Shown here: positions 1 through 64,000 of the stretch, one piece after another
Position numbering within the stretch: the stretch's first letter is position 1
How the letters are laid out: the number at the start of each line of letters is the position of its first letter
NCBI GenBank assembly: GCA_020402865.1
Contig: JADBYT010000015.1
Span: forward strand, 1-64,000
DNA length: 64,000 bases
Direction of reading: 5' to 3'
Source: Bacteroidota bacterium
GTDB taxonomy: Bacteria > Bacteroidota > Bacteroidia > Palsa-965
Notes under the pieces: model-generated
The model's database searches: none
What the model was told of the DNA's origin: nothing
What the model saw: only the letters and a program-made list of their open reading frames with translations
Translations under genes and position numbers: made by a program

Positions 1-200
1 AGCCACCGGGGAAACAGAGGGAACGGTGGCTTCGACAAGCTCAGCCACCGCGACAGGCTCAGCCACCGCGACAGGCACAGCCACCGCGACAAGCTCAGCC
101 ACCGCGACAGGCACAGCCACCTGGGAAACAGAGGGAACGGTGGCTTCGACAAGCTCAGCCACCGCGACAAGCTCAGCCACCGCGACAGGCTCAGCCACCG
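1..200. repeat. Higher-order tandem repeat (18-bp and 42-bp units)
   Basis: The stretch is built from an 18-bp unit, AGCCACCGCGACAGGCTC, with variants at positions 14 and 17. Copies start at 43, 61, 79, 97, 157 and 175. A 42-bp unit at 1-42 recurs at 115-156 with one mismatch, so the array has a 114-bp super-period (42 + 4x18). Each 42-bp unit carries CGGTGGCT, which pairs with the AGCCACCG at the head of the next unit (24-31 with 43-50), giving a hairpin. An open frame of Ala/Thr/Ser repeats runs through it but lacks any gene-like property. The array continues off the left edge. Confidence 0.9.
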
Positions 201-359
201 GGGAAAGAGCAACAAAAAAGCCATTCATGTTTTTCAACATCAATGGCTTTTTAATAATTGGGCAAATAAAGAAATGCCGCTTCCTGCACACATCGTAATC
301 GGGTAGCGGGATACGATGAAATTTTGGGATTGGTATTTCTGTAAATGAATACATACTTT

Positions 360-1130
360 TTATTTTGTTTTCATCCTCAGCCTGATTTGCGTGATGACTT
401 TTTTGGTGTAAAGCGGAAAGTCGCCGTCCATCATCCAGTTGTAGTACGATGGTTCTTTTTCAAACACTTCGGTAACCGGTTTGCCGTTGTGTTTTCCGAA
501 GTTGAAAACTTCCTGTCCTTTTGCGTTGCGTACAATACGTCCGGCAAGGTCCACATTGTGGGTACGAGAGGAAAAGTCGGCAAGGAATTCGGTGTCGCGT
601 TTCAGGTCAGGATAGCGTTCGAGCTGGGCTTCGAGAATTTCCCAGGTGGCAGTAATATCGGCCGAAGCGGCGTGTGCGTTTTCGAGCGGTTTGCCGCAGT
701 AAAACTGATAGGCAGCGGCAAGTGTGCGCTGCTCCATGCGGTGGAAGATATTTTGTACATCAACCAGCTTGCGGTTTGCCACTTCAAATTCTACTTCGGC
801 ACGCAAAAATTCTTCGGCCAGCAGCGGAATGTCGAACTTGTTTGAGTTGTATCCGGCCAGGTCGCAGCCATCGAGAAATGCGGCCAGCTGTTTGGCCACC
901 TCACGAAACGAAGGCGAATTGGCTACGTCTTCATCCGTAATGCCGTGAATGGCCGTGCTGTCGTTCGGAATGGGAATGCCCGGGTTGATGCGCATGCTTT
1001 TCATATCGCGGTCGCCGTTGGGCATTACCCGCAAAATGGCAATTTCCACAATCCTGTCGGCAGCTACGTTCAGTCCGGTAGTTTCGAGGTCGATAAATGC
1101 CAGCGGGCGGTGGAGGCGGAGAAGCGTCAT
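360..1130 (-). CDS. DnaQ-like 3'-5' exonuclease (DEDDh family)
   Basis: A 256-aa soluble protein with the three exonuclease motifs of the DEDDh superfamily. ExoI is FIDLETTG (Asp14, Glu16), ExoII is GYNSNKFDIP near residue 95, and ExoIII is HAASADIT near residue 153, where His and Asp complete the two-metal site. The C-terminal 60 residues (FNFGKHNGKPV onward) resemble the small extra domain found in exonuclease X-type proteins. The family degrades 3' ends of DNA during proofreading, repair or RNA turnover; which of these applies cannot be told from sequence. It is the last gene of the minus-strand run mtaB-lgt-suhB-exonuclease, 59 bp after suhB. It is not the polymerase III epsilon subunit in context, since no replication gene is adjacent. 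Confidence 0.88.
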   Translation of the reverse strand: MTLLRLHRPLAFIDLETTGLNVAADRIVEIAILRVMPNGDRDMKSMRINPGIPIPNDSTAIHGITDEDVANSPSFREVAKQLAAFLDGCDLAGYNSNKFDIPLLAEEFLRAEVEFEVANRKLVDVQNIFHRMEQRTLAAAYQFYCGKPLENAHAASADITATWEILEAQLERYPDLKRDTEFLADFSSRTHNVDLAGRIVRNAKGQEVFNFGKHNGKPVTEVFEKEPSYYNWMMDGDFPLYTKKVITQIRLRMKTK

Positions 1131-1189
1131 ACGTGATTACAAATTTGGCGAAAATGATTGGGAAATTAGTTTGTGATGACTGACAAATC

Positions 1190-2008
1190 TCAGTGTACAG
1201 CGGGAAAATAGTGATTTATTTTTTGAATCAGTGCGGCATGTACACCGGGCGTACCGCACACAATGCGGCTTCCGGAAATCGGGTTTGGATTACCTTCGAA
1301 ATCACTTACCACGCCTCCGGCTTCTTCGATAAGCACAATTCCTGCGGCCACATCCCAGCTGTGCAGGCCGTATTCGTAAAACGCATCGAAGCGTCCGCAG
1401 GCCACATAGGCCATATCAGTAGCTGCCGAGCCGGGCCGGCGCAGGCCGGTGGTGCATTGCAGCAGGTCTTCGAACAGGGCGAGATAGGGTTTGAGCAGGC
1501 CATGATCGTAATACGGAAAGCCGGTGCCAAGCAGGGCACTGCGCAGTTCAGCGGTTGGTGAAACGGAAATTCGTTTTCCACCGCACCAGCTTCCGCCGCC
1601 ACGCCAGCCGTAAAAGCATTCATCCTGCCCAATTTCGTAAATCACGCCCAGCACGGGCACGCCGTTTTCGGCAAGTGCAACACTGGTGGCGTAGCAGGGC
1701 ACGCCGTGCACAAAGTTGGTCGTCCCGTCGAGCGGATCAATAATCCAGTTATATACTTTTCCCGTGGCGCGTTTATCGTCTTCCTCGGTAATAAAACCGG
1801 CTTCGGGCAGCAGCGGTGCAAGTGCATCCACAAACAGTTGTTCTGCGGTTTTATCCACATAGCTCACAAGGTTGTTGTGGCTTTTTTCCTCCACGTCCGA
1901 ACGTTTGAACACCTCGCGCTGCTGTTTAATAAAGGCACCCACGCGGATGCTGATTATCTGTACAGAGGCACACAGTTCGGCCAGTGCTTCGCGGGTAAGC
2001 GTGCTCAT
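1190..2008 (-). CDS. Inositol monophosphatase family protein (SuhB-like)
   Basis: A 272-aa member of the Mg2+-dependent, Li+-sensitive phosphatase family. The metal-binding residues are visible: Glu75/Glu76 in TEED, Asp91 and Asp94 in WIIDPLDGTTNF, and Asp219 in SWDVAAG, followed by the EEAGG motif. Length is normal for the family. Substrates in this family include myo-inositol-1-phosphate and other sugar phosphates; bacterial SuhB also binds ribosomal antitermination complexes. The exact substrate is unknown here. Its ATG overlaps the lgt stop codon as ATGA (2005-2008), so the two genes are probably translationally coupled. Confidence 0.92.
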   Translation of the reverse strand: MSTLTREALAELCASVQIISIRVGAFIKQQREVFKRSDVEEKSHNNLVSYVDKTAEQLFVDALAPLLPEAGFITEEDDKRATGKVYNWIIDPLDGTTNFVHGVPCYATSVALAENGVPVLGVIYEIGQDECFYGWRGGGSWCGGKRISVSPTAELRSALLGTGFPYYDHGLLKPYLALFEDLLQCTTGLRRPGSAATDMAYVACGRFDAFYEYGLHSWDVAAGIVLIEEAGGVVSDFEGNPNPISGSRIVCGTPGVHAALIQKINHYFPAVH

Positions 2009-3252
2009 GTGTTTGCAGTTTCGGGGGCTTCGTCAACCGGCGCTGCTTCTTCGGGCTGTGCGGCAAACCGTTTGCGTGTCCACCAAATACCCAGCACACC
2101 GGTAAGCACCAGTCCGAAGGCAATCATTTCGGCCTGTGTAACGCCCCAGCTTCCGATATGGAAAAGGATTTCGTTCTGGCGGATGAGTTCGATGAAGAAA
2201 CGTTCGGTGCCATTAAACACAAGGTAAATGCTGAACAACAAACCGGGCACGGCAAACTTTTTACGTATGCGCCAAAGCAGAATGAAAATGCTGATACACA
2301 TGATGGCTTCGTAAAGCGGGGTGGGAAACACCGGCAGCACGAGGTGCGGTGTTTCGCTGAAATTGCATAGTGTTTCGGCGTAGTGCGGATCGTAGCCGGG
2401 CCAGGGGTTGCACACCTGATTTACGTTGTTTGGATAGTCGTAAGCCCACATCCAGTCGGGCAAAAAGCTGAGCCATCCGGGCATGGGATCGGTGTTTACA
2501 ATGCCCCAGTCGCCATCGCCCGATACGTGGCAGCCAATGCGGCCAACCCCATAAGCAAGCATGAGTCCGGGCGCGCAGGCATCCATTACATGCAGCAGGC
2601 GCATTTTGTGGCGGCGCGCATACACAAGCACCGCAATGCTGCCCAAAATTAAACCGCCATACATGGTAAGGCCCGAAAATGAGAAGAGCGTATCGGAAAG
2701 ACGTTCGCTGCCGTTTTCGCCGGTAAAGGAGGGGATGTTTTCGAGTACGTGAAAAATTTTGGCACCCAGAAACCCGAAGAGGCCTGCAATGAGTGTCATG
2801 TTTGCCACATGTTCTGATGGTTTCACGGCTTCAACCACGGTTTTGGGTTCGGGCAGTGCTTTGCGGTTAAGTATCCACCAGTGAATGCCGCCAAACAGTG
2901 CCGCCATTACAAAGCCGGTGATCCAGCTTCCTTCGAGCGAAAACATGAAGTTTTGCGGACTGAAATCTTCGGGCACTTCGCCGCTCATGCCCATGAATTT
3001 GAAGCCGATCAGAAAGCCAAAGAGGGCTGTGCCGAACACATCGCCAAAGCCGGGCTTTTTTCCCAGTTCAACCTTGCGGTGTTTGCGCACGGTAAGCACT
3101 TTGGCTTCACGGCGGTTGAGTTCTCGGGCAAACACGTAGGCGCAGGCCAGAAAGGCGATGGCTACAAAAAAGCCAAAACTCTGCACCAGCATTAATCCCG
3201 GAAGCTGAACTCCGAAAATGTCGTAAACGGCGTGGTAAATGGTTGCGTACAT
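2005..3252 (-). CDS. lgt: Prolipoprotein diacylglyceryl transferase
   Basis: A 415-aa polytopic inner-membrane enzyme that transfers diacylglycerol from phosphatidylglycerol to the lipobox cysteine of prolipoproteins, the first step of lipoprotein maturation. Diagnostic segments are SGLTMYGGLI near residue 195 and the signature GVGRIGCHVSGDGDWG at about 235-250, with the conserved Arg238 in GRIGC. It is much longer than the E. coli enzyme (about 290 aa); the extra length lies in the loop at about 45-75, the central insertion and the C-terminal acidic tail. The window encodes many lipoproteins that would be substrates. It starts 28 bp after mtaB and overlaps suhB by 4 bp. Confidence 0.96.
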   Translation of the reverse strand: MYATIYHAVYDIFGVQLPGLMLVQSFGFFVAIAFLACAYVFARELNRREAKVLTVRKHRKVELGKKPGFGDVFGTALFGFLIGFKFMGMSGEVPEDFSPQNFMFSLEGSWITGFVMAALFGGIHWWILNRKALPEPKTVVEAVKPSEHVANMTLIAGLFGFLGAKIFHVLENIPSFTGENGSERLSDTLFSFSGLTMYGGLILGSIAVLVYARRHKMRLLHVMDACAPGLMLAYGVGRIGCHVSGDGDWGIVNTDPMPGWLSFLPDWMWAYDYPNNVNQVCNPWPGYDPHYAETLCNFSETPHLVLPVFPTPLYEAIMCISIFILLWRIRKKFAVPGLLFSIYLVFNGTERFFIELIRQNEILFHIGSWGVTQAEMIAFGLVLTGVLGIWWTRKRFAAQPEEAAPVDEAPETANT

Positions 3253-3280
3253 AAAACGAATAATGGTGGCTGCAACGCTG

Positions 3281-4630
3281 TTAATGCGTCAGGGCCTCAG
3301 ATACAGGTTGGGTTTGTGCCAATGTGGCGTTTACAAAAGCATCGTCGCCGGCTTTGCCAAGCACTACGTTATGCAGCGTATTGGCTAATGTTTCGCTCCA
3401 GGGCATTTTCACTTTCACGTAGTTATCGGTGTAGCCAAACATGAAGCCGTCGCGGTTTTCGTGTTCGAAAAGCACGGGGCGTGTTTGTCCTTCGTGTTGT
3501 GTGTAAAATGCGCGGAGTTTTTTGGCCGAGAGTATGCGCAGCATTTTGGTGCGGCGGCGGCGTTCGTTTACCGGCACGGTGCCGGGCATTTCAAGCGCAT
3601 CGGTGTTGGCGCGTTCGGAATAGGTGAATACGTGGAGGTAGGAAATATCCAGTTCATTGAGGAACTGATAGGTTTCCAGAAATTCCTCTTCTGTTTCACC
3701 CGGAAAACCGGTAATTACATCTACACCAATGCAGGCGTGCGGCATGGTTTGGCGGATAATGGCCACACGCTCGGCATAAAGCGCACGCAGGTAGCGGCGG
3801 CGCATGAGTTTGAGAATTTTATCCGAACCCGACTGCAGGGGAATGTGGAAATGCGGCACAAAGCGTTTGGACTGTGCCACAAAGCGTATGATTTCTTCGC
3901 TCAGCAAATTGGGTTCGATAGAGGAGATGCGGAAGCGTTCAATGCCTTCCACTTCATCAAGCGCCTGTGCGAGTTCGAAGAAATTTTCGTCGCGTTTTTT
4001 GCCACCGCCGTTTCCTTTGCCGAAATCGCCGAGGTTAACGCCGGTAAGCACTACTTCTTTAACGCCAAGTGTGGCGATGTGGCGTGCATTGCGCAACACG
4101 TTTTCAATGGTATCGCTGCGGCTGCGGCCACGGGCCAGCGGAATGGTGCAAAATGCGCAGGTATAATCGCAGCCGTCCTGCACTTTCAGAAACGCACGGG
4201 TACGGTCGCCAAACGACCAGGCATCGACAAAGAAATTAGCGTCTTCAATTTCGCAGGCATGTACATCGGCGTGCTCGCGTTTCTGTAAATCGTCGAGGTA
4301 GGCAGCCAGGCGAAATTTCTCGGTGGCGCCCAGCACAAGGTCAACACCTTCAATGGCGGCAATTTCCTGCGGCTTGAGTTGTGCGTAGCAGCCAATTACG
4401 GCCACCACGGCATCAGGCGATACACTCAGCGCATCGCGCACAATTTTGCGGCATTCCTTGTCGGCACTTTCGGTTACCGAACAGGTATTGATTACATATA
4501 CATCGGCCCCTTCAGAAAATTCCACCTTCCGGTAGCCGGCTTCCTGAAGCTGCCGCCCGATGGCCGATGTTTCCGAAAAATTGAGCTTGCACCCCAGCGT
4601 GTGAAAGGCAACGGTTCGCTGCTGATTCAT
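3281..4630 (-). CDS. mtaB: tRNA t6A37 methylthiotransferase MtaB
   Basis: A 449-aa radical-SAM methylthiotransferase that converts t6A37 to ms2t6A37 in tRNAs reading ANN codons. The N-terminal UPF0004 domain carries the three auxiliary-cluster cysteines Cys14, Cys50 (VINTCSV) and Cys81 (GCYAQ). The radical-SAM triad CDYTCAFC is Cys154, Cys158 and Cys161. A C-terminal TRAM-like region follows at about residue 370. The N-terminal TLGCKLN and the sequence around the triad fit MtaB rather than MiaB or RimO. It heads the operon with lgt, suhB and the exonuclease. A perfect -7 box on the minus strand (TACCTTTG) ends 5 nt before the ATG. Confidence 0.95.
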   Translation of the reverse strand: MNQQRTVAFHTLGCKLNFSETSAIGRQLQEAGYRKVEFSEGADVYVINTCSVTESADKECRKIVRDALSVSPDAVVAVIGCYAQLKPQEIAAIEGVDLVLGATEKFRLAAYLDDLQKREHADVHACEIEDANFFVDAWSFGDRTRAFLKVQDGCDYTCAFCTIPLARGRSRSDTIENVLRNARHIATLGVKEVVLTGVNLGDFGKGNGGGKKRDENFFELAQALDEVEGIERFRISSIEPNLLSEEIIRFVAQSKRFVPHFHIPLQSGSDKILKLMRRRYLRALYAERVAIIRQTMPHACIGVDVITGFPGETEEEFLETYQFLNELDISYLHVFTYSERANTDALEMPGTVPVNERRRRTKMLRILSAKKLRAFYTQHEGQTRPVLFEHENRDGFMFGYTDNYVKVKMPWSETLANTLHNVVLGKAGDDAFVNATLAQTQPVSEALTH

Positions 4631-4635
4631 GGGGG

Positions 4636-4643
4636 CAAAGGTA
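4636..4643 (-). promoter_or_regulatory. -7 promoter box for mtaB operon
   Basis: Reads TACCTTTG on the minus strand, a perfect match to the Bacteroidota TAnnTTTG box, and ends exactly 5 nt before the mtaB ATG. That spacing implies a leaderless or nearly leaderless transcript. Confidence 0.7.
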
Positions 4644-4791
4644 GGGAAAAATGGAGTTTGGCGGGCGTGAACGGAAGTAATAGCCGGAACAGGTGCAGGA
4701 AAGAGCCGGTTGCCGCAATTGAACAGTTTTTGAGGCTCTTAAACGTATTATTTCCGGTAAACGTGAAAAATCAGACTGCAGGAAAACCGCA

Positions 4792-4821
4792 TTGCGGGAG
4801 GTAAAACTTTAAATACCTTTG
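4792..4821 (+). promoter_or_regulatory. Full -33/-7 promoter for the DUF4920 gene
   Basis: TTG (4792-4794), 19 nt, then TACCTTTG (4814-4821): both elements of the Bacteroidota housekeeping promoter at normal spacing, 30 nt upstream of the ATG at 4852. Confidence 0.75.
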
Positions 4822-4851
4822 CAGCACCATAAAAAACGATAATCCAAAACC

Positions 4852-5337
4852 ATGAAAAACATTATTCTGGCAGCGCTTCTGTGTGGCGCGTTTGCAGCCT
4901 GCAACAACCCGGCTGCCGAAGATAAAAAGCCCGCAGGCGATACGACCGTTTCTTACTTTGGTGATACCATCACAGCCGATGGTGCCATTCAGACAAATCA
5001 ATTGCTGGCGCAGCTTGCCGGTAAAGATTCCATGCAGGTAAAACTTGAAGGTACAATTGTAGATGTATGTCAGAAAAAGGGCTGCTGGATGATTATGCCT
5101 TTAGACAGCACAACCGATATGCGTGTGAAGTTTAAAGACTATGCGTTTTTTGTACCTAAAGATGCATCAGGCAAAAAAGCAGTTGTAGATGGCTGGGTAA
5201 AAAAGAAAATTGTACCGGTTGACGAACTTCGGCACCTTGCTGAAGATGCGGGCGACAGCAAAGAGGAAATAGAAAAAATTACCGAGCCGAAAAATGAATA
5301 TACATTCATGGCCAGCGGCGTTATCATTCGCAAGTAA
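4852..5337 (+). CDS. DUF4920 lipoprotein
   Basis: A 161-aa protein with a lipoprotein signal peptide (AFAAC, lipobox Cys17) and a single DUF4920 domain. The domain has the characteristic VCQKKGCWM segment near residue 73, with two closely spaced cysteines. The family is largely confined to Bacteroidota and has no established biochemical role; the fold resembles small OB-like exported domains. The C-terminus is charged (KEEIEKI). The stop codon shares one base with the ATG of the downstream cytochrome-like lipoprotein, so the two are almost certainly co-expressed and may act together in the periplasm. Confidence 0.85.
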   Translation: MKNIILAALLCGAFAACNNPAAEDKKPAGDTTVSYFGDTITADGAIQTNQLLAQLAGKDSMQVKLEGTIVDVCQKKGCWMIMPLDSTTDMRVKFKDYAFFVPKDASGKKAVVDGWVKKKIVPVDELRHLAEDAGDSKEEIEKITEPKNEYTFMASGVIIRK

Positions 5338-5783
5338 TGAAAAAAGTAATTCTGATTGTCCTGGCAGTAACTGGTGTTATTGCCGGGACTTTTTCTGCCT
5401 GCAAGGATAAGTCGGCTGAAAAGCAGGCGTGTGAAGTGAAACCGCTGAATCCGAACGGCGATTCGGAGCTGGCTCTGCTGATGCGCGAAATGACAAAAAG
5501 TGCCGAGGCCATGAGTGCGGCGCTGAAAAACGGCACGGCTTTTCCCGATAAGCCGGCGGGTTTTGAAAAAATCATCAATGCCGTGCGCACCGACACCACC
5601 ATTGCACAAGGGCCTTATGAAGCCTACGCCAGAGGCTGGCTGGGTGCGCTCGACCGCCTTTACACCGCGCCCGAAGCCAGCCGGAAAGAAATGTTTAATG
5701 CGCTGGTGACGAACTGTTCGTCCTGCCATCAGGCTTATTGTCACGGCCCGCTTGAGCGGATTGCGAAAATGCAGGTGCGCTGA
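5337..5783 (+). CDS. Cytochrome c'-like heme lipoprotein
   Basis: A 148-aa lipoprotein (TFSAC, lipobox Cys22). It has a single C-terminal heme c attachment motif CSSCH (Cys127, Cys130, His131), followed by QAYCHGPLERI. The body is predicted helical, with an ELALLMREM segment at about residue 44 that matches the first helix of cytochrome c'/c556-type four-helix bundles. It should be exported, acylated and loaded with covalent heme in the periplasm. It overlaps the DUF4920 gene by one base. Its role (electron transfer or gas/redox sensing) cannot be decided. An extra cysteine lies five residues after the heme histidine. Confidence 0.82.
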   Translation: MKKVILIVLAVTGVIAGTFSACKDKSAEKQACEVKPLNPNGDSELALLMREMTKSAEAMSAALKNGTAFPDKPAGFEKIINAVRTDTTIAQGPYEAYARGWLGALDRLYTAPEASRKEMFNALVTNCSSCHQAYCHGPLERIAKMQVR

Positions 5784-5863
5784 GGCCGACCTGTTGAAAA
5801 CCCTGTTAGCATTACGGGCATAGCGGGTTGCAACCTGCCGTGGCAACTGGCGTAAACTTGTAT

Positions 5864-7513
5864 ATGCAATTTTTGCGCGCAAACACTGCTTTACTTTTGC
5901 TTTCGGCCGGCCTTTGGGCAGGTTGCGGCAACAGCCACACCAAAGAAACAAAACAGGTATTCCGGTTTAACGAGCTGGGCGATGTCACCTCGCTTGATCC
6001 GGCGCTTTCCGGCTCGTTTGAAAACAACTGGGCCATTCACCAGCTTTATAACGGACTGGTGGAAATGGATGATTCACTGCGTGTGAAGCCTTGTATTGCC
6101 CGCGCATGGACGGTGAGCGACGACGGAATTGTGTACCGGTTTACACTGCGCAATGATGTGAAGTTTCATGATGCACCGCAGTTTGCGGGCGGCAAAGGCC
6201 GCACGGTAACTGCAGGCGATTTTGTGTACAGCTTTTCACGCCTGTTTGATAAGCGGATTTCCAATGCCTCCACGCTGGTGAGCATGATTGCGCACAATCC
6301 GGAGAAAAACGAAACCGGCTTCAAAGCTGTAAACGACTCCGTTCTCGAAATTTATCTCCGGCAGCCGTTTGCGCCGTTTACGGGTGTGCTTTCCATGAAA
6401 TACTTTTCAGTAGTGCCCCGCGAAGTGGCGGAACACTGGAAAAATGAGTTTGGCCGACACCCGGCCGGAACCGGTCCGTTTAAACTGCGTGTGTGGAAAG
6501 AAAAAGAGCGGCTTGTACTTGACAGGCATGACGGGTATTTCAAAACCGATGAAAACGGCAGCCGCCTGCCTTATCTCGAATCGGTAAATGTGTCGTTTAT
6601 CAAAAGTCCCGAAGCGGCATTTATGCAGTTTCTAAGCGGCGAGCAAGATATGCTTTCGGGTATTGATGCCATAAACAAGGAGATTGTGCTTGCGCGTGAC
6701 GGTTCGGGGCTGAAGCCGGAAATGAAAAACCGCTATGTGCTGCAAACCGGCCCGTTTCTGAAAACCGATTATCTGGGCATACTGATAGACGGAAATGGCG
6801 GTGGCGGACAACTGAATCCGTTGCAGAAAAAGCAGGTGAGGCAGGCAATAAATGCCGCCATAAACCGCGACCGGATTGTACGTTTTTTGCGGTTTAATGT
6901 GGGTGCTCCGGCCGTACACGGTTTCCTGCCCGACGGAATGAATGCCTACGATAATGCAAAACTGAGCGGCTTTACGTACAACCCCGATAAAGCCCGTGCG
7001 TTGCTTGCCGAAGCCGGTTTTCCGCGTGGTAAAGGTTTGCCGAAGATTAAGCTCACTACCACCTCATCCTATCTTGATATTGCCGATGATATTCACAACC
7101 AGCTTGCACAAGTAAGTATTGCCTGCGAAATTGAAATACTTCAGCCCGCCATGTTTAAAACAGCGGTGGCCGAAGGCAAAGTGAATTTCTTCCGCAAATC
7201 ATGGATTGGCGATTATCCCGATCCGGAAAATTTTATGGCGTTGTTTTACAGTAAAAATTTCAGTCCGAACGGGGTAAATTATATGCACTTTAAAAATGCC
7301 GGTTTTGACAAGCTGTATGAGCAATGCCTGACCGAGCAAAACGACAGTGTGCGGCGCGATTTGTTTTTACGAATGGATCAGCTGCTGGTGGAAGAATCGC
7401 CGGTGGTGCCGTTGTTTTATGATGAAGTGGTGCGTTTGGTGCAAAAGAATGTAGATGGGCTGACGGTGAATCCGACAAACCTGCTCAGTCTTGAACGGGT
7501 GCGTATGAAGTAG
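5864..7513 (+). CDS. ABC-type peptide substrate-binding lipoprotein (SBP family 5)
   Basis: A 549-aa extracytoplasmic solute-binding protein of the DppA/OppA type. I chose the ATG at 5864, not the in-frame TTG at 5828, because it gives a clean lipoprotein signal ending at LWAGC (Cys21). Family features include the N-terminal SLDPALSGS segment and the YRFTLRNDVKFHD motif near residue 100. The FVYSFSRLFD helix and the C-terminal region around GDYPDPENF, common in Bacteroidota homologues, are also present. These proteins deliver oligopeptides or other substrates to an inner-membrane ABC permease. No permease or ATPase gene lies next to it, so it is an orphan or pairs with a system elsewhere. Confidence 0.9.
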   Translation: MQFLRANTALLLLSAGLWAGCGNSHTKETKQVFRFNELGDVTSLDPALSGSFENNWAIHQLYNGLVEMDDSLRVKPCIARAWTVSDDGIVYRFTLRNDVKFHDAPQFAGGKGRTVTAGDFVYSFSRLFDKRISNASTLVSMIAHNPEKNETGFKAVNDSVLEIYLRQPFAPFTGVLSMKYFSVVPREVAEHWKNEFGRHPAGTGPFKLRVWKEKERLVLDRHDGYFKTDENGSRLPYLESVNVSFIKSPEAAFMQFLSGEQDMLSGIDAINKEIVLARDGSGLKPEMKNRYVLQTGPFLKTDYLGILIDGNGGGGQLNPLQKKQVRQAINAAINRDRIVRFLRFNVGAPAVHGFLPDGMNAYDNAKLSGFTYNPDKARALLAEAGFPRGKGLPKIKLTTTSSYLDIADDIHNQLAQVSIACEIEILQPAMFKTAVAEGKVNFFRKSWIGDYPDPENFMALFYSKNFSPNGVNYMHFKNAGFDKLYEQCLTEQNDSVRRDLFLRMDQLLVEESPVVPLFYDEVVRLVQKNVDGLTVNPTNLLSLERVRMK

Positions 7514-7809
7514 GATGCGGGGGGCGGGGAGCAGGTGGTTATTTACTGAACCGGAGGAATGAATATATAGCCTCCCACAATAGATGTGGGAGCAGGCGTG
7601 ATTGCTCCCGCAGTAATTGCGGGAGGAAAGCCGGTAAAACTGAAACAGGTTTTTAGTGCAACGCGCGTTTTGTTTTACCGGCTTGGAGCGTAAAGCACGG
7701 ACAGGTGTTTTTTTGAAACGGGAAAGGTTCGCTACCCTTGAAAAATAATCGTGTGCCGGTTGCAGAATAATTTTCTAGTACCGACCTTTCGCACACTGAA
7801 CCGAAACCT
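7514..7809. other. Intergenic region with paired hairpins
   Basis: There is no gene in this 296-bp gap. It contains the two matched hairpins at 7572-7592 and 7605-7625; the rest shows no open frame or tRNA. The downstream glycosyltransferase begins with GTG at 7810. Confidence 0.7.
7572..7625. repeat. Two REP-like hairpins with compensatory change
   Basis: Hairpin 1 pairs CTCCCACA (7572-7579) with TGTGGGAG (7585-7592). Hairpin 2 pairs CTCCCGCA (7605-7612) with TGCGGGAG (7618-7625). Both have an 8-bp stem and 5-nt loop, 12 nt apart. They differ in the stem only by an A-T to G-C pair change on both arms, so pairing is preserved. No T-run follows, so a repeated palindromic element is more likely than a terminator. 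Confidence 0.8.
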
Positions 7810-8997
7810 GTGCCTCGCATTTTCCGACTTATAAACCGTTTTAATTTGGGCGGCCCCACTTACAATGTGGCTTACCTGAGCCGTTATCTTGCGCCGGAGT
7901 TTGAAACGCTGCTTGCCGGCGGGGAGAAGGACGAGAGCGAAGGAAGTTCGGAGTATATGGTGCGGCAGCTTGGACTGGAACCGGTAATTATTCCGCGTAT
8001 GCGCCGGGCAATACATATTGCCGACGACCGTGCGGCCTACCAGCACATCAAAAAACTGATTAAAGAATTCAAGCCCGACATTGTACATACGCATGCTTCA
8101 AAGGCGGGTACACTGGGGCGTTTGGCCGCATCGGCATGTAAGGTGCCCGTGGTGGTGCATACGTTTCACGGGCATGTGTTTCACTCGTACTTTGGCCGTA
8201 CACAAACGGAGGTGTACAAACGAATTGAACGTTATCTTGCACGGCGCAGTACGGCCATTGTGGCCATAAGTGATAAGCAGAAGGAAGAACTGGCCTTAGA
8301 ACACCGTATTTGCAAGCCTGAAAAAATTACCGTGGTGCCGCTTGGTTTCGACCTGAGCCGCTTTGAAGATGCCGGCGGGTTGATGCGAGCTGCATTCAGG
8401 CAGGAGTGGAAGCTGCGTGATGATGAAGTGGCTGTGGTAATTCTGGGCCGCCTGGTGCCTGTAAAAAACCACGCACTTTTTCTTAACGCACTGCAACAGG
8501 TAATGGCTGTGCGCCGCCAGCCTGTGCGGGCTTTTGTGGTGGGCGATGGCGAAATGCGCCACCCGCTTGAACAGCAAACCCGCGAAATGGGCTTTTCGAC
8601 TGCCACTTCACCCGATGATGCACCCGCTGATGTAACCTTTACCTCGTGGATCAGGGATGCGGAACGGGTGCTGGCAGGCGCTGATATTGTTTGCCTGAGT
8701 TCGTGGAACGAAGGCACACCCGTGAGTTTGATAGAAGCACAGGCAGCAGGGAAACCCGTGGTGAGTACCCGTGTGGGTGGCGTGGAAAATGTGGTGGACG
8801 AAAACCACACTGGTTTTCTTGCGCCTACCGGCGATAGCGACACGTTTGCCGCGCACCTGCTGCGGCTTGTAAACGATACCGGTTTGCGCCGCGAAATGGG
8901 ACTGCGCGGAAAGCCGCACGTGATGGAACGCTACCACTACACACGCCTTGTAAACGACATGGCCGCCCTTTACCGCCGCCTGCTGAACAACACGTAA
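7810..8997 (+). CDS. Glycosyltransferase family 4 (GT-B fold)
   Basis: A 395-aa retaining glycosyltransferase. The N-terminal half has the FNLGGPTYNVAYLS acceptor-side glycine loop near residue 11 and a DIVHTHASKAGTLGR motif near residue 91. The C-terminal half begins at about residue 215 with VVILGRLVPVKNH. It contains the donor-site E-x7-E motif in NEGTPVSLIEAQAAGKPVV near residue 303. Such enzymes add sugars from nucleotide donors to lipid-linked oligosaccharides or capsule repeats; the sugar is not predictable. GTG is the start, as no ATG fits the N-terminal beta strand. It opens the polysaccharide locus that continues with export and kinase genes. Confidence 0.92.
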   Translation: MPRIFRLINRFNLGGPTYNVAYLSRYLAPEFETLLAGGEKDESEGSSEYMVRQLGLEPVIIPRMRRAIHIADDRAAYQHIKKLIKEFKPDIVHTHASKAGTLGRLAASACKVPVVVHTFHGHVFHSYFGRTQTEVYKRIERYLARRSTAIVAISDKQKEELALEHRICKPEKITVVPLGFDLSRFEDAGGLMRAAFRQEWKLRDDEVAVVILGRLVPVKNHALFLNALQQVMAVRRQPVRAFVVGDGEMRHPLEQQTREMGFSTATSPDDAPADVTFTSWIRDAERVLAGADIVCLSSWNEGTPVSLIEAQAAGKPVVSTRVGGVENVVDENHTGFLAPTGDSDTFAAHLLRLVNDTGLRREMGLRGKPHVMERYHYTRLVNDMAALYRRLLNNT

Positions 8998-9011
8998 TAC
9001 GGCTTTTTTAT

Positions 9012-9019
9012 TAGCTTTG
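9012..9019 (+). promoter_or_regulatory. -7 promoter box for polysaccharide export genes
   Basis: TAGCTTTG matches TAnnTTTG and lies 25 nt upstream of the ATG at 9045. I see no clear -33 partner. Confidence 0.55.
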
Positions 9020-9044
9020 TATTCCGACACCCGTACTCGCACTT

Positions 9045-9842
9045 ATGATCCGGTCGCCTTTTTCGTTTATTGCTTTGCTTTGTTTGGTTGCACTTGGCTT
9101 TCTTTCCTCGTGCCGTACCATTAACTCCAACATCATGCTTGCTACCGATGAGGAGTTTCCTTTCGATACGCTGAGTACTGATTCGGCCTCGACCTACACG
9201 CGGGAGTACAAGCTGAACGGAAACGATATTATCGACTTTCGGCTTTTTGCCAACGACGGTTTCAAGCTCATCGACATTGCTTCGCTGAGCAGTGCAAGTC
9301 CTGCCGGTGCAGCCATAGTACGACAGGGGTTTGAATACCAGCTTGATTATGACGGTGTAACGCGCCTGCCAATTATTGGTGCGGTGAGTTTGAAAGGCAT
9401 GACCATACGCGAAGCCGAGCTGCACCTGGAACAGCGTTACGCAGAATACTATGTAAAGCCCTTTGCCATTTTGCGTGTGGTAAACCGCCGCGTAATTGTG
9501 TTTCCCGGCGAACCCGGTGCGGCACGTGTAATACAGCTCACCAACAACAATACCACGCTGGTAGAAGCACTGGCGCAGGCAGGCGGCATCAGTGATAACG
9601 GTAAAGCCCACAAAATCCGCCTCATCAGGCAAACGAGCAATCCGGGCAAGCCCAAGATTTATAAAATAGATCTTTCCACAATGAACAATATTGCACAGGC
9701 CAATATTGTAGTACAATCGAATGATATTATTTATGTGGAACCGCGCCGACAGCTGGCCAGCCGCACGCTGCGCGAAATAACACCGATTATTTCACTCGCA
9801 TCGAGCCTGTTTACCCTGTATGTACTTATTGGCCGCCTTTGA
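9045..9842 (+). CDS. Wza-like polysaccharide export outer-membrane lipoprotein
   Basis: A 265-aa lipoprotein (LSSC, lipobox Cys23). It has a Poly_export (PES) domain at about residues 55-145, including the YKLNGNDIIDFRLF and RLPIIGAVSLKGMT segments. A SLBB-like domain follows at about 150-230 (VFPGEPGAARVIQL, LVEALAQAGG). A C-terminal hydrophobic helix (about 245-263) ends the protein. The family forms the outer-membrane channel for capsule or exopolysaccharide secretion. The Wzc-like kinase gene starts 11 bp downstream, the standard Wza-Wzc pairing. The terminal helix fits the Wza-type outer-membrane alpha-helical anchor. Confidence 0.93.
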   Translation: MIRSPFSFIALLCLVALGFLSSCRTINSNIMLATDEEFPFDTLSTDSASTYTREYKLNGNDIIDFRLFANDGFKLIDIASLSSASPAGAAIVRQGFEYQLDYDGVTRLPIIGAVSLKGMTIREAELHLEQRYAEYYVKPFAILRVVNRRVIVFPGEPGAARVIQLTNNNTTLVEALAQAGGISDNGKAHKIRLIRQTSNPGKPKIYKIDLSTMNNIAQANIVVQSNDIIYVEPRRQLASRTLREITPIISLASSLFTLYVLIGRL

Positions 9843-9853
9843 TCTGACACACT

Positions 9854-12307
9854 ATGCTGCAGGCGCAACTCAATGATAAGAACGAGAGTTTAGACCGCTA
9901 CCGCGAAAGAATAACCAATTTCAGCGGTGAGTTTGAACTGGGTTTGTTTTTATTTATTGCCCGGCGTTCGTTGTTCTGGATAGCGTTGTTTTTTGCAATT
10001 GCGCTGGCGGGTTTATGGGTGTATCTCCGCTATGCCAATCAGGTGTACGAATCGTCGGCCGTGGTGCAGATTAATACCAGCAACAATGCCCGTGTGCTTA
10101 ATGTGCAGAGTATTTATGAGTTTGATGAACAGAACGACCTTGCCAGTGCCATTGAAGTAATCCGCTCACGCGTGTTTCTGCGCCGTGTGGTAAGCAAACT
10201 TCCGCTGCAGGTTGGTTATTTTGCACAGGGTACCTTTAAAACCAACGAGCATTACCGCAATTCGGCCTACACCGTAAATTACAACCTGAAAACGCCCGAA
10301 TTGTACGGTATTCCGATAAACATAAAATTTAAGGGAACCAGTGCCGGTGAGTTGAATTTTTCGTTGGGCGGTAACAACATCACTCGTCCGTTCGTGAATA
10401 ATGTGTGGGTTGATTTTCCGCAGGGATCTTTGCTGGTAAGCATTGACCGCGATAAACTCAACGAGATGCTGGCCAATGAAGGCGGCGACAAAAACAATTA
10501 CTACTTCATTCTCCGCGATCCTGAAACGCTTGCCGATATGTATGCGCCCAATGTATCGGTGATGATACTGAACGAAGGAGCAAAAACACTCCGCATTTCA
10601 TTCAGAGACGGTAATGCGCAGAAAACGGCCGATATGGCGGCTACCATTGCGCAGGAGTTTATTGATTATGATGTGGAGCGCCGCAGCGAAAGCGCCAAAA
10701 AAGCACTTGCGTTTATTGACGACCAGCTGAGCAGTGTGCAGGTTCAGCTGAAAAGCTCGGAAGACTCGCTGCGCGAAATACGCGCAAAAAAGAAAATACG
10801 TGACAACGAAACATCGAATTCCTTTAACCTCAACCGCTTTGGCAATCTCGAAGACCAGTTGATTACCCTGCAGCTGGAGGAAACCATTTTGCGAGAGATT
10901 GCCGGGAAACTTAACTCGCCGCAAATTGATGTGCGTTCAATGCTGGCCCTGCTTGCCGGAACCGAAAGCGCATCAACACTTTCTCAACCGCTGGGCAATT
11001 TGTACCGCCTTAGTGTGGAAAGGCAGGAAATGCTTTACACCATGACCGAATCGAGCGAGGCGGTGAAGGCAATGGATTATCAGATTGCCATTCAGAAAAA
11101 CATTGTGGTGCAAAGTGTAAACACGCTGCTTCAGCAGTCAAGCATACGCCGCAATGCCGTGCAGATGAAAATGACGGAAATTGGCGCGCAGCTTCCCTCG
11201 CCGGGGCAGGATATGGTTGATTACAACAGCATGCAGCGGCAATACAACATTAACGAGAAGTTCTTTACCATGCTGCTCGACAAAAAAACCGAATATTCGA
11301 TATCCGAAGCCGGTTTTACCGCACAGCATATCATTCTCGACAAGGCGCGCATTCCGGGTTCGCCCATTGAGCCAAGCCGTCGTTCGGCCATTATTACCGG
11401 GTTGTTGCTTGCGCTGGTTTTCAGCCTTGTGCTTATAGTGGTGCGTTATATTTTTCACGATAAAATAGGCTCGCTGAACGAAGTAATGAAGCATACACAA
11501 GCCAGCATAAGCGCATTGGGTATTGTGCCCAAATACAAGGAAGATATTCCCGTATCGCAGCTGCTGGTTGATCGTTTCCCCAAATCACTTATTGCCGAGG
11601 CGTTCCGCTCACTGCGCACCAACCTACAGTTTATTTCTAACGAACCCGGTCCGAAAGTAATGGCGATTACCTCAACCATTTCGGGTGAAGGAAAAACGTT
11701 CATAGCCATTAATCTTGCCGGCATAATTGCCTATTCGGGAAAGCGTGTTATTGTTGTTGACCTCGACATGCGCAAACCGAAAATTCACTTGGGTTTCAAT
11801 GCGCCCAACGAAAAAGGCATGAGCACGCTGCTTATTGGTAAAGACCTGCTGGAAAGCTGCATTCAGAAAAGCTCAATCGACTCACTGCACTTTATTACTG
11901 CAGGTCCCATTCCGCCCAATCCTTCGGAGCTTATCATTTCGCCGCAAATGAACGAGCTGATTGATCAGCTCAAAACAATGTATGATCTGGTGATTATTGA
12001 TAACCCGCCTGTGGGGCTGGTAACTGATGGAATAGCCTCACTGCAGCGTGCCGATTATCCGATTTATATTTTCAGAGCCGATTATTCGCGCCGCAATTTT
12101 ATTCAGATTGTGGACAGGCTGTATAACGAGAATAAGATTAACAAACTTTCGATTGTGCTCAACGGTGTTGATGTGGATCGCCGCAGCTACGGGTATAACT
12201 ACGGCTATGGCTATGGTTACGGCTATGGCTATGGCTACGGGTATTACGATGAAAATACGAAGCGAAAAAAATCAAGCCTTATTAAACGAATTTTTGCCCG
12301 CTCCTGA
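9854..12307 (+). CDS. Wzc-like polysaccharide co-polymerase / tyrosine autokinase
   Basis: An 817-aa fusion of a Wzz-type chain-length domain and a BY-kinase. The first membrane helix is at about residues 35-58, and a long periplasmic region with a coiled coil spans about 260-330. The second helix is at about 513-535 and the cytoplasmic ATPase follows. Walker A is ISGEGKT (about 611), Walker A' is VVDLDMRKP (about 635) and Walker B is DLVIIDNPP (about 715). The C-terminal tail (12188-12247) alternates Gly and Tyr, with 11 tyrosines in 20 residues: the autophosphorylation cluster. Together with the preceding Wza-like lipoprotein it drives and controls polysaccharide polymerisation and export across the envelope. 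Confidence 0.95.
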   Translation: MLQAQLNDKNESLDRYRERITNFSGEFELGLFLFIARRSLFWIALFFAIALAGLWVYLRYANQVYESSAVVQINTSNNARVLNVQSIYEFDEQNDLASAIEVIRSRVFLRRVVSKLPLQVGYFAQGTFKTNEHYRNSAYTVNYNLKTPELYGIPINIKFKGTSAGELNFSLGGNNITRPFVNNVWVDFPQGSLLVSIDRDKLNEMLANEGGDKNNYYFILRDPETLADMYAPNVSVMILNEGAKTLRISFRDGNAQKTADMAATIAQEFIDYDVERRSESAKKALAFIDDQLSSVQVQLKSSEDSLREIRAKKKIRDNETSNSFNLNRFGNLEDQLITLQLEETILREIAGKLNSPQIDVRSMLALLAGTESASTLSQPLGNLYRLSVERQEMLYTMTESSEAVKAMDYQIAIQKNIVVQSVNTLLQQSSIRRNAVQMKMTEIGAQLPSPGQDMVDYNSMQRQYNINEKFFTMLLDKKTEYSISEAGFTAQHIILDKARIPGSPIEPSRRSAIITGLLLALVFSLVLIVVRYIFHDKIGSLNEVMKHTQASISALGIVPKYKEDIPVSQLLVDRFPKSLIAEAFRSLRTNLQFISNEPGPKVMAITSTISGEGKTFIAINLAGIIAYSGKRVIVVDLDMRKPKIHLGFNAPNEKGMSTLLIGKDLLESCIQKSSIDSLHFITAGPIPPNPSELIISPQMNELIDQLKTMYDLVIIDNPPVGLVTDGIASLQRADYPIYIFRADYSRRNFIQIVDRLYNENKINKLSIVLNGVDVDRRSYGYNYGYGYGYGYGYGYGYYDENTKRKKSSLIKRIFARS
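12188..12247 (+). repeat. Hexanucleotide microsatellite coding a Gly-Tyr tail
   Basis: Degenerate repeats of GGCTAT/GGTTAC inside the kinase gene encode alternating Gly-Tyr (11 Tyr in 20 codons). Because the unit is 6 bp, slippage would add or remove Gly-Tyr pairs without breaking the frame. Confidence 0.85.
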
Positions 12308-12318
12308 ACTTTTCTGCA

Positions 12319-12861
12319 ATGGAAGTAACACGCACGCCCATTGAAGGGCTTCTGATTATTCAGCCCCGTGTTTTCAACGACGGCCGGGGTTATTTTTACG
12401 AATCGTGGAACCGCAATACCTATGCAGAAGCCGGTATTACAGCCGATTTTGTGCAGGATAATCAGTCGCTATCGCAAAAAGGTGTATTGCGCGGTTTACA
12501 TTTTCAGAAACCACCTTATGCGCAGGCTAAACTGGTGCGTGTAATTCAGGGCGCGGTGCTGGATGTGGCAGTTGATATCCGCAAAAATTCACCCACATAC
12601 GGGCAACATTTCGCCATTGAACTCACCGCCGAAAACAAAACCCAGTTTTTTATTCCCGAAGGTTTTGCGCATGGCTTTTACACGCTTGCTGATAATACCA
12701 TTTTTGCATACAAATGTGCCGGAATTTATCACAAAGCATCAGAAGATTGTTTGCTGTGGAATGATCCCGCACTTGGCATAGACTGGCAGGCGGTTAATCC
12801 GCAACTTTCTGAAAAAGATTTACTGGGTAAAACACTGGCTACGCTAGAGAGCCCGTTTTAA
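12319..12861 (+). CDS. rfbC: dTDP-4-dehydrorhamnose 3,5-epimerase
   Basis: A 180-aa cupin enzyme that epimerises C3 and C5 of dTDP-4-keto-6-deoxyglucose on the path to dTDP-L-rhamnose. Key residues are in place: Arg59 and catalytic His61 in VLRGLHFQ, Lys71, His118 in GFAHGF, and a Tyr near residue 137 in AGIYHK. Length is typical. It starts 11 bp after the kinase gene, so it belongs to the same transcription unit. No rfbA, rfbB or rfbD gene is in the window. Either those lie elsewhere or the enzyme serves another deoxysugar. Confidence 0.95.
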   Translation: MEVTRTPIEGLLIIQPRVFNDGRGYFYESWNRNTYAEAGITADFVQDNQSLSQKGVLRGLHFQKPPYAQAKLVRVIQGAVLDVAVDIRKNSPTYGQHFAIELTAENKTQFFIPEGFAHGFYTLADNTIFAYKCAGIYHKASEDCLLWNDPALGIDWQAVNPQLSEKDLLGKTLATLESPF

Positions 12862-12864
12862 CGA

Positions 12865-13307
12865 CTACTGTTTTTTCGGCAAATTCCCTAACAGGCTCTT
12901 AAAGCGCATCATGTGTTTGATGCCTTCCTTTTTAAAAGCACCGGGCAAAATCCAGCCAATAATTTTTACAAAACCTTTCAGCTTAAATTCCTGTTCGCTG
13001 TGTAGAGTGTGGCATTGTTGCCGGCTTCACTGAAACTGTTTTTACCGTATTGCAGATGTGGTGAGCTTTGTATGCACAGGTAAATTCGTGCGGTTAATTG
13101 CGTACGAGAACGGTTTCGGTTAGAGTAACGGTACGTTTCCGTTTTTGAAGTGCATGCGTGTTTTGGCTTGGGGCTCACCGGCTTTTCCGCTTAGTAATTC
13201 GGTACTTTGCAATGTAGGAAAGGGGGGCGGAGGTTGTCGGGATTGTAGAAAAGAGCGATAACCTCGTTTATCGGTTTTTGAATGAGGGTGCTGATGGTGT
13301 ATTTCAT
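12865..13307 (-). pseudogene. Decayed SRPBCC-family gene
   Basis: On the minus strand an ATG at 13307 opens MKYTISTLIQKPINEVIALF..YNPDN, the start of a SRPBCC (START-like ligand-binding) protein. The frame then breaks in a run of six C at about 13225-13235. It continues in a second frame with TLQSTELLSGKAGEPQAKTR and MHFKNG. A third frame gives RTVTLTETVLVRN, an in-frame stop, then PHEFTCAY. The final segment EFKLKGFVKIIGWILPGAFK to the stop at 12865 matches the family's C-terminal helix. At least three frame changes and one internal stop make this a genuine pseudogene rather than one sequencing error. No intact copy is in the window. Confidence 0.85.
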
Positions 13308-13465
13308 GCAAAAACAACTTACAGTCTGTAATGAATACAGAAAACGCGGGGTGAAGATCAAAAAAAGGGTAAGGGTATCTTGTGAATATTTAAAGTGCAG
13401 TTTATCAGTGAGTTATTGCAGGGCGGCACATTGTATTGACGGGCGGTTTATCGCCTCATAATCCT

Positions 13466-13473
13466 TACCTTTG
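13466..13473 (+). promoter_or_regulatory. -7 promoter box for the sugar-phosphate transferase gene
   Basis: TACCTTTG, a perfect TAnnTTTG match, 22 nt before the ATG at 13496. Confidence 0.6.
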
Positions 13474-13495
13474 TACCCTGATTTTAAAACCTGCT

Positions 13496-14587
13496 ATGAA
13501 TAATTATCTGGTACTGATTTATGCCGGTTTTTTTGTTGCTACGATGCTTATATCGGTGTTGCTGAACGGGCTTATGCTTCGTTTTGCCCAAACGCTGGGC
13601 ATACGTGAAAATACCGATCAGGTGCGCTGGAACAGCCGTCAGAAACCCTCGCTGGGAGGTATTACGTTTTATGTGTTGTTTCTCTTTTCGCTGGCCTGTT
13701 ACGGTATCTTTTTTCCCGGACGTGGTATTATTTTGCTCGACAGTGAGTTGCTGGGCATACTTGGCGCCATTACTCTTGCGTTTCTGATGGGGCTTGCAGA
13801 TGATGCCTACAACACACGTCCGCTGCTTAAATTTACCGTTCAGTTTGCCTGCGGCTGGATACTGATTGCCACCGGTCAGAGTATTCGTCTGTTTGAGTGG
13901 GAACCGCTTAATATTATCCTGACCCTGTTCTGGGTGGTAGGGATCATGAACTCGATAAACATGCTGGATAACATGGATGCCATTACGGCCAGTGTTACGT
14001 TGTTTATTTTGCTCGAAGCACTCATTACACTGTATGTTACACATGATGCATCCAGTCCGCTGGTGATGCTGCTGATTGGTGTAATTGGTGCGCTTGCGGG
14101 GTTCCTGTTTTTCAACTGGCATCCATCACGCCTTTATATGGGCGATACGGGCAGTCAGTTTCTGGGTATTCTGCTGGCCATTGTAGGGATCCGTTTTTTC
14201 TGGAACCAGCCCGATTTTGGTGGCGCCAACTTTGTGTCGAAACGAATTGTAATTACCGCGCTTGCCTTTGTGATTCCGCTGGCCGACACGCTTTCTGTGG
14301 TTATTAACCGCATCCGCCGGGGGCAGTCGCCGTTTGTGGGCGGAAAAGATCATACCACGCACCATCTTTCGTATCTTGGGTTATCCGACTCGCAGGTGGC
14401 GCTTGCCTTTTGTGGTATTTCGATGGTAAATATGATGCTGATTTTTGTGGTGCAGGGAACGATTGTAAATTGGGGCTTGTGGCACATCCTGCTGTTTGGT
14501 GGTTTTGCCCTGCTTGTAATCGGTACGCTGTATGCCATTACGCGCTATTCAAAACCACCCGCTCCGGCCGAAGACCCAAAGTCATGA
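13496..14587 (+). CDS. MraY/WecA-type polyprenyl-phosphate sugar-1-phosphate transferase
   Basis: A 363-aa polytopic membrane enzyme of the PNPT family (annotated GT4 by some resources). It transfers a sugar-1-phosphate from a UDP-sugar to undecaprenyl phosphate and so starts glycan assembly. I chose the ATG at 13496 (MNNYLVLIY) over an upstream TTG. Motifs in order are GLADDAYNTRP (about 101), NMLDNMDAIT (about 155), MGDTGSQF (about 210) and the cytoplasmic loop GKDHTTHHL (about 282), equivalent to the family's HHL motif. About ten membrane segments are evident. Its gene overlaps the lytic transglycosylase gene as ATGA. The NMLDNMDA motif fits the WecA/WbpL branch better than MraY itself. 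Confidence 0.9.
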   Translation: MNNYLVLIYAGFFVATMLISVLLNGLMLRFAQTLGIRENTDQVRWNSRQKPSLGGITFYVLFLFSLACYGIFFPGRGIILLDSELLGILGAITLAFLMGLADDAYNTRPLLKFTVQFACGWILIATGQSIRLFEWEPLNIILTLFWVVGIMNSINMLDNMDAITASVTLFILLEALITLYVTHDASSPLVMLLIGVIGALAGFLFFNWHPSRLYMGDTGSQFLGILLAIVGIRFFWNQPDFGGANFVSKRIVITALAFVIPLADTLSVVINRIRRGQSPFVGGKDHTTHHLSYLGLSDSQVALAFCGISMVNMMLIFVVQGTIVNWGLWHILLFGGFALLVIGTLYAITRYSKPPAPAEDPKS

Positions 14588-15789
14588 AAAACGTATGGAA
14601 CCAGGTATTTGCCTTTCTGCGTCGCTGGCACCGGCATTTGCTGGCCCTGCCGGCTTTGTTCCTGCTCATGATTTTTATCAAGCTGTTTAATTTTTCGAGC
14701 GGCGGACAGGTTTCAGACGAAGATTACAGAAGTTATTTTGTGGCCAATTACAAGGTGTTTGGTATTACCATTCCCAAAGACCTTAACTTTTGTGGTGAGC
14801 AGGTTCCGGTAAACGATTTCACGGTGCGTGAGGCATTGGAACGTGAGTTGCTGGTGAATACCTACTGGCAATCGCAAACGGTGCTGTTTCATAAAAAAGC
14901 CAACCGCTGGTTTCCGGTTATTGAACCCATTCTTAAACGCAATGGTTTGCCCGACGATCTGAAGTATGTGGTGGTGGTGGAAAGCGGTTTCAGTAATGTG
15001 GTTTCGCCCCAGCAGGCTGCCGGTTTCTGGCAGTTTGTGCCCGGCACTGCCGAGCACTATGGCCTTGAAATAAGCGAGGAAGTGGACGAACGCTACAATG
15101 TGGAAAAAGCCACACAGGCGGCCTGCGAACTGTTTAAAGATGCCTACAAACGTTATAATAACTGGACACTTGCAGCGGCATCCTACAACCTAGGCATGGG
15201 TGGTGTGGATAAACAGCTTGAAAAACAAAAGTCAGGCAGCTACTACGATCTTTACCTCAACGAAGAAACCGCCCGCTACATTTACCGCATCCTTGCCGTA
15301 AAAGAAATCCTTTCCCGCCCCAAGGCTTACGGTTATCAGCTTCGCGCGGGCGATTTGTACCCGCCAATTCCCACCTACGCAATTACGGTTGATTCGTCCA
15401 TTACTGATCTGGCGGCATTTGCAATTAAACAAAAATCGACCTATAAAATTTTAAAACTCATGAACCCCTGGCTGCTCAAAAGCAGCCTGAATAACCCGAA
15501 CAAAAAGAAATATACGTTGTTATTTCCCCGAAACGGTGTGAAACTTTATGGTCTGGATGAACAAGCCGAAACAGGCTCAACGATCGACTCATCGAAATAT
15601 GTTACACCCAACGATGTGCTGGCCGACAGCCTTTCCCGCACGCCGCTTTACACCGTGCAGGAAGGGGATACGTGGGACAAACTGGCGCAACGCTTTGGGA
15701 TGAGGGCAGATGAGTTGATACAGGCAAATAAAGCGGATGCGAAACAACAGCCTGTAAGAGGAACTCAATTAGTAATACCCAAACGCTGA
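14584..15789 (+). CDS. MltD-like lytic transglycosylase with LysM domain
   Basis: A 401-aa protein; the true start is the ATG at 14584, which overlaps the preceding stop (ATGA). An N-terminal membrane anchor spans about residues 18-35. An SLT domain follows at about 110-260, with catalytic Glu133 in VVVESGFSN, then AAGFWQFVPGTAEHYGL and AAASYNLGMGG. The C-terminus has one LysM domain (about 352-400: YTVQEGDTWDKLAQRFGM). The enzyme cleaves the MurNAc-GlcNAc bond to make room for envelope structures. Coupling to a glycan-initiating enzyme suggests it clears peptidoglycan for polysaccharide or envelope assembly; that link is inference. Confidence 0.92.
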   Translation: MKNVWNQVFAFLRRWHRHLLALPALFLLMIFIKLFNFSSGGQVSDEDYRSYFVANYKVFGITIPKDLNFCGEQVPVNDFTVREALERELLVNTYWQSQTVLFHKKANRWFPVIEPILKRNGLPDDLKYVVVVESGFSNVVSPQQAAGFWQFVPGTAEHYGLEISEEVDERYNVEKATQAACELFKDAYKRYNNWTLAAASYNLGMGGVDKQLEKQKSGSYYDLYLNEETARYIYRILAVKEILSRPKAYGYQLRAGDLYPPIPTYAITVDSSITDLAAFAIKQKSTYKILKLMNPWLLKSSLNNPNKKKYTLLFPRNGVKLYGLDEQAETGSTIDSSKYVTPNDVLADSLSRTPLYTVQEGDTWDKLAQRFGMRADELIQANKADAKQQPVRGTQLVIPKR

Positions 15790-15847
15790 TTCATTAATTC
15801 AGGCTGCCCGTTATACGCCGCACGGCAGTTATGAAGAACCAGTGTGA

Positions 15848-18733
15848 ATGAAGGCGCAGAATATGGCTAAAAAAACAGAACTACCGCCCATTGCCGAAAG
15901 TGAAAACGAAACACTCGAAGTAATTGGTGCACGCGTACATAACCTGAAAGACGTTAGTGTTTCCATTCCGCGCAATCAGCTCGTGGTGGTTACCGGTCTC
16001 TCAGGCTCAGGTAAATCATCGCTGGCATTTGATACAATATATGCCGAAGGCCAGCGCCGCTACATCGAAACCTTTTCGGCTTATGCCCGCCAGTTTCTGG
16101 GCGATCTCGAGCGCCCTGATGTAGATAAAATCACCGGCCTGAGTCCGGTTATTTCCATTGAGCAGAAAACGGTAAACAAGAACCCGCGTTCTACCGTGGG
16201 CACCATTACCGAGATTTACGATTTTCTTCGCCTGCTTTACGCCCGTGCCTCGGATGCCTATTCGTATGTAACCGGCGAAAAAATGGTGCGCTACTCCGAT
16301 GAGCAGATTCTTGAACTGCTGCTGGAAAGTTACGAAGGCAAAAAAGTACTGCTGCTTGCCCCGGTTGTAAAAGGCCGAAAAGGACACTACCGCGAACTGT
16401 TTGAGCAAATCCGCAAACAAGGCTTTCTGCGCGCGCGGGTGGATGGTGAAGTGGTTGAACTCACCACACGCCTGCAACTTGACCGCTACAAAGTGCACGA
16501 TATTGAAATTGTAATTGACCGCCTGGAAGTAGCCGCTGCCGATAAACAACGTCTCGCCGAAAGTCTGAAACTGGCTTTGCGACACGGAAAAGGCACCATT
16601 ATGGTAGCTGAGCCGGGCAAGGAAAACGTGCGCCATTTCAGCCGTCATCTGATGTGCCCTACATCGGGCATTGCCTACGATGATCCGGCTCCGAATCTGT
16701 TTTCGTTCAACTCGCCCTACGGTGCCTGCCACAAATGCAATGGCCTCGGGCAGATCCTCGAAATCGACGTCAATAAAATTATTCCCAACAAAGGCAAAAG
16801 CATTAAAGTTGGCGGCATTGTGCCGATTGGCGAATACCGTGCAAGCTGGATTTTCCGCCAGCTCGATGCCATTGCCGATAAATACAAATTCAAACTCTCC
16901 GACCCGATACGCGAGATACCGGAAGATGCGCTGAATGCCATTCTTTTTGGTACTGATGAAATGCTGAAGGTGAAAAGCGACAGCACCGGAAGCGGCAGCA
17001 GCTATTCGCTTTCGTTTGAAGGTGTGGTAAATTTTCTGGCGCGGCAGGAGCAGGAGGGAAGCACCGGCACACAGAAATGGGCGCAGGAGTTTATGAACGA
17101 GGCGCAATGCCCGCAATGCCACGGCACAAGGCTTAAGAAAGAAGCTTTGTATTTCCGTGTGGATGAAAAAAACATTGCCGAACTCTCGGCAATGGGCCTG
17201 CAGGAATTAAGTGCATGGATGCAGAACCTCGAAAGCCGCATCAGCGAAAGGCAGCGGAGCATTGGTACGGAAGTATTGAAAGAGATACGTGCACGTTTGC
17301 AGTTTCTGCTCGATGTGGGTTTGACCTACCTCACCATTGACCGCAGCTCGAAATCGCTTTCGGGTGGGGAGGCGCAGCGCATCAGGCTGGCTACGCAAAT
17401 TGGTTCGCAGTTAGTGGGCGTGCTTTACATTCTGGATGAGCCCAGCATTGGTTTGCACCAGCGTGATAATGTACGATTGATTGATGCGCTGAAAAACCTG
17501 CGCGATATTGGTAACTCGGTGCTGGTGGTGGAGCACGACAAGGAAATGATTCTTGCTGCCGACCACGTGCTTGATGTGGGCCCGCGTGCAGGTGTGCATG
17601 GCGGACAAATTGTGGCGCAGGGTACTCCGGCTGAACTGCTGAAGTTTGATACACTCACCGCCGATTACATTACCGGCCGCCGGCAAATAGCTGTGCCCGC
17701 CCAACGCCGCAAGGGCAACGGAAAATCAATTGTACTGAGCGGCTGCACCGGACACAACCTGCAAAACGTAACGCTTGATTTGCCGCTGGGCAAGTTTGTG
17801 TGTGTAACCGGTGTGAGCGGAAGCGGAAAATCATCGCTCATTAACGAAACGCTTTACCCGATACTCAGCCGGCAGTTTTACCGCAGCGACCGCAAGCCGT
17901 TGCCGTACAAAAAAGTACACGGCCTTGAGCATATCGACAAGGTAATTGATATTGACCAAAGCCCCATTGGCCGCACACCGCGCTCGAATCCGGCTACGTA
18001 CACCAACGTGTTTTCGGATATACGCACGTTGTTTTCGGAATTGCCGGAGGCGAAAATACGCGGGTACAAACCGGGTCGTTTTTCGTTCAACGTAAAAGGC
18101 GGGCGTTGCGAAACCTGCCAGGGCGCGGGCTTGCGCACCATTGAAATGAATTTTCTGCCCGATGTGTATGTGCTTTGCGAAACCTGCAACGGCCGCCGCT
18201 ACAACCGCGAAACGCTGGAAGTACGCTACAAGGGCAAGTCGATAAGCGATGTGCTTGACATGACCATTGATCAGGCCGTGGAGTTTTTTGAAGCGCAGCC
18301 TTCCATTCTGCAACGTGTGAAAGCGTTGCAGGATGTGGGTTTGGGCTACATTACTCTGGGGCAGCAAAGTACCACACTTTCTGGCGGCGAGGCACAGCGT
18401 GTAAAATTAGCCACCGAACTTGCCCGCAAGCAAACCGGCAACACGCTGTACATTCTTGATGAGCCTACCACGGGCCTGCATTTTGAAGACATCCGCATTT
18501 TGCTTGATGTGCTTAATTTGCTGGTGGAGCAAGGCAATACCGTGCTGGTAATTGAGCATAACATGGACATTGTTAAAGTGGCCGATCATATAATTGATCT
18601 CGGCCCTGAAGGCGGCAGCGGCGGCGGGCAAATATTGTTTACCGGCACACCGGAACAGATGGTGAAACAATTGCCCGGCTTTACGGCGAAGTTTTTGAAA
18701 GAGGAACTGGAGGCCACAGCAAAGGTTGTGTAG
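15848..18733 (+). CDS. uvrA: Excinuclease ABC subunit A
   Basis: A 961-aa damage-recognition ATPase of nucleotide excision repair. The first ATPase half has Walker A GLSGSGKSS (about 51) and signature LSGGEAQRI (about 497). The second half has Walker A GVSGSGKSS (about 656), signature LSGGEAQRV (about 842) and Walker B LYILDEPTTGLH. The C-terminal zinc module is intact (CETCQGAG ... CETCNGRR). The N-terminal zinc module is degenerate: the expected CxxC reads CPTS, while its partner CHKC is kept. A second in-frame ATG at 15863 (MAKKTELP) is equally plausible as the start. The gene stands alone. Confidence 0.97.
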   Translation: MKAQNMAKKTELPPIAESENETLEVIGARVHNLKDVSVSIPRNQLVVVTGLSGSGKSSLAFDTIYAEGQRRYIETFSAYARQFLGDLERPDVDKITGLSPVISIEQKTVNKNPRSTVGTITEIYDFLRLLYARASDAYSYVTGEKMVRYSDEQILELLLESYEGKKVLLLAPVVKGRKGHYRELFEQIRKQGFLRARVDGEVVELTTRLQLDRYKVHDIEIVIDRLEVAAADKQRLAESLKLALRHGKGTIMVAEPGKENVRHFSRHLMCPTSGIAYDDPAPNLFSFNSPYGACHKCNGLGQILEIDVNKIIPNKGKSIKVGGIVPIGEYRASWIFRQLDAIADKYKFKLSDPIREIPEDALNAILFGTDEMLKVKSDSTGSGSSYSLSFEGVVNFLARQEQEGSTGTQKWAQEFMNEAQCPQCHGTRLKKEALYFRVDEKNIAELSAMGLQELSAWMQNLESRISERQRSIGTEVLKEIRARLQFLLDVGLTYLTIDRSSKSLSGGEAQRIRLATQIGSQLVGVLYILDEPSIGLHQRDNVRLIDALKNLRDIGNSVLVVEHDKEMILAADHVLDVGPRAGVHGGQIVAQGTPAELLKFDTLTADYITGRRQIAVPAQRRKGNGKSIVLSGCTGHNLQNVTLDLPLGKFVCVTGVSGSGKSSLINETLYPILSRQFYRSDRKPLPYKKVHGLEHIDKVIDIDQSPIGRTPRSNPATYTNVFSDIRTLFSELPEAKIRGYKPGRFSFNVKGGRCETCQGAGLRTIEMNFLPDVYVLCETCNGRRYNRETLEVRYKGKSISDVLDMTIDQAVEFFEAQPSILQRVKALQDVGLGYITLGQQSTTLSGGEAQRVKLATELARKQTGNTLYILDEPTTGLHFEDIRILLDVLNLLVEQGNTVLVIEHNMDIVKVADHIIDLGPEGGSGGGQILFTGTPEQMVKQLPGFTAKFLKEELEATAKVV

Positions 18734-18810
18734 CCGGGGGCGGGGGAACTGAAGGAATTTTATTGCGCCTTACGGTTTGAATCTATAGCCGCGATTGCAG
18801 CGGAATAAAA

Positions 18811-18894
18811 CAAACAAAAAACAAGTTAACAGTGCCAGATACTCCGATTTCGTTAAGAAACCGGAGTATCTGATGCGACTGCGTTTTTTGTTTG
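18811..18894. repeat. Nested inverted repeat downstream of uvrA
   Basis: The outer arms are CAAACAAAAAAC (18811-18822) and GTTTTTTGTTTG (18883-18894), a perfect 12-bp pair. The inner stem pairs CAGATACTCCG (18836-18846) with CGGAGTATCTG (18862-18872), with TTTC/GAAA pairing inside the loop. The right arm ends in T-runs, so it could terminate uvrA transcription, but the two-tier symmetry is larger than a usual terminator. Confidence 0.75.
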
Positions 18895-19077
18895 TTTTTT
18901 GTAGCGGAAAGCGCGAACCATGCCCTAATTTGCTGCTTCTCCGGTTCGCTCCTCCATTTTTCCTTGCCAATAACCCTTTGTCATTTTCACATGCCTTAAT
19001 TGGAGGTATTGGTGTAGCTTTAACCTCTGTTAACGTCATTCACACCGCCATTAACCCGTGGCAAGCTACTGGCGGAG

Positions 19078-19085
19078 TATGTTTG
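19078..19085 (+). promoter_or_regulatory. -7 promoter box for outer-membrane receptor
   Basis: TATGTTTG matches TAnnTTTG, 22 nt before the ATG at 19108. Confidence 0.5.
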
Positions 19086-19107
19086 CAGCGATACAATACA
19101 ATGAATT

Positions 19108-21912
19108 ATGTACAGGTTACTTTTTCTTTTTTCGTTTGCTTTGCTGCTGGGCAGCAGTGTGCATGCGCAGCGTGGCACCGGCACTGTGCGAGGTGTGGTA
19201 CGCGACAGTATATTTAATGCGCCGCCAAACGGGAAAGGTGTGGTGGATGGTGCCGTGGTTACACTCATGCGCCAGCGCGATTCATCGCTGGTAACCTTTA
19301 CCATGACTGACACGGCAGGCTCATTTTTGCTGAAAGGCGTAGGTCCGGGCAATTACCGCGTACTGGTTACGCACACGGCCTACCGCAGCTACAGCCGAAA
19401 ATTTACCGTAACGGCCGATACGCCCAACGTGGTGCTGAAACCGATTTATGTGAATCACCGCTCGGTGCTGTTGTCGGAAGTGGTGGTGGAAGAAGAAGCA
19501 CCGCCGGTTACGCTTAAAGGTGATACACTGGAGTTCAACGCATCGTCGTACCGCACGGCTCCCAATGCCACGGCCGAAGATCTGATGAAGAAAATGCCCG
19601 GTGTGAAAGTGAATTCTGATGGTACGTACACGGTAAACGGACAGAAAGTGACCAAGATACTGGTTGACGGGAAGGAGTTTTTCTCTGACGATCCTGCGCT
19701 GGCCGGAAGAAACATACAGGCCGATGCGGTGAAGAAAGTACAGGTGTTTCAGCGTGCATCCGATACGGAAGCGGCAACCGGTGTGAAAGACGGATCGTCG
19801 GAAACAACAATTAATCTGACACTGAAAGACGATAAGAAAAACGGAAGTTTTGGCACGGCAACTTTGGGCGCGGGAACCGATGAGCGTTACCGCACAGCTG
19901 TAAGCTACAACCGTTTTAACGGAAGCCGGCGCCTCTCGCTGCTGGCTAATGCGAACAACATTAACGAGCGGGCGTTTTCGTTTCAGGATGTGATGAATAT
20001 GTCGGGCGGTTTTGCGCAAGGTGGTGGTATGTTCAGGATGCTGGGCGAGGATGGCGGAAATGGAACAGGCAACGGAATTAACACGGCTTGGGCCGGGGGG
20101 GTAAACTATACGGATGATTGGGGAAAAAACATCACGGTGTCAACTAATTATTTTTTCACCAAACGCCAGCGCGAACTGATCTCCACATCCGAACAGAATT
20201 ATGCCCTTCCTGATTCTGTATTTAACCGTTTCAGCAACTCGCAGCTGAATAATTATACGGATAATCACCGCTTCAACATCAATACCGAATTTCGCATCGA
20301 CTCGCTTACCAAGCTGCGTATGCGCACGGGTTTGGTTTATACCAATTCGCGCAGCAATAATTTCAGCGGCTTTAACACAACCAGTGCGGCAGGCGCTTTA
20401 ATTAATTACGGCGGCAACAATAATTTTTCCGGCCGCGATGCTTTTGCGTTCAATAACGAACTGTTTTTTACACGCCGCATGCTGCGTGCTGGCCGTAACT
20501 TCAGTATAAACTGGAAAGTGAATCAACGCTATTCCGATATTTTCAGCGAACCTGAAAACAGCACGGCGTTTTTTACTGAATCAGGCACACTAACGCGCAC
20601 GCAACGCCAGCGAAACCTGCAGGACGATGTACGCAGCGAACAAACGTTGAATGTGTCGTGGACAGAGCCGGTAGGGAAATTTTCGAAACTGGTAATTAGT
20701 GCTGATGCCAATACCCGCACGCTGAAAAACGACCGTAACGTATATAAGGTCGATTCGCTCAACAGTACTGTGCTTGAGTTTCAGCCCACGCTGAGTAATG
20801 ATTTTGAATATACGTTCCGTTATGCTTCGGCCGGACTCCGCTACAACTTCGAAAAGAAAAAGAAAAGCATTACCGTGGGTGCTGCTGTCCGCCAGTCGCA
20901 ACTGATAGGCCGTTCGCTCGATCAGCCCGGCAACAGCAGCGGTGTGTTTACCAATGTGCTGCCCTTTTTCCGTTATAACTACGATTTCAGCAAGGTGAGA
21001 AAACTCTGGATTGTGTATTCGAGCGATCTTACGCCGCCTGATATTTCGAGCCTGAATCCGGTGGTAGATGTATCAGACCCGCTCAATATCTCGTCGGGCA
21101 ATGCGCTGCTGCGACCAGAAGAGCTGCACAATTTATTTATTCAATACATGGCTCCTGATCCTACCGGCAATTTTACGTTTGTGGTGAGTTCCAATTTCTC
21201 GCGCTCGTTGCACGCCATTGTTAACAGTGTATCGCTTGATACGCTTGGCCGCCGTTTTTCAATGCCGGTAAACGGTAAGCCGAGAGACAATGGCTATGTG
21301 ATGATGTTCATAGAAGGAAAGGTGGAGAAATTGAAGAGTTCGGTCAACTTTACACTAACGCCTACTTACGGTCAAACCTGGTCGGTTATTAACGCTGCCA
21401 ACAACCGGAACACAAGTCTCAGTAACGAAGCCATTCTGGGCTGGCGCTTTTTACCTTCTGATAGTTTTGAATTGGGAGCAAGAGCTTCGCTGATCGTATC
21501 CGACGGAAGATATACACTGACACCGCAAAACAACAACCGTTTTATTACGCAAACCTACACCGCCTCACTGTTGTGGCAAACCAAATGGGGATTTGTACTT
21601 GAATCGGCATTCGACTATACCATCGCCACCAATCAGAATACCGGCATTCAAACCCGTTTTCCGCTCTGGAATTCATCGGTATCTTACATGTTCCTGAAAG
21701 GCAAAAAAGGACAGATGAAGCTCAATGTATTTGATATGCTGAATACCAATACCGGCATTGAGCAGAATGTGGAGGATACCTTTGTGGAAATACAACGTTA
21801 CACTACGCTGCGCCGCTACGTGATGCTGAGTTTCACTTACAAAATTGGTAAGGCGCCGGAAACAATGGATGGCCCGCGTGGCGGACGACGGATGATGATG
21901 ATGCACAGGTAA
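19108..21912 (+). CDS. TonB-dependent receptor-like outer-membrane beta-barrel protein
   Basis: A 934-aa outer-membrane protein. A signal peptide ends near VHAQ (residue 21). A carboxypeptidase-D regulatory-like beta-sandwich follows at about 27-112. A plug domain (about 125-240) includes DLMKKMPGVKVNSDGTYTVN and KILVDGKEFFSDD, typical of the OMP_b-brl_3 receptor family, and then a large barrel. The end is unusual: PRGGRRMMMMHR instead of the usual terminal aromatic residue, with a Met/His-rich tail. Proteins of this type often sit beside a GLPGLI protein, as here (22493-23272), and are suspected of metal or small-ligand uptake; the ligand is not known. Confidence 0.9.
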   Translation: MYRLLFLFSFALLLGSSVHAQRGTGTVRGVVRDSIFNAPPNGKGVVDGAVVTLMRQRDSSLVTFTMTDTAGSFLLKGVGPGNYRVLVTHTAYRSYSRKFTVTADTPNVVLKPIYVNHRSVLLSEVVVEEEAPPVTLKGDTLEFNASSYRTAPNATAEDLMKKMPGVKVNSDGTYTVNGQKVTKILVDGKEFFSDDPALAGRNIQADAVKKVQVFQRASDTEAATGVKDGSSETTINLTLKDDKKNGSFGTATLGAGTDERYRTAVSYNRFNGSRRLSLLANANNINERAFSFQDVMNMSGGFAQGGGMFRMLGEDGGNGTGNGINTAWAGGVNYTDDWGKNITVSTNYFFTKRQRELISTSEQNYALPDSVFNRFSNSQLNNYTDNHRFNINTEFRIDSLTKLRMRTGLVYTNSRSNNFSGFNTTSAAGALINYGGNNNFSGRDAFAFNNELFFTRRMLRAGRNFSINWKVNQRYSDIFSEPENSTAFFTESGTLTRTQRQRNLQDDVRSEQTLNVSWTEPVGKFSKLVISADANTRTLKNDRNVYKVDSLNSTVLEFQPTLSNDFEYTFRYASAGLRYNFEKKKKSITVGAAVRQSQLIGRSLDQPGNSSGVFTNVLPFFRYNYDFSKVRKLWIVYSSDLTPPDISSLNPVVDVSDPLNISSGNALLRPEELHNLFIQYMAPDPTGNFTFVVSSNFSRSLHAIVNSVSLDTLGRRFSMPVNGKPRDNGYVMMFIEGKVEKLKSSVNFTLTPTYGQTWSVINAANNRNTSLSNEAILGWRFLPSDSFELGARASLIVSDGRYTLTPQNNNRFITQTYTASLLWQTKWGFVLESAFDYTIATNQNTGIQTRFPLWNSSVSYMFLKGKKGQMKLNVFDMLNTNTGIEQNVEDTFVEIQRYTTLRRYVMLSFTYKIGKAPETMDGPRGGRRMMMMHR

Positions 21913-21926
21913 GTGGAAGATGAATT

Positions 21927-22402
21927 CTAATTAGTTGAAGGCGACTCGGAGTCGCCTTTTTTTGTTTGTGAAATCAGGTAAGCGATTCCATTTAACAATA
22001 TTCCAACCAAAACGTATGCGTAGGCAATAATCAGGAACGTAGTGAATTTATGTTGCCACAGGTAGCAAATTAGTATTGCAATGCAGAGATAAAAAATGGA
22101 AATGATTCCGCTTACGAAAAATACCGTTGATTCAAAATCGTTGTCATCATCTTCTGTATTACTATCAATAATAAAATTCTCTAATGTGTGAATGCTTAAG
22201 AATGAAAGTGACAGATTTATCGCATACCAGGTAATGGAGAAGCAGGCAACGAATGAAAAGATAGCGATATAATCCTTTTGAGAATAAACGCAGGTTTCAG
22301 TAAATAAATAGCCACAAACCAGAACGGAATATTGCCAGCAAGCGAAAGCGCAATACTTCTGATATTCAAAGGTAGTTTTTGAAAGTCTTCAATCCAGCTC
22401 AT
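21927..22402 (-). pseudogene. Frameshifted small membrane-protein gene
   Basis: An ATG at 22402 opens MSWIEDFQKLPLNIRSIALS and a first hydrophobic segment (NIPFWFVAIYL). A -1 change of frame around 22290-22310 then gives an uninterrupted open frame of about 120 codons. That frame starts at FTETCVYSQKDYIAIFSF and carries three further hydrophobic segments (for example FVSGIISIFYLCIAILIC) to the stop at 21927-21929. A single-base indel in an otherwise intact gene of about 158 codons is the simplest reading. The region is visibly more AT-rich than its neighbours. The last codons run through the terminator hairpin of the convergent receptor gene. I recognise no family. Confidence 0.7.
21938..21963 (+). 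terminator. Terminator of outer-membrane receptor gene
   Basis: AAGGCGACT and AGTCGCCTT form a 9-bp stem around a CGG loop, followed by TTTTT. It also lies inside the 3' end of the minus-strand broken gene. Confidence 0.85.
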
Positions 22403-22434
22403 TGTATATGGATAAGTGTTGAATTATAAATATA

Positions 22435-22469
22435 CAAAAAAGCCCGTTGTTTGCTTCAAAACAACGGGC
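22435..22469 (-). terminator. Terminator of GLPGLI gene
   Basis: GCCCGTTGTTT (22442-22452) pairs with AAACAACGGGC (22459-22469) around a 6-nt loop. Read on the minus strand it is followed by TTTTTTG, as expected just after the GLPGLI stop codon. Confidence 0.85.
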
Positions 22470-22492
22470 CAGACCGGGGATGTAAACAATGC

Positions 22493-23272
22493 TTAATTTC
22501 GGGGAGGCGGCATCATGATATCGCGGTTTTGCATCATTTTGCGGCGGAAATCGACTTCCAGCAGTTTGAATTCGGCGGCAGTAACCTGTTTGCCTTTCGG
22601 TGTTTTTATTTCTTTTGTTTTTACTGTTTTTGAAAATCCGGTAGCCACCGTATGTATGCGTCCGTTGTCCACATCATATTCCAGAATCATTCCTTTTAGT
22701 TCGCCGGAAGCTTCAGGGCCGGCGCTCAGGGCAAATCCTTCGGCGTACCACGCTACAATGGGAATTGTGTCAAGCACCGAATCAAGTTTCATCTCTTCAT
22801 TAATGAACTGCATTTGTTTTGTCCAGCGCACGTGTTGTGTGGTAGCTTTGCGGCAGGTATAACCGAGAATGGTTTTGGTTTCGGGGCTTAGTGTCCAGCT
22901 TTCGGGCGTGAGTGTATCATTCACGATATATACATTTTTTCCCAGTTCGCGCAGGCTGCTTTTTTTACGTTTTTCGTAATCTGTAAATACTTCAGTATTG
23001 TCGGAAGCGCCAATTACATGAACCACCAAACCATCTTCACCGCTGTCGTTGGTGTTGGTACTTTCCTGTACGTTGCGCAGCAGTGTTTGTTTGCCCGAAA
23101 AGAGCAGTTCGAGTTTTTGGGTAATTACATGTTCGCCGCCGCCGCCGGGAGGCTGGAATTGCGGCGGAGCCTGAAATTTTACCTTTACCGTACGGGTATA
23201 TGAAATGGTTCCTTCGGTAATTTGTGCACACAACGCACTTCCTGCGAGCATAAACAGGGGCAGGATTTTCAT
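22493..23272 (-). CDS. GLPGLI family exported protein
   Basis: A 259-aa protein when started at 23272 (MKILPLFMLAG, clean signal peptide ending SALCAQ); an upstream in-frame ATG at 23287 adds five residues. Matches to the GLPGLI family of Bacteroidota include ITEGTISYTRTV at the mature N-terminus, a DTLTPESWTLSPETKTILGYTC segment (fixed cysteine in GYTC) and VAWYAEGF. The name-giving motif is modified here to GELKGMILEYDV. The C-terminal region is Lys/Met-rich and ends MMPPPRN. Function is unknown; family members are usually next to outer-membrane receptors and metal-related genes. It is transcribed away from the two-component system. Confidence 0.85.
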   Translation of the reverse strand: MKILPLFMLAGSALCAQITEGTISYTRTVKVKFQAPPQFQPPGGGGEHVITQKLELLFSGKQTLLRNVQESTNTNDSGEDGLVVHVIGASDNTEVFTDYEKRKKSSLRELGKNVYIVNDTLTPESWTLSPETKTILGYTCRKATTQHVRWTKQMQFINEEMKLDSVLDTIPIVAWYAEGFALSAGPEASGELKGMILEYDVDNGRIHTVATGFSKTVKTKEIKTPKGKQVTAAEFKLLEVDFRRKMMQNRDIMMPPPRN

Positions 23273-23308
23273 AACATGGATGTTCATAGTCGTTTTTTTT
23301 TAATGCTC

Positions 23309-23316
23309 CAAAAATA
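23309..23316 (-). promoter_or_regulatory. -7 promoter box for GLPGLI gene
   Basis: TATTTTTG on the minus strand matches TAnnTTTG, 21 nt before the first possible ATG at 23287. Confidence 0.55.
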
Positions 23317-23415
23317 GATTGTACGGCTACCGGGCGGGGTTAACAGACTATGATCTGTGGTTAATTAAGGTTAAGGTTGAATTCACACAGTGAAAGCTCT
23401 TTTTATCTTAGTGCC

Positions 23416-24807
23416 ATGATGTTTGTATTGTTAAAGTCAAAAAGCAAAATGCGGCTGCTTATGCTGCTGGCTATTTTGATGATTGCCGGGTTTCAGGTGG
23501 TTTGGTTGTTTGAAAGTTATCAGCGTGAAAACCGTTTGCTGCGTAATGAACTTTCGGCCATGTTTCGTGAAACGGCGCTTGGTGATTTATTTCCTGATAT
23601 GCTGAAGGCTGATTCGTTAGCCGGAAACCGGTTATATACCAACCTGGGCGATAATGCGCAAATGATGGTTTTCCTGAATAAGGATTCTCAACTTCTTTCC
23701 GACTCTCCTGTGCGCTCAATTCCTCCCGGAATCGAGCGCCGGATTCACATTGTGTCCGGCAGAGAACAGCTGATGAATAACTTTGTATCGCCCGATAAAT
23801 TACTGGCCGATTTCACCAAACAACTGGAAGAAGAAGGGTATTCGTTTCAGGTGAAAATTTTACCTGCAATGCCTTTCGATAAAAAACTCAAGTCGGTTGC
23901 GGATACAATTTATACGCACACTGTGCCGGTTTGTCTTTCCGAAAATCTGAAAAATCCGATTCCCGATGGATTTTATAATGCAGCCATCACCGGCTTCAAA
24001 ACGCATTTGCTGAAACGTATCTGGCCACAGTTTGCGCTTTCGTTTCTGCTCATTTTTGTAACGGTGCTTGCATTTTATGTGCTGTGGCGCAATATGAATA
24101 CACAGCAACAGTTGCTTCGCCAGAAAGATCAGCTGGTGAGCAATATTACACATGAACTGAAAACACCGGTAGCCACGGTAAGTGTGGCGCTCGAAGCCAT
24201 TCAGCGTTTCGACTCGGCGGCCAGTCCGGAGCGTACCCGTGAATATCTTGCTATTGCCCGGCAGCAGTTGCAGCGCCTTAACCTGCTTATTGATAAAGTG
24301 CTTCGCCTGTCTATGTTTGAAGGCGGTAAAATTGAACTTAGTTTCTCAACCGTATCGCTGAACGAGCTTGCTGAAGAAGTGGTGCAGCCATTGAAATTGC
24401 AGTTTGAGTCGGCCGGAGGCGTGCTTTTATGGGAACCGGAAAACGAGCCGCTGACTATTTATGCCGATAAGCAACATATCACCAGTTTACTCTTTAACCT
24501 GCTCGACAATGCGCTGAAATACGGAGGTACGCCACCGGAAACCGTGCTGCGGATTTATTCCGAAACTGATTTTGCCGTGATGGAAGTGAGCGATAACGGA
24601 AGCGGAATCGATGAATCGTACCGGCAGAAAATATTTGAACCCTTCTTCCGAATACCCGGCAGGGGAAGCAGCCATAACGTAAAAGGACATGGTCTGGGAT
24701 TAAGTTATGTGGCCGAAATAGTCAGGCTTCATCATGGCTCCGTGGAGGTAAAAAATCATGGAAAAGGTGCTGTATTTAGTGTAAAATTACCTTTGAATAA
24801 TGGCTGA
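23416..24807 (+). CDS. Sensor histidine kinase
   Basis: A 463-aa membrane histidine kinase. I prefer the ATG pair at 23416/23419 to the upstream TTG. Two transmembrane helices (about 17-35 and 207-228) bracket a periplasmic sensor region of about 170 residues that I do not recognise. There is no obvious HAMP domain; a short coiled coil leads into the phosphoacceptor motif NITHELKTP (about residue 246). The ATPase domain has the N box NLLDNALKYGG, G1 DNGSGID, F box EPFFRIPG and G2 GHGLGLSYV. The gene overlaps the response regulator by 8 bp. It lies divergent to the GLPGLI gene, so that protein and the nearby receptor are natural candidate targets. Confidence 0.93.
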   Translation: MMFVLLKSKSKMRLLMLLAILMIAGFQVVWLFESYQRENRLLRNELSAMFRETALGDLFPDMLKADSLAGNRLYTNLGDNAQMMVFLNKDSQLLSDSPVRSIPPGIERRIHIVSGREQLMNNFVSPDKLLADFTKQLEEEGYSFQVKILPAMPFDKKLKSVADTIYTHTVPVCLSENLKNPIPDGFYNAAITGFKTHLLKRIWPQFALSFLLIFVTVLAFYVLWRNMNTQQQLLRQKDQLVSNITHELKTPVATVSVALEAIQRFDSAASPERTREYLAIARQQLQRLNLLIDKVLRLSMFEGGKIELSFSTVSLNELAEEVVQPLKLQFESAGGVLLWEPENEPLTIYADKQHITSLLFNLLDNALKYGGTPPETVLRIYSETDFAVMEVSDNGSGIDESYRQKIFEPFFRIPGRGSSHNVKGHGLGLSYVAEIVRLHHGSVEVKNHGKGAVFSVKLPLNNG

Positions 24808-25495
24808 AGCGGTTAAACTTTTGTATGTGGAAGACGAGCCTTTTCTGGCGCGCATTGTGAAGGAAAGCCTCGAAGGACGTGGTTACGAAGTTGTGCATAC
24901 GCCCGACGGGGCAAAGGTCTTGACACTGCTCGAACAATCGCTGCCTGATGTGTGTGTGCTTGATGTGATGCTGCCTAATGTGGACGGCTTCGAAATTTCG
25001 CGCGAAATAAAAACGCGCTATCCGCAGCTGCCGGTGTTGTTTGTGACCGCCAAAACCGAAGCGGGTGATGCCATTGAAGGCCTTCGAACAGGCGCGTTCG
25101 ATTACATACGCAAGCCATTTAGTATGGAAGAATTAATTGTGCGTATTGAAAATGTGCTGCGCATTACACGCGCATTGCCACAACAAACAACAGAAGTGAT
25201 GCTGGGCGACTACCTGCTCAACACACACCATCAGTTGCTGACTTATAAAACGGATCAGCCGCTCAAATTATCACACCGCGAGTGTGAACTCCTGCGCCTG
25301 CTCTGGCAAAACCGTAACGGCATTGCAGATCGTCGGCTCATCCTGCGAGCACTTTGGAACGACGACAGCTATTTCAACTCACGTAATCTGGATGTGTATA
25401 TTACCCGCCTGCGCAACTACCTGCGCAGCGATGCGCGCGTGGAAATTATTACCGTAAAAGGGCAGGGCTACCGGTTTGTGTTACCGGAGAATTAA
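24800..25495 (+). CDS. OmpR-family response regulator
   Basis: A 231-aa regulator. The N-terminal receiver domain has the acidic pair in YVEDEP (about residue 10), the phosphoacceptor Asp in VLDVMLPNVDGFE (about 54), Thr in FVTAKTE (about 82) and Lys in YIRKPFS (about 104). The C-terminal winged-helix DNA-binding domain (about 135-230) includes LSHRECELLRLLWQN and the wing VITRLRNYLRSD-like segment, ending GQGYRFVLPEN. It is translationally coupled to the preceding kinase, which should be its partner. Confidence 0.95.
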   Translation: MAEAVKLLYVEDEPFLARIVKESLEGRGYEVVHTPDGAKVLTLLEQSLPDVCVLDVMLPNVDGFEISREIKTRYPQLPVLFVTAKTEAGDAIEGLRTGAFDYIRKPFSMEELIVRIENVLRITRALPQQTTEVMLGDYLLNTHHQLLTYKTDQPLKLSHRECELLRLLWQNRNGIADRRLILRALWNDDSYFNSRNLDVYITRLRNYLRSDARVEIITVKGQGYRFVLPEN

Positions 25496-25525
25496 AAAAG
25501 TTTTTGGAGCGCTCAATTCTTTTAC

Positions 25526-27850
25526 TCAATTCCTGGGCGCACCATTCACTTCGCTGGTACTGCCGGCTATTAGCGCGGCAAAGCGTTGTGTGGCCAAACT
25601 GTTTTGCGGCAGTGCGGTGGATGAAATAACCTGAAGTTTTTCTCGTTGTGTAAGGTGCCAGCTCAGCGCCACAGGCTCGCGGCTGCTGTGCTCAAGCTCA
25701 AAGTCAATTACATCAAGCGGGCAGCTTAGCCACGAGGAGGCATAGTCGAGCGCGCGGTCCTGATTGTAATTCTGCACACTGAAAAGATTGCCGTAAAAAC
25801 TGCTGAGCGGCCGCGCAAGGCTGGCCGAAATGGTGTTGCTGCTTTGGGCTTCTACCTCCTTGCGTTTGCTGCGGTCGCGGGTTTGAAGGATAATTACACC
25901 CGAAGTGTTGGCTTCAATCCACGCGTTGAATGTATGCAGAAACAGAATAGTATTGTCCAGCCCGAAATTATCACGCATGCCCGCATCAAATACTTCAATA
26001 ACCGGATTGCTCGGCAGTTCGGTAAGTGGTGTGATGTAGGGAAATGTAGCATTCATGCGCAGCACACTGGTAAAGCGCACCTCGTTTGCACCTTGCTTTT
26101 CAAACATGCGCAAAAACTCCACGCCATCAGGCAGGCGTTGATAGCTTACGTGGCTGCCCGGCTGTTCCTGCGTAAGCCATGATACATGCTGCGAACTGAT
26201 CACCAGCTTGCGTCCGTCGGCAGCAATGGTGGGCGCAAAAATCATGGTCGGAATCAATGCTTTTTGCTCCGGCTCACGGTATTCGGCCAGGCTTTTGTCG
26301 AAGAGCGAATCGGTGTTGCGTAGCAGTTGTTGCTCAAATTCAAACGAGCGGTTGCGGCTGTATGTTTGTCCGTTCACCGTAACACGCCGCAACGGCAAAA
26401 ACCAGTCGTTTACCGCAATGCTCACCGACATCGGATTGAGCAGATCAGCGCCCATTGTTTTGAGGTATTGCGGATTACTGCACTGTACATCCTCATCGAG
26501 CTGCTGTCTGAGCCAGATTTCGCGCATGTAGGCAGCCCCCAGCATACCGCCCGATGAACCACAGATGAGCGCCGTGCGTTGCATCAGTTGTCCGTTGCAC
26601 ACACTGTCTAAATGCTGCATGGTACGCAATGTCCATAAGGCCGATCGTAATCCGCCGCCGCTGCAGTTAAACAACACCAGCTTGGGTTTATGCAGCGAAT
26701 CGCCTGGTTGCCGTGCCTTCCAGTTTTCCAGCACTTGAATCATGGCCAGCGAATCACTGTGCCGGTTTGCTGCATGTTCGTCCATCGCCATCAATCTTTC
26801 CATTGAATACGGTGCAGCCTCCACGGTGTAATTCATCCCAAACGCCCGTGTGCGGTTGTCGAACACTTCAAACTGATGCAGCCAGTTAAACAACAACAGC
26901 AAAGCCACCATTACCGTATTCGACCAGCCCCTGAACCACGTGTAAAGTACGCCGGTGAACATAAGGTAAAGTGTAAACAGCAAAAAAATACATGCCCCCG
27001 ATGGAATCATCATCCACTGCACATCGCGAAACAAACCCATTACGAGCAGTGTAAGCAACACCACCATTTCAAAAAGCACAGCACGGCTGTGGTTGTGCCT
27101 GAATACGCGGTTGAGCAATTCCTTGTCGTAATGCTCGTAAGGCCGGGCTCTGCGAATTCGCCAGGGCAAGGCCATGTAAGTTTCCACATGCCAGTCGCGA
27201 CGTTCGCGGCCGGGTGTAATTTTTTTCCACTTCAGGGCTTTGCTTATCGGATCACGACTCAGAATTACGCGATTGATACGGGGCGATGGTTTGCCGAGTG
27301 TGGATTTGTCGTAAAGTTGTTCGAGGTGACGGTTGGTGAGAAAAAAGTAGTATGCTGCACCAGCAATAAACAGCAAATTTCCACACAAATATCCGCACAC
27401 ATTCATCCACAACTGAAAGCTGGAGATCGGTTCATCGGTCAGGAAATTAATGATTCGCGTAATGTACACTACCTGAAACAGCAGCGGAATCATAAAATTA
27501 TTGATGCAGAATTTCAGGAACGGATGAGCAGTAGTAGCAAGAAACGGAAAGCGGTAAGAATTATGTATGTAACACGAAATCTGATAGGCCATGATAAAAC
27601 CACCGCAGGCAAACCCGATAATGGCATACGATACAAAGTTTACTTCACCACGATATTCCGGATCGAGAAAGAGCAGGGGGATACCGAAATTAGCCGCAAA
27701 TTTTCCGGTTACAAAGCCAAACATGATAAGCCAGAAGAGTACCGGCACAGGGTTCTTCTTTAGCTGAACAAGCAGCAGCTGAATGGGGAAGAAGTAATAA
27801 AACCGGGCCAGCCAGGGCGCCCGGTTCAGCAGTTTCCTGAATCGGCCCAT
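25526..27850 (-). CDS. Membrane-anchored patatin-like phospholipase
   Basis: A 774-aa protein. The N-terminal 350 residues contain roughly seven or eight hydrophobic segments, interrupted by a cytoplasmic basic loop (about 170-235). The C-terminal 400 residues form a patatin-like lipase domain. The oxyanion loop is CSGGGLRSALW, the nucleophile elbow is CGSSGGMLGA (GxSxG) and the catalytic Asp lies in VFDAGMRDNFG. The usual DGG/DGA triplet is therefore DAG. The family hydrolyses acyl esters of membrane phospholipids. A second protein of the same plan is at 60280-62469. The substrate and which face of the membrane the catalytic domain occupies are not determined. Confidence 0.82.
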   Translation of the reverse strand: MGRFRKLLNRAPWLARFYYFFPIQLLLVQLKKNPVPVLFWLIMFGFVTGKFAANFGIPLLFLDPEYRGEVNFVSYAIIGFACGGFIMAYQISCYIHNSYRFPFLATTAHPFLKFCINNFMIPLLFQVVYITRIINFLTDEPISSFQLWMNVCGYLCGNLLFIAGAAYYFFLTNRHLEQLYDKSTLGKPSPRINRVILSRDPISKALKWKKITPGRERRDWHVETYMALPWRIRRARPYEHYDKELLNRVFRHNHSRAVLFEMVVLLTLLVMGLFRDVQWMMIPSGACIFLLFTLYLMFTGVLYTWFRGWSNTVMVALLLLFNWLHQFEVFDNRTRAFGMNYTVEAAPYSMERLMAMDEHAANRHSDSLAMIQVLENWKARQPGDSLHKPKLVLFNCSGGGLRSALWTLRTMQHLDSVCNGQLMQRTALICGSSGGMLGAAYMREIWLRQQLDEDVQCSNPQYLKTMGADLLNPMSVSIAVNDWFLPLRRVTVNGQTYSRNRSFEFEQQLLRNTDSLFDKSLAEYREPEQKALIPTMIFAPTIAADGRKLVISSQHVSWLTQEQPGSHVSYQRLPDGVEFLRMFEKQGANEVRFTSVLRMNATFPYITPLTELPSNPVIEVFDAGMRDNFGLDNTILFLHTFNAWIEANTSGVIILQTRDRSKRKEVEAQSSNTISASLARPLSSFYGNLFSVQNYNQDRALDYASSWLSCPLDVIDFELEHSSREPVALSWHLTQREKLQVISSTALPQNSLATQRFAALIAGSTSEVNGAPRN

Positions 27851-27904
27851 AACATAGGTATAAGCCGGGGCTGCGATTCCGGCATTTATTCTATATACGC
27901 AAAA

Positions 27905-27932
27905 CAGCCGTGCTTTGTTGTAAGCATGGCTG
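27905..27932 (-). terminator. Terminator of ftcD
   Basis: CAGCCGTGCTT (27905-27915) and AAGCATGGCTG (27922-27932) form an 11-bp stem with one G-T pair. On the minus strand the hairpin is followed by TTTT, directly after the ftcD stop codon. Confidence 0.75.
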
Positions 27933-27940
27933 CGAATTAC

Positions 27941-29617
27941 TTAGCCGATTTTTTCATTCACCACGGCCAGCACATCGGCTTCATCGGCAAGGGCTTTATC
28001 CTGTATGGCTTTGCCGCGGGCAATGAGTTCGGCGGCTGCTGTTTTGTCGCTGAGTCCGGCGGCATTAATTTTCACATTCAGGTAAGCGCCCATCACTGCC
28101 GAGCGTAAGGCGAGTGCGCCCACGCCTGCATCGGAAACCGAATTCGGGTTGCCGTTTGCAGCCATGTGATGCACCAGTTCAAATCCGGCTGCCGCCACCT
28201 CCATTACACGCAGCGGAACCTGAGTAGCATACAGTGTGGCGGCCTGAATGGCGGCTGTGCGCGCTGCTTTCTCCTCGTCGGTGCCTTTGGGTAAACCAAA
28301 TGCATCCATAATCCGATTGAATGCGCGCGTATCTTCATCTACCAGTTTAATAAGCTCCTTCTGCAGCTCCTGTCCTTTCTCAGCCACATTGGAAAACTCT
28401 TCCCAGCGGTCGTCCCAGCCGCGTTTGTGCGACGAGAGGTTGGCCACCATTGTGCCCAGTGCCACGCCCAGCGCGCCCATGTAGGCCGAAATGGAACCAC
28501 CGCCCGGCGCAGGACTTTCACTGGCTGTTTCATCGGCAAATGCATCGAGGCGCATGCTCACTAATTTGCTGTCGGCCGCATCGCGCAGCAAATATTCAAT
28601 AATGCGCTCCTCCGGCTTAAACGGCCCGAGCTCATCAAGCCCCAGCGATTTCACCGCAATTTTTATCAGCTCCGCTTCCGACACACCGGTTGAACGTTGC
28701 TGCTTGCGCAGGAAATAACGCCCCGCATCAAGCAGCGCCTGAAGCGGAATTAGTCCCACCAGTTCTGAACCCGTTACACGCAGCCCGCGCGCCTCCGCAC
28801 GGCGGCATACTTCGTCAAATGCAATGTGCACCGGCGTAACCGAAATATTGGTCAGGTTCATCGAAATCTGCGCTACGCCGTATTCCTCAATATACCAGCC
28901 AATAGCTTTTACCGATTTCAGTGAGCCGGGAATCACTATCGGATTACCATCGGTATCTTTCACCACATTGCCTTTTGCGTCTTTCTGCGTACGTCCTGCC
29001 TCGCGCACGTCAAACGCAATGGCATTGGCGCGGCGCGTAGAAGTAGTATTGAGGTTGATGTTGTAAGCCACCAGAAAATCGCGCGCGCCGATTACGGTTG
29101 CGCCGCGTCTGGCATCAAATTCTCCCGGACCGAAATCGGGTTTCCATTCGGGCAGTTTTATCTTTTTGAAAAAGCCTTCGTATTCGCCGGCACGGATTAC
29201 CGAGAGATTACTGCGGTTTTTATTGGCCTGCGCAGCTTCGTAGAGATACACCGGAATGCCGAGTTCATTGCCCACACGTTCGCCAAGCGTTTGTGCCCAG
29301 CGTGCGGTTTCTTCCATCGAAATACCTGAAACCGGAATCAGCGGACATACATCGGTAGCACCCATGCGCGGGTGTTCGCCTTTGTGTTTGCTCATGTCAA
29401 TCAGTTCGCCCGCTTTGCGTATGGCCTGAAATGCGGCCTCGGTAACGGCTGCCGGTTCACCCACAAACGTTACTACCGTGCGGTTGGTGGCTTTGCCCGG
29501 ATCTACATTGAGAAGTTTAACGCCTTCTACGGCCTCAATACAGTCGGTAATTTGTTTGATGATATTCAGATCGCGGCCTTCGCTGAAATTGGGCACACAT
29601 TCGATGAGCTGTTTCAT
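27941..29617 (-). CDS. ftcD: Glutamate formimidoyltransferase / formimidoyl-THF cyclodeaminase
   Basis: A 558-aa bifunctional enzyme of histidine degradation and folate one-carbon supply. Residues 1-325 are the formiminotransferase, with N-terminal ECVPNFSEGRD, HPRMGATDVCPLIPV near residue 82 and a folate-binding central domain. Residues from about 345 form the cyclodeaminase (AFADETASESPAPGGGSISA, then MVANLSSHK). The first half transfers the formimino group from N-formimino-glutamate to tetrahydrofolate; the second releases ammonia to give methenyl-THF. The hutG product in the same cluster uses the same substrate hydrolytically, so the cell seems to have two routes for formiminoglutamate. 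A box with one mismatch (TAGTTTCG) sits 5 nt before the ATG. Confidence 0.95.
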   Translation of the reverse strand: MKQLIECVPNFSEGRDLNIIKQITDCIEAVEGVKLLNVDPGKATNRTVVTFVGEPAAVTEAAFQAIRKAGELIDMSKHKGEHPRMGATDVCPLIPVSGISMEETARWAQTLGERVGNELGIPVYLYEAAQANKNRSNLSVIRAGEYEGFFKKIKLPEWKPDFGPGEFDARRGATVIGARDFLVAYNINLNTTSTRRANAIAFDVREAGRTQKDAKGNVVKDTDGNPIVIPGSLKSVKAIGWYIEEYGVAQISMNLTNISVTPVHIAFDEVCRRAEARGLRVTGSELVGLIPLQALLDAGRYFLRKQQRSTGVSEAELIKIAVKSLGLDELGPFKPEERIIEYLLRDAADSKLVSMRLDAFADETASESPAPGGGSISAYMGALGVALGTMVANLSSHKRGWDDRWEEFSNVAEKGQELQKELIKLVDEDTRAFNRIMDAFGLPKGTDEEKAARTAAIQAATLYATQVPLRVMEVAAAGFELVHHMAANGNPNSVSDAGVGALALRSAVMGAYLNVKINAAGLSDKTAAAELIARGKAIQDKALADEADVLAVVNEKIG

Positions 29618-29666
29618 AGTTGCGAAACTACCAAAAAAATACAGAGCTACTTACGCTTATCCGGCT

Positions 29667-29674
29667 TACTTTTG
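29667..29674 (+). promoter_or_regulatory. -7 promoter box for DUF2490 gene
   Basis: TACTTTTG, a perfect TAnnTTTG match, ends exactly 5 nt before the ATG at 29680, implying a leaderless transcript. It also supports that ATG over upstream alternatives. Confidence 0.65.
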
Positions 29675-29679
29675 CACGC

Positions 29680-30438
29680 ATGAAACGGCAAATTTGGTTT
29701 TGGTTACTTTCGCTTTTACCCGGAATTATTTTCGCACAGTCGCCCCGTCAATACGATGAGCAGTTTCACGCCTGGTATGTCATCATGGGCAATCACCGCC
29801 TCACTTCAAAATGGGGCTTGCATACCGAGGTGCAACTTCGGCGTGCAGGTATCATCACTCCTGCACAGCAGCATCTTTTCCGTGCGGGTGTCGATTATCG
29901 TTTGCACAATAATCTCATACTCACTGCCGGTTACTGCTATGTGTACACGGATAGTTATGGTAAACAACCCGCTCCGCTTCCGTTCAACGAACATCGTGGC
30001 TGGCAGCAGGTGTTGCTTACACACGCCATAGGCCGTGCACGTGTTCAGCACCGCTACCGGTTAGAAAACCGCTGGCTCGAGCGTTATAATTCAACGTCTC
30101 AGCGGAATGAAGTGGTATATGTAAATCGTTTCCGTTACCGCTTGCAGCTCACGTTACCCATAAATAAACCCGATATGGTGCCCGGTGCGTTTTTTGCAAC
30201 GGTAAACGATGAGTTGTGGGTGAATTTCGGTAAACAGATTCGTTACAATGTATTCGATCAGAACCGGGCTTATGCAGGTTTCGGCTATCAGCTCAATCCA
30301 TCATGCAATGTACAGCTGGGTTATCTCAACCAGTTAATTTTTAAAAGCGACGGTGTGAGGGTGGAAAATAATCACACCCTGCAAGTGGCATTTTTCTGTA
30401 ATCTCGATTTCAGAAAGAAGGATGAAGCACAGCCTTGA
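29680..30438 (+). CDS. DUF2490 outer-membrane protein
   Basis: A 252-aa protein started at 29680, giving a signal peptide that ends at IIFAQ. The body is rich in alternating aromatic beta strands (HAWYVIMGNHRLTSKWGLH, VDYRLHNNLILTAGYCYVY, RYRLENRWLER, FGYQLNP). It ends NLDFRKKDEAQP, typical of DUF2490 beta-barrel proteins. The function of the family is unknown; some members are expressed with metabolite-uptake genes. It is inserted between ftcD and hutG but on the opposite strand. Its last 29 bp overlap the 3' end of hutG. Confidence 0.82.
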   Translation: MKRQIWFWLLSLLPGIIFAQSPRQYDEQFHAWYVIMGNHRLTSKWGLHTEVQLRRAGIITPAQQHLFRAGVDYRLHNNLILTAGYCYVYTDSYGKQPAPLPFNEHRGWQQVLLTHAIGRARVQHRYRLENRWLERYNSTSQRNEVVYVNRFRYRLQLTLPINKPDMVPGAFFATVNDELWVNFGKQIRYNVFDQNRAYAGFGYQLNPSCNVQLGYLNQLIFKSDGVRVENNHTLQVAFFCNLDFRKKDEAQP

Positions 30439-31465
30439 TAAAATCGGTAATTAAATAAGTAATCAGCTTACCGGTTTTATTGTCCATTTTACGATGTGCC
30501 AGCACCGGAGCAGCTTCGGCCAGATGAAGGTAAAGCGGCATGGTGTTTTTTGCACAGCGGTACACAAACAAACGTGCGTCGTTTGCGCTGATACCGCTCG
30601 GGGTACGTGCACTGCTGGGCATGTTTTCCACACTGTCTAAATCCACTTCAATGCCGGTGTATGTTTTTCCGGTAAATGTGCAGGCCTGATTTACGGCTTC
30701 GGAAAAACTTATTTTCTGGCGAATAAAGATATTCTCGAAAAGTGTGTAGTGGAAATGCTGCGGGTAATGATGCATTTCATGCCGTATGGCCTGTGCGTTG
30801 TAGTTTTCGTGCAGGCCGGTAATGCTGTACCGGCTCAGATAGCCTTCCTGCCACGCATAGCGGAAGCCGTTGCCGCTGTGCCGTCCTTCAGGTGCGCGAA
30901 AATCGCTGTGCGCATCGCAGTTAAGTATGCTCAGCTGGAATGCCGGCTGATGCGCACGCAAGGCTTCCACCGTGCCGCGTATATTGCCATAGGCATTGTT
31001 GTGGCCGCCGCCAATTACAATGGGAATTTTGCCGGCCGAAACAACGGTGCGTATCACTTCAGTAACACGCGCATCAAGCTGCGAAGTAAGTTCACGCGCA
31101 ATGCTCACTCCGTCGTTGCTGCTGAAGTCAAGCTGATCGGCCTGTCTCATCAGGTCATCAACCACTACATTACCGGCTACCAGCATTTCGGCGCCGGTAA
31201 GCAAGTCGGTGCTTTGCACGTTGAGCAATGCAGCAAGTGCAGGCTCCCAGGCACTCCACGCGCCGCCGCGGCCATAATTTGCGCGTATGCCAATGTCTTC
31301 AGGAATGCCCACCAGCACAAAGCGGGCATTGCTGTTTTGCAGATAAGCCACAGGCTGCATACCGGGCGGGAAAGTCTGCACGCGTTCGCCAAGTTTTACT
31401 TCACCGCTGCGGCGGCGCGTGCGCGTGGCAATATCGGCGGCGGTGAGGAGGTTGAGGTGGTTCAT
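30410..31465 (-). CDS. hutG: Formimidoylglutamase (arginase/ureohydrolase family)
   Basis: A 351-aa Mn2+-dependent hydrolase that splits N-formimino-L-glutamate to glutamate and formamide. The dinuclear metal ligands are visible: His in GGGHNNAYG (about residue 154), Asp-His-Asp in NCDAHSDFR (about 184-188) and the Asp pair in GIEVDLDSVENMP (about 276-278). Bacteroidota HutG proteins share the N-terminal extension seen here. Its ATG overlaps the stop of the DUF4276 gene (ATGA, 31462-31465), so hut expression here would depend on read-through from the inserted cassette or on an unseen promoter. Its 3' end overlaps the convergent DUF2490 gene. Confidence 0.9.
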   Translation of the reverse strand: MNHLNLLTAADIATRTRRRSGEVKLGERVQTFPPGMQPVAYLQNSNARFVLVGIPEDIGIRANYGRGGAWSAWEPALAALLNVQSTDLLTGAEMLVAGNVVVDDLMRQADQLDFSSNDGVSIARELTSQLDARVTEVIRTVVSAGKIPIVIGGGHNNAYGNIRGTVEALRAHQPAFQLSILNCDAHSDFRAPEGRHSGNGFRYAWQEGYLSRYSITGLHENYNAQAIRHEMHHYPQHFHYTLFENIFIRQKISFSEAVNQACTFTGKTYTGIEVDLDSVENMPSSARTPSGISANDARLFVYRCAKNTMPLYLHLAEAAPVLAHRKMDNKTGKLITYLITDFIKAVLHPSF

Positions 31466-32031
31466 TGTGTAGTGAGTGATTTCAGCTTTTCAATGAAGTA
31501 GCCTGCGCTTTTGCAGTTTGTATGTGAAGCCGCTCGTTCAACAGAAAAGCCCGATTGAAGCATTAAGCGTGTTAGTATAATCTTGTCACTAACACCTCGC
31601 CCGCTTTGAGAAAGCCTGAGCTTCTTAATTTCATCAATCGGCCTGATAAATGCTTCAGGATATTCGCATTCGAATGTCGTACTATTCAAAAACTTTCGCA
31701 TCGCAACTGTATCTGCCAGAAACCATGCTTCAAGTTGTGAAACAGATACAATTACCAATTCATCTTTTCCGGGTAATATCCGATTCTTAACCGTGGTGAT
31801 GCAAGGTTCATGATCTTTATCGGTAAGTATAATAATGATAGAAGCACCCTTATCCTTTAGAATATTAACTGCTTCTGCCCGACGATGCGGCAATTGATTA
31901 CAGTTACCAGTTGCATCAATAACTGATGTAACAAAGTGAAGCTGGTTTTTTTTGAGAAAATCTCGGAATGATTCGGATTCTAAAATCAACCGCTCACTGG
32001 CTCCTTCGGCAATAAATCCGACCACTACCAC
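31462..32031 (-). CDS. DUF4276 family protein (TOPRIM-like), cassette partner
   Basis: A 189-aa soluble protein. The N-terminal VVVGFIAEGASERLI places a conserved Glu in the position of the TOPRIM glutamate. IIIILTDKDHEP (about residue 70) supplies the D-x-D pair, and SVSQLEAWFLAD (about residue 100) is the strongest DUF4276 hallmark. The family is repeatedly found next to AAA15/OLD-like ATPases. The gene overlaps the ATPase gene by 7 bp and the hutG start by 4 bp. By analogy with OLD-type systems it could be the nuclease effector of the pair; catalytic activity is inferred only. Base composition is AT-rich compared with the flanking hut genes. Confidence 0.75.
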   Translation of the reverse strand: MVVVGFIAEGASERLILESESFRDFLKKNQLHFVTSVIDATGNCNQLPHRRAEAVNILKDKGASIIIILTDKDHEPCITTVKNRILPGKDELVIVSVSQLEAWFLADTVAMRKFLNSTTFECEYPEAFIRPIDEIKKLRLSQSGRGVSDKIILTRLMLQSGFSVERAASHTNCKSAGYFIEKLKSLTTQ

Positions 32032-33008
32032 GGAATACCTCCTCCGAGTGTATTGGTAAGTAATGCCTCATCCATGTGCATGCCATGCAAATTCAAGCCT
32101 TTAATTTGGCGCACAGAAGTAACCCCGTTTTTCTTATCTACGAGAATAACTTCTTCTGTGGTAAGACTTCTGATTAATGACTGAGAATGTGTATTAAGCC
32201 AGATCGTATGACCGTATTCTGTACAGGCAAACCTGAAGAAATCCACAAGTTTATTTACAACTTTCGGATTTAGTCCATTTTCAGGTTCTTCAATACATAA
32301 AAACTGCGGCGAGTAACTTTGATAAACAGCCGTTAATAATGTAATTATATTATAAGTGCCATCAGAAATCAGATTGCGGGTAAATGGTTTACTTGTACCA
32401 GTTTCGTAAACTAATAAAGAATCCTTGCCACTTAATTCTGAAGAGTGGATTTCAATATTCTCAAAACCAGGGATGAACAAGGAAAGCCACTCAAGAATTT
32501 CTTGCTTTTTATTTGTATCCCGCAAAAGGCGTTTTAATACTTGCTCAAGATTATTGCAGGATGTATTTAAACGAAGCCCGTCATGAATGTTAAAGCGATC
32601 TTTACCACCAATGAAAATCCGGCTGCCGTTATCAATGTATTTTTCCTGGAGGAAATAAGTCCGGTCCTCATTTCCTTCTTTAACACCAGAAAAATTATTT
32701 CGCTTCCATTGATTATTTTTAATTGTCATTTTGGGCATATAGCCATAGCCAAGATCAAGCATTACATCTGTGCTCGAAAAATATCCTCGTTCTAGATTTC
32801 GGGGAAAAATATCATCAATATTGCCAAAGGTTCTGATAATATCACTGCCACTATTCCTTTCATGAAGAATAAGAAACTCTACAGCTTCGAAAATAGAGGA
32901 CTTACCTGATGCGTTTGCACCAATAAATACGCTGAAATCATTCGGATCTGTAATAGATAGTTGCCGAATTGATTTAAAATTATCAATATATAATCCTCTT
33001 ACTTCCAC
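32025..33008 (-). CDS. AAA15/OLD-like ABC-type ATPase, cassette partner
   Basis: 327 aa from the GTG at 33008. Walker A is IGANASGKSS (residues 29-38), followed by a coiled/insertion region. The ABC-signature-like ISDGTYNII lies at about 220, Walker B LCIEEPENGLNP at about 248, and the switch His in NTHSQSLI at about 284. This is the order of SMC-like AAA_21 ATPases. An upstream ATG at 33074 would extend the frame 22 codons into hutI. I reject it because those residues are low-complexity G-run translation and a perfect -7 box sits 4 nt before the GTG. With DUF4276 it forms a two-gene module probably involved in nucleic-acid defence; this role is inference. Line 32341-32400 has 20 G+C of 60, against 36 of 60 in hutI at 33121-33180. 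Confidence 0.8.
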   Translation of the reverse strand: MEVRGLYIDNFKSIRQLSITDPNDFSVFIGANASGKSSIFEAVEFLILHERNSGSDIIRTFGNIDDIFPRNLERGYFSSTDVMLDLGYGYMPKMTIKNNQWKRNNFSGVKEGNEDRTYFLQEKYIDNGSRIFIGGKDRFNIHDGLRLNTSCNNLEQVLKRLLRDTNKKQEILEWLSLFIPGFENIEIHSSELSGKDSLLVYETGTSKPFTRNLISDGTYNIITLLTAVYQSYSPQFLCIEEPENGLNPKVVNKLVDFFRFACTEYGHTIWLNTHSQSLIRSLTTEEVILVDKKNGVTSVRQIKGLNLHGMHMDEALLTNTLGGGIPW

Positions 33009-33012
33009 CCCA

Positions 33013-33020
33013 CAAATATA
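33013..33020 (-). promoter_or_regulatory. Cassette promoter -7 box
   Basis: TATATTTG on the minus strand matches TAnnTTTG and ends 4 nt before the GTG at 33008. It lies between the hutI stop and the ATPase start, giving the inserted pair its own, probably leaderless, transcript. Confidence 0.6.
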
Positions 33021-33040
33021 CAACCCCCTCCCCCCCTTTT

Positions 33041-34297
33041 TTACCTCCCCCCCAACTTTTTCCCAAAATTCCACACCTCCTTCACCAGATTACTGCCAAA
33101 TGCATAGGGCAGATAATTAACCGATGGCATGGGTGAGGTGATGAAGAAACTGGCGGCCTTACCGGGCGTAATGCTGCCGTGTGTGGCGCTGAGATCCATA
33201 GCCGCGGCAGCATTGAGTGTGGCGGCATTGATGGCCTCATTGGGCGTCATGCGGTGTGTGATGCAGAGCATGCTTACCATCTGACTCATGTTTCCGGTGG
33301 GCGAACTGCCGGGATTATAATCAGTAGCTACGGCCACGGGCAGGCCGGCATCAATCATTTGCCGGGCAGGCGGCCAGGGCAGGCCCAGAAAAAATGCTGC
33401 GCCGGGCAGCAGCGTGGGCATGGTGTTGCTTTGCAGCAGTGCCGCAATTTCTTCTTCGCCCACATATTCAAGATGGTCCACACTTACTGCGCCTACTTTT
33501 ACACCCGCCTGCACACCGCCCGATGCGCTGAGCTGGTTGGCATGCACTTTGGGCTTGAGACCATACTTCAGGCCGGTTTCAAGAATGTGAATTGTTTCTT
33601 CGGGCGTAAAATAGTTGCGTTCGCAGAATACATCACAGTAATCGGCCAGCTTTTCGGCAGCCACGGCAGGAATGAGTTCGTCGGTAATAAGGCGGATGTA
33701 ACCCTGCTTATCATTTTTGTAGGCAGCCGGCACAGCATGTGCGCCCAGCAATGTAGCCTTAACACTTATGTCCACTGCACTGCGCAGGCGATTGATCACA
33801 CGCAGCATTTTCAGCTCGCTTTCGAGGCTTAGTCCGTAGCCACTTTTTATTTCAATGGCGCCCGTACCCAGTTTCATCACCTCGGTAAGCCGCTGCATGG
33901 CTGCCTCAAAAAGCTCATCTTCTGAAGCGTGTGCCAGTTTAGCTGCCGAGTTCAGAATTCCGCCGCCGCGTGCAGCAATATCTTCATAGCTCAGTCCGCG
34001 GATACGATCCACAAACTCACCCTCGCGGCTGCCTGCATAAACAATATGCGTATGCGAATCGCACCACGCCGGGAACAGGTAACCTTCTTCTGCATCCAGC
34101 ACCTCAAGCCCGCTCCAGTCGCTTATCCCCGGCCAGTTCTCCATCGTTCCGAAATCGGCAATTACCCCGTCTTCCACCGCCAGCCACGCATCATGCAGCA
34201 CGGTAAGCTCATCCATCTCCTTGCCCTTTACACGTTCGGGAGCAGTTTCGCGGACATTCACCAGGCCGCCAATGTTTTTTATCAGCAGTTTTTGCAT
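33041..34297 (-). CDS. hutI: Imidazolonepropionase
   Basis: A 418-aa metal-dependent amidohydrolase that opens 4-imidazolone-5-propionate to N-formimino-L-glutamate, the substrate of both hutG and ftcD products. Metal ligands and signature segments are CDSHTHIVYAG (about residue 78), EIKSGYGL (about 148), LLGAHAVP (about 182), KVHANQLSASGG (about 245) and ATDYNPGSSPTGN (about 317). Length is normal. Its C-terminal codons (KKLGGR) are part of a long homopurine run that continues through the junction with the ATPase gene. The first two enzymes of the pathway (histidase, urocanase) are not in the window. A one-mismatch box CAACTTTG lies 4 nt before the ATG. Confidence 0.96.
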   Translation of the reverse strand: MQKLLIKNIGGLVNVRETAPERVKGKEMDELTVLHDAWLAVEDGVIADFGTMENWPGISDWSGLEVLDAEEGYLFPAWCDSHTHIVYAGSREGEFVDRIRGLSYEDIAARGGGILNSAAKLAHASEDELFEAAMQRLTEVMKLGTGAIEIKSGYGLSLESELKMLRVINRLRSAVDISVKATLLGAHAVPAAYKNDKQGYIRLITDELIPAVAAEKLADYCDVFCERNYFTPEETIHILETGLKYGLKPKVHANQLSASGGVQAGVKVGAVSVDHLEYVGEEEIAALLQSNTMPTLLPGAAFFLGLPWPPARQMIDAGLPVAVATDYNPGSSPTGNMSQMVSMLCITHRMTPNEAINAATLNAAAAMDLSATHGSITPGKAASFFITSPMPSVNYLPYAFGSNLVKEVWNFGKKLGGR

Positions 34298-34486
34298 GCT
34301 GCAAAGTTGTCAAAAAAAATCAGGCAACCTAAATAGGGGTAATGCGTCAGTTTACTGTCTCCCAAATGAAATAGTATGTCCGGCACTATGCCGGTTAACC
34401 ACTTACGTGTTGAAATTGCCCGTTTATCAAAGAATCAACTTTCTTCTTGATTTGTGCTGCAAAACACAACACATTTGCCTCCGGCT

Positions 34487-36832
34487 ATGAAAAAGAAAAT
34501 TGTTTTACCTCTATTCCTGTGGCTTTTTGTACTTCCCGCATTAGCCCAGCAAGCTAAATTCACAATCAGCGGCACCGTGCGCGAAGCCGGAAGTCAAGAA
34601 AAACTTCCGGGCGTTACTGTTGCCAACCTCAAAACCCGTGAGGGGACAGCTACCAACAACTTCGGCTTTTACTCAATTACCCTGCAGCCTGATACGGTGG
34701 AACTGATTTTCAGTTATGTGGGTTATACCCCTGTAAAAAAGAAATTTGTACTGAAAGCCGATACCGTGGTTAATATTGACCTTGGTGTGGTTGAATTGAA
34801 AACTGTCGAAATTTCGGCCGAGCAGCAGGAAAGCATCAGCGACAATACGCAAATGAGCCAGGTGTCGATTCCGGTAGAACAAATCAAGCAGATTCCGGCG
34901 CTACTTGGCGAGAAAGATGTGCTCAAGGTCATTCAGCTTATGCCGGGCGTACAAAAAGGGCAGGAGGGAAGTAGCGGCTTTTATGTGCGCGGCGGCGGCC
35001 CCGATCAGAACCTGATCATTCTTGACGATGCTACAGTATATAATGCATTTCACCTCTTTGGCTTTTTCTCGCTGTTTAACGGCGACGCACTGAAAAGTGT
35101 GGAACTTACCAAAGGTGGTTTTCCTGCACGCTACGGAGGCCGCCTTTCCAGTGTGCTTGAGATGCAAATGAAAGACGGCGACCGCCAGCATTTTCACGGC
35201 GAGGCCGGTATCGGACTTATTTCATCGCGCCTCATGCTTGAAGGGCCTATTCTTAAAGGAAAATCCTCGTTTATCGTGTCGGGCCGGCGCACGTATATTG
35301 ATGTGCTTTCTATTCCGTTTCAGAAGGCTGCCAACCCGGAAGGCGGTCTTGCCGGCTATTTTTTCTATGATTTAAATGCGAAGGCTAATTATGAAATCAA
35401 TGCAAAAAATACGCTCTATCTAAGTGGCTATTTCGGACGTGATAAGTTTTATGCACGATTCAACAACAGTGGCTCAGACCGTAGTTCAAGGGCTTCACTT
35501 TCATGGGGTAACGCTACCGGCACACTACGCTGGAACCATATCTGGAACTCACGCCTGTTTTCAAACTCCTCGCTCATTTTTACAAACTATCAGTTAGGAA
35601 TCGGCCTTCGTGAAAACTTCAGTGGCGGCGATTTCTTTGAACTGAATTACAATTCCGGTATCCGCGACTACAGTTTTAAGCACGACTTTGAATTTGTGCC
35701 CAGTCCGCGTCACTACATCCGTTTTGGTTTAATGACTACCTATCATCAGTTCAGGCCCAGTGCGTATGTTGTGGATGATAGTTTCTCAGGCGGATCAGAA
35801 CAGAAGGCGCAGCTTATTGAAGCGTGGGAATCGGGTATCTATGCGGAGGACGACTGGACACTTACTTCGCGGCTTAAAGTAAATATGGGTGTGCGTTTGT
35901 CTTATTTCACCACACAGAAGAAAAATTACTGGCGCCCCGAACCCCGTATTGCCGCCCGGTACATTCTGCGCGAAAATCTCTCGCTGAAAGCAAGCTGGGC
36001 CATAATGAACCAGTATCTCCATCTGCTTTCAAACACAGGCGTTGGCCTGCCTACCGATTTATGGGTACCGGCTACCAAACGTGTGAGCCCGCAGCGTTCG
36101 TGGCAGGCCGCAGCAGGTATTGCGCATGATATTCCCAAACATAAACTCATGGTATCGCTCGAAGGTTATTACAAACGTTCGTTTGATATTATCGGTTATA
36201 AAGAAGGTGCCAGCTTCCTTGCGGTGGGCGATCTCGGCGGAAACGGTGAGCCTGTGAGCTGGGAAGATAATGTAACCGCCGGGCAGGCTTGGAGCTACGG
36301 CCTGGAGTTTCTTGTACAACGCAAGTTCGGCAAGTTTACGGGCTGGATTGGTTATACACTTTCGTGGACACAGCTGCAGTTTGATTCGCTCAACTTTGGC
36401 AAAAAGTTCTATGCCCGTTATGATCGCCGCCATGATATTTCGCTGGTGGGCATTTATAAACTGAATGATAACATTACCTTATCGGCCACCTGGGTGTATG
36501 GCACAGGCAACGCCATTACGCTGCCGCAGGCTGAATATACATTACCCGCTCATTCGCCCGGCGCGCCCGGGGGCGGAAACTGGTTTGTAACCGACTTCGG
36601 CGAAAAGAACTCATTCCGCATGGCTGCCTATCATCGTCTCGATATTGGTGTGCAGTTTCACAAAAAACTCAAACGCAGCGAACGCACCTTTGAACTGAGT
36701 GCATATAATGTGTACAGCCGTCAGAATCCCTTCTTTTATTACGTAGGAAATGATAGCCAGGGCAACCGTCGCTTGCGTCAGGTATCACTCTTCCCGATTA
36801 TTCCTTCTGTATCCTGGACCTGGAAATTCTAA
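34487..36832 (+). CDS. TonB-dependent receptor with carboxypeptidase-like domain
   Basis: A 781-aa outer-membrane receptor from the ATG at 34487; the signal peptide ends PALAQ. A carboxypeptidase-D regulatory-like domain spans about 25-110 (FTISGTVREAGSQEKLPGV). The plug (about 125-235) has DVLKVIQLMPGVQKGQEGSSG and FYVRGGGPDQNLIILDD, and KGGFPARYGGRLSSVLE leads into the barrel. It ends with aromatic Trp-Lys-Phe, as barrels recognised by BAM do. The DUF4249 lipoprotein follows 5 bp later. This receptor-plus-DUF4249 pair is a recurrent Bacteroidota arrangement, probably a SusC/D-like uptake pair for an unknown ligand. Confidence 0.93.
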   Translation: MKKKIVLPLFLWLFVLPALAQQAKFTISGTVREAGSQEKLPGVTVANLKTREGTATNNFGFYSITLQPDTVELIFSYVGYTPVKKKFVLKADTVVNIDLGVVELKTVEISAEQQESISDNTQMSQVSIPVEQIKQIPALLGEKDVLKVIQLMPGVQKGQEGSSGFYVRGGGPDQNLIILDDATVYNAFHLFGFFSLFNGDALKSVELTKGGFPARYGGRLSSVLEMQMKDGDRQHFHGEAGIGLISSRLMLEGPILKGKSSFIVSGRRTYIDVLSIPFQKAANPEGGLAGYFFYDLNAKANYEINAKNTLYLSGYFGRDKFYARFNNSGSDRSSRASLSWGNATGTLRWNHIWNSRLFSNSSLIFTNYQLGIGLRENFSGGDFFELNYNSGIRDYSFKHDFEFVPSPRHYIRFGLMTTYHQFRPSAYVVDDSFSGGSEQKAQLIEAWESGIYAEDDWTLTSRLKVNMGVRLSYFTTQKKNYWRPEPRIAARYILRENLSLKASWAIMNQYLHLLSNTGVGLPTDLWVPATKRVSPQRSWQAAAGIAHDIPKHKLMVSLEGYYKRSFDIIGYKEGASFLAVGDLGGNGEPVSWEDNVTAGQAWSYGLEFLVQRKFGKFTGWIGYTLSWTQLQFDSLNFGKKFYARYDRRHDISLVGIYKLNDNITLSATWVYGTGNAITLPQAEYTLPAHSPGAPGGGNWFVTDFGEKNSFRMAAYHRLDIGVQFHKKLKRSERTFELSAYNVYSRQNPFFYYVGNDSQGNRRLRQVSLFPIIPSVSWTWKF

Positions 36833-36837
36833 CTCGT

Positions 36838-37698
36838 ATGAAACAGTTTTTTTCAATCATTCTGAGCATTGCCGCTGTGTTCAGCCTCACCCTTACATCC
36901 TGTGAACGTAATGCTGATGTAGATCTTCCGGATGTGGATTCGAAACTTGCACTCTCCTGTTTTATTTCGCCACAGGATACCGTTATTCGTGCCTATGTAA
37001 CACGCAGCATACCCGTTTTCGAACTCGGTTCTGCAAATACACAACATCAGGCGGTAAACAATGCCACTGTTATGCTTTATGATGCCAGCGGAAGTGTGCA
37101 GCTTACATTTAATCCCTTGCTGGAACAGTATGAAATTCCGGCCGCTTCGTTTCCCATTGTGGCCGGGCAAACCTACCGCATTACCGTGGCGCTGTCCGGC
37201 TATCCCACACTTGAAGCATCCACACGTGTGCCCCTTTCGGTTCCGGCCGATTTTTCAGCTACGGCTGATTTAATTATCGACTCAACCTCATTTCCGGGAT
37301 TTCCACTCATCGAAGCCGATATCGATCATCAGTTTACCGATCCTGCCGGCGATAATAATTATTACCTCATTAACGCTGTGCTGAATTTGAACGATACGCT
37401 TAACGGCATTGTGCGCAATTATGAACTGGCCCGGTCAATTGTGTCTGATCACAATGCCGACGGGGAAGTAATAAGAGGAAGTTTACGCACCGGAATCAAC
37501 GCACAGGGAAGTCTGAATAGCCTTACAATCTGGCTCACCAGCGGAACGTATGATTACTACGAATTTCATCGCACCATTCTCAATGGAAACAACGGCGGAG
37601 ATCCGTTTTCAGAGCCAACATTGGTTTATTCCAATGTAACCAATGGCTTCGGTATTTTTGCCGGATGTAATTCAACCAATGTGGTGATTCCGCTGTAG
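36838..37698 (+). CDS. DUF4249 lipoprotein
   Basis: A 286-aa lipoprotein (LTSC, lipobox Cys21). The mature part starts with acidic residues and has the family's opening strand (KLALSCFISPQDTVIRAYVTRS). Immunoglobulin-like beta segments follow (ATVMLYDASGSVQLTF, PIVAGQTYRITVALSGYPTLEA), then a C-terminal half rich in Tyr/Asn and ending FAGCNSTNVVIPL. It is encoded directly after the TonB receptor and before a strong terminator, so the two form a bicistronic unit. It is probably surface-exposed and partners the receptor; the ligand is unknown. Confidence 0.87.
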   Translation: MKQFFSIILSIAAVFSLTLTSCERNADVDLPDVDSKLALSCFISPQDTVIRAYVTRSIPVFELGSANTQHQAVNNATVMLYDASGSVQLTFNPLLEQYEIPAASFPIVAGQTYRITVALSGYPTLEASTRVPLSVPADFSATADLIIDSTSFPGFPLIEADIDHQFTDPAGDNNYYLINAVLNLNDTLNGIVRNYELARSIVSDHNADGEVIRGSLRTGINAQGSLNSLTIWLTSGTYDYYEFHRTILNGNNGGDPFSEPTLVYSNVTNGFGIFAGCNSTNVVIPL

Positions 37699-37720
37699 TT
37701 TTAATTTTTAAAATATATCT

Positions 37721-37758
37721 AAACAAGGCTGTCTCTGCATTTTGAGACAGCCTTGTTT
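37721..37758 (+). terminator. Terminator of receptor/DUF4249 operon
   Basis: AAACAAGGCTGTCTC (37721-37735) pairs perfectly with GAGACAGCCTTGTTT (37744-37758): a 15-bp stem, an 8-nt loop and a T-rich tail. Confidence 0.92.
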
Positions 37759-37897
37759 TATTTTGATTAAAAACGGCATTAATAAAATTTTATGCGGGCA
37801 ACTAATTTTAGGTTTGCATGTCTGTAAGTTAACTGAATGAAAGTTCCGGTATAACCGGAGCGAATTAAATTACATACAAAACCCTTAATCCGACCGT

Positions 37898-38707
37898 ATG
37901 AAAAAGCTCATTTGTCTTCTTGCTCTTTTACCCGCTGTTTTATTTTTACATGCACAGGATACCACTAAAATTGCCGGCGGCAAAGCAGGGCGCTTGCTAT
38001 GGATAAGTACCGTATCGCCCGATTCGCTCAATAATCCGGGGCGGAATGAAATTTCCCTCAACATCATCCCGCTTGCTCATATAATTATGGGCGGTTATGG
38101 TTACGGATATCGCTTAAGCACCATGTACAAGCGCGTAGATTCTGATTACCGCGGTGCGTGGCGTTTTGGAGTGGGTGCTTACAGTACAGAACTTGGTTTT
38201 TGGAGCGATGATTATGATCATTATTATCTGACAAGTGATTCTACGCGCACTGTAAACCGGTTCTCAATTAACAACAGCCCGTCTGTACGCGGAAATATCG
38301 GGTATGAGTGGCGGGGCAAAGGACGCCGCAGATTGCAGACTTGGATTGGTGCCGATTTGATTGCCGGCGGATTTTTTGAGCGGTATATACTTTCTGATTA
38401 TTATCAGGTGAAAGATAGTTTGGGTAACTGGAGGCAGGATTTTGTAAGTGGTTTCCGGGATTTTGAAATGTATGAAGCAAAGCGTTCGTTCTTTTTTCAA
38501 ACAGGTGTTTCGGTGAATGCGGGTTTGCGTTATGCACTTAACCGCTGGTTTGTGATTAATTTTCAAACCGGTGCCGATGCGTATGCCTATTTTGGAACAG
38601 CCTACACACAGGAATCGCGCACTGCACTGAAGGCGGTATCCAAAACAGCATTTGGCTTTCACACACCCGGTATTTTGAACGAAGTTTCGGTGGTGTTCAG
38701 GTTTTAA
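37898..38707 (+). CDS. Putative outer-membrane beta-barrel protein
   Basis: A 269-aa protein with a signal peptide (ending FLHAQ) and repeated alternating-aromatic beta strands. Examples are MGGYGYGYRLSTMYKR, WRFGVGAYSTELGFW, SVRGNIGYEWRGKGR, TWIGADLIAGGFF and VSVNAGLRYALNRWFVINFQTGAD. It ends EVSVVFRF, with a terminal Phe as in BAM-dependent barrels. I recognise no specific family. It stands alone between a terminator and aroC, with no clear promoter box. Confidence 0.7.
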   Translation: MKKLICLLALLPAVLFLHAQDTTKIAGGKAGRLLWISTVSPDSLNNPGRNEISLNIIPLAHIIMGGYGYGYRLSTMYKRVDSDYRGAWRFGVGAYSTELGFWSDDYDHYYLTSDSTRTVNRFSINNSPSVRGNIGYEWRGKGRRRLQTWIGADLIAGGFFERYILSDYYQVKDSLGNWRQDFVSGFRDFEMYEAKRSFFFQTGVSVNAGLRYALNRWFVINFQTGADAYAYFGTAYTQESRTALKAVSKTAFGFHTPGILNEVSVVFRF

Positions 38708-38740
38708 GAGGTTAAGCTGTTTTTGACGGCCCTAAACATG

Positions 38741-38748
38741 TATTTTTG
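38741..38748 (+). promoter_or_regulatory. -7 promoter box for aroC
   Basis: TATTTTTG matches TAnnTTTG and ends 5 nt before the aroC ATG (38754). A TTTTG occurs 15 nt further upstream, shorter than usual spacing. The transcript should be leaderless. Confidence 0.65.
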
Positions 38749-38753
38749 CGGCT

Positions 38754-39836
38754 ATGGCAGGAAATACCTTTGGCACGCTGCTCCGGCTTACCACTTACGG
38801 CGAATCGCACGGCCCGGCTGTGGGGGGCATTCTCGATGGTTTGCCGGCAGGGGTGGATATTGATACAGAATTTCTTCAGCAGGAAATGGACCGCCGCCGT
38901 CCGGGGCAGTCGCGCATTGTTACGCAGCGCCGCGAGGCCGATCAGCTCGAAATCCTTTCGGGTGTGTTTGAAGGCAAAAGTACCGGCGCCCCGATTGGCT
39001 TTATGGTGCGCAGCGAAGACAGCCGCTCACGCGATTATGATGCGTTGAAAGAAGTATATCGCCCTTCTCATGCCGATTATACCTGGGAAGCCAAATACGG
39101 CCTGCGTGATCACCGCGGCGGAGGACGCTCATCGGCACGCGAAACGGTGGCCCGCGTGGCGGCCGGTGCATTAACAAAACTCTTCCTGCGCCGACAGCAG
39201 ATTCACGTGCAGGCATACGTATCGCAGGTAGGCGCCATTGCCCTGCAGCAACCCTGGCACGAGCTCGACCTCAGCCAGACCGAATCAAACATCGTGCGCT
39301 GCCCCGATGCCGATACTGCCGAACAAATGATCCGCCTCATCGAAAGCATCCGCAAACAGGGTGATACCATCGGCGGCATCATCACCTGCGTAATCACAGG
39401 CGTTCCTCCCGGCATCGGCGAACCGGTTTTCGATAAACTTCATGCCGACCTAGGCAAAGCCATGCTCAGCATAAACGCCGTAAAAGGTGTTGAATTCGGC
39501 TCCGGCTTTGCATCAGTGGCGCTCACAGGCTCGCAGCACAACGATGCTTTTCTGCCCGGAAGCAATAACCGCAAAGTTGTTACGGCCACAAACCGGTCAG
39601 GCGGCATTCAGGGCGGCATCAGCAACGGCGAGGCCATTTATTTCCGCACCGCCTTTAAACCCGTGGCCACCATCATGCAAAAACAACGCACCGTAAACAC
39701 CGCCGGCAAAGCGGTAGAAGTAATGGGACGTGGCCGCCACGATCCTTGTGTGGTGCCCCGCGCCGTTCCCATTGTGGAAGCAATGGCTGCCCTGGTTGTG
39801 GCCGATCATTTACTCCGGCAGCGCGCGTCGCACTAA
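38754..39836 (+). CDS. aroC: Chorismate synthase
   Basis: A 360-aa FMN-dependent enzyme that converts 5-enolpyruvylshikimate-3-phosphate to chorismate, the last common step of aromatic amino-acid synthesis. The signatures are N-terminal [35 protein letters not shown] near residue 60, and [23 protein letters not shown] near residue 116. The C-terminal [18 protein letters not shown] near residue 330 carries the conserved Arg-His-Asp. Length is normal. No other aro genes are adjacent. Confidence 0.98.
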
Positions 39837-39846
39837 GCACGGCGTA

Positions 39847-39878
39847 TTGAATTTAATCCGTCAATAGAGTTATCTTTG
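39847..39878 (+). promoter_or_regulatory. Full -33/-7 promoter for AsmA gene
   Basis: TTG (39847-39849), 21 nt, then TATCTTTG (39871-39878), 18 nt before the ATG at 39897. Both Bacteroidota promoter elements are present. Confidence 0.7.
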
Positions 39879-39896
39879 TTCCACAACTATCAAGCA

Positions 39897-42734
39897 ATGT
39901 CTTCATCATCTGCCAAATCTAAAAAGAGCCTTTTCGGCCGCATTCTTAAATGGTCGGGAATTACGCTCGTGCTTTTACTTATTGTGGCAATTGCCCTGCC
40001 TTTTTTGTTTAAAGACAAAATCATTGAAATCGCCAAAAGCGAAATCAATAAGAATGTCAATGCAAAAGTATCGTTTGGCGAATTCGATCTTTCATTGCTG
40101 AGCAGCTTCCCTGATTTTCGTTTTTCGATAAACGATGTAAAGGTGGTGGGCATCAAAGAATTTGAGAAAGATACGCTTGCCAATATTCCTGCGCTCAAGT
40201 TTGACCTTGATCTGATGAGCGTAATCAGCGGCGATAAATACAAAATCAATTCCATCTCGCTCGATAAACCGCGCATTCAGGTAAAAGTGCTGAAAGACGG
40301 CAAAGCGAATTACGACATTGCCAAACCCTCAACAGATACCGCTACCGCTGCTGCGCCGTCTGAACCCACCAAATTCAGCCTCGCACTGAAAGAGCTGGAA
40401 ATTAACAACGCCTATATTGTGTACGACGATGCATCGCTTGGTGTGCTTACTGTGATGGATAACATGACGCACACGCTTTCCGGCGATTTTACCCAGGATG
40501 TGTTTCTGATGAAGACCATGACCGAGATGGAACGCTTTACCGTTGCTTACGAAGGCGTATCGTACCTGAGTAAAGTAAACACCAGACTCAAGGCTGATCT
40601 CGACATGGATATGCCGAACATGAAATTTACCTTCAAGGAAAACGAAATAAACCTCAACGAACTTGGTTTCGGTATCGACGGTTTTTTTGCCATGCCCGGC
40701 GAGGATTACAACATGGACCTGAAGTTTAAGGCCAAACAGTCGGAGTTCAAGAGTTTCCTCTCGCTTATTCCCGGTGCTTACACGAAAGATTTTGCGCAGG
40801 TAAAAACGGCTGGTAAACTTATGTTCGACGGTTTCCTGAAAGGACTTTACAGCGAGAAGCAGAACAAAATGCCGGGTTACGGTGTGCGTTTGAATATTGC
40901 CGATGCCATGTTCCAGTATCCCGGAGTGCCCAAATCAGTGAACAATATTCAGGTGGATGTGAATGTGGATGATGCCAGTGGTATTCCGGACCAGACTAAA
41001 ATTGATGTAAATAAATTTCATGTGGATTTTGGCGGCAATCCGATTGATGCCATGCTGCATGTAACCACGCCTGTATCTGATGCAAATCTGAATGGCTGGG
41101 TGAAAGGAAAACTCAACCTCGCTTCGGTGCGTGATGTAATTCCGCTCGAAAAAGGCGACGAACTGAACGGCAATATTGCCGCCGATGTGAAAATGAGCGG
41201 ACGCATGTCGGCCATTGAGCAGGAAAAGTATGAGCAGTTTAATGCTACCGGCACGGTTGATGTAACCGGTATGCGCTACAAAACCGGATCGCTGGCCTAC
41301 GACATGAACATTGATGCAATGAACATGAAGTTTTCGCCGCAGTTTGTGGAGCTTACCCGTTTTGATGGCAAAATAGGCAAGAGCGATATGCACGCCGACG
41401 GACGCATCGACAATTTCATGAAATACCTCTTCAAGGATTCGATGCTGCACGGAGTGCTTAATTTCCGTTCGGCCAACATGGATCTTAACGAGTTTGCCGG
41501 TGAAGAAGAAACCGCCGCACAGCCAGCAGCCACCGAAGAATCGTCGGACATGAGCATCATAGAAGTGCCTTCAAATCTCGATTTTACGCTCAATTCAACC
41601 ATCACCAAACTGAAGTACGATGATATTCAGATGGATAATGTAGCCGGTATGGTACGTATCCATCAGAGTATGGTTGATTTGCAGAATCTTAAAATGCAGC
41701 TCATGGGCGGAAGCATGGTGATGGGCGGCAGTTACAGTACAGTAAACCCAACGGTGCCCAAAGTAAATTTCAAGCTTGATGTAACGGATTTTGATATTCA
41801 GCAAACCGTTAAAACATTTAACACGGTTGAGAAACTAACGCCCATTGCCAAACAAACCAAAGGCCGCGTTTCAACCCAGCTCAGTTTCACCAGCGACCTC
41901 GATTCGAAGATGATGCCCATTGATAAAACTATTAACGGTTCGGGCACACTCCGTACTAAACAGGTAGAGATTGAGTCGTTTGAGCCACTAAAGAAACTCG
42001 ATGAGGCGCTCAAAATGAATAAATTCAAAAAGGTAACGCTGAACGACCTCAATCTGGTAAATTATAAAATTGAAAACGGCCGCGTTTCGGTAGAACCGTT
42101 TGATTTTAAAGCAGGCAAAGCCAACGGTAAAGTGGGTGGTTCAACAGGTCTCGATCAGACAATTAATTATGTGATGGATATTTCCATACCGCGTGCGGAG
42201 TTTGGTCCGGCCAATTCGGCGCTCAACGGTCTGGTATCGCAAGCTACCTCAAAAGGCATTCCGGTAAAACTGGGCGATATGGTCAATGTGAAAGCCTTGT
42301 TCGGAGGCACGGTAGCACAGCCTACCGTGAAAACCAGTCTCAAGGAAGCCGCCGGCGACATGATGGAAAACATCAAGGATGCGGCTATTGATCTCGCCAA
42401 ACAAAAGGCCGATAGCCTGAAAAATGTGGGCATGGACAAAGCCCGCGCCGAAGCCGATAAAATTATTGCCGATGCACAGGTAAAAGCAGATGCCCTCAAA
42501 TCACAGCTTTATACCGCCGCCGACAATGCCAAAAAACAGGCTTATGCCGAGGCCGATAAAGTAGAAAAGAGCTATAAAAATCCCCTTGAAAAAGCAGCCA
42601 AGAAACTTGCCGCCGACAAAATGCGCGAACAGGCTGATATTGCCAACCAGAAAGCCAAAAAAGAGGCCGACGACAAGGCAAAAGCCATTATGGACGAGGC
42701 CCGAAAACAGGCCGATGCCAAACTGGGTAAATAA
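39897..42734 (+). CDS. AsmA-family envelope protein with coiled-coil tail
   Basis: A 945-aa protein from the ATG at 39897. A basic N-terminus and one transmembrane helix (about 18-38) precede an AsmA domain, as seen in VSFGEFDLSLLSSFPDFRFS near residue 60. A long beta-groove repeat region continues to about residue 800, including the C-terminal AsmA motif TLNDLNLVNYKIENGRVSV. AsmA/TamB-like proteins bridge the periplasm and are linked to phospholipid transport or outer-membrane assembly. Unusually the last 120 residues are a charged Ala/Lys/Asp-rich helix (ADKIIADAQVKADALKSQL, KKEADDKAKAIMDEARK), like ATP-synthase b subunits. That tail is not part of the ordinary AsmA domain. Confidence 0.87.
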   Translation: MSSSSAKSKKSLFGRILKWSGITLVLLLIVAIALPFLFKDKIIEIAKSEINKNVNAKVSFGEFDLSLLSSFPDFRFSINDVKVVGIKEFEKDTLANIPALKFDLDLMSVISGDKYKINSISLDKPRIQVKVLKDGKANYDIAKPSTDTATAAAPSEPTKFSLALKELEINNAYIVYDDASLGVLTVMDNMTHTLSGDFTQDVFLMKTMTEMERFTVAYEGVSYLSKVNTRLKADLDMDMPNMKFTFKENEINLNELGFGIDGFFAMPGEDYNMDLKFKAKQSEFKSFLSLIPGAYTKDFAQVKTAGKLMFDGFLKGLYSEKQNKMPGYGVRLNIADAMFQYPGVPKSVNNIQVDVNVDDASGIPDQTKIDVNKFHVDFGGNPIDAMLHVTTPVSDANLNGWVKGKLNLASVRDVIPLEKGDELNGNIAADVKMSGRMSAIEQEKYEQFNATGTVDVTGMRYKTGSLAYDMNIDAMNMKFSPQFVELTRFDGKIGKSDMHADGRIDNFMKYLFKDSMLHGVLNFRSANMDLNEFAGEEETAAQPAATEESSDMSIIEVPSNLDFTLNSTITKLKYDDIQMDNVAGMVRIHQSMVDLQNLKMQLMGGSMVMGGSYSTVNPTVPKVNFKLDVTDFDIQQTVKTFNTVEKLTPIAKQTKGRVSTQLSFTSDLDSKMMPIDKTINGSGTLRTKQVEIESFEPLKKLDEALKMNKFKKVTLNDLNLVNYKIENGRVSVEPFDFKAGKANGKVGGSTGLDQTINYVMDISIPRAEFGPANSALNGLVSQATSKGIPVKLGDMVNVKALFGGTVAQPTVKTSLKEAAGDMMENIKDAAIDLAKQKADSLKNVGMDKARAEADKIIADAQVKADALKSQLYTAADNAKKQAYAEADKVEKSYKNPLEKAAKKLAADKMREQADIANQKAKKEADDKAKAIMDEARKQADAKLGK

Positions 42735-42743
42735 TTAATCCGA

Positions 42744-42774
42744 ACAGCCCCTGTAGAAAATCTGCGGGGGCTGT
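42744..42774 (+). terminator. Hairpin after AsmA gene (possible terminator)
   Basis: A 14-bp stem with two G-T pairs around an AAA loop; the outer arms are ACAGCCCC (42744-42751) and GGGGCTGT (42767-42774). The following tract is only weakly T-rich, so termination is likely but not certain. Confidence 0.6.
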
Positions 42775-42827
42775 ACAATTTCCGGCACCATTTTCGTTAC
42801 TACTTGCCGAACTACTTCTTTTGTATG

Positions 42828-44864
42828 ATGAAAACCTCCGCCGTATTTTTCTCTGCCGCCGTATTGTGCGCTTTGTTGTTTTCGCCAGTTGAGGCAACAG
42901 CTCAGAAAAACAAAGAAGATTCTGGCTGCCCGCAACCTGATAATAAAGATGCCCAAAAACAATACGACAAAGCCCGCGAACTGAGCAAATACGAATTCAA
43001 CGAACGCCTCGGCTTTGTAGCTAAAGCCATTGAACTCGAACCCGAATGGGCCGACGCCAATATGCTTATGGCTACCATGATTATCAAAAAAGCCAAGGTC
43101 GATGGACATCCTACCGAATACAAGGCTGCACTGAAATACCTCATCGCGGCCGTTACTGCCTGTCCGCAAATTGGTGCCGAGCCTTATATGCTTATCGGCA
43201 GCCAGTATTTTTACGACGAACAATATGCCGAGGCAATTCCCTGGCTGGAAAAATTCATAAAGTTTGAAACCGATGACCCAAAAAAACTCGGCAAAGACTA
43301 CGAACAAAAAGTTCTCGAAGCCGAAGACATGATCAAATGGGCCCGGTTTTATGTCGATATCAAAGGCAATCCCCGTCCGTTTGACCCCAAACTGGTTACC
43401 GGCATTTCCACCCAGCGCAGTGAATATCTCGCCATCATCACCCCCGATAATTCACTCGCCTTCTACATTCGCTCCACACCCGTAAACCAAATGGACCGCG
43501 TGTGGGCTTCGCAGGAAACACGTGAAGTATTTACCATGAGCACACGACAGAGCAACGGTCAGTTTGATGGCGGTACAATGCTTCCGCCTCCCTTCAACCA
43601 GCAACCCAACGAAGGCGGCCCTACACTCACTATCGATAACAAACACCTGTACTATACAATCACTAAAAACGGAACCGAAGGTCCCAACACCGATCTTTAT
43701 ACCTGCGATTACGCAAATGGCGAATGGTCGGAAATTCGTCCGCTTGGCGAACGCGTTAATGATCCGGTGTGGTGGGATTCTCAACCTACCGTTTCGGCCG
43801 ATGGCAACATCATTTATTTTGCCAGCAACAGACCCGGAGGGCAAGGTGGTATCGATATCTGGATGACACAAAAAGATGCTTCGGGGCAATGGGGCGTGCC
43901 GGTTAATCTCGGACCCACTATTAACACTGAGCGTGATGAAAAATCGCCTTTTATCCACTCCGACAGCCAGACACTGTACTTCAGTTCACAAGGGCATCCC
44001 GGCATGGGGGGATATGATGTATTCTTTGCCCGTCAGGACGAAAAAGGTAACTGGAAAACGCCCGTTAATATTGGCATTCCCATTAATACCGAAAACGACG
44101 AGCTCGGTTTTTTTGTAAGTACCGACGGGCAAACCGCATTCTTCAATACCAACAACATGCTGCCCGGATCAGCCGGTGGTTACGATGTCTATCAGTTTCC
44201 GCTTTACAAGGAAGCCCGCCCCGACAAAGTGGTCCTGCTCAAAGGTGAACTGAAAACGGATAAAGGTGAACCCCTTACCGGAAATGTGGTGGTGGAAGTG
44301 AAAAATGTGGAAACGAAAAAAGTAACGCAGGCGGTGGTGGATACCCTCTCGGGTAATTACATGGCTGCAATTAAAGTAGAGAAGCAGCAGGATTATGTGA
44401 TTACCGTAAAGAAAGAGGATGCGGCCTTTTCCTCGCAGCTGGTTTCAGGCAAACAGGAGTTTCCGGCCATAACCGCAGCCGTGAAACCAATTGAAGTGAA
44501 ACCGCTGGAAACGGGCAAAGCTTATACCATTAATGATATCAATTTTGCCTCTAACTCAGCGGTTATTCTGCCCGAGTCAATGGCCGTGCTTGAGGCTTTT
44601 GCCGAATACCTGAAAGAAAATCCCAACATCCGCATTCAGATTCAGGGCCATACCGATAATGTAGGTGATGACGGGCAAAACCTTAGTCTTTCAAGTGAAC
44701 GTGCCTTTGCTGTGTTTGAAGTACTTACACAAAAATTTGGTGTGCCCCGCAGCCAGATTGCCGGGGCTAAAGGTTTTGGCGAAACACAACCCGTTGCCGA
44801 TAACGTAACCGAAGCCGGCCGTGCTAAAAACCGCCGTACCGAATTTGTGATCGTGAGTAAATAA
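42828..44864 (+). CDS. PorE-like OmpA family protein (T9SS component candidate)
   Basis: A 678-aa exported protein; the start at 42828 (MKTSAVFF) or 42825 gives a signal peptide ending ATAQ. Domain order is TPR-like helices (about 25-180), a PD40/WD40-type beta-propeller (about 190-460), a carboxypeptidase-regulatory-like beta sandwich (about 470-550) and a C-terminal OmpA peptidoglycan-binding domain (about 565-678). In the propeller, SADGNIIYFASNRPGGQGGIDIW and HSDSQTLYFSSQGHPGMGGYD-like repeats can be seen. The OmpA domain contains IQGHTDNVGDDGQNLSLSSE, with the Asp and Arg (AKNRRTE) that bind diaminopimelate. This exact order is that of PorE, which tethers the type IX secretion ring to peptidoglycan. 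A general OmpA-propeller protein remains possible. Confidence 0.8.
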   Translation: MKTSAVFFSAAVLCALLFSPVEATAQKNKEDSGCPQPDNKDAQKQYDKARELSKYEFNERLGFVAKAIELEPEWADANMLMATMIIKKAKVDGHPTEYKAALKYLIAAVTACPQIGAEPYMLIGSQYFYDEQYAEAIPWLEKFIKFETDDPKKLGKDYEQKVLEAEDMIKWARFYVDIKGNPRPFDPKLVTGISTQRSEYLAIITPDNSLAFYIRSTPVNQMDRVWASQETREVFTMSTRQSNGQFDGGTMLPPPFNQQPNEGGPTLTIDNKHLYYTITKNGTEGPNTDLYTCDYANGEWSEIRPLGERVNDPVWWDSQPTVSADGNIIYFASNRPGGQGGIDIWMTQKDASGQWGVPVNLGPTINTERDEKSPFIHSDSQTLYFSSQGHPGMGGYDVFFARQDEKGNWKTPVNIGIPINTENDELGFFVSTDGQTAFFNTNNMLPGSAGGYDVYQFPLYKEARPDKVVLLKGELKTDKGEPLTGNVVVEVKNVETKKVTQAVVDTLSGNYMAAIKVEKQQDYVITVKKEDAAFSSQLVSGKQEFPAITAAVKPIEVKPLETGKAYTINDINFASNSAVILPESMAVLEAFAEYLKENPNIRIQIQGHTDNVGDDGQNLSLSSERAFAVFEVLTQKFGVPRSQIAGAKGFGETQPVADNVTEAGRAKNRRTEFVIVSK

Positions 44865-45021
44865 CCGGGTTGCCCATCTGAATAAACAGTAAGTCCACTT
44901 GTTTTTTTACGTTCTCCACTTATGTGGAAGTAATTGACTCCTTATCAGTACCGGTTTAATTTCATGTGTTTGTGTACTGTTTATGCGGTTGCACATGTAA
45001 CATCAGTTATCCATCAAACAC

Positions 45022-46914
45022 ATGTTTATGAAGAAAAAAACTACACTATTCGCAACGGGCGTATTCGCTTCTGCTGTGGCTTTCGCTCAGTTTGCAGCCT
45101 ACCCGGCCGGAAGCTTCACACCGGCAGCGGTATCGCCTGCTCACCAGGCGGCTCAGTTGTTCGCATCGCCTCTTGATGTATTTGCAGGAAATAACAGTCA
45201 GCAGCCGGCTCAGAATGTACAGCCCGCCGTGCCACTGAGTACCACCGAAACAATTATCGGCAACACTACTTATTCGTTGCAAACCAATAACTCGGTGCAT
45301 CGTCAGATTATGGCGCACAGCGATGGGACCATTTCTGCTATGTGGACATTTTCTTCCGGCTCGTTTTTTTCATGGCCCGATCGCGGTTCGGGATACAATT
45401 ACTTCAACGGCACTTCTTGGGGAGCACAGCCCACCACACGGCTTGAAAATGTACGTACCGGTTTTGGCGATATCATCGTAACCGGTGCCGGTGCTGAGTT
45501 AACGGTGGCACACAACACAGCCAACAATTCGCAGCATTTTATGACCCGACCGGCTAAAGGAACCGGTACCTGGACAAATAATACCTCACTACTTACCTTT
45601 CCTGCCGGACATCCCGGCTCACTCTGGCCGGTTACTGCTGTGGGCGGAGCAAACAATGATGTAATTCATCACCTTGCACTTGCTACTCCCTCCTCTGTAG
45701 CCGGAGGTGGACCCTGGCGCGGGCAAGACGGCGCCTTGCAATATTCACGCTCAAACGACGGCGGACAAACATTTGCCGTGCAAAATTCGCTGATTGCGGC
45801 GTTCGACTCTACACAGGAAGTAGGCTACAGCGCCGATGCATACACCATCGACTCACGTGGCGATTATGTGGCCGTGGTGGCTGGTGGTATTGGCCGAGAC
45901 GTGGTGCTGGCCAAATCGGCCGATGGCGGGGTTACATGGGCCAAAACGGTAATCGAGGATTTTCCCATCCCGCTTTTCAACGATCAGCTTACCGATCCTA
46001 ACAACGACGGAATCATTGATACGCTCACCACAAATGACGGCAGCCTCTCCGTACTCATTGATAATAACAATATGGTGCATGTGTGGTTTGGAAATATGCG
46101 CATGTTGAACGACGATTCTACCGATGGCAGTTACAGCTATTTCCCCGGCACAAACGGACTTATCTACTGGAATGAAAATATGGGCAGCGGAAATGCGGTA
46201 ACCCTTACCGGCGCGCTCGACCTCGACAACAATGGTACACTTGATATTCCGGTTGACTTTGGCACTTATCAAAAGTCGCTCTCCTCGTTCCCTTCATCGT
46301 GTATCGACAACAATGGAACAATTTATCTGGCCTACTCTGCACTGGTTGAGAATTCGGCCGACCTTGTTACCGCCTTCTGTATCCGCAATATCTACATGAT
46401 GGCTTCTACCGACGGCGGTGCTACATGGACAGCCCCCTACAACATTTCACCCGATCTCACACTTGAAAAAGTGTATCCCAATCTTGCACGTTCGGTAGTG
46501 AATGGCCAGATCAACCTGGTATATGAACGTGATGATGTAGCCGGACACGGAGTAGGCACAAACAATCCGCCCGATCCTGAAAATGCAAATACGATTCACG
46601 AAATCATTCATGCTAAACTACCCGCAACAGATGTATTTGTAGGCATAACCGAACAATTGTCAGCGCCTGCTTCGTTTGTGGCCTTCCCCAATCCTTCTGA
46701 TGCTGAAACGTGGATTTCTACCAACGTGCACATTACTACCGGCACCCTCGAAATTTATTCAGCTGCCGGTCAGCTGGTAAGCACAAGCCCGCTTAATCAG
46801 CTTGCAGCAGGCACGCAGCTTGCGCTGGGCACCTCCACACTGGCTCCCGGCGCTTACCTCATTCGCGTAATTAACGGCCAAACAAGCAGCACACGTCATC
46901 TCATTATCCAGTAA
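45022..46914 (+). CDS. T9SS-secreted protein with Asp-box (sialidase-like) propeller
   Basis: A 630-aa secreted protein. The signal peptide ends VAFAQ; ATGs at 45022 and 45028 are both possible. The central part has repeated Asp-box motifs, S-x-D-x-G-x-T-W: YSRSNDGGQTF, AKSADGGVTWAK and ASTDGGATWTAP. These mark blades of a sialidase/BNR-type beta-propeller, with calcium-like DxDxNG loops such as DLDNNGTLD. No catalytic sialidase Arg triad can be assigned by eye. The last 75 residues (FPNPSDAETWIS ... APGAYLIRVINGQTSSTRHLII) are a type A T9SS sorting domain. The protein is thus exported across both membranes and anchored or released at the surface. Confidence 0.85.
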   Translation: MFMKKKTTLFATGVFASAVAFAQFAAYPAGSFTPAAVSPAHQAAQLFASPLDVFAGNNSQQPAQNVQPAVPLSTTETIIGNTTYSLQTNNSVHRQIMAHSDGTISAMWTFSSGSFFSWPDRGSGYNYFNGTSWGAQPTTRLENVRTGFGDIIVTGAGAELTVAHNTANNSQHFMTRPAKGTGTWTNNTSLLTFPAGHPGSLWPVTAVGGANNDVIHHLALATPSSVAGGGPWRGQDGALQYSRSNDGGQTFAVQNSLIAAFDSTQEVGYSADAYTIDSRGDYVAVVAGGIGRDVVLAKSADGGVTWAKTVIEDFPIPLFNDQLTDPNNDGIIDTLTTNDGSLSVLIDNNNMVHVWFGNMRMLNDDSTDGSYSYFPGTNGLIYWNENMGSGNAVTLTGALDLDNNGTLDIPVDFGTYQKSLSSFPSSCIDNNGTIYLAYSALVENSADLVTAFCIRNIYMMASTDGGATWTAPYNISPDLTLEKVYPNLARSVVNGQINLVYERDDVAGHGVGTNNPPDPENANTIHEIIHAKLPATDVFVGITEQLSAPASFVAFPNPSDAETWISTNVHITTGTLEIYSAAGQLVSTSPLNQLAAGTQLALGTSTLAPGAYLIRVINGQTSSTRHLIIQ

Positions 46915-46927
46915 TTTATTGCTACTG

Positions 46928-46961
46928 AAACGGCCGCCGGTAAACTTACCGGCGGCCGTTT
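46928..46961 (+). terminator. Terminator of T9SS-secreted protein gene
   Basis: AAACGGCCGCCGGTAA and TTACCGGCGGCCGTTT form a perfect stem of about 15 bp around a very short loop, with a T/C-rich tail, 13 bp after the stop codon. Confidence 0.88.
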
Positions 46962-47416
46962 CCATTTTCTAATCGGTCAGACATCCCTTTTCCTTACTGT
47001 GTCCTCTTATACGCATAAGCCCCCGCATATTCGCACCTCAAACAAATTCCCCAATCAATACGCTCAAAAAACAGCCCCCGCAGCTTTCATTTCAACATAC
47101 CATAACACCACGAGTCATTGTCAATACAAGAACCATATAACCAGTCGCCGTTGTTATTCCACAATACATTCCAATGCATTTATTATTTCAGCAGATCATA
47201 AATACTGGTCATTATCATAACAAAATCCTTGCAACCCAAAGCCTTTCTTATTTCGAGCGGCGTCGAGAAATGACAAACGCCTCCCTCCGCTCATAAAGCA
47301 GAAAGAGGCGTAAAGGCCGAAGAGAGTTGGTACCTGTGTCCGGTAGGGGCTGCAAAAGCAGAGAATTGCCCGAAGAAAAGCAATTCAGGAACAAGGTATG
47401 GGTGATGGCAAAGAAA
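46962..47416. other. Gene-poor intergenic stretch
   Basis: There is no convincing gene in this stretch. It holds a short palindrome at 47251-47268 and an inverted pair ACGCCTC/GAGGCGT at 47277-47283 and 47305-47311. Open frames here are short, without ribosome-binding or promoter signals. Confidence 0.6.
47251..47268. repeat. Short REP-like palindrome
   Basis: TTTCGA and TCGAGA form a 6-bp stem with one T-G pair and a GCGGCG loop. It resembles a palindrome I recall as frequent between Bacteroidota genes, but its copy number here is untested; only one copy is visible in the window. Confidence 0.45.
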
Positions 47417-47668
47417 TCAACCCGCAGCGGCCCAGGCCTGCCCATCGCTATCAGCGCCGGAGGAGGAACCGGCTGGGGAAAGCAAACGATAGAGCGGCTG
47501 GTAGTGCGAAGCGGATAACGGTACGCGCACCGCTGGCCTTACGGGGCCACCCGCTTCGTCTTGTTGAGTAATATCGGATGCAGAATCAGACGTTACAATG
47601 GTTATGCTGCCAAGTGCCTGCGGAAGTAACTCCCGAAGCGATAAAGTTTGTCCTGTACGTGTATTCAT
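47417..47668 (-). CDS. Small hypothetical protein divergent from S24 repressor
   Basis: An 83-aa open frame starting MNTRTGQTLSLRELLPQALG, rich in Ser, Ala and Pro, with no motif I recognise and no signal peptide. It is supported mainly by position: it is divergent from the repressor gene and has a -7 box on the minus strand (TATTTTTG, 47752-47759) in the shared control region. The C-terminal half (SPAGSSSGADSDGQAWAAAG) is low-complexity, and it may not be a real gene. Confidence 0.35.
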   Translation of the reverse strand: MNTRTGQTLSLRELLPQALGSITIVTSDSASDITQQDEAGGPVRPAVRVPLSASHYQPLYRLLSPAGSSSGADSDGQAWAAAG

Positions 47669-47708
47669 CTTTTTCTGCGATTTGTATTGGATGAAACTCT
47701 TTTTTATT

Positions 47709-47786
47709 ATATTTGACTATTGATTTTCGCTTTCAATAATCAATCACACCACAAAAATATAGCTTACAAAAATAAAAGTCAAATAT
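47709..47786. promoter_or_regulatory. Symmetric operator-like sites in S24 control region
   Basis: ATATTTGACT (47709-47718) and AGTCAAATAT (47777-47786) are perfect 10-bp inverted copies 58 bp apart. Between them ATTGATT (47719-47725) and AATCAAT (47738-47744) form a second dyad. The sites flank promoter boxes for both directions, the arrangement expected for an autoregulating dimeric repressor. Confidence 0.6.
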
Positions 47787-47792
47787 TTTTAT

Positions 47793-47800
47793 TAACTTTG
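47793..47800 (+). promoter_or_regulatory. -7 promoter box for S24 repressor gene
   Basis: TAACTTTG matches TAnnTTTG, 17 nt before the ATG at 47818 and 6 nt after the right-hand operator-like site. Confidence 0.6.
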
Positions 47801-47817
47801 CCAATAAATTATTCCAA

Positions 47818-48564
47818 ATGACGCTTTCTCAACGCATTAAATTAATCCGCAAAACGCTCGACTTGAGCCAGACCATTTTTGCTGCGGAAATTGGCATTAC
47901 GCAAACCTCGCTATCGCAGATAGAGAGCGGGAAAAACGGTATTTCTTATGATGTGTACAAAGCCATCATTACCCGATTTAAGGTAGATCCTTTCTGGCTC
48001 ATGGAAGGCAACGGCGAAATGTTCCGTAAGCCGGATACACAGCGTTCGGGTTCCGTATTGCCACTGGTGGTTACTGTGGCCGATGATGGCGAAGAAAACA
48101 TTGTAATGGTTGATCGTAAAGCAGCTGCCGGTTACCTGCGCGGCGCCGAAGATCCTACCTATTTCGAAAAACTGCCCGCATTCAGGCTGCCCGGCTATTA
48201 TGGCCGCACTTTCCGCGCATTTGAAATTATGGGCGACAGTATGCAGCCCGGCATTCGTCCCGGTGATTATATCGTGGGCGGATACGAAGAATCGCTGACG
48301 CATATTCGCAGCAACCATATTTATGTGGCCGTGCTCAAAGACGGAAGCATAGTGGCTAAGCGAATTGTTCCCTTGCAGGACAATGAATATGAGTTCCGCT
48401 CAGACAATGCCGAGTTTGCTCCCTACAAAGTAAGCGCCGCTGATATTGCCCAGATCTGGCACGCCGAAGGACGAATAACCAAACAGTTCGACGCTCCCGG
48501 CGATAACCGCTTCGAAAATCTCGAACAGCGCCTCGCCCGCCTCGAAAAGCAGATTACACGTTAA
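47818..48564 (+). CDS. XRE/S24 (LexA-like) transcriptional regulator
   Basis: A 248-aa regulator. The N-terminal XRE helix-turn-helix (about 1-65) includes LSQTIFAAEIGITQTSLSQI. The C-terminal S24 peptidase-like domain (about 95-220) has the catalytic Ser in IMGDSMQPGIRPGDYI (about residue 141) and Lys in GSIVAKRIV (about 181). An Ala-Gly pair in KAAAGYL (about residue 103) sits where LexA and CI are cut. A C-terminal coiled coil (FENLEQRLARLEKQI) ends the protein. It probably represses itself and the divergent gene through the symmetric sites upstream, and may be relieved by self-cleavage during DNA damage. No prophage genes accompany it. Confidence 0.88.
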   Translation: MTLSQRIKLIRKTLDLSQTIFAAEIGITQTSLSQIESGKNGISYDVYKAIITRFKVDPFWLMEGNGEMFRKPDTQRSGSVLPLVVTVADDGEENIVMVDRKAAAGYLRGAEDPTYFEKLPAFRLPGYYGRTFRAFEIMGDSMQPGIRPGDYIVGGYEESLTHIRSNHIYVAVLKDGSIVAKRIVPLQDNEYEFRSDNAEFAPYKVSAADIAQIWHAEGRITKQFDAPGDNRFENLEQRLARLEKQITR

Positions 48565-48654
48565 TTAACTGCCACGAATTCCAGTAACCTGACTTTCCGC
48601 TATCCGGCGGCCTTAAAAGCTATTGCCCTTTTTATCCATTCTATCCTTATCCGC

Positions 48655-48876
48655 ATGAACCCGCAAACCGAACAGCTTAAACAACGTTTACACCAGAAAA
48701 TAAACAGTATTGAAGATGCTGAGTATCTGGCTGCGCTTGATGCCGTAATTGCCTGGGAAACGGTGCCCGAAACAAACACGCACACCTTTACAGCCCTGCG
48801 AAACAGGCTGGCCCGACTTTTCTCACGCCGCAAAAAGCCCTTCACGGGATATTATACCTGCGCAGCCTTTCGTTGA
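48655..48876 (+). CDS. Small hypothetical protein
   Basis: A 73-aa protein starting MNPQTEQLKQRLHQKINSIE. It is predicted to be helical and amphipathic, followed by a basic stretch (RNRLARLFSRRKKPF). The N-terminal pattern of paired helices with SIEDAEYLAALD resembles small Bacteroidota proteins seen near antitoxin-like genes, but I cannot assign a family. It lies 90 bp after the S24 regulator and 66 bp before guaA and has no partner toxin. Confidence 0.5.
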   Translation: MNPQTEQLKQRLHQKINSIEDAEYLAALDAVIAWETVPETNTHTFTALRNRLARLFSRRKKPFTGYYTCAAFR

Positions 48877-48929
48877 AAAGAAGTTGAGAACAGCAGCAAT
48901 CTGTTTTTTTCTTCGCCGCATGCTTTACC

Positions 48930-48937
48930 TATCTTTG
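48930..48937 (+). promoter_or_regulatory. -7 promoter box for guaA
   Basis: TATCTTTG, a perfect TAnnTTTG match, ends 5 nt before the guaA ATG at 48943, again predicting a leaderless transcript. Confidence 0.65.
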
Positions 48938-48942
48938 CGGCC

Positions 48943-50472
48943 ATGCACGAAACCATTCTCATTCTCGATTTCGGTTCCCAATACACACAACTCATCGCAC
49001 GCCGTGTACGCGAGTTAAATATCTACTGCGAAATCCATCCCTGGAATCACTTCCCCGAAATTACGCCAAATATTAAAGGCGTAATTCTCTCCGGAAGCCC
49101 GTATTCCGTTCGCGACAGCGCTTCTCCTAACCCTGATCTTTCCCTGTTCCGGGGCAAACTGCCCCTGCTTGGTGTGTGCTACGGCGCCCAGCTTATGGCA
49201 CAGCAGGGCGGAGGTGAGGTGATGCCCTCGAAAATAAGAGAATACGGCCGTGCAAACCTCCAGACGGTTGATAATACCGATAAACTATTTACCGATATTT
49301 CGCAGCACTCGCAGGTGTGGATGTCGCATGGCGATACCATTGCAAATGTGCCCGATACTTATAAAATTGTAGCTGGCACGCATGATGTGCGCGTGGCCGG
49401 TTACCACATTCAGGGTGAAAATACCTGGGGTATTCAGTTTCACCCCGAAGTATATCACTCCACCGAAGGAACAAAACTACTGCGCAATTTTGTGGTAAAC
49501 ATCTGCGGCTGCTCGCAGGACTGGACACCCGGTTCGTTTATTCACGATACCGTGGCTGATCTCCAGAATAAACTCGGCAACGACAAAGTGGTGCTCGGTC
49601 TTTCAGGTGGTGTTGATTCAAGTGTGGCGGCACTGCTGCTGCATAAGGCCATTGGCAAAAATCTGTATTGCATTTTTGTGGACAACGGCCTGCTGCGTAA
49701 AAATGAATTTGAATCGGTGCTTGAATCATATAAGCACATGGGACTGAATGTAAAAGGGGTTGATGCCAAGGCCGAATTTTATGGCCCGCTTACCGGTGTT
49801 ACCGATCCCGAAACCAAGCGTAAAATCATTGGCCGCGTGTTTATTGAAGTGTTCGACCGCGAGGCGCAACTGATTGAAGATGTAAAATGGCTCGGACAAG
49901 GCACCATTTACCCCGATGTAATTGAATCGGTATCGGTAAAAGGCCCCTCAGCTACAATCAAATCGCATCACAATGTAGGCGGCCTGCCCGAAACCATGAA
50001 AATGAAAGTGGTGGAACCGCTGCGCCTGCTTTTTAAAGATGAAGTAAGACGGGTGGGCGATGCACTTGGGCTGGAACACAATATCCTTCACCGCCATCCC
50101 TTCCCCGGTCCGGGGCTCGCTATTCGTATTCTGGGCGACATTACCGAAGAAAAGGTACGGATATTGCAAGAGGTGGATGATATCTTTATTGGAGGTTTGA
50201 AAAAACACGGATTATACAATCAGGTATGGCAGGCAGGGGTAATTCTGCTGCCCGTGCAAAGTGTAGGTGTAATGGGCGATGAGCGCACTTACGAAAATGC
50301 AGTGGCGCTGCGTGCCGTTACTTCCACAGACGGAATGACCGCCGACTGGTGCCACCTGCCATACGAGTTTTTGGGAAGCATTTCCAATGAAATCATCAAT
50401 AAAGTAAAAGGCATTAACCGTGTGGTGTACGATATCAGTTCGAAACCACCCGCTACAATTGAATGGGAATAA
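48943..50472 (+). CDS. guaA: GMP synthase (glutamine-hydrolysing)
   Basis: A 509-aa enzyme that aminates XMP to GMP. The N-terminal class I glutamine amidotransferase has nucleophile Cys79 in LLGVCYGAQ and the His-Glu pair in IQFHPEVYH (about residue 167). The ATP pyrophosphatase domain has the PP-loop [13 protein letters not shown] (about 218). The C-terminal dimerisation domain ends with the conserved [17 protein letters not shown]. The gene is full length. A LysM protein gene follows after 4 bp, so they are probably co-transcribed. Confidence 0.98.
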
Positions 50473-50476
50473 AGCA

Positions 50477-52117
50477 ATGAAAAACTTCCGTTTCATACAC
50501 ATTTTTGTGCTGCTTGTTACGCTGCTGGGAATCCCGGCTGTAAAACTTGCCGCACAAACAGATGGCATCAAAAAGTCGAAAAAAACGGAAGTAATAGACG
50601 GGAAGAAATACTACCTGCATACCGTTGAAAAAGGGCAAACACTGTTTGGCATCTCACGTGCCTACGGCTTAACCACAAACGATATTCTGGTGGAAAATCC
50701 CGAGCTGATAAACGGCAGCATCAAACCGGGCATGGTACTCCGCATTCCGGCTGAAAAGCCGCTGCCACCGGCTAAACCCAACCCGCCTGCACCGCAAACT
50801 GCCGTTAAAGACACCTCCACGTTTTTATACACTGCCGGGGCCGGGCAAACACTTTACAGTATTGCCCAACAGCACAAAACCACGGTTGAACGGCTCACCG
50901 AACTCAATCCTGAACTTAAATCAGCCGGGTTGAAAGCGGGGCAGCAAATTCGTGTGCCGGGTAAAGCACCGCTACAAACTTCGTTGCCCGCCAACGTGTC
51001 GCTTGCTGATACGACATACCGTGTAAACAAAAAAGCAGTTTACAACGTGGTGCTTATGCTGCCGTTACAACTGGCGCAGGTTGACAATATTCAGACCGAG
51101 AACGATAAAGGCCCCGGCTTTTCGGCAAAGGCTGAAGCAGCAATGGAATTTTACGAAGGCGCCCTGCTGGCTGTTGATTCCATGAAACGACGCGGCATGA
51201 AAGTAAAACTGCATGTGTTTGACGTAGGTGCTGCCGACTCACTGAATGTGGAGAAAGTACTCGCAAAACCTGAACTGCAGCAAGCCGATCTCATTCTCGG
51301 TCCGCTTGATAACGAACCGTTTAGAAAAGTGGCTGATTTCGGACAGAAGAAAAATATTGCCGTGATTTCGCCGCTTACGAACACCAACCGTTTGCTGTTT
51401 AAACAGCCTACAGCCGGAAAAACAGTGCCCTCGTTTGCCACACAAATGGAACAGCTGGCCCAATATCTTTACCTCAATTCTCCCAACGATCAGGTCATAC
51501 TCATCAACAGCGGAAGCCCTAAAGACCAGCAAATGGTGAAGGCCTTCCGTGATGCCAGCAACAAACTGCGGCTTGCCAATGGTAAAGACAGTTTGCCTTA
51601 CATCAACGGCACAAGCGGCCTTGAAGCAAAACTGCGTAAAGACCGTAAAAATATCATCGTAGTGCCCTCAGCGCAAAATCAGGCCTTTATTACAGGCTTG
51701 CTGCTCACACTCAAAGGGCTGGCTGATAAATACCCGATGGAAGTGTACGGAATGCCCAAGTGGATGGAGTATGATAATCTTGACCGTGAGTACATGCAGA
51801 TCATAAACCTGCATTATGTTTCGCACTATTTTATTGATTACGATGATCCGGCCACAAAACGTATGCTGCTTCAGTACCGTGCTGTATTTAAAGGCGATGC
51901 AGGGCAATATGCACTTGCCGGATATGATGTAACCTTGTTCTTCCTGAATGCGTTGTTTGAAGACGGTACATACTTTTATATGAAACTCGCCACACGCACA
52001 AGCGACGGCCTGCAACAGCGTTTTGAGTTCTATCGCTCCGAAGAGGAAAGCGGTTTCGACAACAAAGGCATTCGCATTGTGAAAATGGAAGATTACAAGC
52101 TGGTTCGTAAGCTATGA
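50477..52117 (+). CDS. LysM protein with periplasmic-binding-like domain
   Basis: A 546-aa exported protein from the ATG at 50477; the signal peptide ends KLAAQ. Two LysM domains bind peptidoglycan (about 46-92 with HTVEKGQTLFGISRAYG, and about 118-162 with AGQTLYSIAQQHKTT), separated by a Pro-rich linker. A C-terminal type 1 periplasmic-binding-protein fold follows (about 190-540: VVLMLPLQLAQV, DLILGPLDNEPFRKVADFG). This architecture is known in Bacteroidota but has no defined function; it may sense or carry a ligand at the cell wall. It overlaps hemF by 4 bp (ATGA) and follows guaA by 4 bp. Confidence 0.85.
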   Translation: MKNFRFIHIFVLLVTLLGIPAVKLAAQTDGIKKSKKTEVIDGKKYYLHTVEKGQTLFGISRAYGLTTNDILVENPELINGSIKPGMVLRIPAEKPLPPAKPNPPAPQTAVKDTSTFLYTAGAGQTLYSIAQQHKTTVERLTELNPELKSAGLKAGQQIRVPGKAPLQTSLPANVSLADTTYRVNKKAVYNVVLMLPLQLAQVDNIQTENDKGPGFSAKAEAAMEFYEGALLAVDSMKRRGMKVKLHVFDVGAADSLNVEKVLAKPELQQADLILGPLDNEPFRKVADFGQKKNIAVISPLTNTNRLLFKQPTAGKTVPSFATQMEQLAQYLYLNSPNDQVILINSGSPKDQQMVKAFRDASNKLRLANGKDSLPYINGTSGLEAKLRKDRKNIIVVPSAQNQAFITGLLLTLKGLADKYPMEVYGMPKWMEYDNLDREYMQIINLHYVSHYFIDYDDPATKRMLLQYRAVFKGDAGQYALAGYDVTLFFLNALFEDGTYFYMKLATRTSDGLQQRFEFYRSEEESGFDNKGIRIVKMEDYKLVRKL

Positions 52118-53010
52118 CATTGATTAACCGCGAAAGTATTGCAGTACGCCTCCAAAAACTGCAGGCCGATATTTGCCATGCACTTGAAACAACAGACGGA
52201 GGGGCAAAATTTTCAATCGAAAGCTGGGAACGCGATGGGGGCGGGGGAGGTATTACCCGCATACTTCAGCACGGAAAAATTATAGAAAAAGGCGGAGTAA
52301 ATTTTTCTGCCGTACATGGGCAACTGCCCGAAAATATTCAGCGCGCACTGAAGGTTGAGGATAACCGTTTTTTTGCAACAGGCGTCTCCATTGTACAGCA
52401 TCCGCTTAATCCCAACGTACCAATTATTCACATGAATGTACGTTACTTTGAATTGGGTAACGGACAGTGGTGGTTTGGCGGTGGAATAGATCTTACACCG
52501 CATTACGTAGAGGCTGATGATGCGAAATGGTTTCACGGGCGGTTGAAAGAAGTGTGCGATAAATACGACTCATCCTGGTATCCGCGATTCAAAAAATGGG
52601 CCGATGATTATTTTTTCATCACGCACCGCAATGAAACACGTGGGGTGGGAGGTATTTTCTTCGACAGGCTTACCGGAACGGAGGAAGAAAAGGAGCAGCT
52701 TTTCAATTTTCTGATTGATGTGGGGGAAACTTTTGCACCGGTTTATACCCATTTCATGAAAAAACACGCTGAGGAAACTTACGGCGAAGCCGAAAAAAAA
52801 TGGCAGCTGCTCCGCCGGGGAAGGTATGTTGAATTTAACCTCGTTTATGATAAAGGAACCCGTTTCGGTCTTGACACCGGCGGACGTATTGAGTCGATTT
52901 TAATGAGCTTGCCGGAGCAGGCCGGATGGTATTATGACCATAAATCTAAACAAGGCTCGCGAGAGGAGCTGACTGTCAGCTATTTGCGAAAAGGGGTGGA
53001 TTGGGTCTGA
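52114..53010 (+). CDS. hemF: Oxygen-dependent coproporphyrinogen III oxidase
   Basis: A 298-aa enzyme that decarboxylates coproporphyrinogen III to protoporphyrinogen IX using O2. Family signatures are FSIESWERDGGGGG near residue 30, IIHMNVRYFE near residue 108, WWFGGGIDLTPHYV near residue 120 and HRNETRGVGGIFFD near residue 170. The last third has RRGRYVEFNLVYDKGTRFGL and ends LSLPEQAGWYYDHK-type sequence. It implies aerobic heme synthesis, consistent with the cytochrome-like lipoprotein elsewhere in the window. Its ATG overlaps the stop of the LysM gene. Confidence 0.97.
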   Translation: MTLINRESIAVRLQKLQADICHALETTDGGAKFSIESWERDGGGGGITRILQHGKIIEKGGVNFSAVHGQLPENIQRALKVEDNRFFATGVSIVQHPLNPNVPIIHMNVRYFELGNGQWWFGGGIDLTPHYVEADDAKWFHGRLKEVCDKYDSSWYPRFKKWADDYFFITHRNETRGVGGIFFDRLTGTEEEKEQLFNFLIDVGETFAPVYTHFMKKHAEETYGEAEKKWQLLRRGRYVEFNLVYDKGTRFGLDTGGRIESILMSLPEQAGWYYDHKSKQGSREELTVSYLRKGVDWV

Positions 53011-53127
53011 ATCCCCGGCAATTCCATAAAAAATATTCAACATTTCGATGTTTTTTGTTGACTTGTACCTGTTTAATGCCGTAAATTGCCGGTGGCAAAC
53101 ATGAATTACGACTTATCCGAATTACAC

Positions 53128-56118
53128 ATGAAGCAACGTTTTATCCTGTCATGGATGTTGGTGATGTGTTGTTTTGCAGTACTGCAAATCAATGCACAGG
53201 TGTTAACCCCGGCCACGCCACCCGATCATGACCATGACCATGATCATCAGCACCACAGCGTGTATGGTGATTCACTTGACGGCTTCAATCCGGATGCAAT
53301 AATGGATATTGCAGACAGCAAGAACCTTACACCCTATGAAGCCGCGTTGTTTCTTGGCCGCGCGCAGCGCGAGTACATCAACCTGAAATATAATCTTACG
53401 CCTAAGTCCGAAACAGCCACCTTGTATCAGCGTCTGGCGCCTTCGTCGAACACCGTGCAAACACCATGTACAAACATGGATTTTGAAATGGGTGGTTTCT
53501 TTGGCTGGACAGGCTCCATCGGCGATAATAACCTGAATTCGAATGGTCCGCTCCAGAACGTGCAGGCAGGCATTTTCAGTACAGTGATGGATGCACTTAT
53601 TTCCGACTGCAATGCCCGTCATACCATTATGAGCGCCGCTTCCGGCAACGATCCCTGTGCACCCATGCCTACAGTGGCGCCCGGAGGAAACTTCTCAGTA
53701 CGTTTGGGCAACAACTGCGCGGGCTATCAGGGTGAAGTGCTGGAACAAACATTTACCGTATCGCCGGGCAATACCAGCTTTACCTATCAGTATGCGGTTG
53801 TATTGAATGATGGCGGCCACCTTGCCGGCGAACAGCCTTACTTCCGTATCGAAATGTTTGACCAGAGCGGCAACCCGATTCCCTGCTCTGATTATTACGT
53901 GGAAGCCAGTGGTGTAATTCCCGGTTTCCAGCAGTGTCAGCCTACCATTTTTTATAAGCCCTGGACCACTGTAAACATCGACCTGCAATCGTATGTAGGT
54001 CAGAACGTAACCATCCGTTTTACCTGCGCGGGTTGTATTTACGGCGGGCACTACGGCTATGCGTATGTAGATGCTTCTTGCCTCAACTACGTAATTACAC
54101 AAACCGACTCGCTTTGCCCCGGAAGCACCATTCAGCTCTCAGCTCCTGTGGGCGCACAAAGCTATCTCTGGCAGCCCGGCGGGCAAACCACACAGGTTAT
54201 CAGTGTAAACACACCCGGTACTTACACCGTTACCATGACTTCGGTAACAAACTGTACCACCCAGCTTACTGCCGTAGTTACTCAGTATCCGCAGCCCGTG
54301 GCCTCATTCAATCCCACATTCCCGCCCTGCAGCACCACCTACACATTCAACAATACATCTACTATTGCTTCCGGTTCAATGACGTATCACTGGGACTTTG
54401 GAGTCCCTACGCTCACCAATGATACATCCAATCAGGCAAGTCCGACATTCACCTATACCACGCCAGGAACCTACACCGTAACGCTCATAGTGAGCAGTAA
54501 TAATGGGTGTGTGGATACCATTACTCAGGTTGTTTATCCCGGTAATGCCGGTTTAGCCAACTTCGCGTCATCCGACGTATGCTTGAATAACCCGACAAAC
54601 TTCACTGATCTCTCGCAGCCATCCACCTTCTGGAGCTGGTACTTTGGTGAACCCTCTTCAGGCCCTGCCGATAGTTCAAATTTGCAGAATCCCTCACACA
54701 CGTACAGTACACCCGGCACTTACACGGTTACACTTATTGCAGGCACATCACCGTGTCCGTCTATCCACATCCAGACTGTAACTGTACATCCGTTGCCCAC
54801 GGCTCAGTTTACTTACAACCAGCTATGCGGAAGTGATGTGGTGCAGTTTACCAACACCTCTACAATTCCTGCTACTGATACCATCTCAAGCATATCATGG
54901 AACTTTGGCGATCCCGCATCGGGGCCATCCAATATCTCAACCGCTCAATCACCTCAGCATACGTTCAGCGCTGCGGGAACATACACCGTAATTCTCACCG
55001 TAACCTCCACCAACAACTGCCAAAGCACATCAAGCCAGCAGATTGTTGTTGGACCGCTGCTTACCGCTGCCTTTAACGCACCTAACGTGTGCGCCAATAC
55101 ACCCATGAGTTTCACCGATATGTCGTCCACACTTTCCGGCAATATCGCTACATGGACATGGGATTTTGGCGACGGCTCACCCTTAGTGAACGGTCAGGCC
55201 AATCCTACACATACCTACACCACCACAGGTACATTTACTGTAACGCTTGTAGTCACCACCAACACGGGCTGCATAGATACCGTTCAAGTTCCCGTAACCA
55301 CCACGGCTCCGCCTGTTCCTCTGTTTGTGGCCGACACACTTTCGGGCTGCTCGCCGCTTTGTGTAAACTTCACAGATCAGTCCACGGTAGGGGTGGGTAG
55401 TGTAAATGCCTGGTTGTGGGATTTTGGCGATGGCTCGGCCACCTCAACCAGTCAGAATCCTTCTCATTGCTACACCGTGCCCGGCACTTACGATGTTACG
55501 CTTACCGCCTCTTCCGGGCCGGGATGCTTCTCTACACTCGTGCTGCCCGGTTACATTACGGCCTTCCCTTCACCCACAGCTATTGGATCAGCTACGCCGC
55601 CGGTAACTACTGTGGTGAATACCGATGTGGATTTTACCGATTTATCGTTGGGCAATCCGGTAAGCTGGAGCTGGAATTTCGGCGACCCCACCACTTTGCT
55701 CGATACCGCCACCACATCCACTGCCGAATGGACTTACCCGCAGGATGCCGGCTCAAACTACACCATTACACTTACGGTTACCAACCAGTACGGCTGTACC
55801 GATGACACCACCCTGCGTGTGGAAATTGCACCAGAGTTTACCTTCTTCATTCCAAATGCGTTTACACCCAACGGCGACGGTAAAAACGAAACCTTCTTCG
55901 GACAGGGTATTGGCATTGCTAAATACGAAATGTGGATTTTCGACCGCTGGGGCAACCTGATCTTTACCGCTACCGACATCAACGACGGATGGGATGGAAA
56001 AGTGCAGGGCGGAAGCGGTGAGCTTTGCATGCAGGATGTGTATGTGTGGCGTGTAAACATTGTGGATGTATATGGCCAAAAGCATCGCCTTGTGGGCCAT
56101 GTATCCGTAGTACGCTAA
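53128..56118 (+). CDS. PKD-repeat T9SS type B (gliding-associated) surface protein
   Basis: A 996-aa secreted protein. The ATG at 53128 gives a signal peptide ending QINAQ; upstream in-frame starts would spoil it. The mature N-terminus carries a His/Asp run (DHDHDHDHQHH), a probable metal-binding segment. A region of unknown type with many cysteines follows (about 100-320). About six PKD-type Ig-like repeats come next, each with variants of WDFGDGS and HTYTTPGTYTVTL. The C-terminal 95 residues, from FFIPNAFTPNGDGKNE to VGHVSVVR, are a type B T9SS sorting domain of the kind named gliding-motility-associated. The protein is probably a surface adhesin or scaffold; ligand binding is inference. 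Confidence 0.9.
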   Translation: MKQRFILSWMLVMCCFAVLQINAQVLTPATPPDHDHDHDHQHHSVYGDSLDGFNPDAIMDIADSKNLTPYEAALFLGRAQREYINLKYNLTPKSETATLYQRLAPSSNTVQTPCTNMDFEMGGFFGWTGSIGDNNLNSNGPLQNVQAGIFSTVMDALISDCNARHTIMSAASGNDPCAPMPTVAPGGNFSVRLGNNCAGYQGEVLEQTFTVSPGNTSFTYQYAVVLNDGGHLAGEQPYFRIEMFDQSGNPIPCSDYYVEASGVIPGFQQCQPTIFYKPWTTVNIDLQSYVGQNVTIRFTCAGCIYGGHYGYAYVDASCLNYVITQTDSLCPGSTIQLSAPVGAQSYLWQPGGQTTQVISVNTPGTYTVTMTSVTNCTTQLTAVVTQYPQPVASFNPTFPPCSTTYTFNNTSTIASGSMTYHWDFGVPTLTNDTSNQASPTFTYTTPGTYTVTLIVSSNNGCVDTITQVVYPGNAGLANFASSDVCLNNPTNFTDLSQPSTFWSWYFGEPSSGPADSSNLQNPSHTYSTPGTYTVTLIAGTSPCPSIHIQTVTVHPLPTAQFTYNQLCGSDVVQFTNTSTIPATDTISSISWNFGDPASGPSNISTAQSPQHTFSAAGTYTVILTVTSTNNCQSTSSQQIVVGPLLTAAFNAPNVCANTPMSFTDMSSTLSGNIATWTWDFGDGSPLVNGQANPTHTYTTTGTFTVTLVVTTNTGCIDTVQVPVTTTAPPVPLFVADTLSGCSPLCVNFTDQSTVGVGSVNAWLWDFGDGSATSTSQNPSHCYTVPGTYDVTLTASSGPGCFSTLVLPGYITAFPSPTAIGSATPPVTTVVNTDVDFTDLSLGNPVSWSWNFGDPTTLLDTATTSTAEWTYPQDAGSNYTITLTVTNQYGCTDDTTLRVEIAPEFTFFIPNAFTPNGDGKNETFFGQGIGIAKYEMWIFDRWGNLIFTATDINDGWDGKVQGGSGELCMQDVYVWRVNIVDVYGQKHRLVGHVSVVR

Positions 56119-56155
56119 ACCGGCAGTTAACCCGACAAAACAAAAAGAACGAACA

Positions 56156-56716
56156 ATGAAAAGAGCACTTTTTACCCTGTTTCTGCTGACAGCTGTTTCT
56201 GGCTTTTTAAAAGCACAGTATCATTATACTGAAACAAGTGCAGCCGGAATATTGCTTGTGGATGGCTGGTACAGCGCAGATCCTAAACTGCTGCCCGGCG
56301 ACAGTAAGGATGTGATTGCCCAAAAAATGTCAGCTGTACACAAAGTGGGTACATGGAAACATTATTTCGATACCGGTAAACTGGCAGTGGAAGAACATTA
56401 CACCACAGCCGGAATTCCCGAGGGCACCTGGAAACAGTGGCACCCCGACGGTAAACTCAGTCAGGAAATAAACTACACCACCGGCAAAGCTGTATTTTAC
56501 CATGTAAACGGCGTGGTTGCCGAAACCGGCATGATGAAAGGTTTTATTCGTGTGGGAAAATGGGAAGGCTATCACCAGAACGGAAAAATAAACTTCACCG
56601 GCAGCTATGATGCAATGGGCAACAAAGACGGTGTATGGATGATTTACGATGCTTCCGGAACCCTGATGGCGAAAGAAACTTATAGCAAAGGAAAACTGGT
56701 AAGCTCAGGCAAGTAA
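56156..56716 (+). CDS. MORN/YwqK-like repeat exported protein
   Basis: A 186-aa protein with a signal peptide (ending FLKAQ) and a series of MORN-like repeats: GTWKHYFDTGKLAVEEHY, GTWKQWHPDGKLSQEINY, KAVFYHVNGVVAETG, GKWEGYHQNGKINFTGSY, GVWMIYDASGTLMAKETY. The repeats match the family labelled YwqK antitoxin in databases, but no toxin is adjacent and export argues against a toxin-antitoxin role. It follows the PKD protein gene by 37 bp, so they may be co-expressed. Function is unknown. Confidence 0.8.
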   Translation: MKRALFTLFLLTAVSGFLKAQYHYTETSAAGILLVDGWYSADPKLLPGDSKDVIAQKMSAVHKVGTWKHYFDTGKLAVEEHYTTAGIPEGTWKQWHPDGKLSQEINYTTGKAVFYHVNGVVAETGMMKGFIRVGKWEGYHQNGKINFTGSYDAMGNKDGVWMIYDASGTLMAKETYSKGKLVSSGK

Positions 56717-56731
56717 GCCGGATAAATATTT

Positions 56732-56895
56732 AGAGCCTGTTTAATATTTGTTTTTGAGCTTTGTTTTGAGTGGATTTTTCCTCAGACAAGGCGTGTTTTG
56801 CAGGCGATCCTTGGAGAGGATCGACAAAAAACAGAACGCAGGATGAGGAAAAATGCGCCGAAACAAAGCCAAAGGATGAATTTTAAACAGGCTCT
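56732..56895. mobile_element. 164-bp palindromic MITE-like element
   Basis: The ends are 13-bp perfect inverted repeats: AGAGCCTGTTTAA (56732-56744) and TTAAACAGGCTCT (56883-56895). The arms keep imperfect complementarity inward, for example ATTTTTCCTCA on the left against TGAGGAAAAAT on the right. They close at a central hairpin, CGATCCT/AGGATCG (56805-56823). The midpoints of ends and centre coincide near 56814, so the whole block is one long imperfect palindrome. It has no coding capacity. It looks like a non-autonomous palindromic element; mobility is inferred. Confidence 0.75.
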
Positions 56896-56900
56896 TAATG

Positions 56901-56930
56901 AAGGAGCAACTTAACGAAGTTGCTCCTTTT
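56901..56930 (+). terminator. Strong terminator before nth
   Basis: AAGGAGCAACTT (56901-56912) pairs perfectly with AAGTTGCTCCTT (56917-56928) around AACG, followed by TTTTGTTTT: a 12-bp stem. It starts 5 bp after the palindromic element. Confidence 0.9.
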
Positions 56931-56949
56931 TGTTTTCCTTTGAATTTGT

Positions 56950-57663
56950 ATGCAAAAGAAAGAACGTTTTGAGAAAGTAATTCATTGGTTTGAGCAGCAC
57001 ATGCCTGTAGCCGAAACAGAACTGCATTATGGCAATCCGTTTGAACTGCTTGTGGCCGTAATACTTTCAGCACAGTGTACAGATAAGCGGGTTAATCTGG
57101 TGACACCGCCGCTGTTTGCCCGCTTTCCGGATGCCGAATCGTTGGCTGCTGCTTCGCCGGAGGAAGTATTTACATATATCCGCAGCGTAAGTTATCCCAA
57201 CAACAAAGCCAAGCATTTGGTAGGCATGGCCAATATGCTGCTGCACGATTTTGGCGGCGTGGTGCCTGATACGGTTGAACAATTGGTAAAACTGCCCGGC
57301 GTAGGCCGAAAAACAGCCAACGTAATTGCCTCGGTGGTGTATGAAAAACCGGCAATGGCGGTTGATACGCATGTGTTTCGCGTTTCGGCACGGCTTGGTT
57401 TAACCAAAGGAGCTAAAACACCCCTGCAAACCGAGCTTCAGCTGGTAAAATACATACCCGAAAACCGCCTTGCAGTAGCGCACCACTGGCTCATACTGCA
57501 TGGCCGCTACGTATGTGTGGCCCGAAACCCGCAATGCGAAATTTGTCAGTTGACAGCCTATTGTGCCTACTTTCAGAAACTGAGCAAAGCTCCCGCACGT
57601 CCCAAAGCAACAAGTAAAGCTGCAAAACCGGCAAAAAAAGCAGCCCCCAGACCAAAAAAGTAA
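56950..57663 (+). CDS. nth: Endonuclease III
   Basis: A 237-aa DNA glycosylase/AP lyase that removes oxidised pyrimidines. The helix-hairpin-helix LPGVGRKTANVIAS (about residue 115) contains the catalytic Lys, and the catalytic Asp is in MAVDTHVFRVSARL (about 138). The 4Fe-4S cluster ligands follow the C-x6-C-x2-C-x5-C spacing in CVARNPQCEICQLTAYC. After residue 210 a basic tail rich in Lys, Ala and Pro (KAPARPKATSKAAKPAKK) is added. It is absent from E. coli Nth (211 aa) and may help DNA binding. The ATG is preceded by a near-consensus box TTCCTTTG 7 nt upstream. Confidence 0.96.
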   Translation: MQKKERFEKVIHWFEQHMPVAETELHYGNPFELLVAVILSAQCTDKRVNLVTPPLFARFPDAESLAAASPEEVFTYIRSVSYPNNKAKHLVGMANMLLHDFGGVVPDTVEQLVKLPGVGRKTANVIASVVYEKPAMAVDTHVFRVSARLGLTKGAKTPLQTELQLVKYIPENRLAVAHHWLILHGRYVCVARNPQCEICQLTAYCAYFQKLSKAPARPKATSKAAKPAKKAAPRPKK

Positions 57664-57789
57664 GGCCAAACAAACAAAATCAAACAGCCACAGAATTCAA
57701 AAACACGGGGCCTCATAAAAATAAGTGATTGATAATTAGGCAGAATTAACGCTGGTCAAGGTCAAAAACAGATTTTTTTTGATGATCTG

Positions 57790-57819
57790 TTTGCAGAATT
57801 GAAAAAACGTCTATTTTTG
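57790..57819 (+). promoter_or_regulatory. Full promoter for tRNA-Asp
   Basis: TTTG (57790-57793), 18 nt, then TATTTTTG (57812-57819), 16 nt upstream of the mature tRNA 5' end: both Bacteroidota promoter elements. Confidence 0.8.
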
Positions 57820-57835
57820 CAGTCCCAACAACTAC

Positions 57836-57909
57836 GGATCGGTAGTTCAGCTGGTTAGAATGCCGCCCTGTCACGGCGGAGGTCGCGGGTTCGAGTCCCG
57901 TCCGGTCCG
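57836..57909 (+). tRNA. tRNA-Asp (GTC)
   Basis: A 74-nt cloverleaf. The acceptor GGATCGG pairs with CCGGTCC (one T-G pair), with discriminator G57909. The D arm is AGTTCAGCTGGTTAGAAT, the anticodon loop CTGTCAC has anticodon GTC at 57870-57872, and the T loop is TTCGAGT. CCA is not encoded (CAA follows). It is followed immediately by a terminator hairpin. The 3' end (57894-57909) is duplicated 103 bp downstream. Confidence 0.97.
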
Positions 57910-57910
57910 C

Positions 57911-57940
57911 AAAGTCCTCGTCGAAAAGACGAGGACTTTT
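57911..57940 (+). terminator. Terminator of tRNA-Asp
   Basis: AAAGTCCTCGTC (57911-57922) and GACGAGGACTTT (57928-57939) form a perfect 12-bp stem around GAAAA, followed by T. Confidence 0.9.
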
Positions 57941-57996
57941 CCATTTCAGCAGGGACGAGAAGTTTATCCCGATCGCAGCGCAGCGAAGTATCGGGA

Positions 57997-58043
57997 AGTC
58001 CCGTCCGGTCCGTAAAGTCCTCGTCATTTCGACGAGGACTTTT
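57997..58043 (+). repeat. Duplicated tRNA-Asp 3' end plus terminator
   Basis: AGTCCCGTCCGGTCCG (57997-58012) is an exact copy of the tRNA 3' end at 57894-57909. It is followed by the same 12-bp terminator stem (58014-58042) with a different loop (ATTTC). The shared tract continues into CATTTCAGC after each copy. The spacer between copies contains a TCCCGAT...ATCGGGA palindrome (57967-57996). It is an att-like or segmental duplication. Confidence 0.85.
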
Positions 58044-58052
58044 GCATTTCAG

Positions 58053-58352
58053 CCATGCCGCGAAGCTGCATGCTTAAATGCTGCAAACAGTTTAAATCGC
58101 CAAAGGCGATATAAACTGTTTGCCAAACTTAAGGCGGTTTGCAACCGCCGGGGCAAATGCATTACACTACTGCCATCTTGCTCGAAATACCTTCAATTAT
58201 CCCCATGCCGCGAAGCTGCATGCTTAAATGCTGCGAACAGTTTAAATCGCCAAAGGCGATATAAACTGTTTGCCAAACTTAAGGCGGTTTGCAACCGCCG
58301 GAGCAAATGCATTACACTACTGCCATCTTGCTCGAAATACCTTCAATTATCC
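58053..58352. repeat. 150-bp tandem duplication with nested hairpins
   Basis: 58053-58202 and 58203-58352 are head-to-tail copies differing at two bases (58085 A / 58235 G; 58152 G / 58302 A). Each copy has a large hairpin: AAACAGTTTA and TAAACTGTTT outside, ATCGCC and GGCGAT inside, an A-A mismatch between and an AAA loop. Each also has a second hairpin, GGCGGTT-TGC-AACCGCC. The 58235 change turns an A-T pair into a G-T pair, so pairing is kept. I see no gene. Confidence 0.92.
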
Positions 58353-58523
58353 CCTAAAAAACCTGGTCAGCCTGCAATTCCCGTTTCCCTACATCCCCCA
58401 AAATCCTCGCAAACAAACTCATTTATGGATTTCGCAAATCAATTGCGTCCAACTTCTGCAACCAAGATCTGATACTGTATTTACATGGTAGTTCTGTAAT
58501 ACTCACAATTTTGACAAACAGGT

Positions 58524-59312
58524 ATGGCTTCCCAACTCCGCATCCAGATTCCCGAACCTTGCTCCGAATCGTGGCTTGAAATGCCTGAAGTAGCAGCCGG
58601 AAAAAGACATTGCGGTGCATGCAACCGCACGCTCACCGATTTCTCGAAGTGGAGTGATGAGCAGTTGATTGATTTCTTCACACACCATAAAGAAAAATTT
58701 TGCGGTCGGTTCAGCGCATCACAGTTAAACAGAAACATGGTTCCGCAGGCATACAAAACACGGTTGTGGCCGAAACTGTTTGTACCGGCATTCCTCTTTG
58801 CGGCCTCCCTTTCAGCACAACAAGTCGCAACACAAACAGCATCCTCACTACAAATTGTACAACAACCAAAATTTCAGATTCGGATAAGCGGCTTTGTATT
58901 ACGCTCCGATTCGCTAAGAGGAGCAGGAGCAAGCATTCAGATTAGTAATGGTATAGATACCGTACATACAATAAGCGACGCAAACGGATACTTTGCACTC
59001 ACATTGAATGCGGCGGCAAATGATACATTGCTTGCAAGTGTTCGTTTATCCGGTTACAACCCGCAACAATCAATCATACAGGTGGCTGAAGGGCAGTTAA
59101 ATTACGTAATGAATGTGCGAATGCATGAAGTACTGATAACAGAAAGCAGGCGTGAAACAGCGGATGGAATGGAAAGGCATTACATGGGCATTCCGGCACA
59201 GTTTGATGAGGTTGTAGTATCAAATAATGTTGTGGGAGCAAAACACATACGAATGCGCCATTTTTTTCACCGCATCTTGCATCCGTTCAAACATAAATGC
59301 ACGAAGCATTAA
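58524..59312 (+). CDS. Cys-rich N-terminal domain / carboxypeptidase-regulatory-like membrane protein
   Basis: A 262-aa protein in three parts. Residues 1-75 form a small cysteine domain (IPEPCSESW, HCGACNRTLTDFSKWSD, KFCGRFSASQLNR) that recurs in Bacteroidota and looks like a zinc-binding treble-clef-type unit. One hydrophobic segment (about 84-100, FVPAFLFAASLSAQQ) could be a membrane anchor. The third part is a carboxypeptidase-D regulatory-like beta sandwich (about 120-200, FQIRISGFVLRSDSLRGAGA). The C-terminus is basic and His-rich (MRHFFHRILHPFKHKCTKH). Function is unknown. The layout suggests a cytoplasmic metal-binding module joined to a periplasmic domain. Confidence 0.72.
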   Translation: MASQLRIQIPEPCSESWLEMPEVAAGKRHCGACNRTLTDFSKWSDEQLIDFFTHHKEKFCGRFSASQLNRNMVPQAYKTRLWPKLFVPAFLFAASLSAQQVATQTASSLQIVQQPKFQIRISGFVLRSDSLRGAGASIQISNGIDTVHTISDANGYFALTLNAAANDTLLASVRLSGYNPQQSIIQVAEGQLNYVMNVRMHEVLITESRRETADGMERHYMGIPAQFDEVVVSNNVVGAKHIRMRHFFHRILHPFKHKCTKH

Positions 59313-59870
59313 TCAACGCAACACCACTTCCATCTCAAACCATTGTGCATACTGGGCAGGCAGAAAATGGCAACGAATTGCCGCAGCGCACCGTACAATT
59401 TCAATAAGTCCCAGACCGGCAGAGGGTTTTGAATCGCGTGAGGTTACTTTTTCCCTTGAACGCAGTATGTAAAGTTGCTTCAGCCCTTCGGGCGATTTAG
59501 CTTTGAGTTGCTTTACATGTTCGCAGAGTGCGCCGGCGTTTGCCGTATTCACGTAGTTGGCGAAGCAAACACGGGCTTCGCCGTTTTTATGTAACTCCAG
59601 TTTATAGGCAGCTAAAGGATGCTTGTTGTTGCGCAGGCCATATTTCACTGCATTCTGCAGCCCTTCAATCACCACAAGAAACAATCGCTTACGTAATCCA
59701 AGAGGTAATAACTGCACTTCGGCCGATTCTTCTATGAGTTGCAACAGTGATTCTACTACGCCCTGATTTACCGGCCCCTGATAATGTTGTACAAAATACA
59801 ACTCATGCTCCTGGGGCGAAGGTGAATTGTGAAAATACGACTGAAGCGACAAGTTTGTTAATGTCAGCAT
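59313..59870 (-). CDS. SiaB-like / DUF6272 GHKL-fold protein
   Basis: A 185-aa soluble protein started at the ATG 59870; a TTG at 59921 would add 17 residues. The opening LTNLSLQSYF, the FVQHYQGPVNQGVVESLLQL helix, an N-box-like IEGLQNAVKYGLRN (about residue 77) and the G-box SAGLGLIEIVRCAAAI (about 155) match the SiaB/DUF6272 family of histidine-kinase-fold proteins. In other bacteria SiaB-type proteins phosphorylate a STAS-domain partner to control aggregation or biofilm. No SiaA phosphatase, SiaC or diguanylate cyclase gene is nearby. Its stop codon abuts the convergent gene at 59312. Confidence 0.65.
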   Translation of the reverse strand: MLTLTNLSLQSYFHNSPSPQEHELYFVQHYQGPVNQGVVESLLQLIEESAEVQLLPLGLRKRLFLVVIEGLQNAVKYGLRNNKHPLAAYKLELHKNGEARVCFANYVNTANAGALCEHVKQLKAKSPEGLKQLYILRSREKVTSRDSKPSAGLGLIEIVRCAAAIRCHFLPAQYAQWFEMEVVLR

Positions 59871-60279
59871 AATTGGGTCATCTGCTGCCTTAGTGCGGGC
59901 CTTTTGTATTAGTCTGGCCAAATGTAAATATTGTTTATGTTCGATACACAGAATTAAAACGGCTTATTTATCAACTCTTTAACGAAGATTACTGTTAAAA
60001 AGTGCGGTAAACACGATAATTGGTCAGTTTTTGCCGCCAATTGACTGTATTTAGCCGTTTTTCTTTTTGACTGAAGGCGGATTTCAGAAAAATACAACCC
60101 ATCATTGATTTCTATGATTTTGCGTTTGCGAAGGCATTATTAAGAAGTATATTTAGGTGCTCAAACCCTTAAATTCTGATTTTGAAATTCAGGAAAACGG
60201 TTTTTTTTTGAATAATGTTACTGAGTGAATTAAGATGAATATGCATATAATTTATCAAGTACAATCAAAATAACCCCAC
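59871..60279. other. AT-rich intergenic region
   Basis: There is no gene here. The region is AT-rich between the divergent SiaB-like and patatin genes, so it should contain promoters for both, but I see no perfect TAnnTTTG box placed close to either start. Confidence 0.5.
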
Positions 60280-62469
60280 ATGACTCAGCAATCGTTTCTT
60301 GAAAATCGGACAGATTTACTAAAAACACTATTTAATAAAGTAACCGGTTATCTGCTCCGGAAAGTATATCCGCACATTCATGATGTGTTTGCGGTATTGC
60401 GGTTTGTATGGTTTCATATGCTCATGTTAGGTGTAGGGTATTTTACACTCACCTTTACTGATCAGGCGCGTGATATGCTTTACGTACTTGCTGAGGCATT
60501 GGAAAGCGGAGTTCGCAAAATTCTTCTGGGCGAAAACCTTTTTCTGGCTGCGTCATTCTTTTTGGGCATTCTGTGGTGGTCGTTTGTGATGTGGTTTACC
60601 ACGCGCATGGTGCTTAAGTCAGGTAATATCAGATTGCTGAGATACAATGTGTATGTGGTGAACGGGAAACCTGTGCGAAAAGCATCGCCTTATATCCGGT
60701 TTTTTATCCGCATGTTTCCGCGTGTGGCAGGTTCATTGCCCTTTTTGTTTGTAATGATGGGAGTGTGGCAGCTTAATCGTGATCCGGGGTTTACGGTGGT
60801 GTTATTTGGCTGCCTTACACTGCTTGCCATTATCGGTTTCTCGTTGCGTACAAAAATTCAGGATTGGTTTGCTACACGCAGACTGGTTATCCGCTTGATT
60901 GGTAAACAGGCTGCCGAAAAATTAAAGACCGATCCACACCGGTTTGATACCCAGCACAGGTCGCTTAAAAGCGGAGGACGGGGCATTGCAGTTATTGCCT
61001 TGCTGCTTGCGTTATTTTTATTTGTGTGGCTCAGTGTGGATAAAACAGCAGCCCTTGCACAGGGAATCGGTCCGCATGGGTTAATTCTTTCAGCACTGGG
61101 TGTGTGGACGGTGTTCGGGAGTATGCTGGTTGTGTTTTCGAACCAATGGCGTATTCCGGGTTTTTTGCTGTTGCTGATTTACATGGTTGGTATAAGCCAC
61201 TGCAACAACAATCACGAAGTACGTACTGTGGTAACCCGTAAAAGGGTAAATGCCAGACCTCAGCTCACTGCACACATTGCAAACTGGATGAACACGCGTG
61301 TGCAGGAATACAATGCACGGGGCGATAGTGCCGAAATTCCGATAATAATTGTTGCCGCGCAGGGCGGAGGCATACGCGCCATGAACTGGACGGCAAGAGT
61401 GATGCACCGTTTAAGCAACCATCCGCAGCTTCCGGGTTTTTACAGACAGGTATTTGCCATGAGCGGCGTATCCGGCGGCTCTGTTGGATTGGCTGTACAT
61501 ACTGCATTTATGCATGATGGCGGTTGTACGGATACTACGCTTGGAACCGTTGTATCAGCCGACTATCTCTCGCCGGTAACAGCAGGGTTGCTTTATCCGG
61601 ATATGCTTCAGAAATTTCTGTTCTGGGAACAGAAAACGTTCGACCGCGCACGTCGTCTTGAAGATGCCTGGGCCGAAGAGTACGCGGCTGTAATGCACGC
61701 AAAGGAAAATACACTTAATGAAGACTTCCTTTCACTTTGGGAAGGAAACACCAGCAATCTGCCCGCCATTTTCCTTAACAGCGTACTGGCCGAAAACGGG
61801 CAGAAAGCAATCATCTCCAGCATTGTTCTTGACTCAGTGTATTTTCCCGATGCGATTGATGTAATTGGCGCGATGCAGAAAGACTTTCCGCTGAAATCGG
61901 CTGCGCTTTGCAGTGCGCGTTTTCCGTTTGTAACGCCCGGCGGACTTGTGAAATTTTCGGACAATAGCGGCGGGCATCTTATTGATGGCGGCTACCTCGA
62001 AAACACGGGGCTGGTTACTGCGCTTTCCATCATTTCGGCCATAAATGATTACATAAACGGTATGACCTCCATTGCCAACGATCCGCTTTCCCCACAGGCA
62101 AAAAAACGTTTCAAACCGGTGCTGCTGTTTATTCAGAATGCCGATTTTGCCAACAAACAACCCGAACCGCTTACTACCATGCACGAATTAACGGTGCCGC
62201 CTTCGGGCTTTATTTCTGCATGGGACAGGGCGGGCGTGGCGCTCGATAAGCAGATGCAACTGCTTCCTCAAAAACTTACGCCAAAAGTAACGTACCTCAA
62301 GTTTGAACTCGACCGGAACATAGCAGAAATCCCCCTGAGCTGGTATATTTCAGAAGTAGCCGATCAACAAATAAAAGAACAGGCTCTGTGGCTTGAAAAC
62401 AGCAAACTTCCGGCAAATAAAAACGGATTCCAATCCCTGCTCGAACTCTTTAAGGGCAGGAAAAAATAA
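60280..62469 (+). CDS. Second membrane-anchored patatin-like phospholipase
   Basis: A 729-aa protein with an N-terminal membrane region of about 330 residues (roughly seven hydrophobic segments and a basic cytoplasmic loop near 205-240) and a C-terminal patatin-like domain. The oxyanion loop is AAQGGGIRAMNW (about 364), the nucleophile elbow is MSGVSGGSVG (about 400) and the catalytic Asp is in LIDGGYLENTG (about 570). This keeps the canonical DGG, whereas the related protein at 25526-27850 has DAG. It likely hydrolyses phospholipid acyl chains at the membrane. It follows no operon partner; the cation-efflux gene downstream has its own promoter box. Confidence 0.84.
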   Translation: MTQQSFLENRTDLLKTLFNKVTGYLLRKVYPHIHDVFAVLRFVWFHMLMLGVGYFTLTFTDQARDMLYVLAEALESGVRKILLGENLFLAASFFLGILWWSFVMWFTTRMVLKSGNIRLLRYNVYVVNGKPVRKASPYIRFFIRMFPRVAGSLPFLFVMMGVWQLNRDPGFTVVLFGCLTLLAIIGFSLRTKIQDWFATRRLVIRLIGKQAAEKLKTDPHRFDTQHRSLKSGGRGIAVIALLLALFLFVWLSVDKTAALAQGIGPHGLILSALGVWTVFGSMLVVFSNQWRIPGFLLLLIYMVGISHCNNNHEVRTVVTRKRVNARPQLTAHIANWMNTRVQEYNARGDSAEIPIIIVAAQGGGIRAMNWTARVMHRLSNHPQLPGFYRQVFAMSGVSGGSVGLAVHTAFMHDGGCTDTTLGTVVSADYLSPVTAGLLYPDMLQKFLFWEQKTFDRARRLEDAWAEEYAAVMHAKENTLNEDFLSLWEGNTSNLPAIFLNSVLAENGQKAIISSIVLDSVYFPDAIDVIGAMQKDFPLKSAALCSARFPFVTPGGLVKFSDNSGGHLIDGGYLENTGLVTALSIISAINDYINGMTSIANDPLSPQAKKRFKPVLLFIQNADFANKQPEPLTTMHELTVPPSGFISAWDRAGVALDKQMQLLPQKLTPKVTYLKFELDRNIAEIPLSWYISEVADQQIKEQALWLENSKLPANKNGFQSLLELFKGRKK

Positions 62470-62509
62470 ATGCTGATAAAGTTCATTCACGCAATAGATC
62501 GCCAGCACG

Positions 62510-62517
62510 TACCTTTG
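62510..62517 (+). promoter_or_regulatory. -7 promoter box for cation-efflux gene
   Basis: TACCTTTG matches TAnnTTTG and ends 4 nt before the ATG at 62522, predicting a leaderless transcript separate from the patatin gene. Confidence 0.65.
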
Positions 62518-62521
62518 CTCC

Positions 62522-63520
62522 ATGCCTGAAACCGGAAAATCGCGCATCCGCATTATGCGGTTTACATTAATTGTAAGTACCGCATTACTTTGCATCAAGT
62601 TTGCCGCATGGAAGTTAACTCATTCCAATGCCTTGCTTACCGACGCACTCGAAAGTATTGTAAACGTGGCGGCCGGGGCATTTGCGCTGTTCAGTATCTG
62701 GTACGCAGTGCAGCCGCGCGATGAAGATCATCCTTACGGGCATGGTAAAATTGAATTTCTTGCAGCGGGTTTCGAAGGCGCACTTATTTTACTTGCGGGC
62801 GGCTCCATTATGGTGCGTGCAGTGCAGGGTTTCATTCACCCGCTGGAATTGCATGACGCCGATATCGGTGCCTGGATGGCTGCGGCTGCAGGTGTTTGCA
62901 ATTACTTCTTGGGCGCCTATCTCGTGAGGCGTGGAAAACGCGAAAATTCAGCGTTGATGCAGGCCAGCGGAAAACACCTGATTACAGATACCGTTTCGTC
63001 TGTTGGACTTGTGCTTGGACTTATTGCCATAAACTTCACCGGCAAGGTGTGGATTGATAATTTGATGGCACTGCTTTTTGGCGGCTATATTATCTGGTCG
63101 GGCTTTGAGCTGGTTCGTGATGCATTGCGCGGCCTGCTTGATAAGGCTGATACCGATAAGCTGAAGCAGGTGGTGAAAATTTTGCAGGATAACCGCAAGC
63201 CGCAATGGATTGATGTACATAATCTGCGCGTACTGAAATACGGTACGCAGCTGCATGTAGATGTACACCTCACACTGCCGTGGTATTTATCGCTGGAAAC
63301 TGCGCATGACGAAGTGGATGCAGTGGGGCGTCTCGTAAACAGGAGTATGGGTGAGGATGTGGAATTTTTTATTCATGCCGATCCGTGTATTCCCAGCTCG
63401 TGCGCCATTTGTAATGTGCAGAATTGTGAGCAGCGAAAAGAGGCATTTCAGCGTGAAGTGGAATGGTCGCTCACTGCCGTATTGCCCGACAGCAAGCACA
63501 GCCTTAGCACACAACAGTAA
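62522..63520 (+). CDS. Cation diffusion facilitator family transporter
   Basis: A 332-aa inner-membrane metal/proton antiporter. There are six transmembrane segments in residues 10-210. Metal-site residues lie in TM2 (LLTDALESIVNVAAG) and TM5 (HLITDTVSSVGLVLG), and the histidine-containing DEDHPYGHGKIEF follows TM2. The cytoplasmic C-terminal domain (about 215-300) contains HNLRVLKYGTQLHVDVHL and HDEVDAVGRLV. A C-terminal extension carries five cysteines (CIPSSCAICNVQNCEQ), which may bind metal. The TM2 D-x-E arrangement differs from the usual H/D-x-x-x-D of Zn transporters, so the ion (Zn, Mn, Fe or Co) is not assigned. Confidence 0.93.
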   Translation: MPETGKSRIRIMRFTLIVSTALLCIKFAAWKLTHSNALLTDALESIVNVAAGAFALFSIWYAVQPRDEDHPYGHGKIEFLAAGFEGALILLAGGSIMVRAVQGFIHPLELHDADIGAWMAAAAGVCNYFLGAYLVRRGKRENSALMQASGKHLITDTVSSVGLVLGLIAINFTGKVWIDNLMALLFGGYIIWSGFELVRDALRGLLDKADTDKLKQVVKILQDNRKPQWIDVHNLRVLKYGTQLHVDVHLTLPWYLSLETAHDEVDAVGRLVNRSMGEDVEFFIHADPCIPSSCAICNVQNCEQRKEAFQREVEWSLTAVLPDSKHSLSTQQ

Positions 63521-63521
63521 A

Positions 63522-63833
63522 TCAGTCGTTGCCGGCCAGATCAGCCAGTTGCTGAAGCAGGGGCAGGGTAGCGCGGCCGCGTTCGGTTAAGGTGTATTCC
63601 ACATGCAGCGGTTTCTCCTGCAATACATGCCGGTGCAGCAGTCCGGCATGCTCCAGATCATTGAGCGCCACCGAAAGACTCTGCCTGTTTGAGCCGGATA
63701 ATTCCCTGAGCAGCGCACTGAAACGTAGCGGGCCATCCATCGCCATACGCAGCATTTGCGGTTTCCATTTACCCGAAATGAGTTTGAGCATGGCTTCGGC
63801 CGGGCATCCCGATTCTGTTTGCGGGGTAGTCAT
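63522..63833 (-). CDS. HxlR-family winged-helix regulator
   Basis: A 103-aa MarR-like regulator started at the ATG 63833; the longer open frame upstream has no family match. The N-terminal CPAEAMLKLISGKWKPQML is the HxlR hallmark, with the fixed Cys at residue 9 that can act as a redox or electrophile sensor in some members. It is followed by the helix-turn-helix (RFSALLRELSGSNRQSLSVAL) and the wing with YTLTERGRATLPLL. Its 3' end faces the cation-efflux gene one base away. A -7 box is 95 nt upstream. Its target is unknown. Confidence 0.9.
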   Translation of the reverse strand: MTTPQTESGCPAEAMLKLISGKWKPQMLRMAMDGPLRFSALLRELSGSNRQSLSVALNDLEHAGLLHRHVLQEKPLHVEYTLTERGRATLPLLQQLADLAGND

Positions 63834-63928
63834 GTTTTTCTGACTTATTGTAGGGGAAAAATATTCATGTGAAATTTGCTGCGTGTTTGTTTTTGATGCG
63901 AATGAAACAAACAGCTTAACCAACAGTT

Positions 63929-63936
63929 CAAAGTTA
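63929..63936 (-). promoter_or_regulatory. -7 promoter box for HxlR regulator
   Basis: TAACTTTG on the minus strand matches TAnnTTTG, 95 nt upstream of the ATG at 63833, leaving a leader of roughly 90 nt. Confidence 0.5.
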
Positions 63937-64000
63937 CATATCTATTCATTCATCCCGAAAAACGGCAACTGAAATGCCTGCTTACTGTTTTATAAAATTT

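Follow-up and report, generated by a model that had tools for sequence, protein, structure and literature searches.

The closest described systems to the locus examined here are the REP-type repeats associated with TnpA_REP enzymes, and the text of PMC8266576 states that how REPs are disseminated is unsolved. According to the same text, TnpA_REP proteins of other groups cut single-stranded DNA at CT on either the 5' or the 3' side of the REP, after which a 3'-OH end can be joined to the cut end. In the main text of PMC6006769 (Quentin et al. 2018), subclass 2.6 of these enzymes is characterised by the motifs NH[LIV]H, WQ and YIH[QN]NP and by a median length of 179 aa, while its repeats are described as 'atypical', with no consensus in that text. 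Within the open-licence PMC literature, no account of the anatomy of subclass 2.6 repeats was found beyond that main text.

The window analysed here is a stretch of 64,000 nucleotides from a Bacteroidota bacterium (contig JADBYT010000015.1, positions 1 to 64,000), for which an earlier note had reported a near-identical 150-bp tandem duplication. This was confirmed, as TRF detected a repeat at 58053-58354 (period 150, 2.0 copies, 98% matches, score 590) and a pairwise repeat search aligned 58053-58202 with 58203-58352 at 99% identity. These two stretches are copy 1 and copy 2 of the unit, both read on the + strand and identical at 148/150 positions, with the matching run (150/152) terminating in a 2-bp CC overlap. 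The two units differ at 58085 A / 58235 G and at 58152 G / 58302 A. The first of these differences converts the A-T pair formed with T58121 into a G-T pair with T58271, in agreement with the earlier reading.

The unit folds better than its shuffled versions on both strands (z -4.61 on the + strand and -3.65 on the - strand), and 0/200 shuffles were as good on either. Its main stem, hairpin A, spans 58083-58123 in copy 1, where the fold, the covariance model and covariation define arms of conserved layout around a variable core, and 58233-58273 in copy 2, where sequence and covariance model place it with its one G-T pair. An interrupted stem of 16 bp had been proposed for it; the interruption is present as a single A.A mismatch, but the fold gives 12 + 6 = 18 pairs closed by a 3-nt loop. 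The motif GCTGC, which we term the foot on the basis of a reading of the element copies discussed below, occupies 58080-58084 in copy 1 and 58230-58234 in copy 2. A 7-bp stem, also anticipated, corresponds to hairpin B (GGCGGTTTGCAACCGCC, 58133-58149 in copy 1 by fold and spacing analysis; 58283-58299 in copy 2 by sequence and spacing analysis), the 7 pairs of which are GGCGGTT/AACCGCC. A third hairpin, C, had been missed and was found by folding at the 5' edge of the unit (CATGCCGCGAAGCTGCATG, 58054-58072), with identical letters in copy 2 (58204-58222). Each unit has a tail of about 53 nt 3' of hairpin B. In copy 1 (58150-58202), the own-genome DNA search indicated that this tail is mostly flank and not element, its first part being similar to the copy at C2:156006.

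The units are situated between a tRNA-Asp gene (57836-57910) and an ORF with a CarboxypepD_reg domain match (58524-59312). The ORF at 56950-57663 was assigned by eye as a putative endonuclease III gene. When this gene served as a marker for an empty site in relatives, tRNA-Asp was found nearby at 1/9 loci. Immediately before the 150-bp units, the 3' end of the tRNA-Asp together with a terminator-like hairpin (57894-57949) is repeated as a 56-bp copy, 103 bp downstream (57997-58052, 49/56 identical), possibly as a trace of integration at the tRNA. Between these tRNA-end repeats lies a palindrome, CCCGAT...ATCGGG (57968-57995), and a scan of 464 kb from the same genome for this spaced pattern matched nowhere else. 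Elsewhere in the window, two similar 8-bp hairpins are found 33 bp apart (7572-7592 and 7605-7625), and TRF detected nine 18-bp units in tandem array at 33-200 (CGACAGGCTCAGCCACCG).

An element composed of the foot GCTGC, hairpin A and hairpin B, dispersed and specific to this genome, is present once in each 150-bp unit. Copies were counted across the genome with a covariance model, R1, built from seven element copies, none of them at the tnpA gene described below. At E <= 1, R1 returned 72 matches, of which 55 reached E <= 0.01. These 55 correspond to at least 42 separate places, the seven training copies included, since the near-palindrome is also matched on the opposite strand. This answers the refuting case of no other copies named in the earlier note. 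The E-values are rough, and the 42 places are a lower bound because scoring covered 150 of the 2827 candidates from the first look. In 11 further genomes belonging to the family, the same model gave no match at E <= 0.01. When the own genome was searched at the DNA level with the unit, weak relatives were recovered in the form of arrays of related hairpins. The exact element pattern had 0 matches in a collection of genome contigs that possibly lacks the window's own genome. Plasmid records gave partial matches only, none over more than 80% of the query, and each of the five listed includes the tRNA end. For copy counting, a short core pattern was also tried and discarded as too loose (113 matches, against 36 when read backwards). 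One element lies within a 227-nt stretch (L139 1320-1546, G000:C12) that is repeated 1295 bp apart at L138 and L139.

With regard to location and form, the element was found to be intergenic, to form an imperfect palindrome and to occur in inverted pairs. With simple ORF calls, 34 of 35 element sites could be placed relative to genes, 12 between convergent, 20 between same-direction and 2 between divergent genes. One copy (L119 1501) overlaps a 372-aa ORF, the likely start of which, by eye, is beyond the copy.

The anatomy of the element was established from 35 copies that were read individually. The foot is GCTGC in 32/35, and the arms of hairpin A are closed by GTTT...AAAC in 31/35. The 5-nt arms vary among copies and yet pair at 99/105 positions over 21 unique arm pairs, whereas permuted arms gave a mean of 67.7 and a maximum of 84 in 2000 permutations. 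The core of hairpin A is likewise variable, with 29 forms among the 35 copies. In the model-fitted alignment (set A3: 51 matches, 43 distinct; some of the loci overlap, and some hairpins are matched on the reverse strand as well), two-sided changes were seen in 91 cells as compared with 21.2 (sd 3.9) after shuffling, and 97.5% of cells pair as compared with 33.7-52.7% in slid versions. The centre of hairpin B lies at one fixed distance from hairpin A in 27/32 unique copies, and its sequence is mostly CAAGTCTCCAGACTTG, with GCGGTTTGCAACCGC in the window. At L051, L134 and L136, two head-to-head copies enclose a middle hairpin, an arrangement that resembles a REPIN. Arm mismatches on the foot strand favour G.T over A.C (14 to 3, p 0.013) and core mismatches run in the opposite direction (5 to 10), and the overall strand-choice test was not significant (21 to 13, p 0.23).

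The own genome contains three Y1_Tnp matches. One of these is the tnpA gene at G000:C8:50341-50886 (minus strand), which encodes a 182-aa product with a Y1_Tnp match above the cut-off and the motifs NHLH, LWQ and YIHQNP, in accordance with the motifs and length of subclass 2.6 (RAYT group 5). The gene is single-copy, a search of the genome at E <= 1e-20 having returned a single match. A profile of 15 relatives (A4), in which HxH and the tyrosine are invariant, matched the solved TnpArep 4er8 with an E-value of 1.5e-6. The predicted catalytic tyrosine is Y143 in the numbering of this profile. When R1 was applied to the surroundings of tnpA, it matched two hairpins just upstream of the gene that were outside the training set (36.4 and 33.9 bits; E 3.2e-8 and 1.7e-7 in 87 kb), both at most 164 nt from the gene start. 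These matches provide the link between the element in the window and the enzyme. The chance of a family site falling within 250 bp of the sole tnpA is about 0.4% (42 x 500 / 4.89 Mb). The gene is thus flanked, on its upstream side only, by atypical structures with copies elsewhere, and the element is both near the gene and dispersed, as expected for the repeat of a subclass 2.6 TnpA_REP. Of the two other Y1_Tnp genes, one has GCGCCC palindromes beside it as well as a tandem array of GCGCCCTAGATAAATCCCC, with which the contig terminates (L052 1810-2009), and CTAAACTCTACC-type repeats with a hairpin lie alongside the other (L053 2040-2170).

Related genes were then considered across the class, Bacteroidia, in which a relative at E <= 1e-25 is encoded in 96/295 genomes. 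Counts of perfect hairpins (stem of at least 7) at 35 of these loci gave a density of 3.9 per kb up to 150 bp from the gene and of 0.5-1.0 per kb at distances above 450 bp, and 26/35 loci have one within 300 bp. An inverted repeat common to both flanks (score of at least 15) was present at 36/71 loci, as compared with 0/71 for far flanks, and absent at 35/71. A second set, of 80 named loci, displayed inverted bracketing at 55/77, as compared with 1/77 in the control (54/76 without the locus common to both sets), and none at 22/77. Bracketing of this kind was seen at 1/162 ordinary ORFs of comparable size, taken from 464 kb of the window's genome. Loci whose flank was shorter than 150 bases were left out (4/75 in the first set and 3/80 in the second), and forty extra loci were hand-picked, best first, from the list of relatives, some near contig ends or from the same genome being skipped. 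The own tnpA gene is not one of the 36 bracketed loci.

Several of the bracketing repeats keep the order foot, hairpin A, hairpin B. Mucilaginibacter is an example, with GCTGCCGCGAGTTTAGCG... and, after it, another small hairpin (TTTAAGCTTCCAGCTTAAA in L198), and at L062 and L066 this order is found on both sides of the gene. At the 5' stem edge the commonest trimer was GCT (31/83, as compared with 14/83 on the other side), with CTG at 23 and CGC at 22. A GCT foot across related loci is a modal feature and not a rule. A permuted-foot test was not clean (GCTGC at 11 loci; GCTCG and CCTGG at 12 each), and a model-free ranking of feet was dropped because shifted frames of one stem were counted separately. 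The element of one relative (G209) occurs at four places in its genome, and a search for its pattern in G291 gave none.

Taken together, the element in each unit is likely to be a short, atypical and non-autonomous REP-like repeat, belonging to the population of the genome's single subclass 2.6 TnpA_REP (RAYT group 5, a Y1 HUH single-strand nuclease). Its mobilisation in trans by this subclass 2.6 TnpA is probable. The enzyme would recognise the folded foot strand as single-stranded DNA, would cut near the foot and would spread copies in trans, and the tandem duplication in the window would be a later event. Several observations weigh against this reading, namely the one-sided copies at the own tnpA, the related loci that lack bracketing, the merely modal GCT foot with its permuted controls, the few or no places found in G209 and G291, the strand-choice test and the 27-nt offset of the window unit from the foot. 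The earlier suggestion of a REP-type element is essentially right, as the element forms a palindrome, is dispersed between genes, occurs at times in inverted pairs and lies beside a TnpA_REP-type gene. It is not, however, a canonical REP, since the foot is GCTGC and not GT[AG]G and each element has two hairpins. Subclass 2.6 repeats thereby gain an anatomy, with a GCT-type foot, a hairpin A with free arms and core, a hairpin B at a fixed distance and inverted bracketing of the gene.

The origin of the duplications was addressed through partial copies stacked against the elements. Upstream, 31 partial or full left-end copies were found at 16/35 elements and downstream 4 right-end copies at 4/35 elements, a count biased by the fact that footless partial copies would be missed. 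The partial copies begin with the foot, stop at variable points in or after the core and finish with a few other bases. For a comparison of edges, tandem repeats were detected independently of the foot (n=9, including L119 without an assigned edge; the 227-nt L139 repeat was left out). The left edge of the repeat coincides with the foot (0 nt) at L112, L125 and L132. It lies 3 nt from the foot in a sister duplication at C6 (151-bp unit, 144/151 identical), and 5 nt away both in a second one at C2 (139-bp unit, 127/139 identical) and at L118. The repeat at L115 starts about 8 nt inside the element, and in the window the left edge of the unit precedes the hairpin A foot by 27 nt. At the array junctions, some have 3-6 nt in common with the bases before the first foot and others have none.

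It is quite conceivable, if short of an even chance, that the elements are REP-like but that the duplications and arrays arose independently of TnpA, through replication slippage at hairpins via short homologies. The common bases at the junctions of several arrays would fit such a process, as would the tendency of partial copies to end within the core hairpin or shortly beyond it, at points where a polymerase might stall, and the window duplication itself, with its CC overlap and its start away from the foot. Slippage alone, however, offers no reason for a fixed left end, and the left edges of 6/9 independently found repeats are 0, 0, 0, 3, 5 and 5 nt from the foot; nor does it agree with the junctions that lack common bases. 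A cut at the foot, in contrast, would produce a fixed left end.

The foot-anchored stacks and the sister duplications suggest cleavage at the foot, the sequence of which, GCTGC, contains CT. As similar duplications and short arrays elsewhere begin at the foot, such arrays were likely made by a cut anchored at the foot, after which strands were joined or reprimed. The case is weaker for the window duplication, because it starts 27 nt upstream of the foot. We tentatively put forward a fuller scheme, itself doubtful as a whole, in which the 5'-anchored, 3'-truncated stacks are TnpA_REP products, the foot being cut and joining or repriming occurring at varying points; elements would then grow by foot-anchored partial copying, and the duplications of 139-151 bp, including that in the window, would be long products. 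If true, such growth would answer how REPs spread. The partial copies, with their constant left end, form a fossil record bearing on that question.

A role in RNA, either as a structured RNA or as a transcription terminator acting in the mRNAs of neighbouring genes, is improbable. The strong fold and covarying pairs are compatible with such a role, as is the preference for gene 3' ends apparent from the 12 convergent and 2 divergent sites among 34. Against it, Rfam 15 matched only the tRNA-Asp in the window and nothing on the units at the gathering score, same-direction gene sites hold the element in both orientations (12 co, 8 anti), and the family is absent from the 11 relatives. The structured RNA proposed in the earlier note was set aside on the Rfam result, the mixed orientation and the strong fold on both strands. 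As for a terminator, the two terminator-like matches in the scanned stretch, both hairpin B on the minus strand, compare with an average of 2.1 in shuffled sequence. Inspection by eye led integron attC sites and CRISPR to be set aside as well. That the duplication is an assembly artefact or a neutral one-off doubling of ordinary intergenic DNA is most improbable: the full 150-bp unit has no other high-identity occurrence in its own genome, which is a 49-contig assembly, but the element within it is a member of a 42-place family, and an artefact is unlikely because two similar tandem duplications, those of 151 bp and 139 bp, are present at other places in the genome.

As compared with known systems, the repeats described here are closest to the subclass 2.6 / RAYT group 5 structures of PMC6006769, which they resemble, as far as its main text describes them, in enzyme motifs, in hairpins both beside the gene and elsewhere, and in having no GT[AG]G foot. 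To that text the present analysis adds the GCTGC foot, the constant spacing of the two hairpins, the bracketing of genes by inverted copies and the arrays of partial copies anchored at the foot. Related Y1 HUH enzymes and hairpins near the gene are also found in IS200/IS605 elements, for which several near-identical transposase copies would be expected; here, in contrast, the gene is single-copy, and the repeats bracketing subclass 2.6 genes are inverted copies of each other. The canonical REP, BIME and REPIN elements of E. coli and Stenotrophomonas, as described in the text of PMC8266576, share with the present family intergenic hairpins, inverted pairs, tandem copies and a single-copy Y1 gene of TnpA_REP type. 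They differ in that their foot is GTAG and their copies number in the hundreds, whereas the family described here has a GCTGC foot, two different hairpins per element and about 42 places, the lower bound at E <= 0.01.
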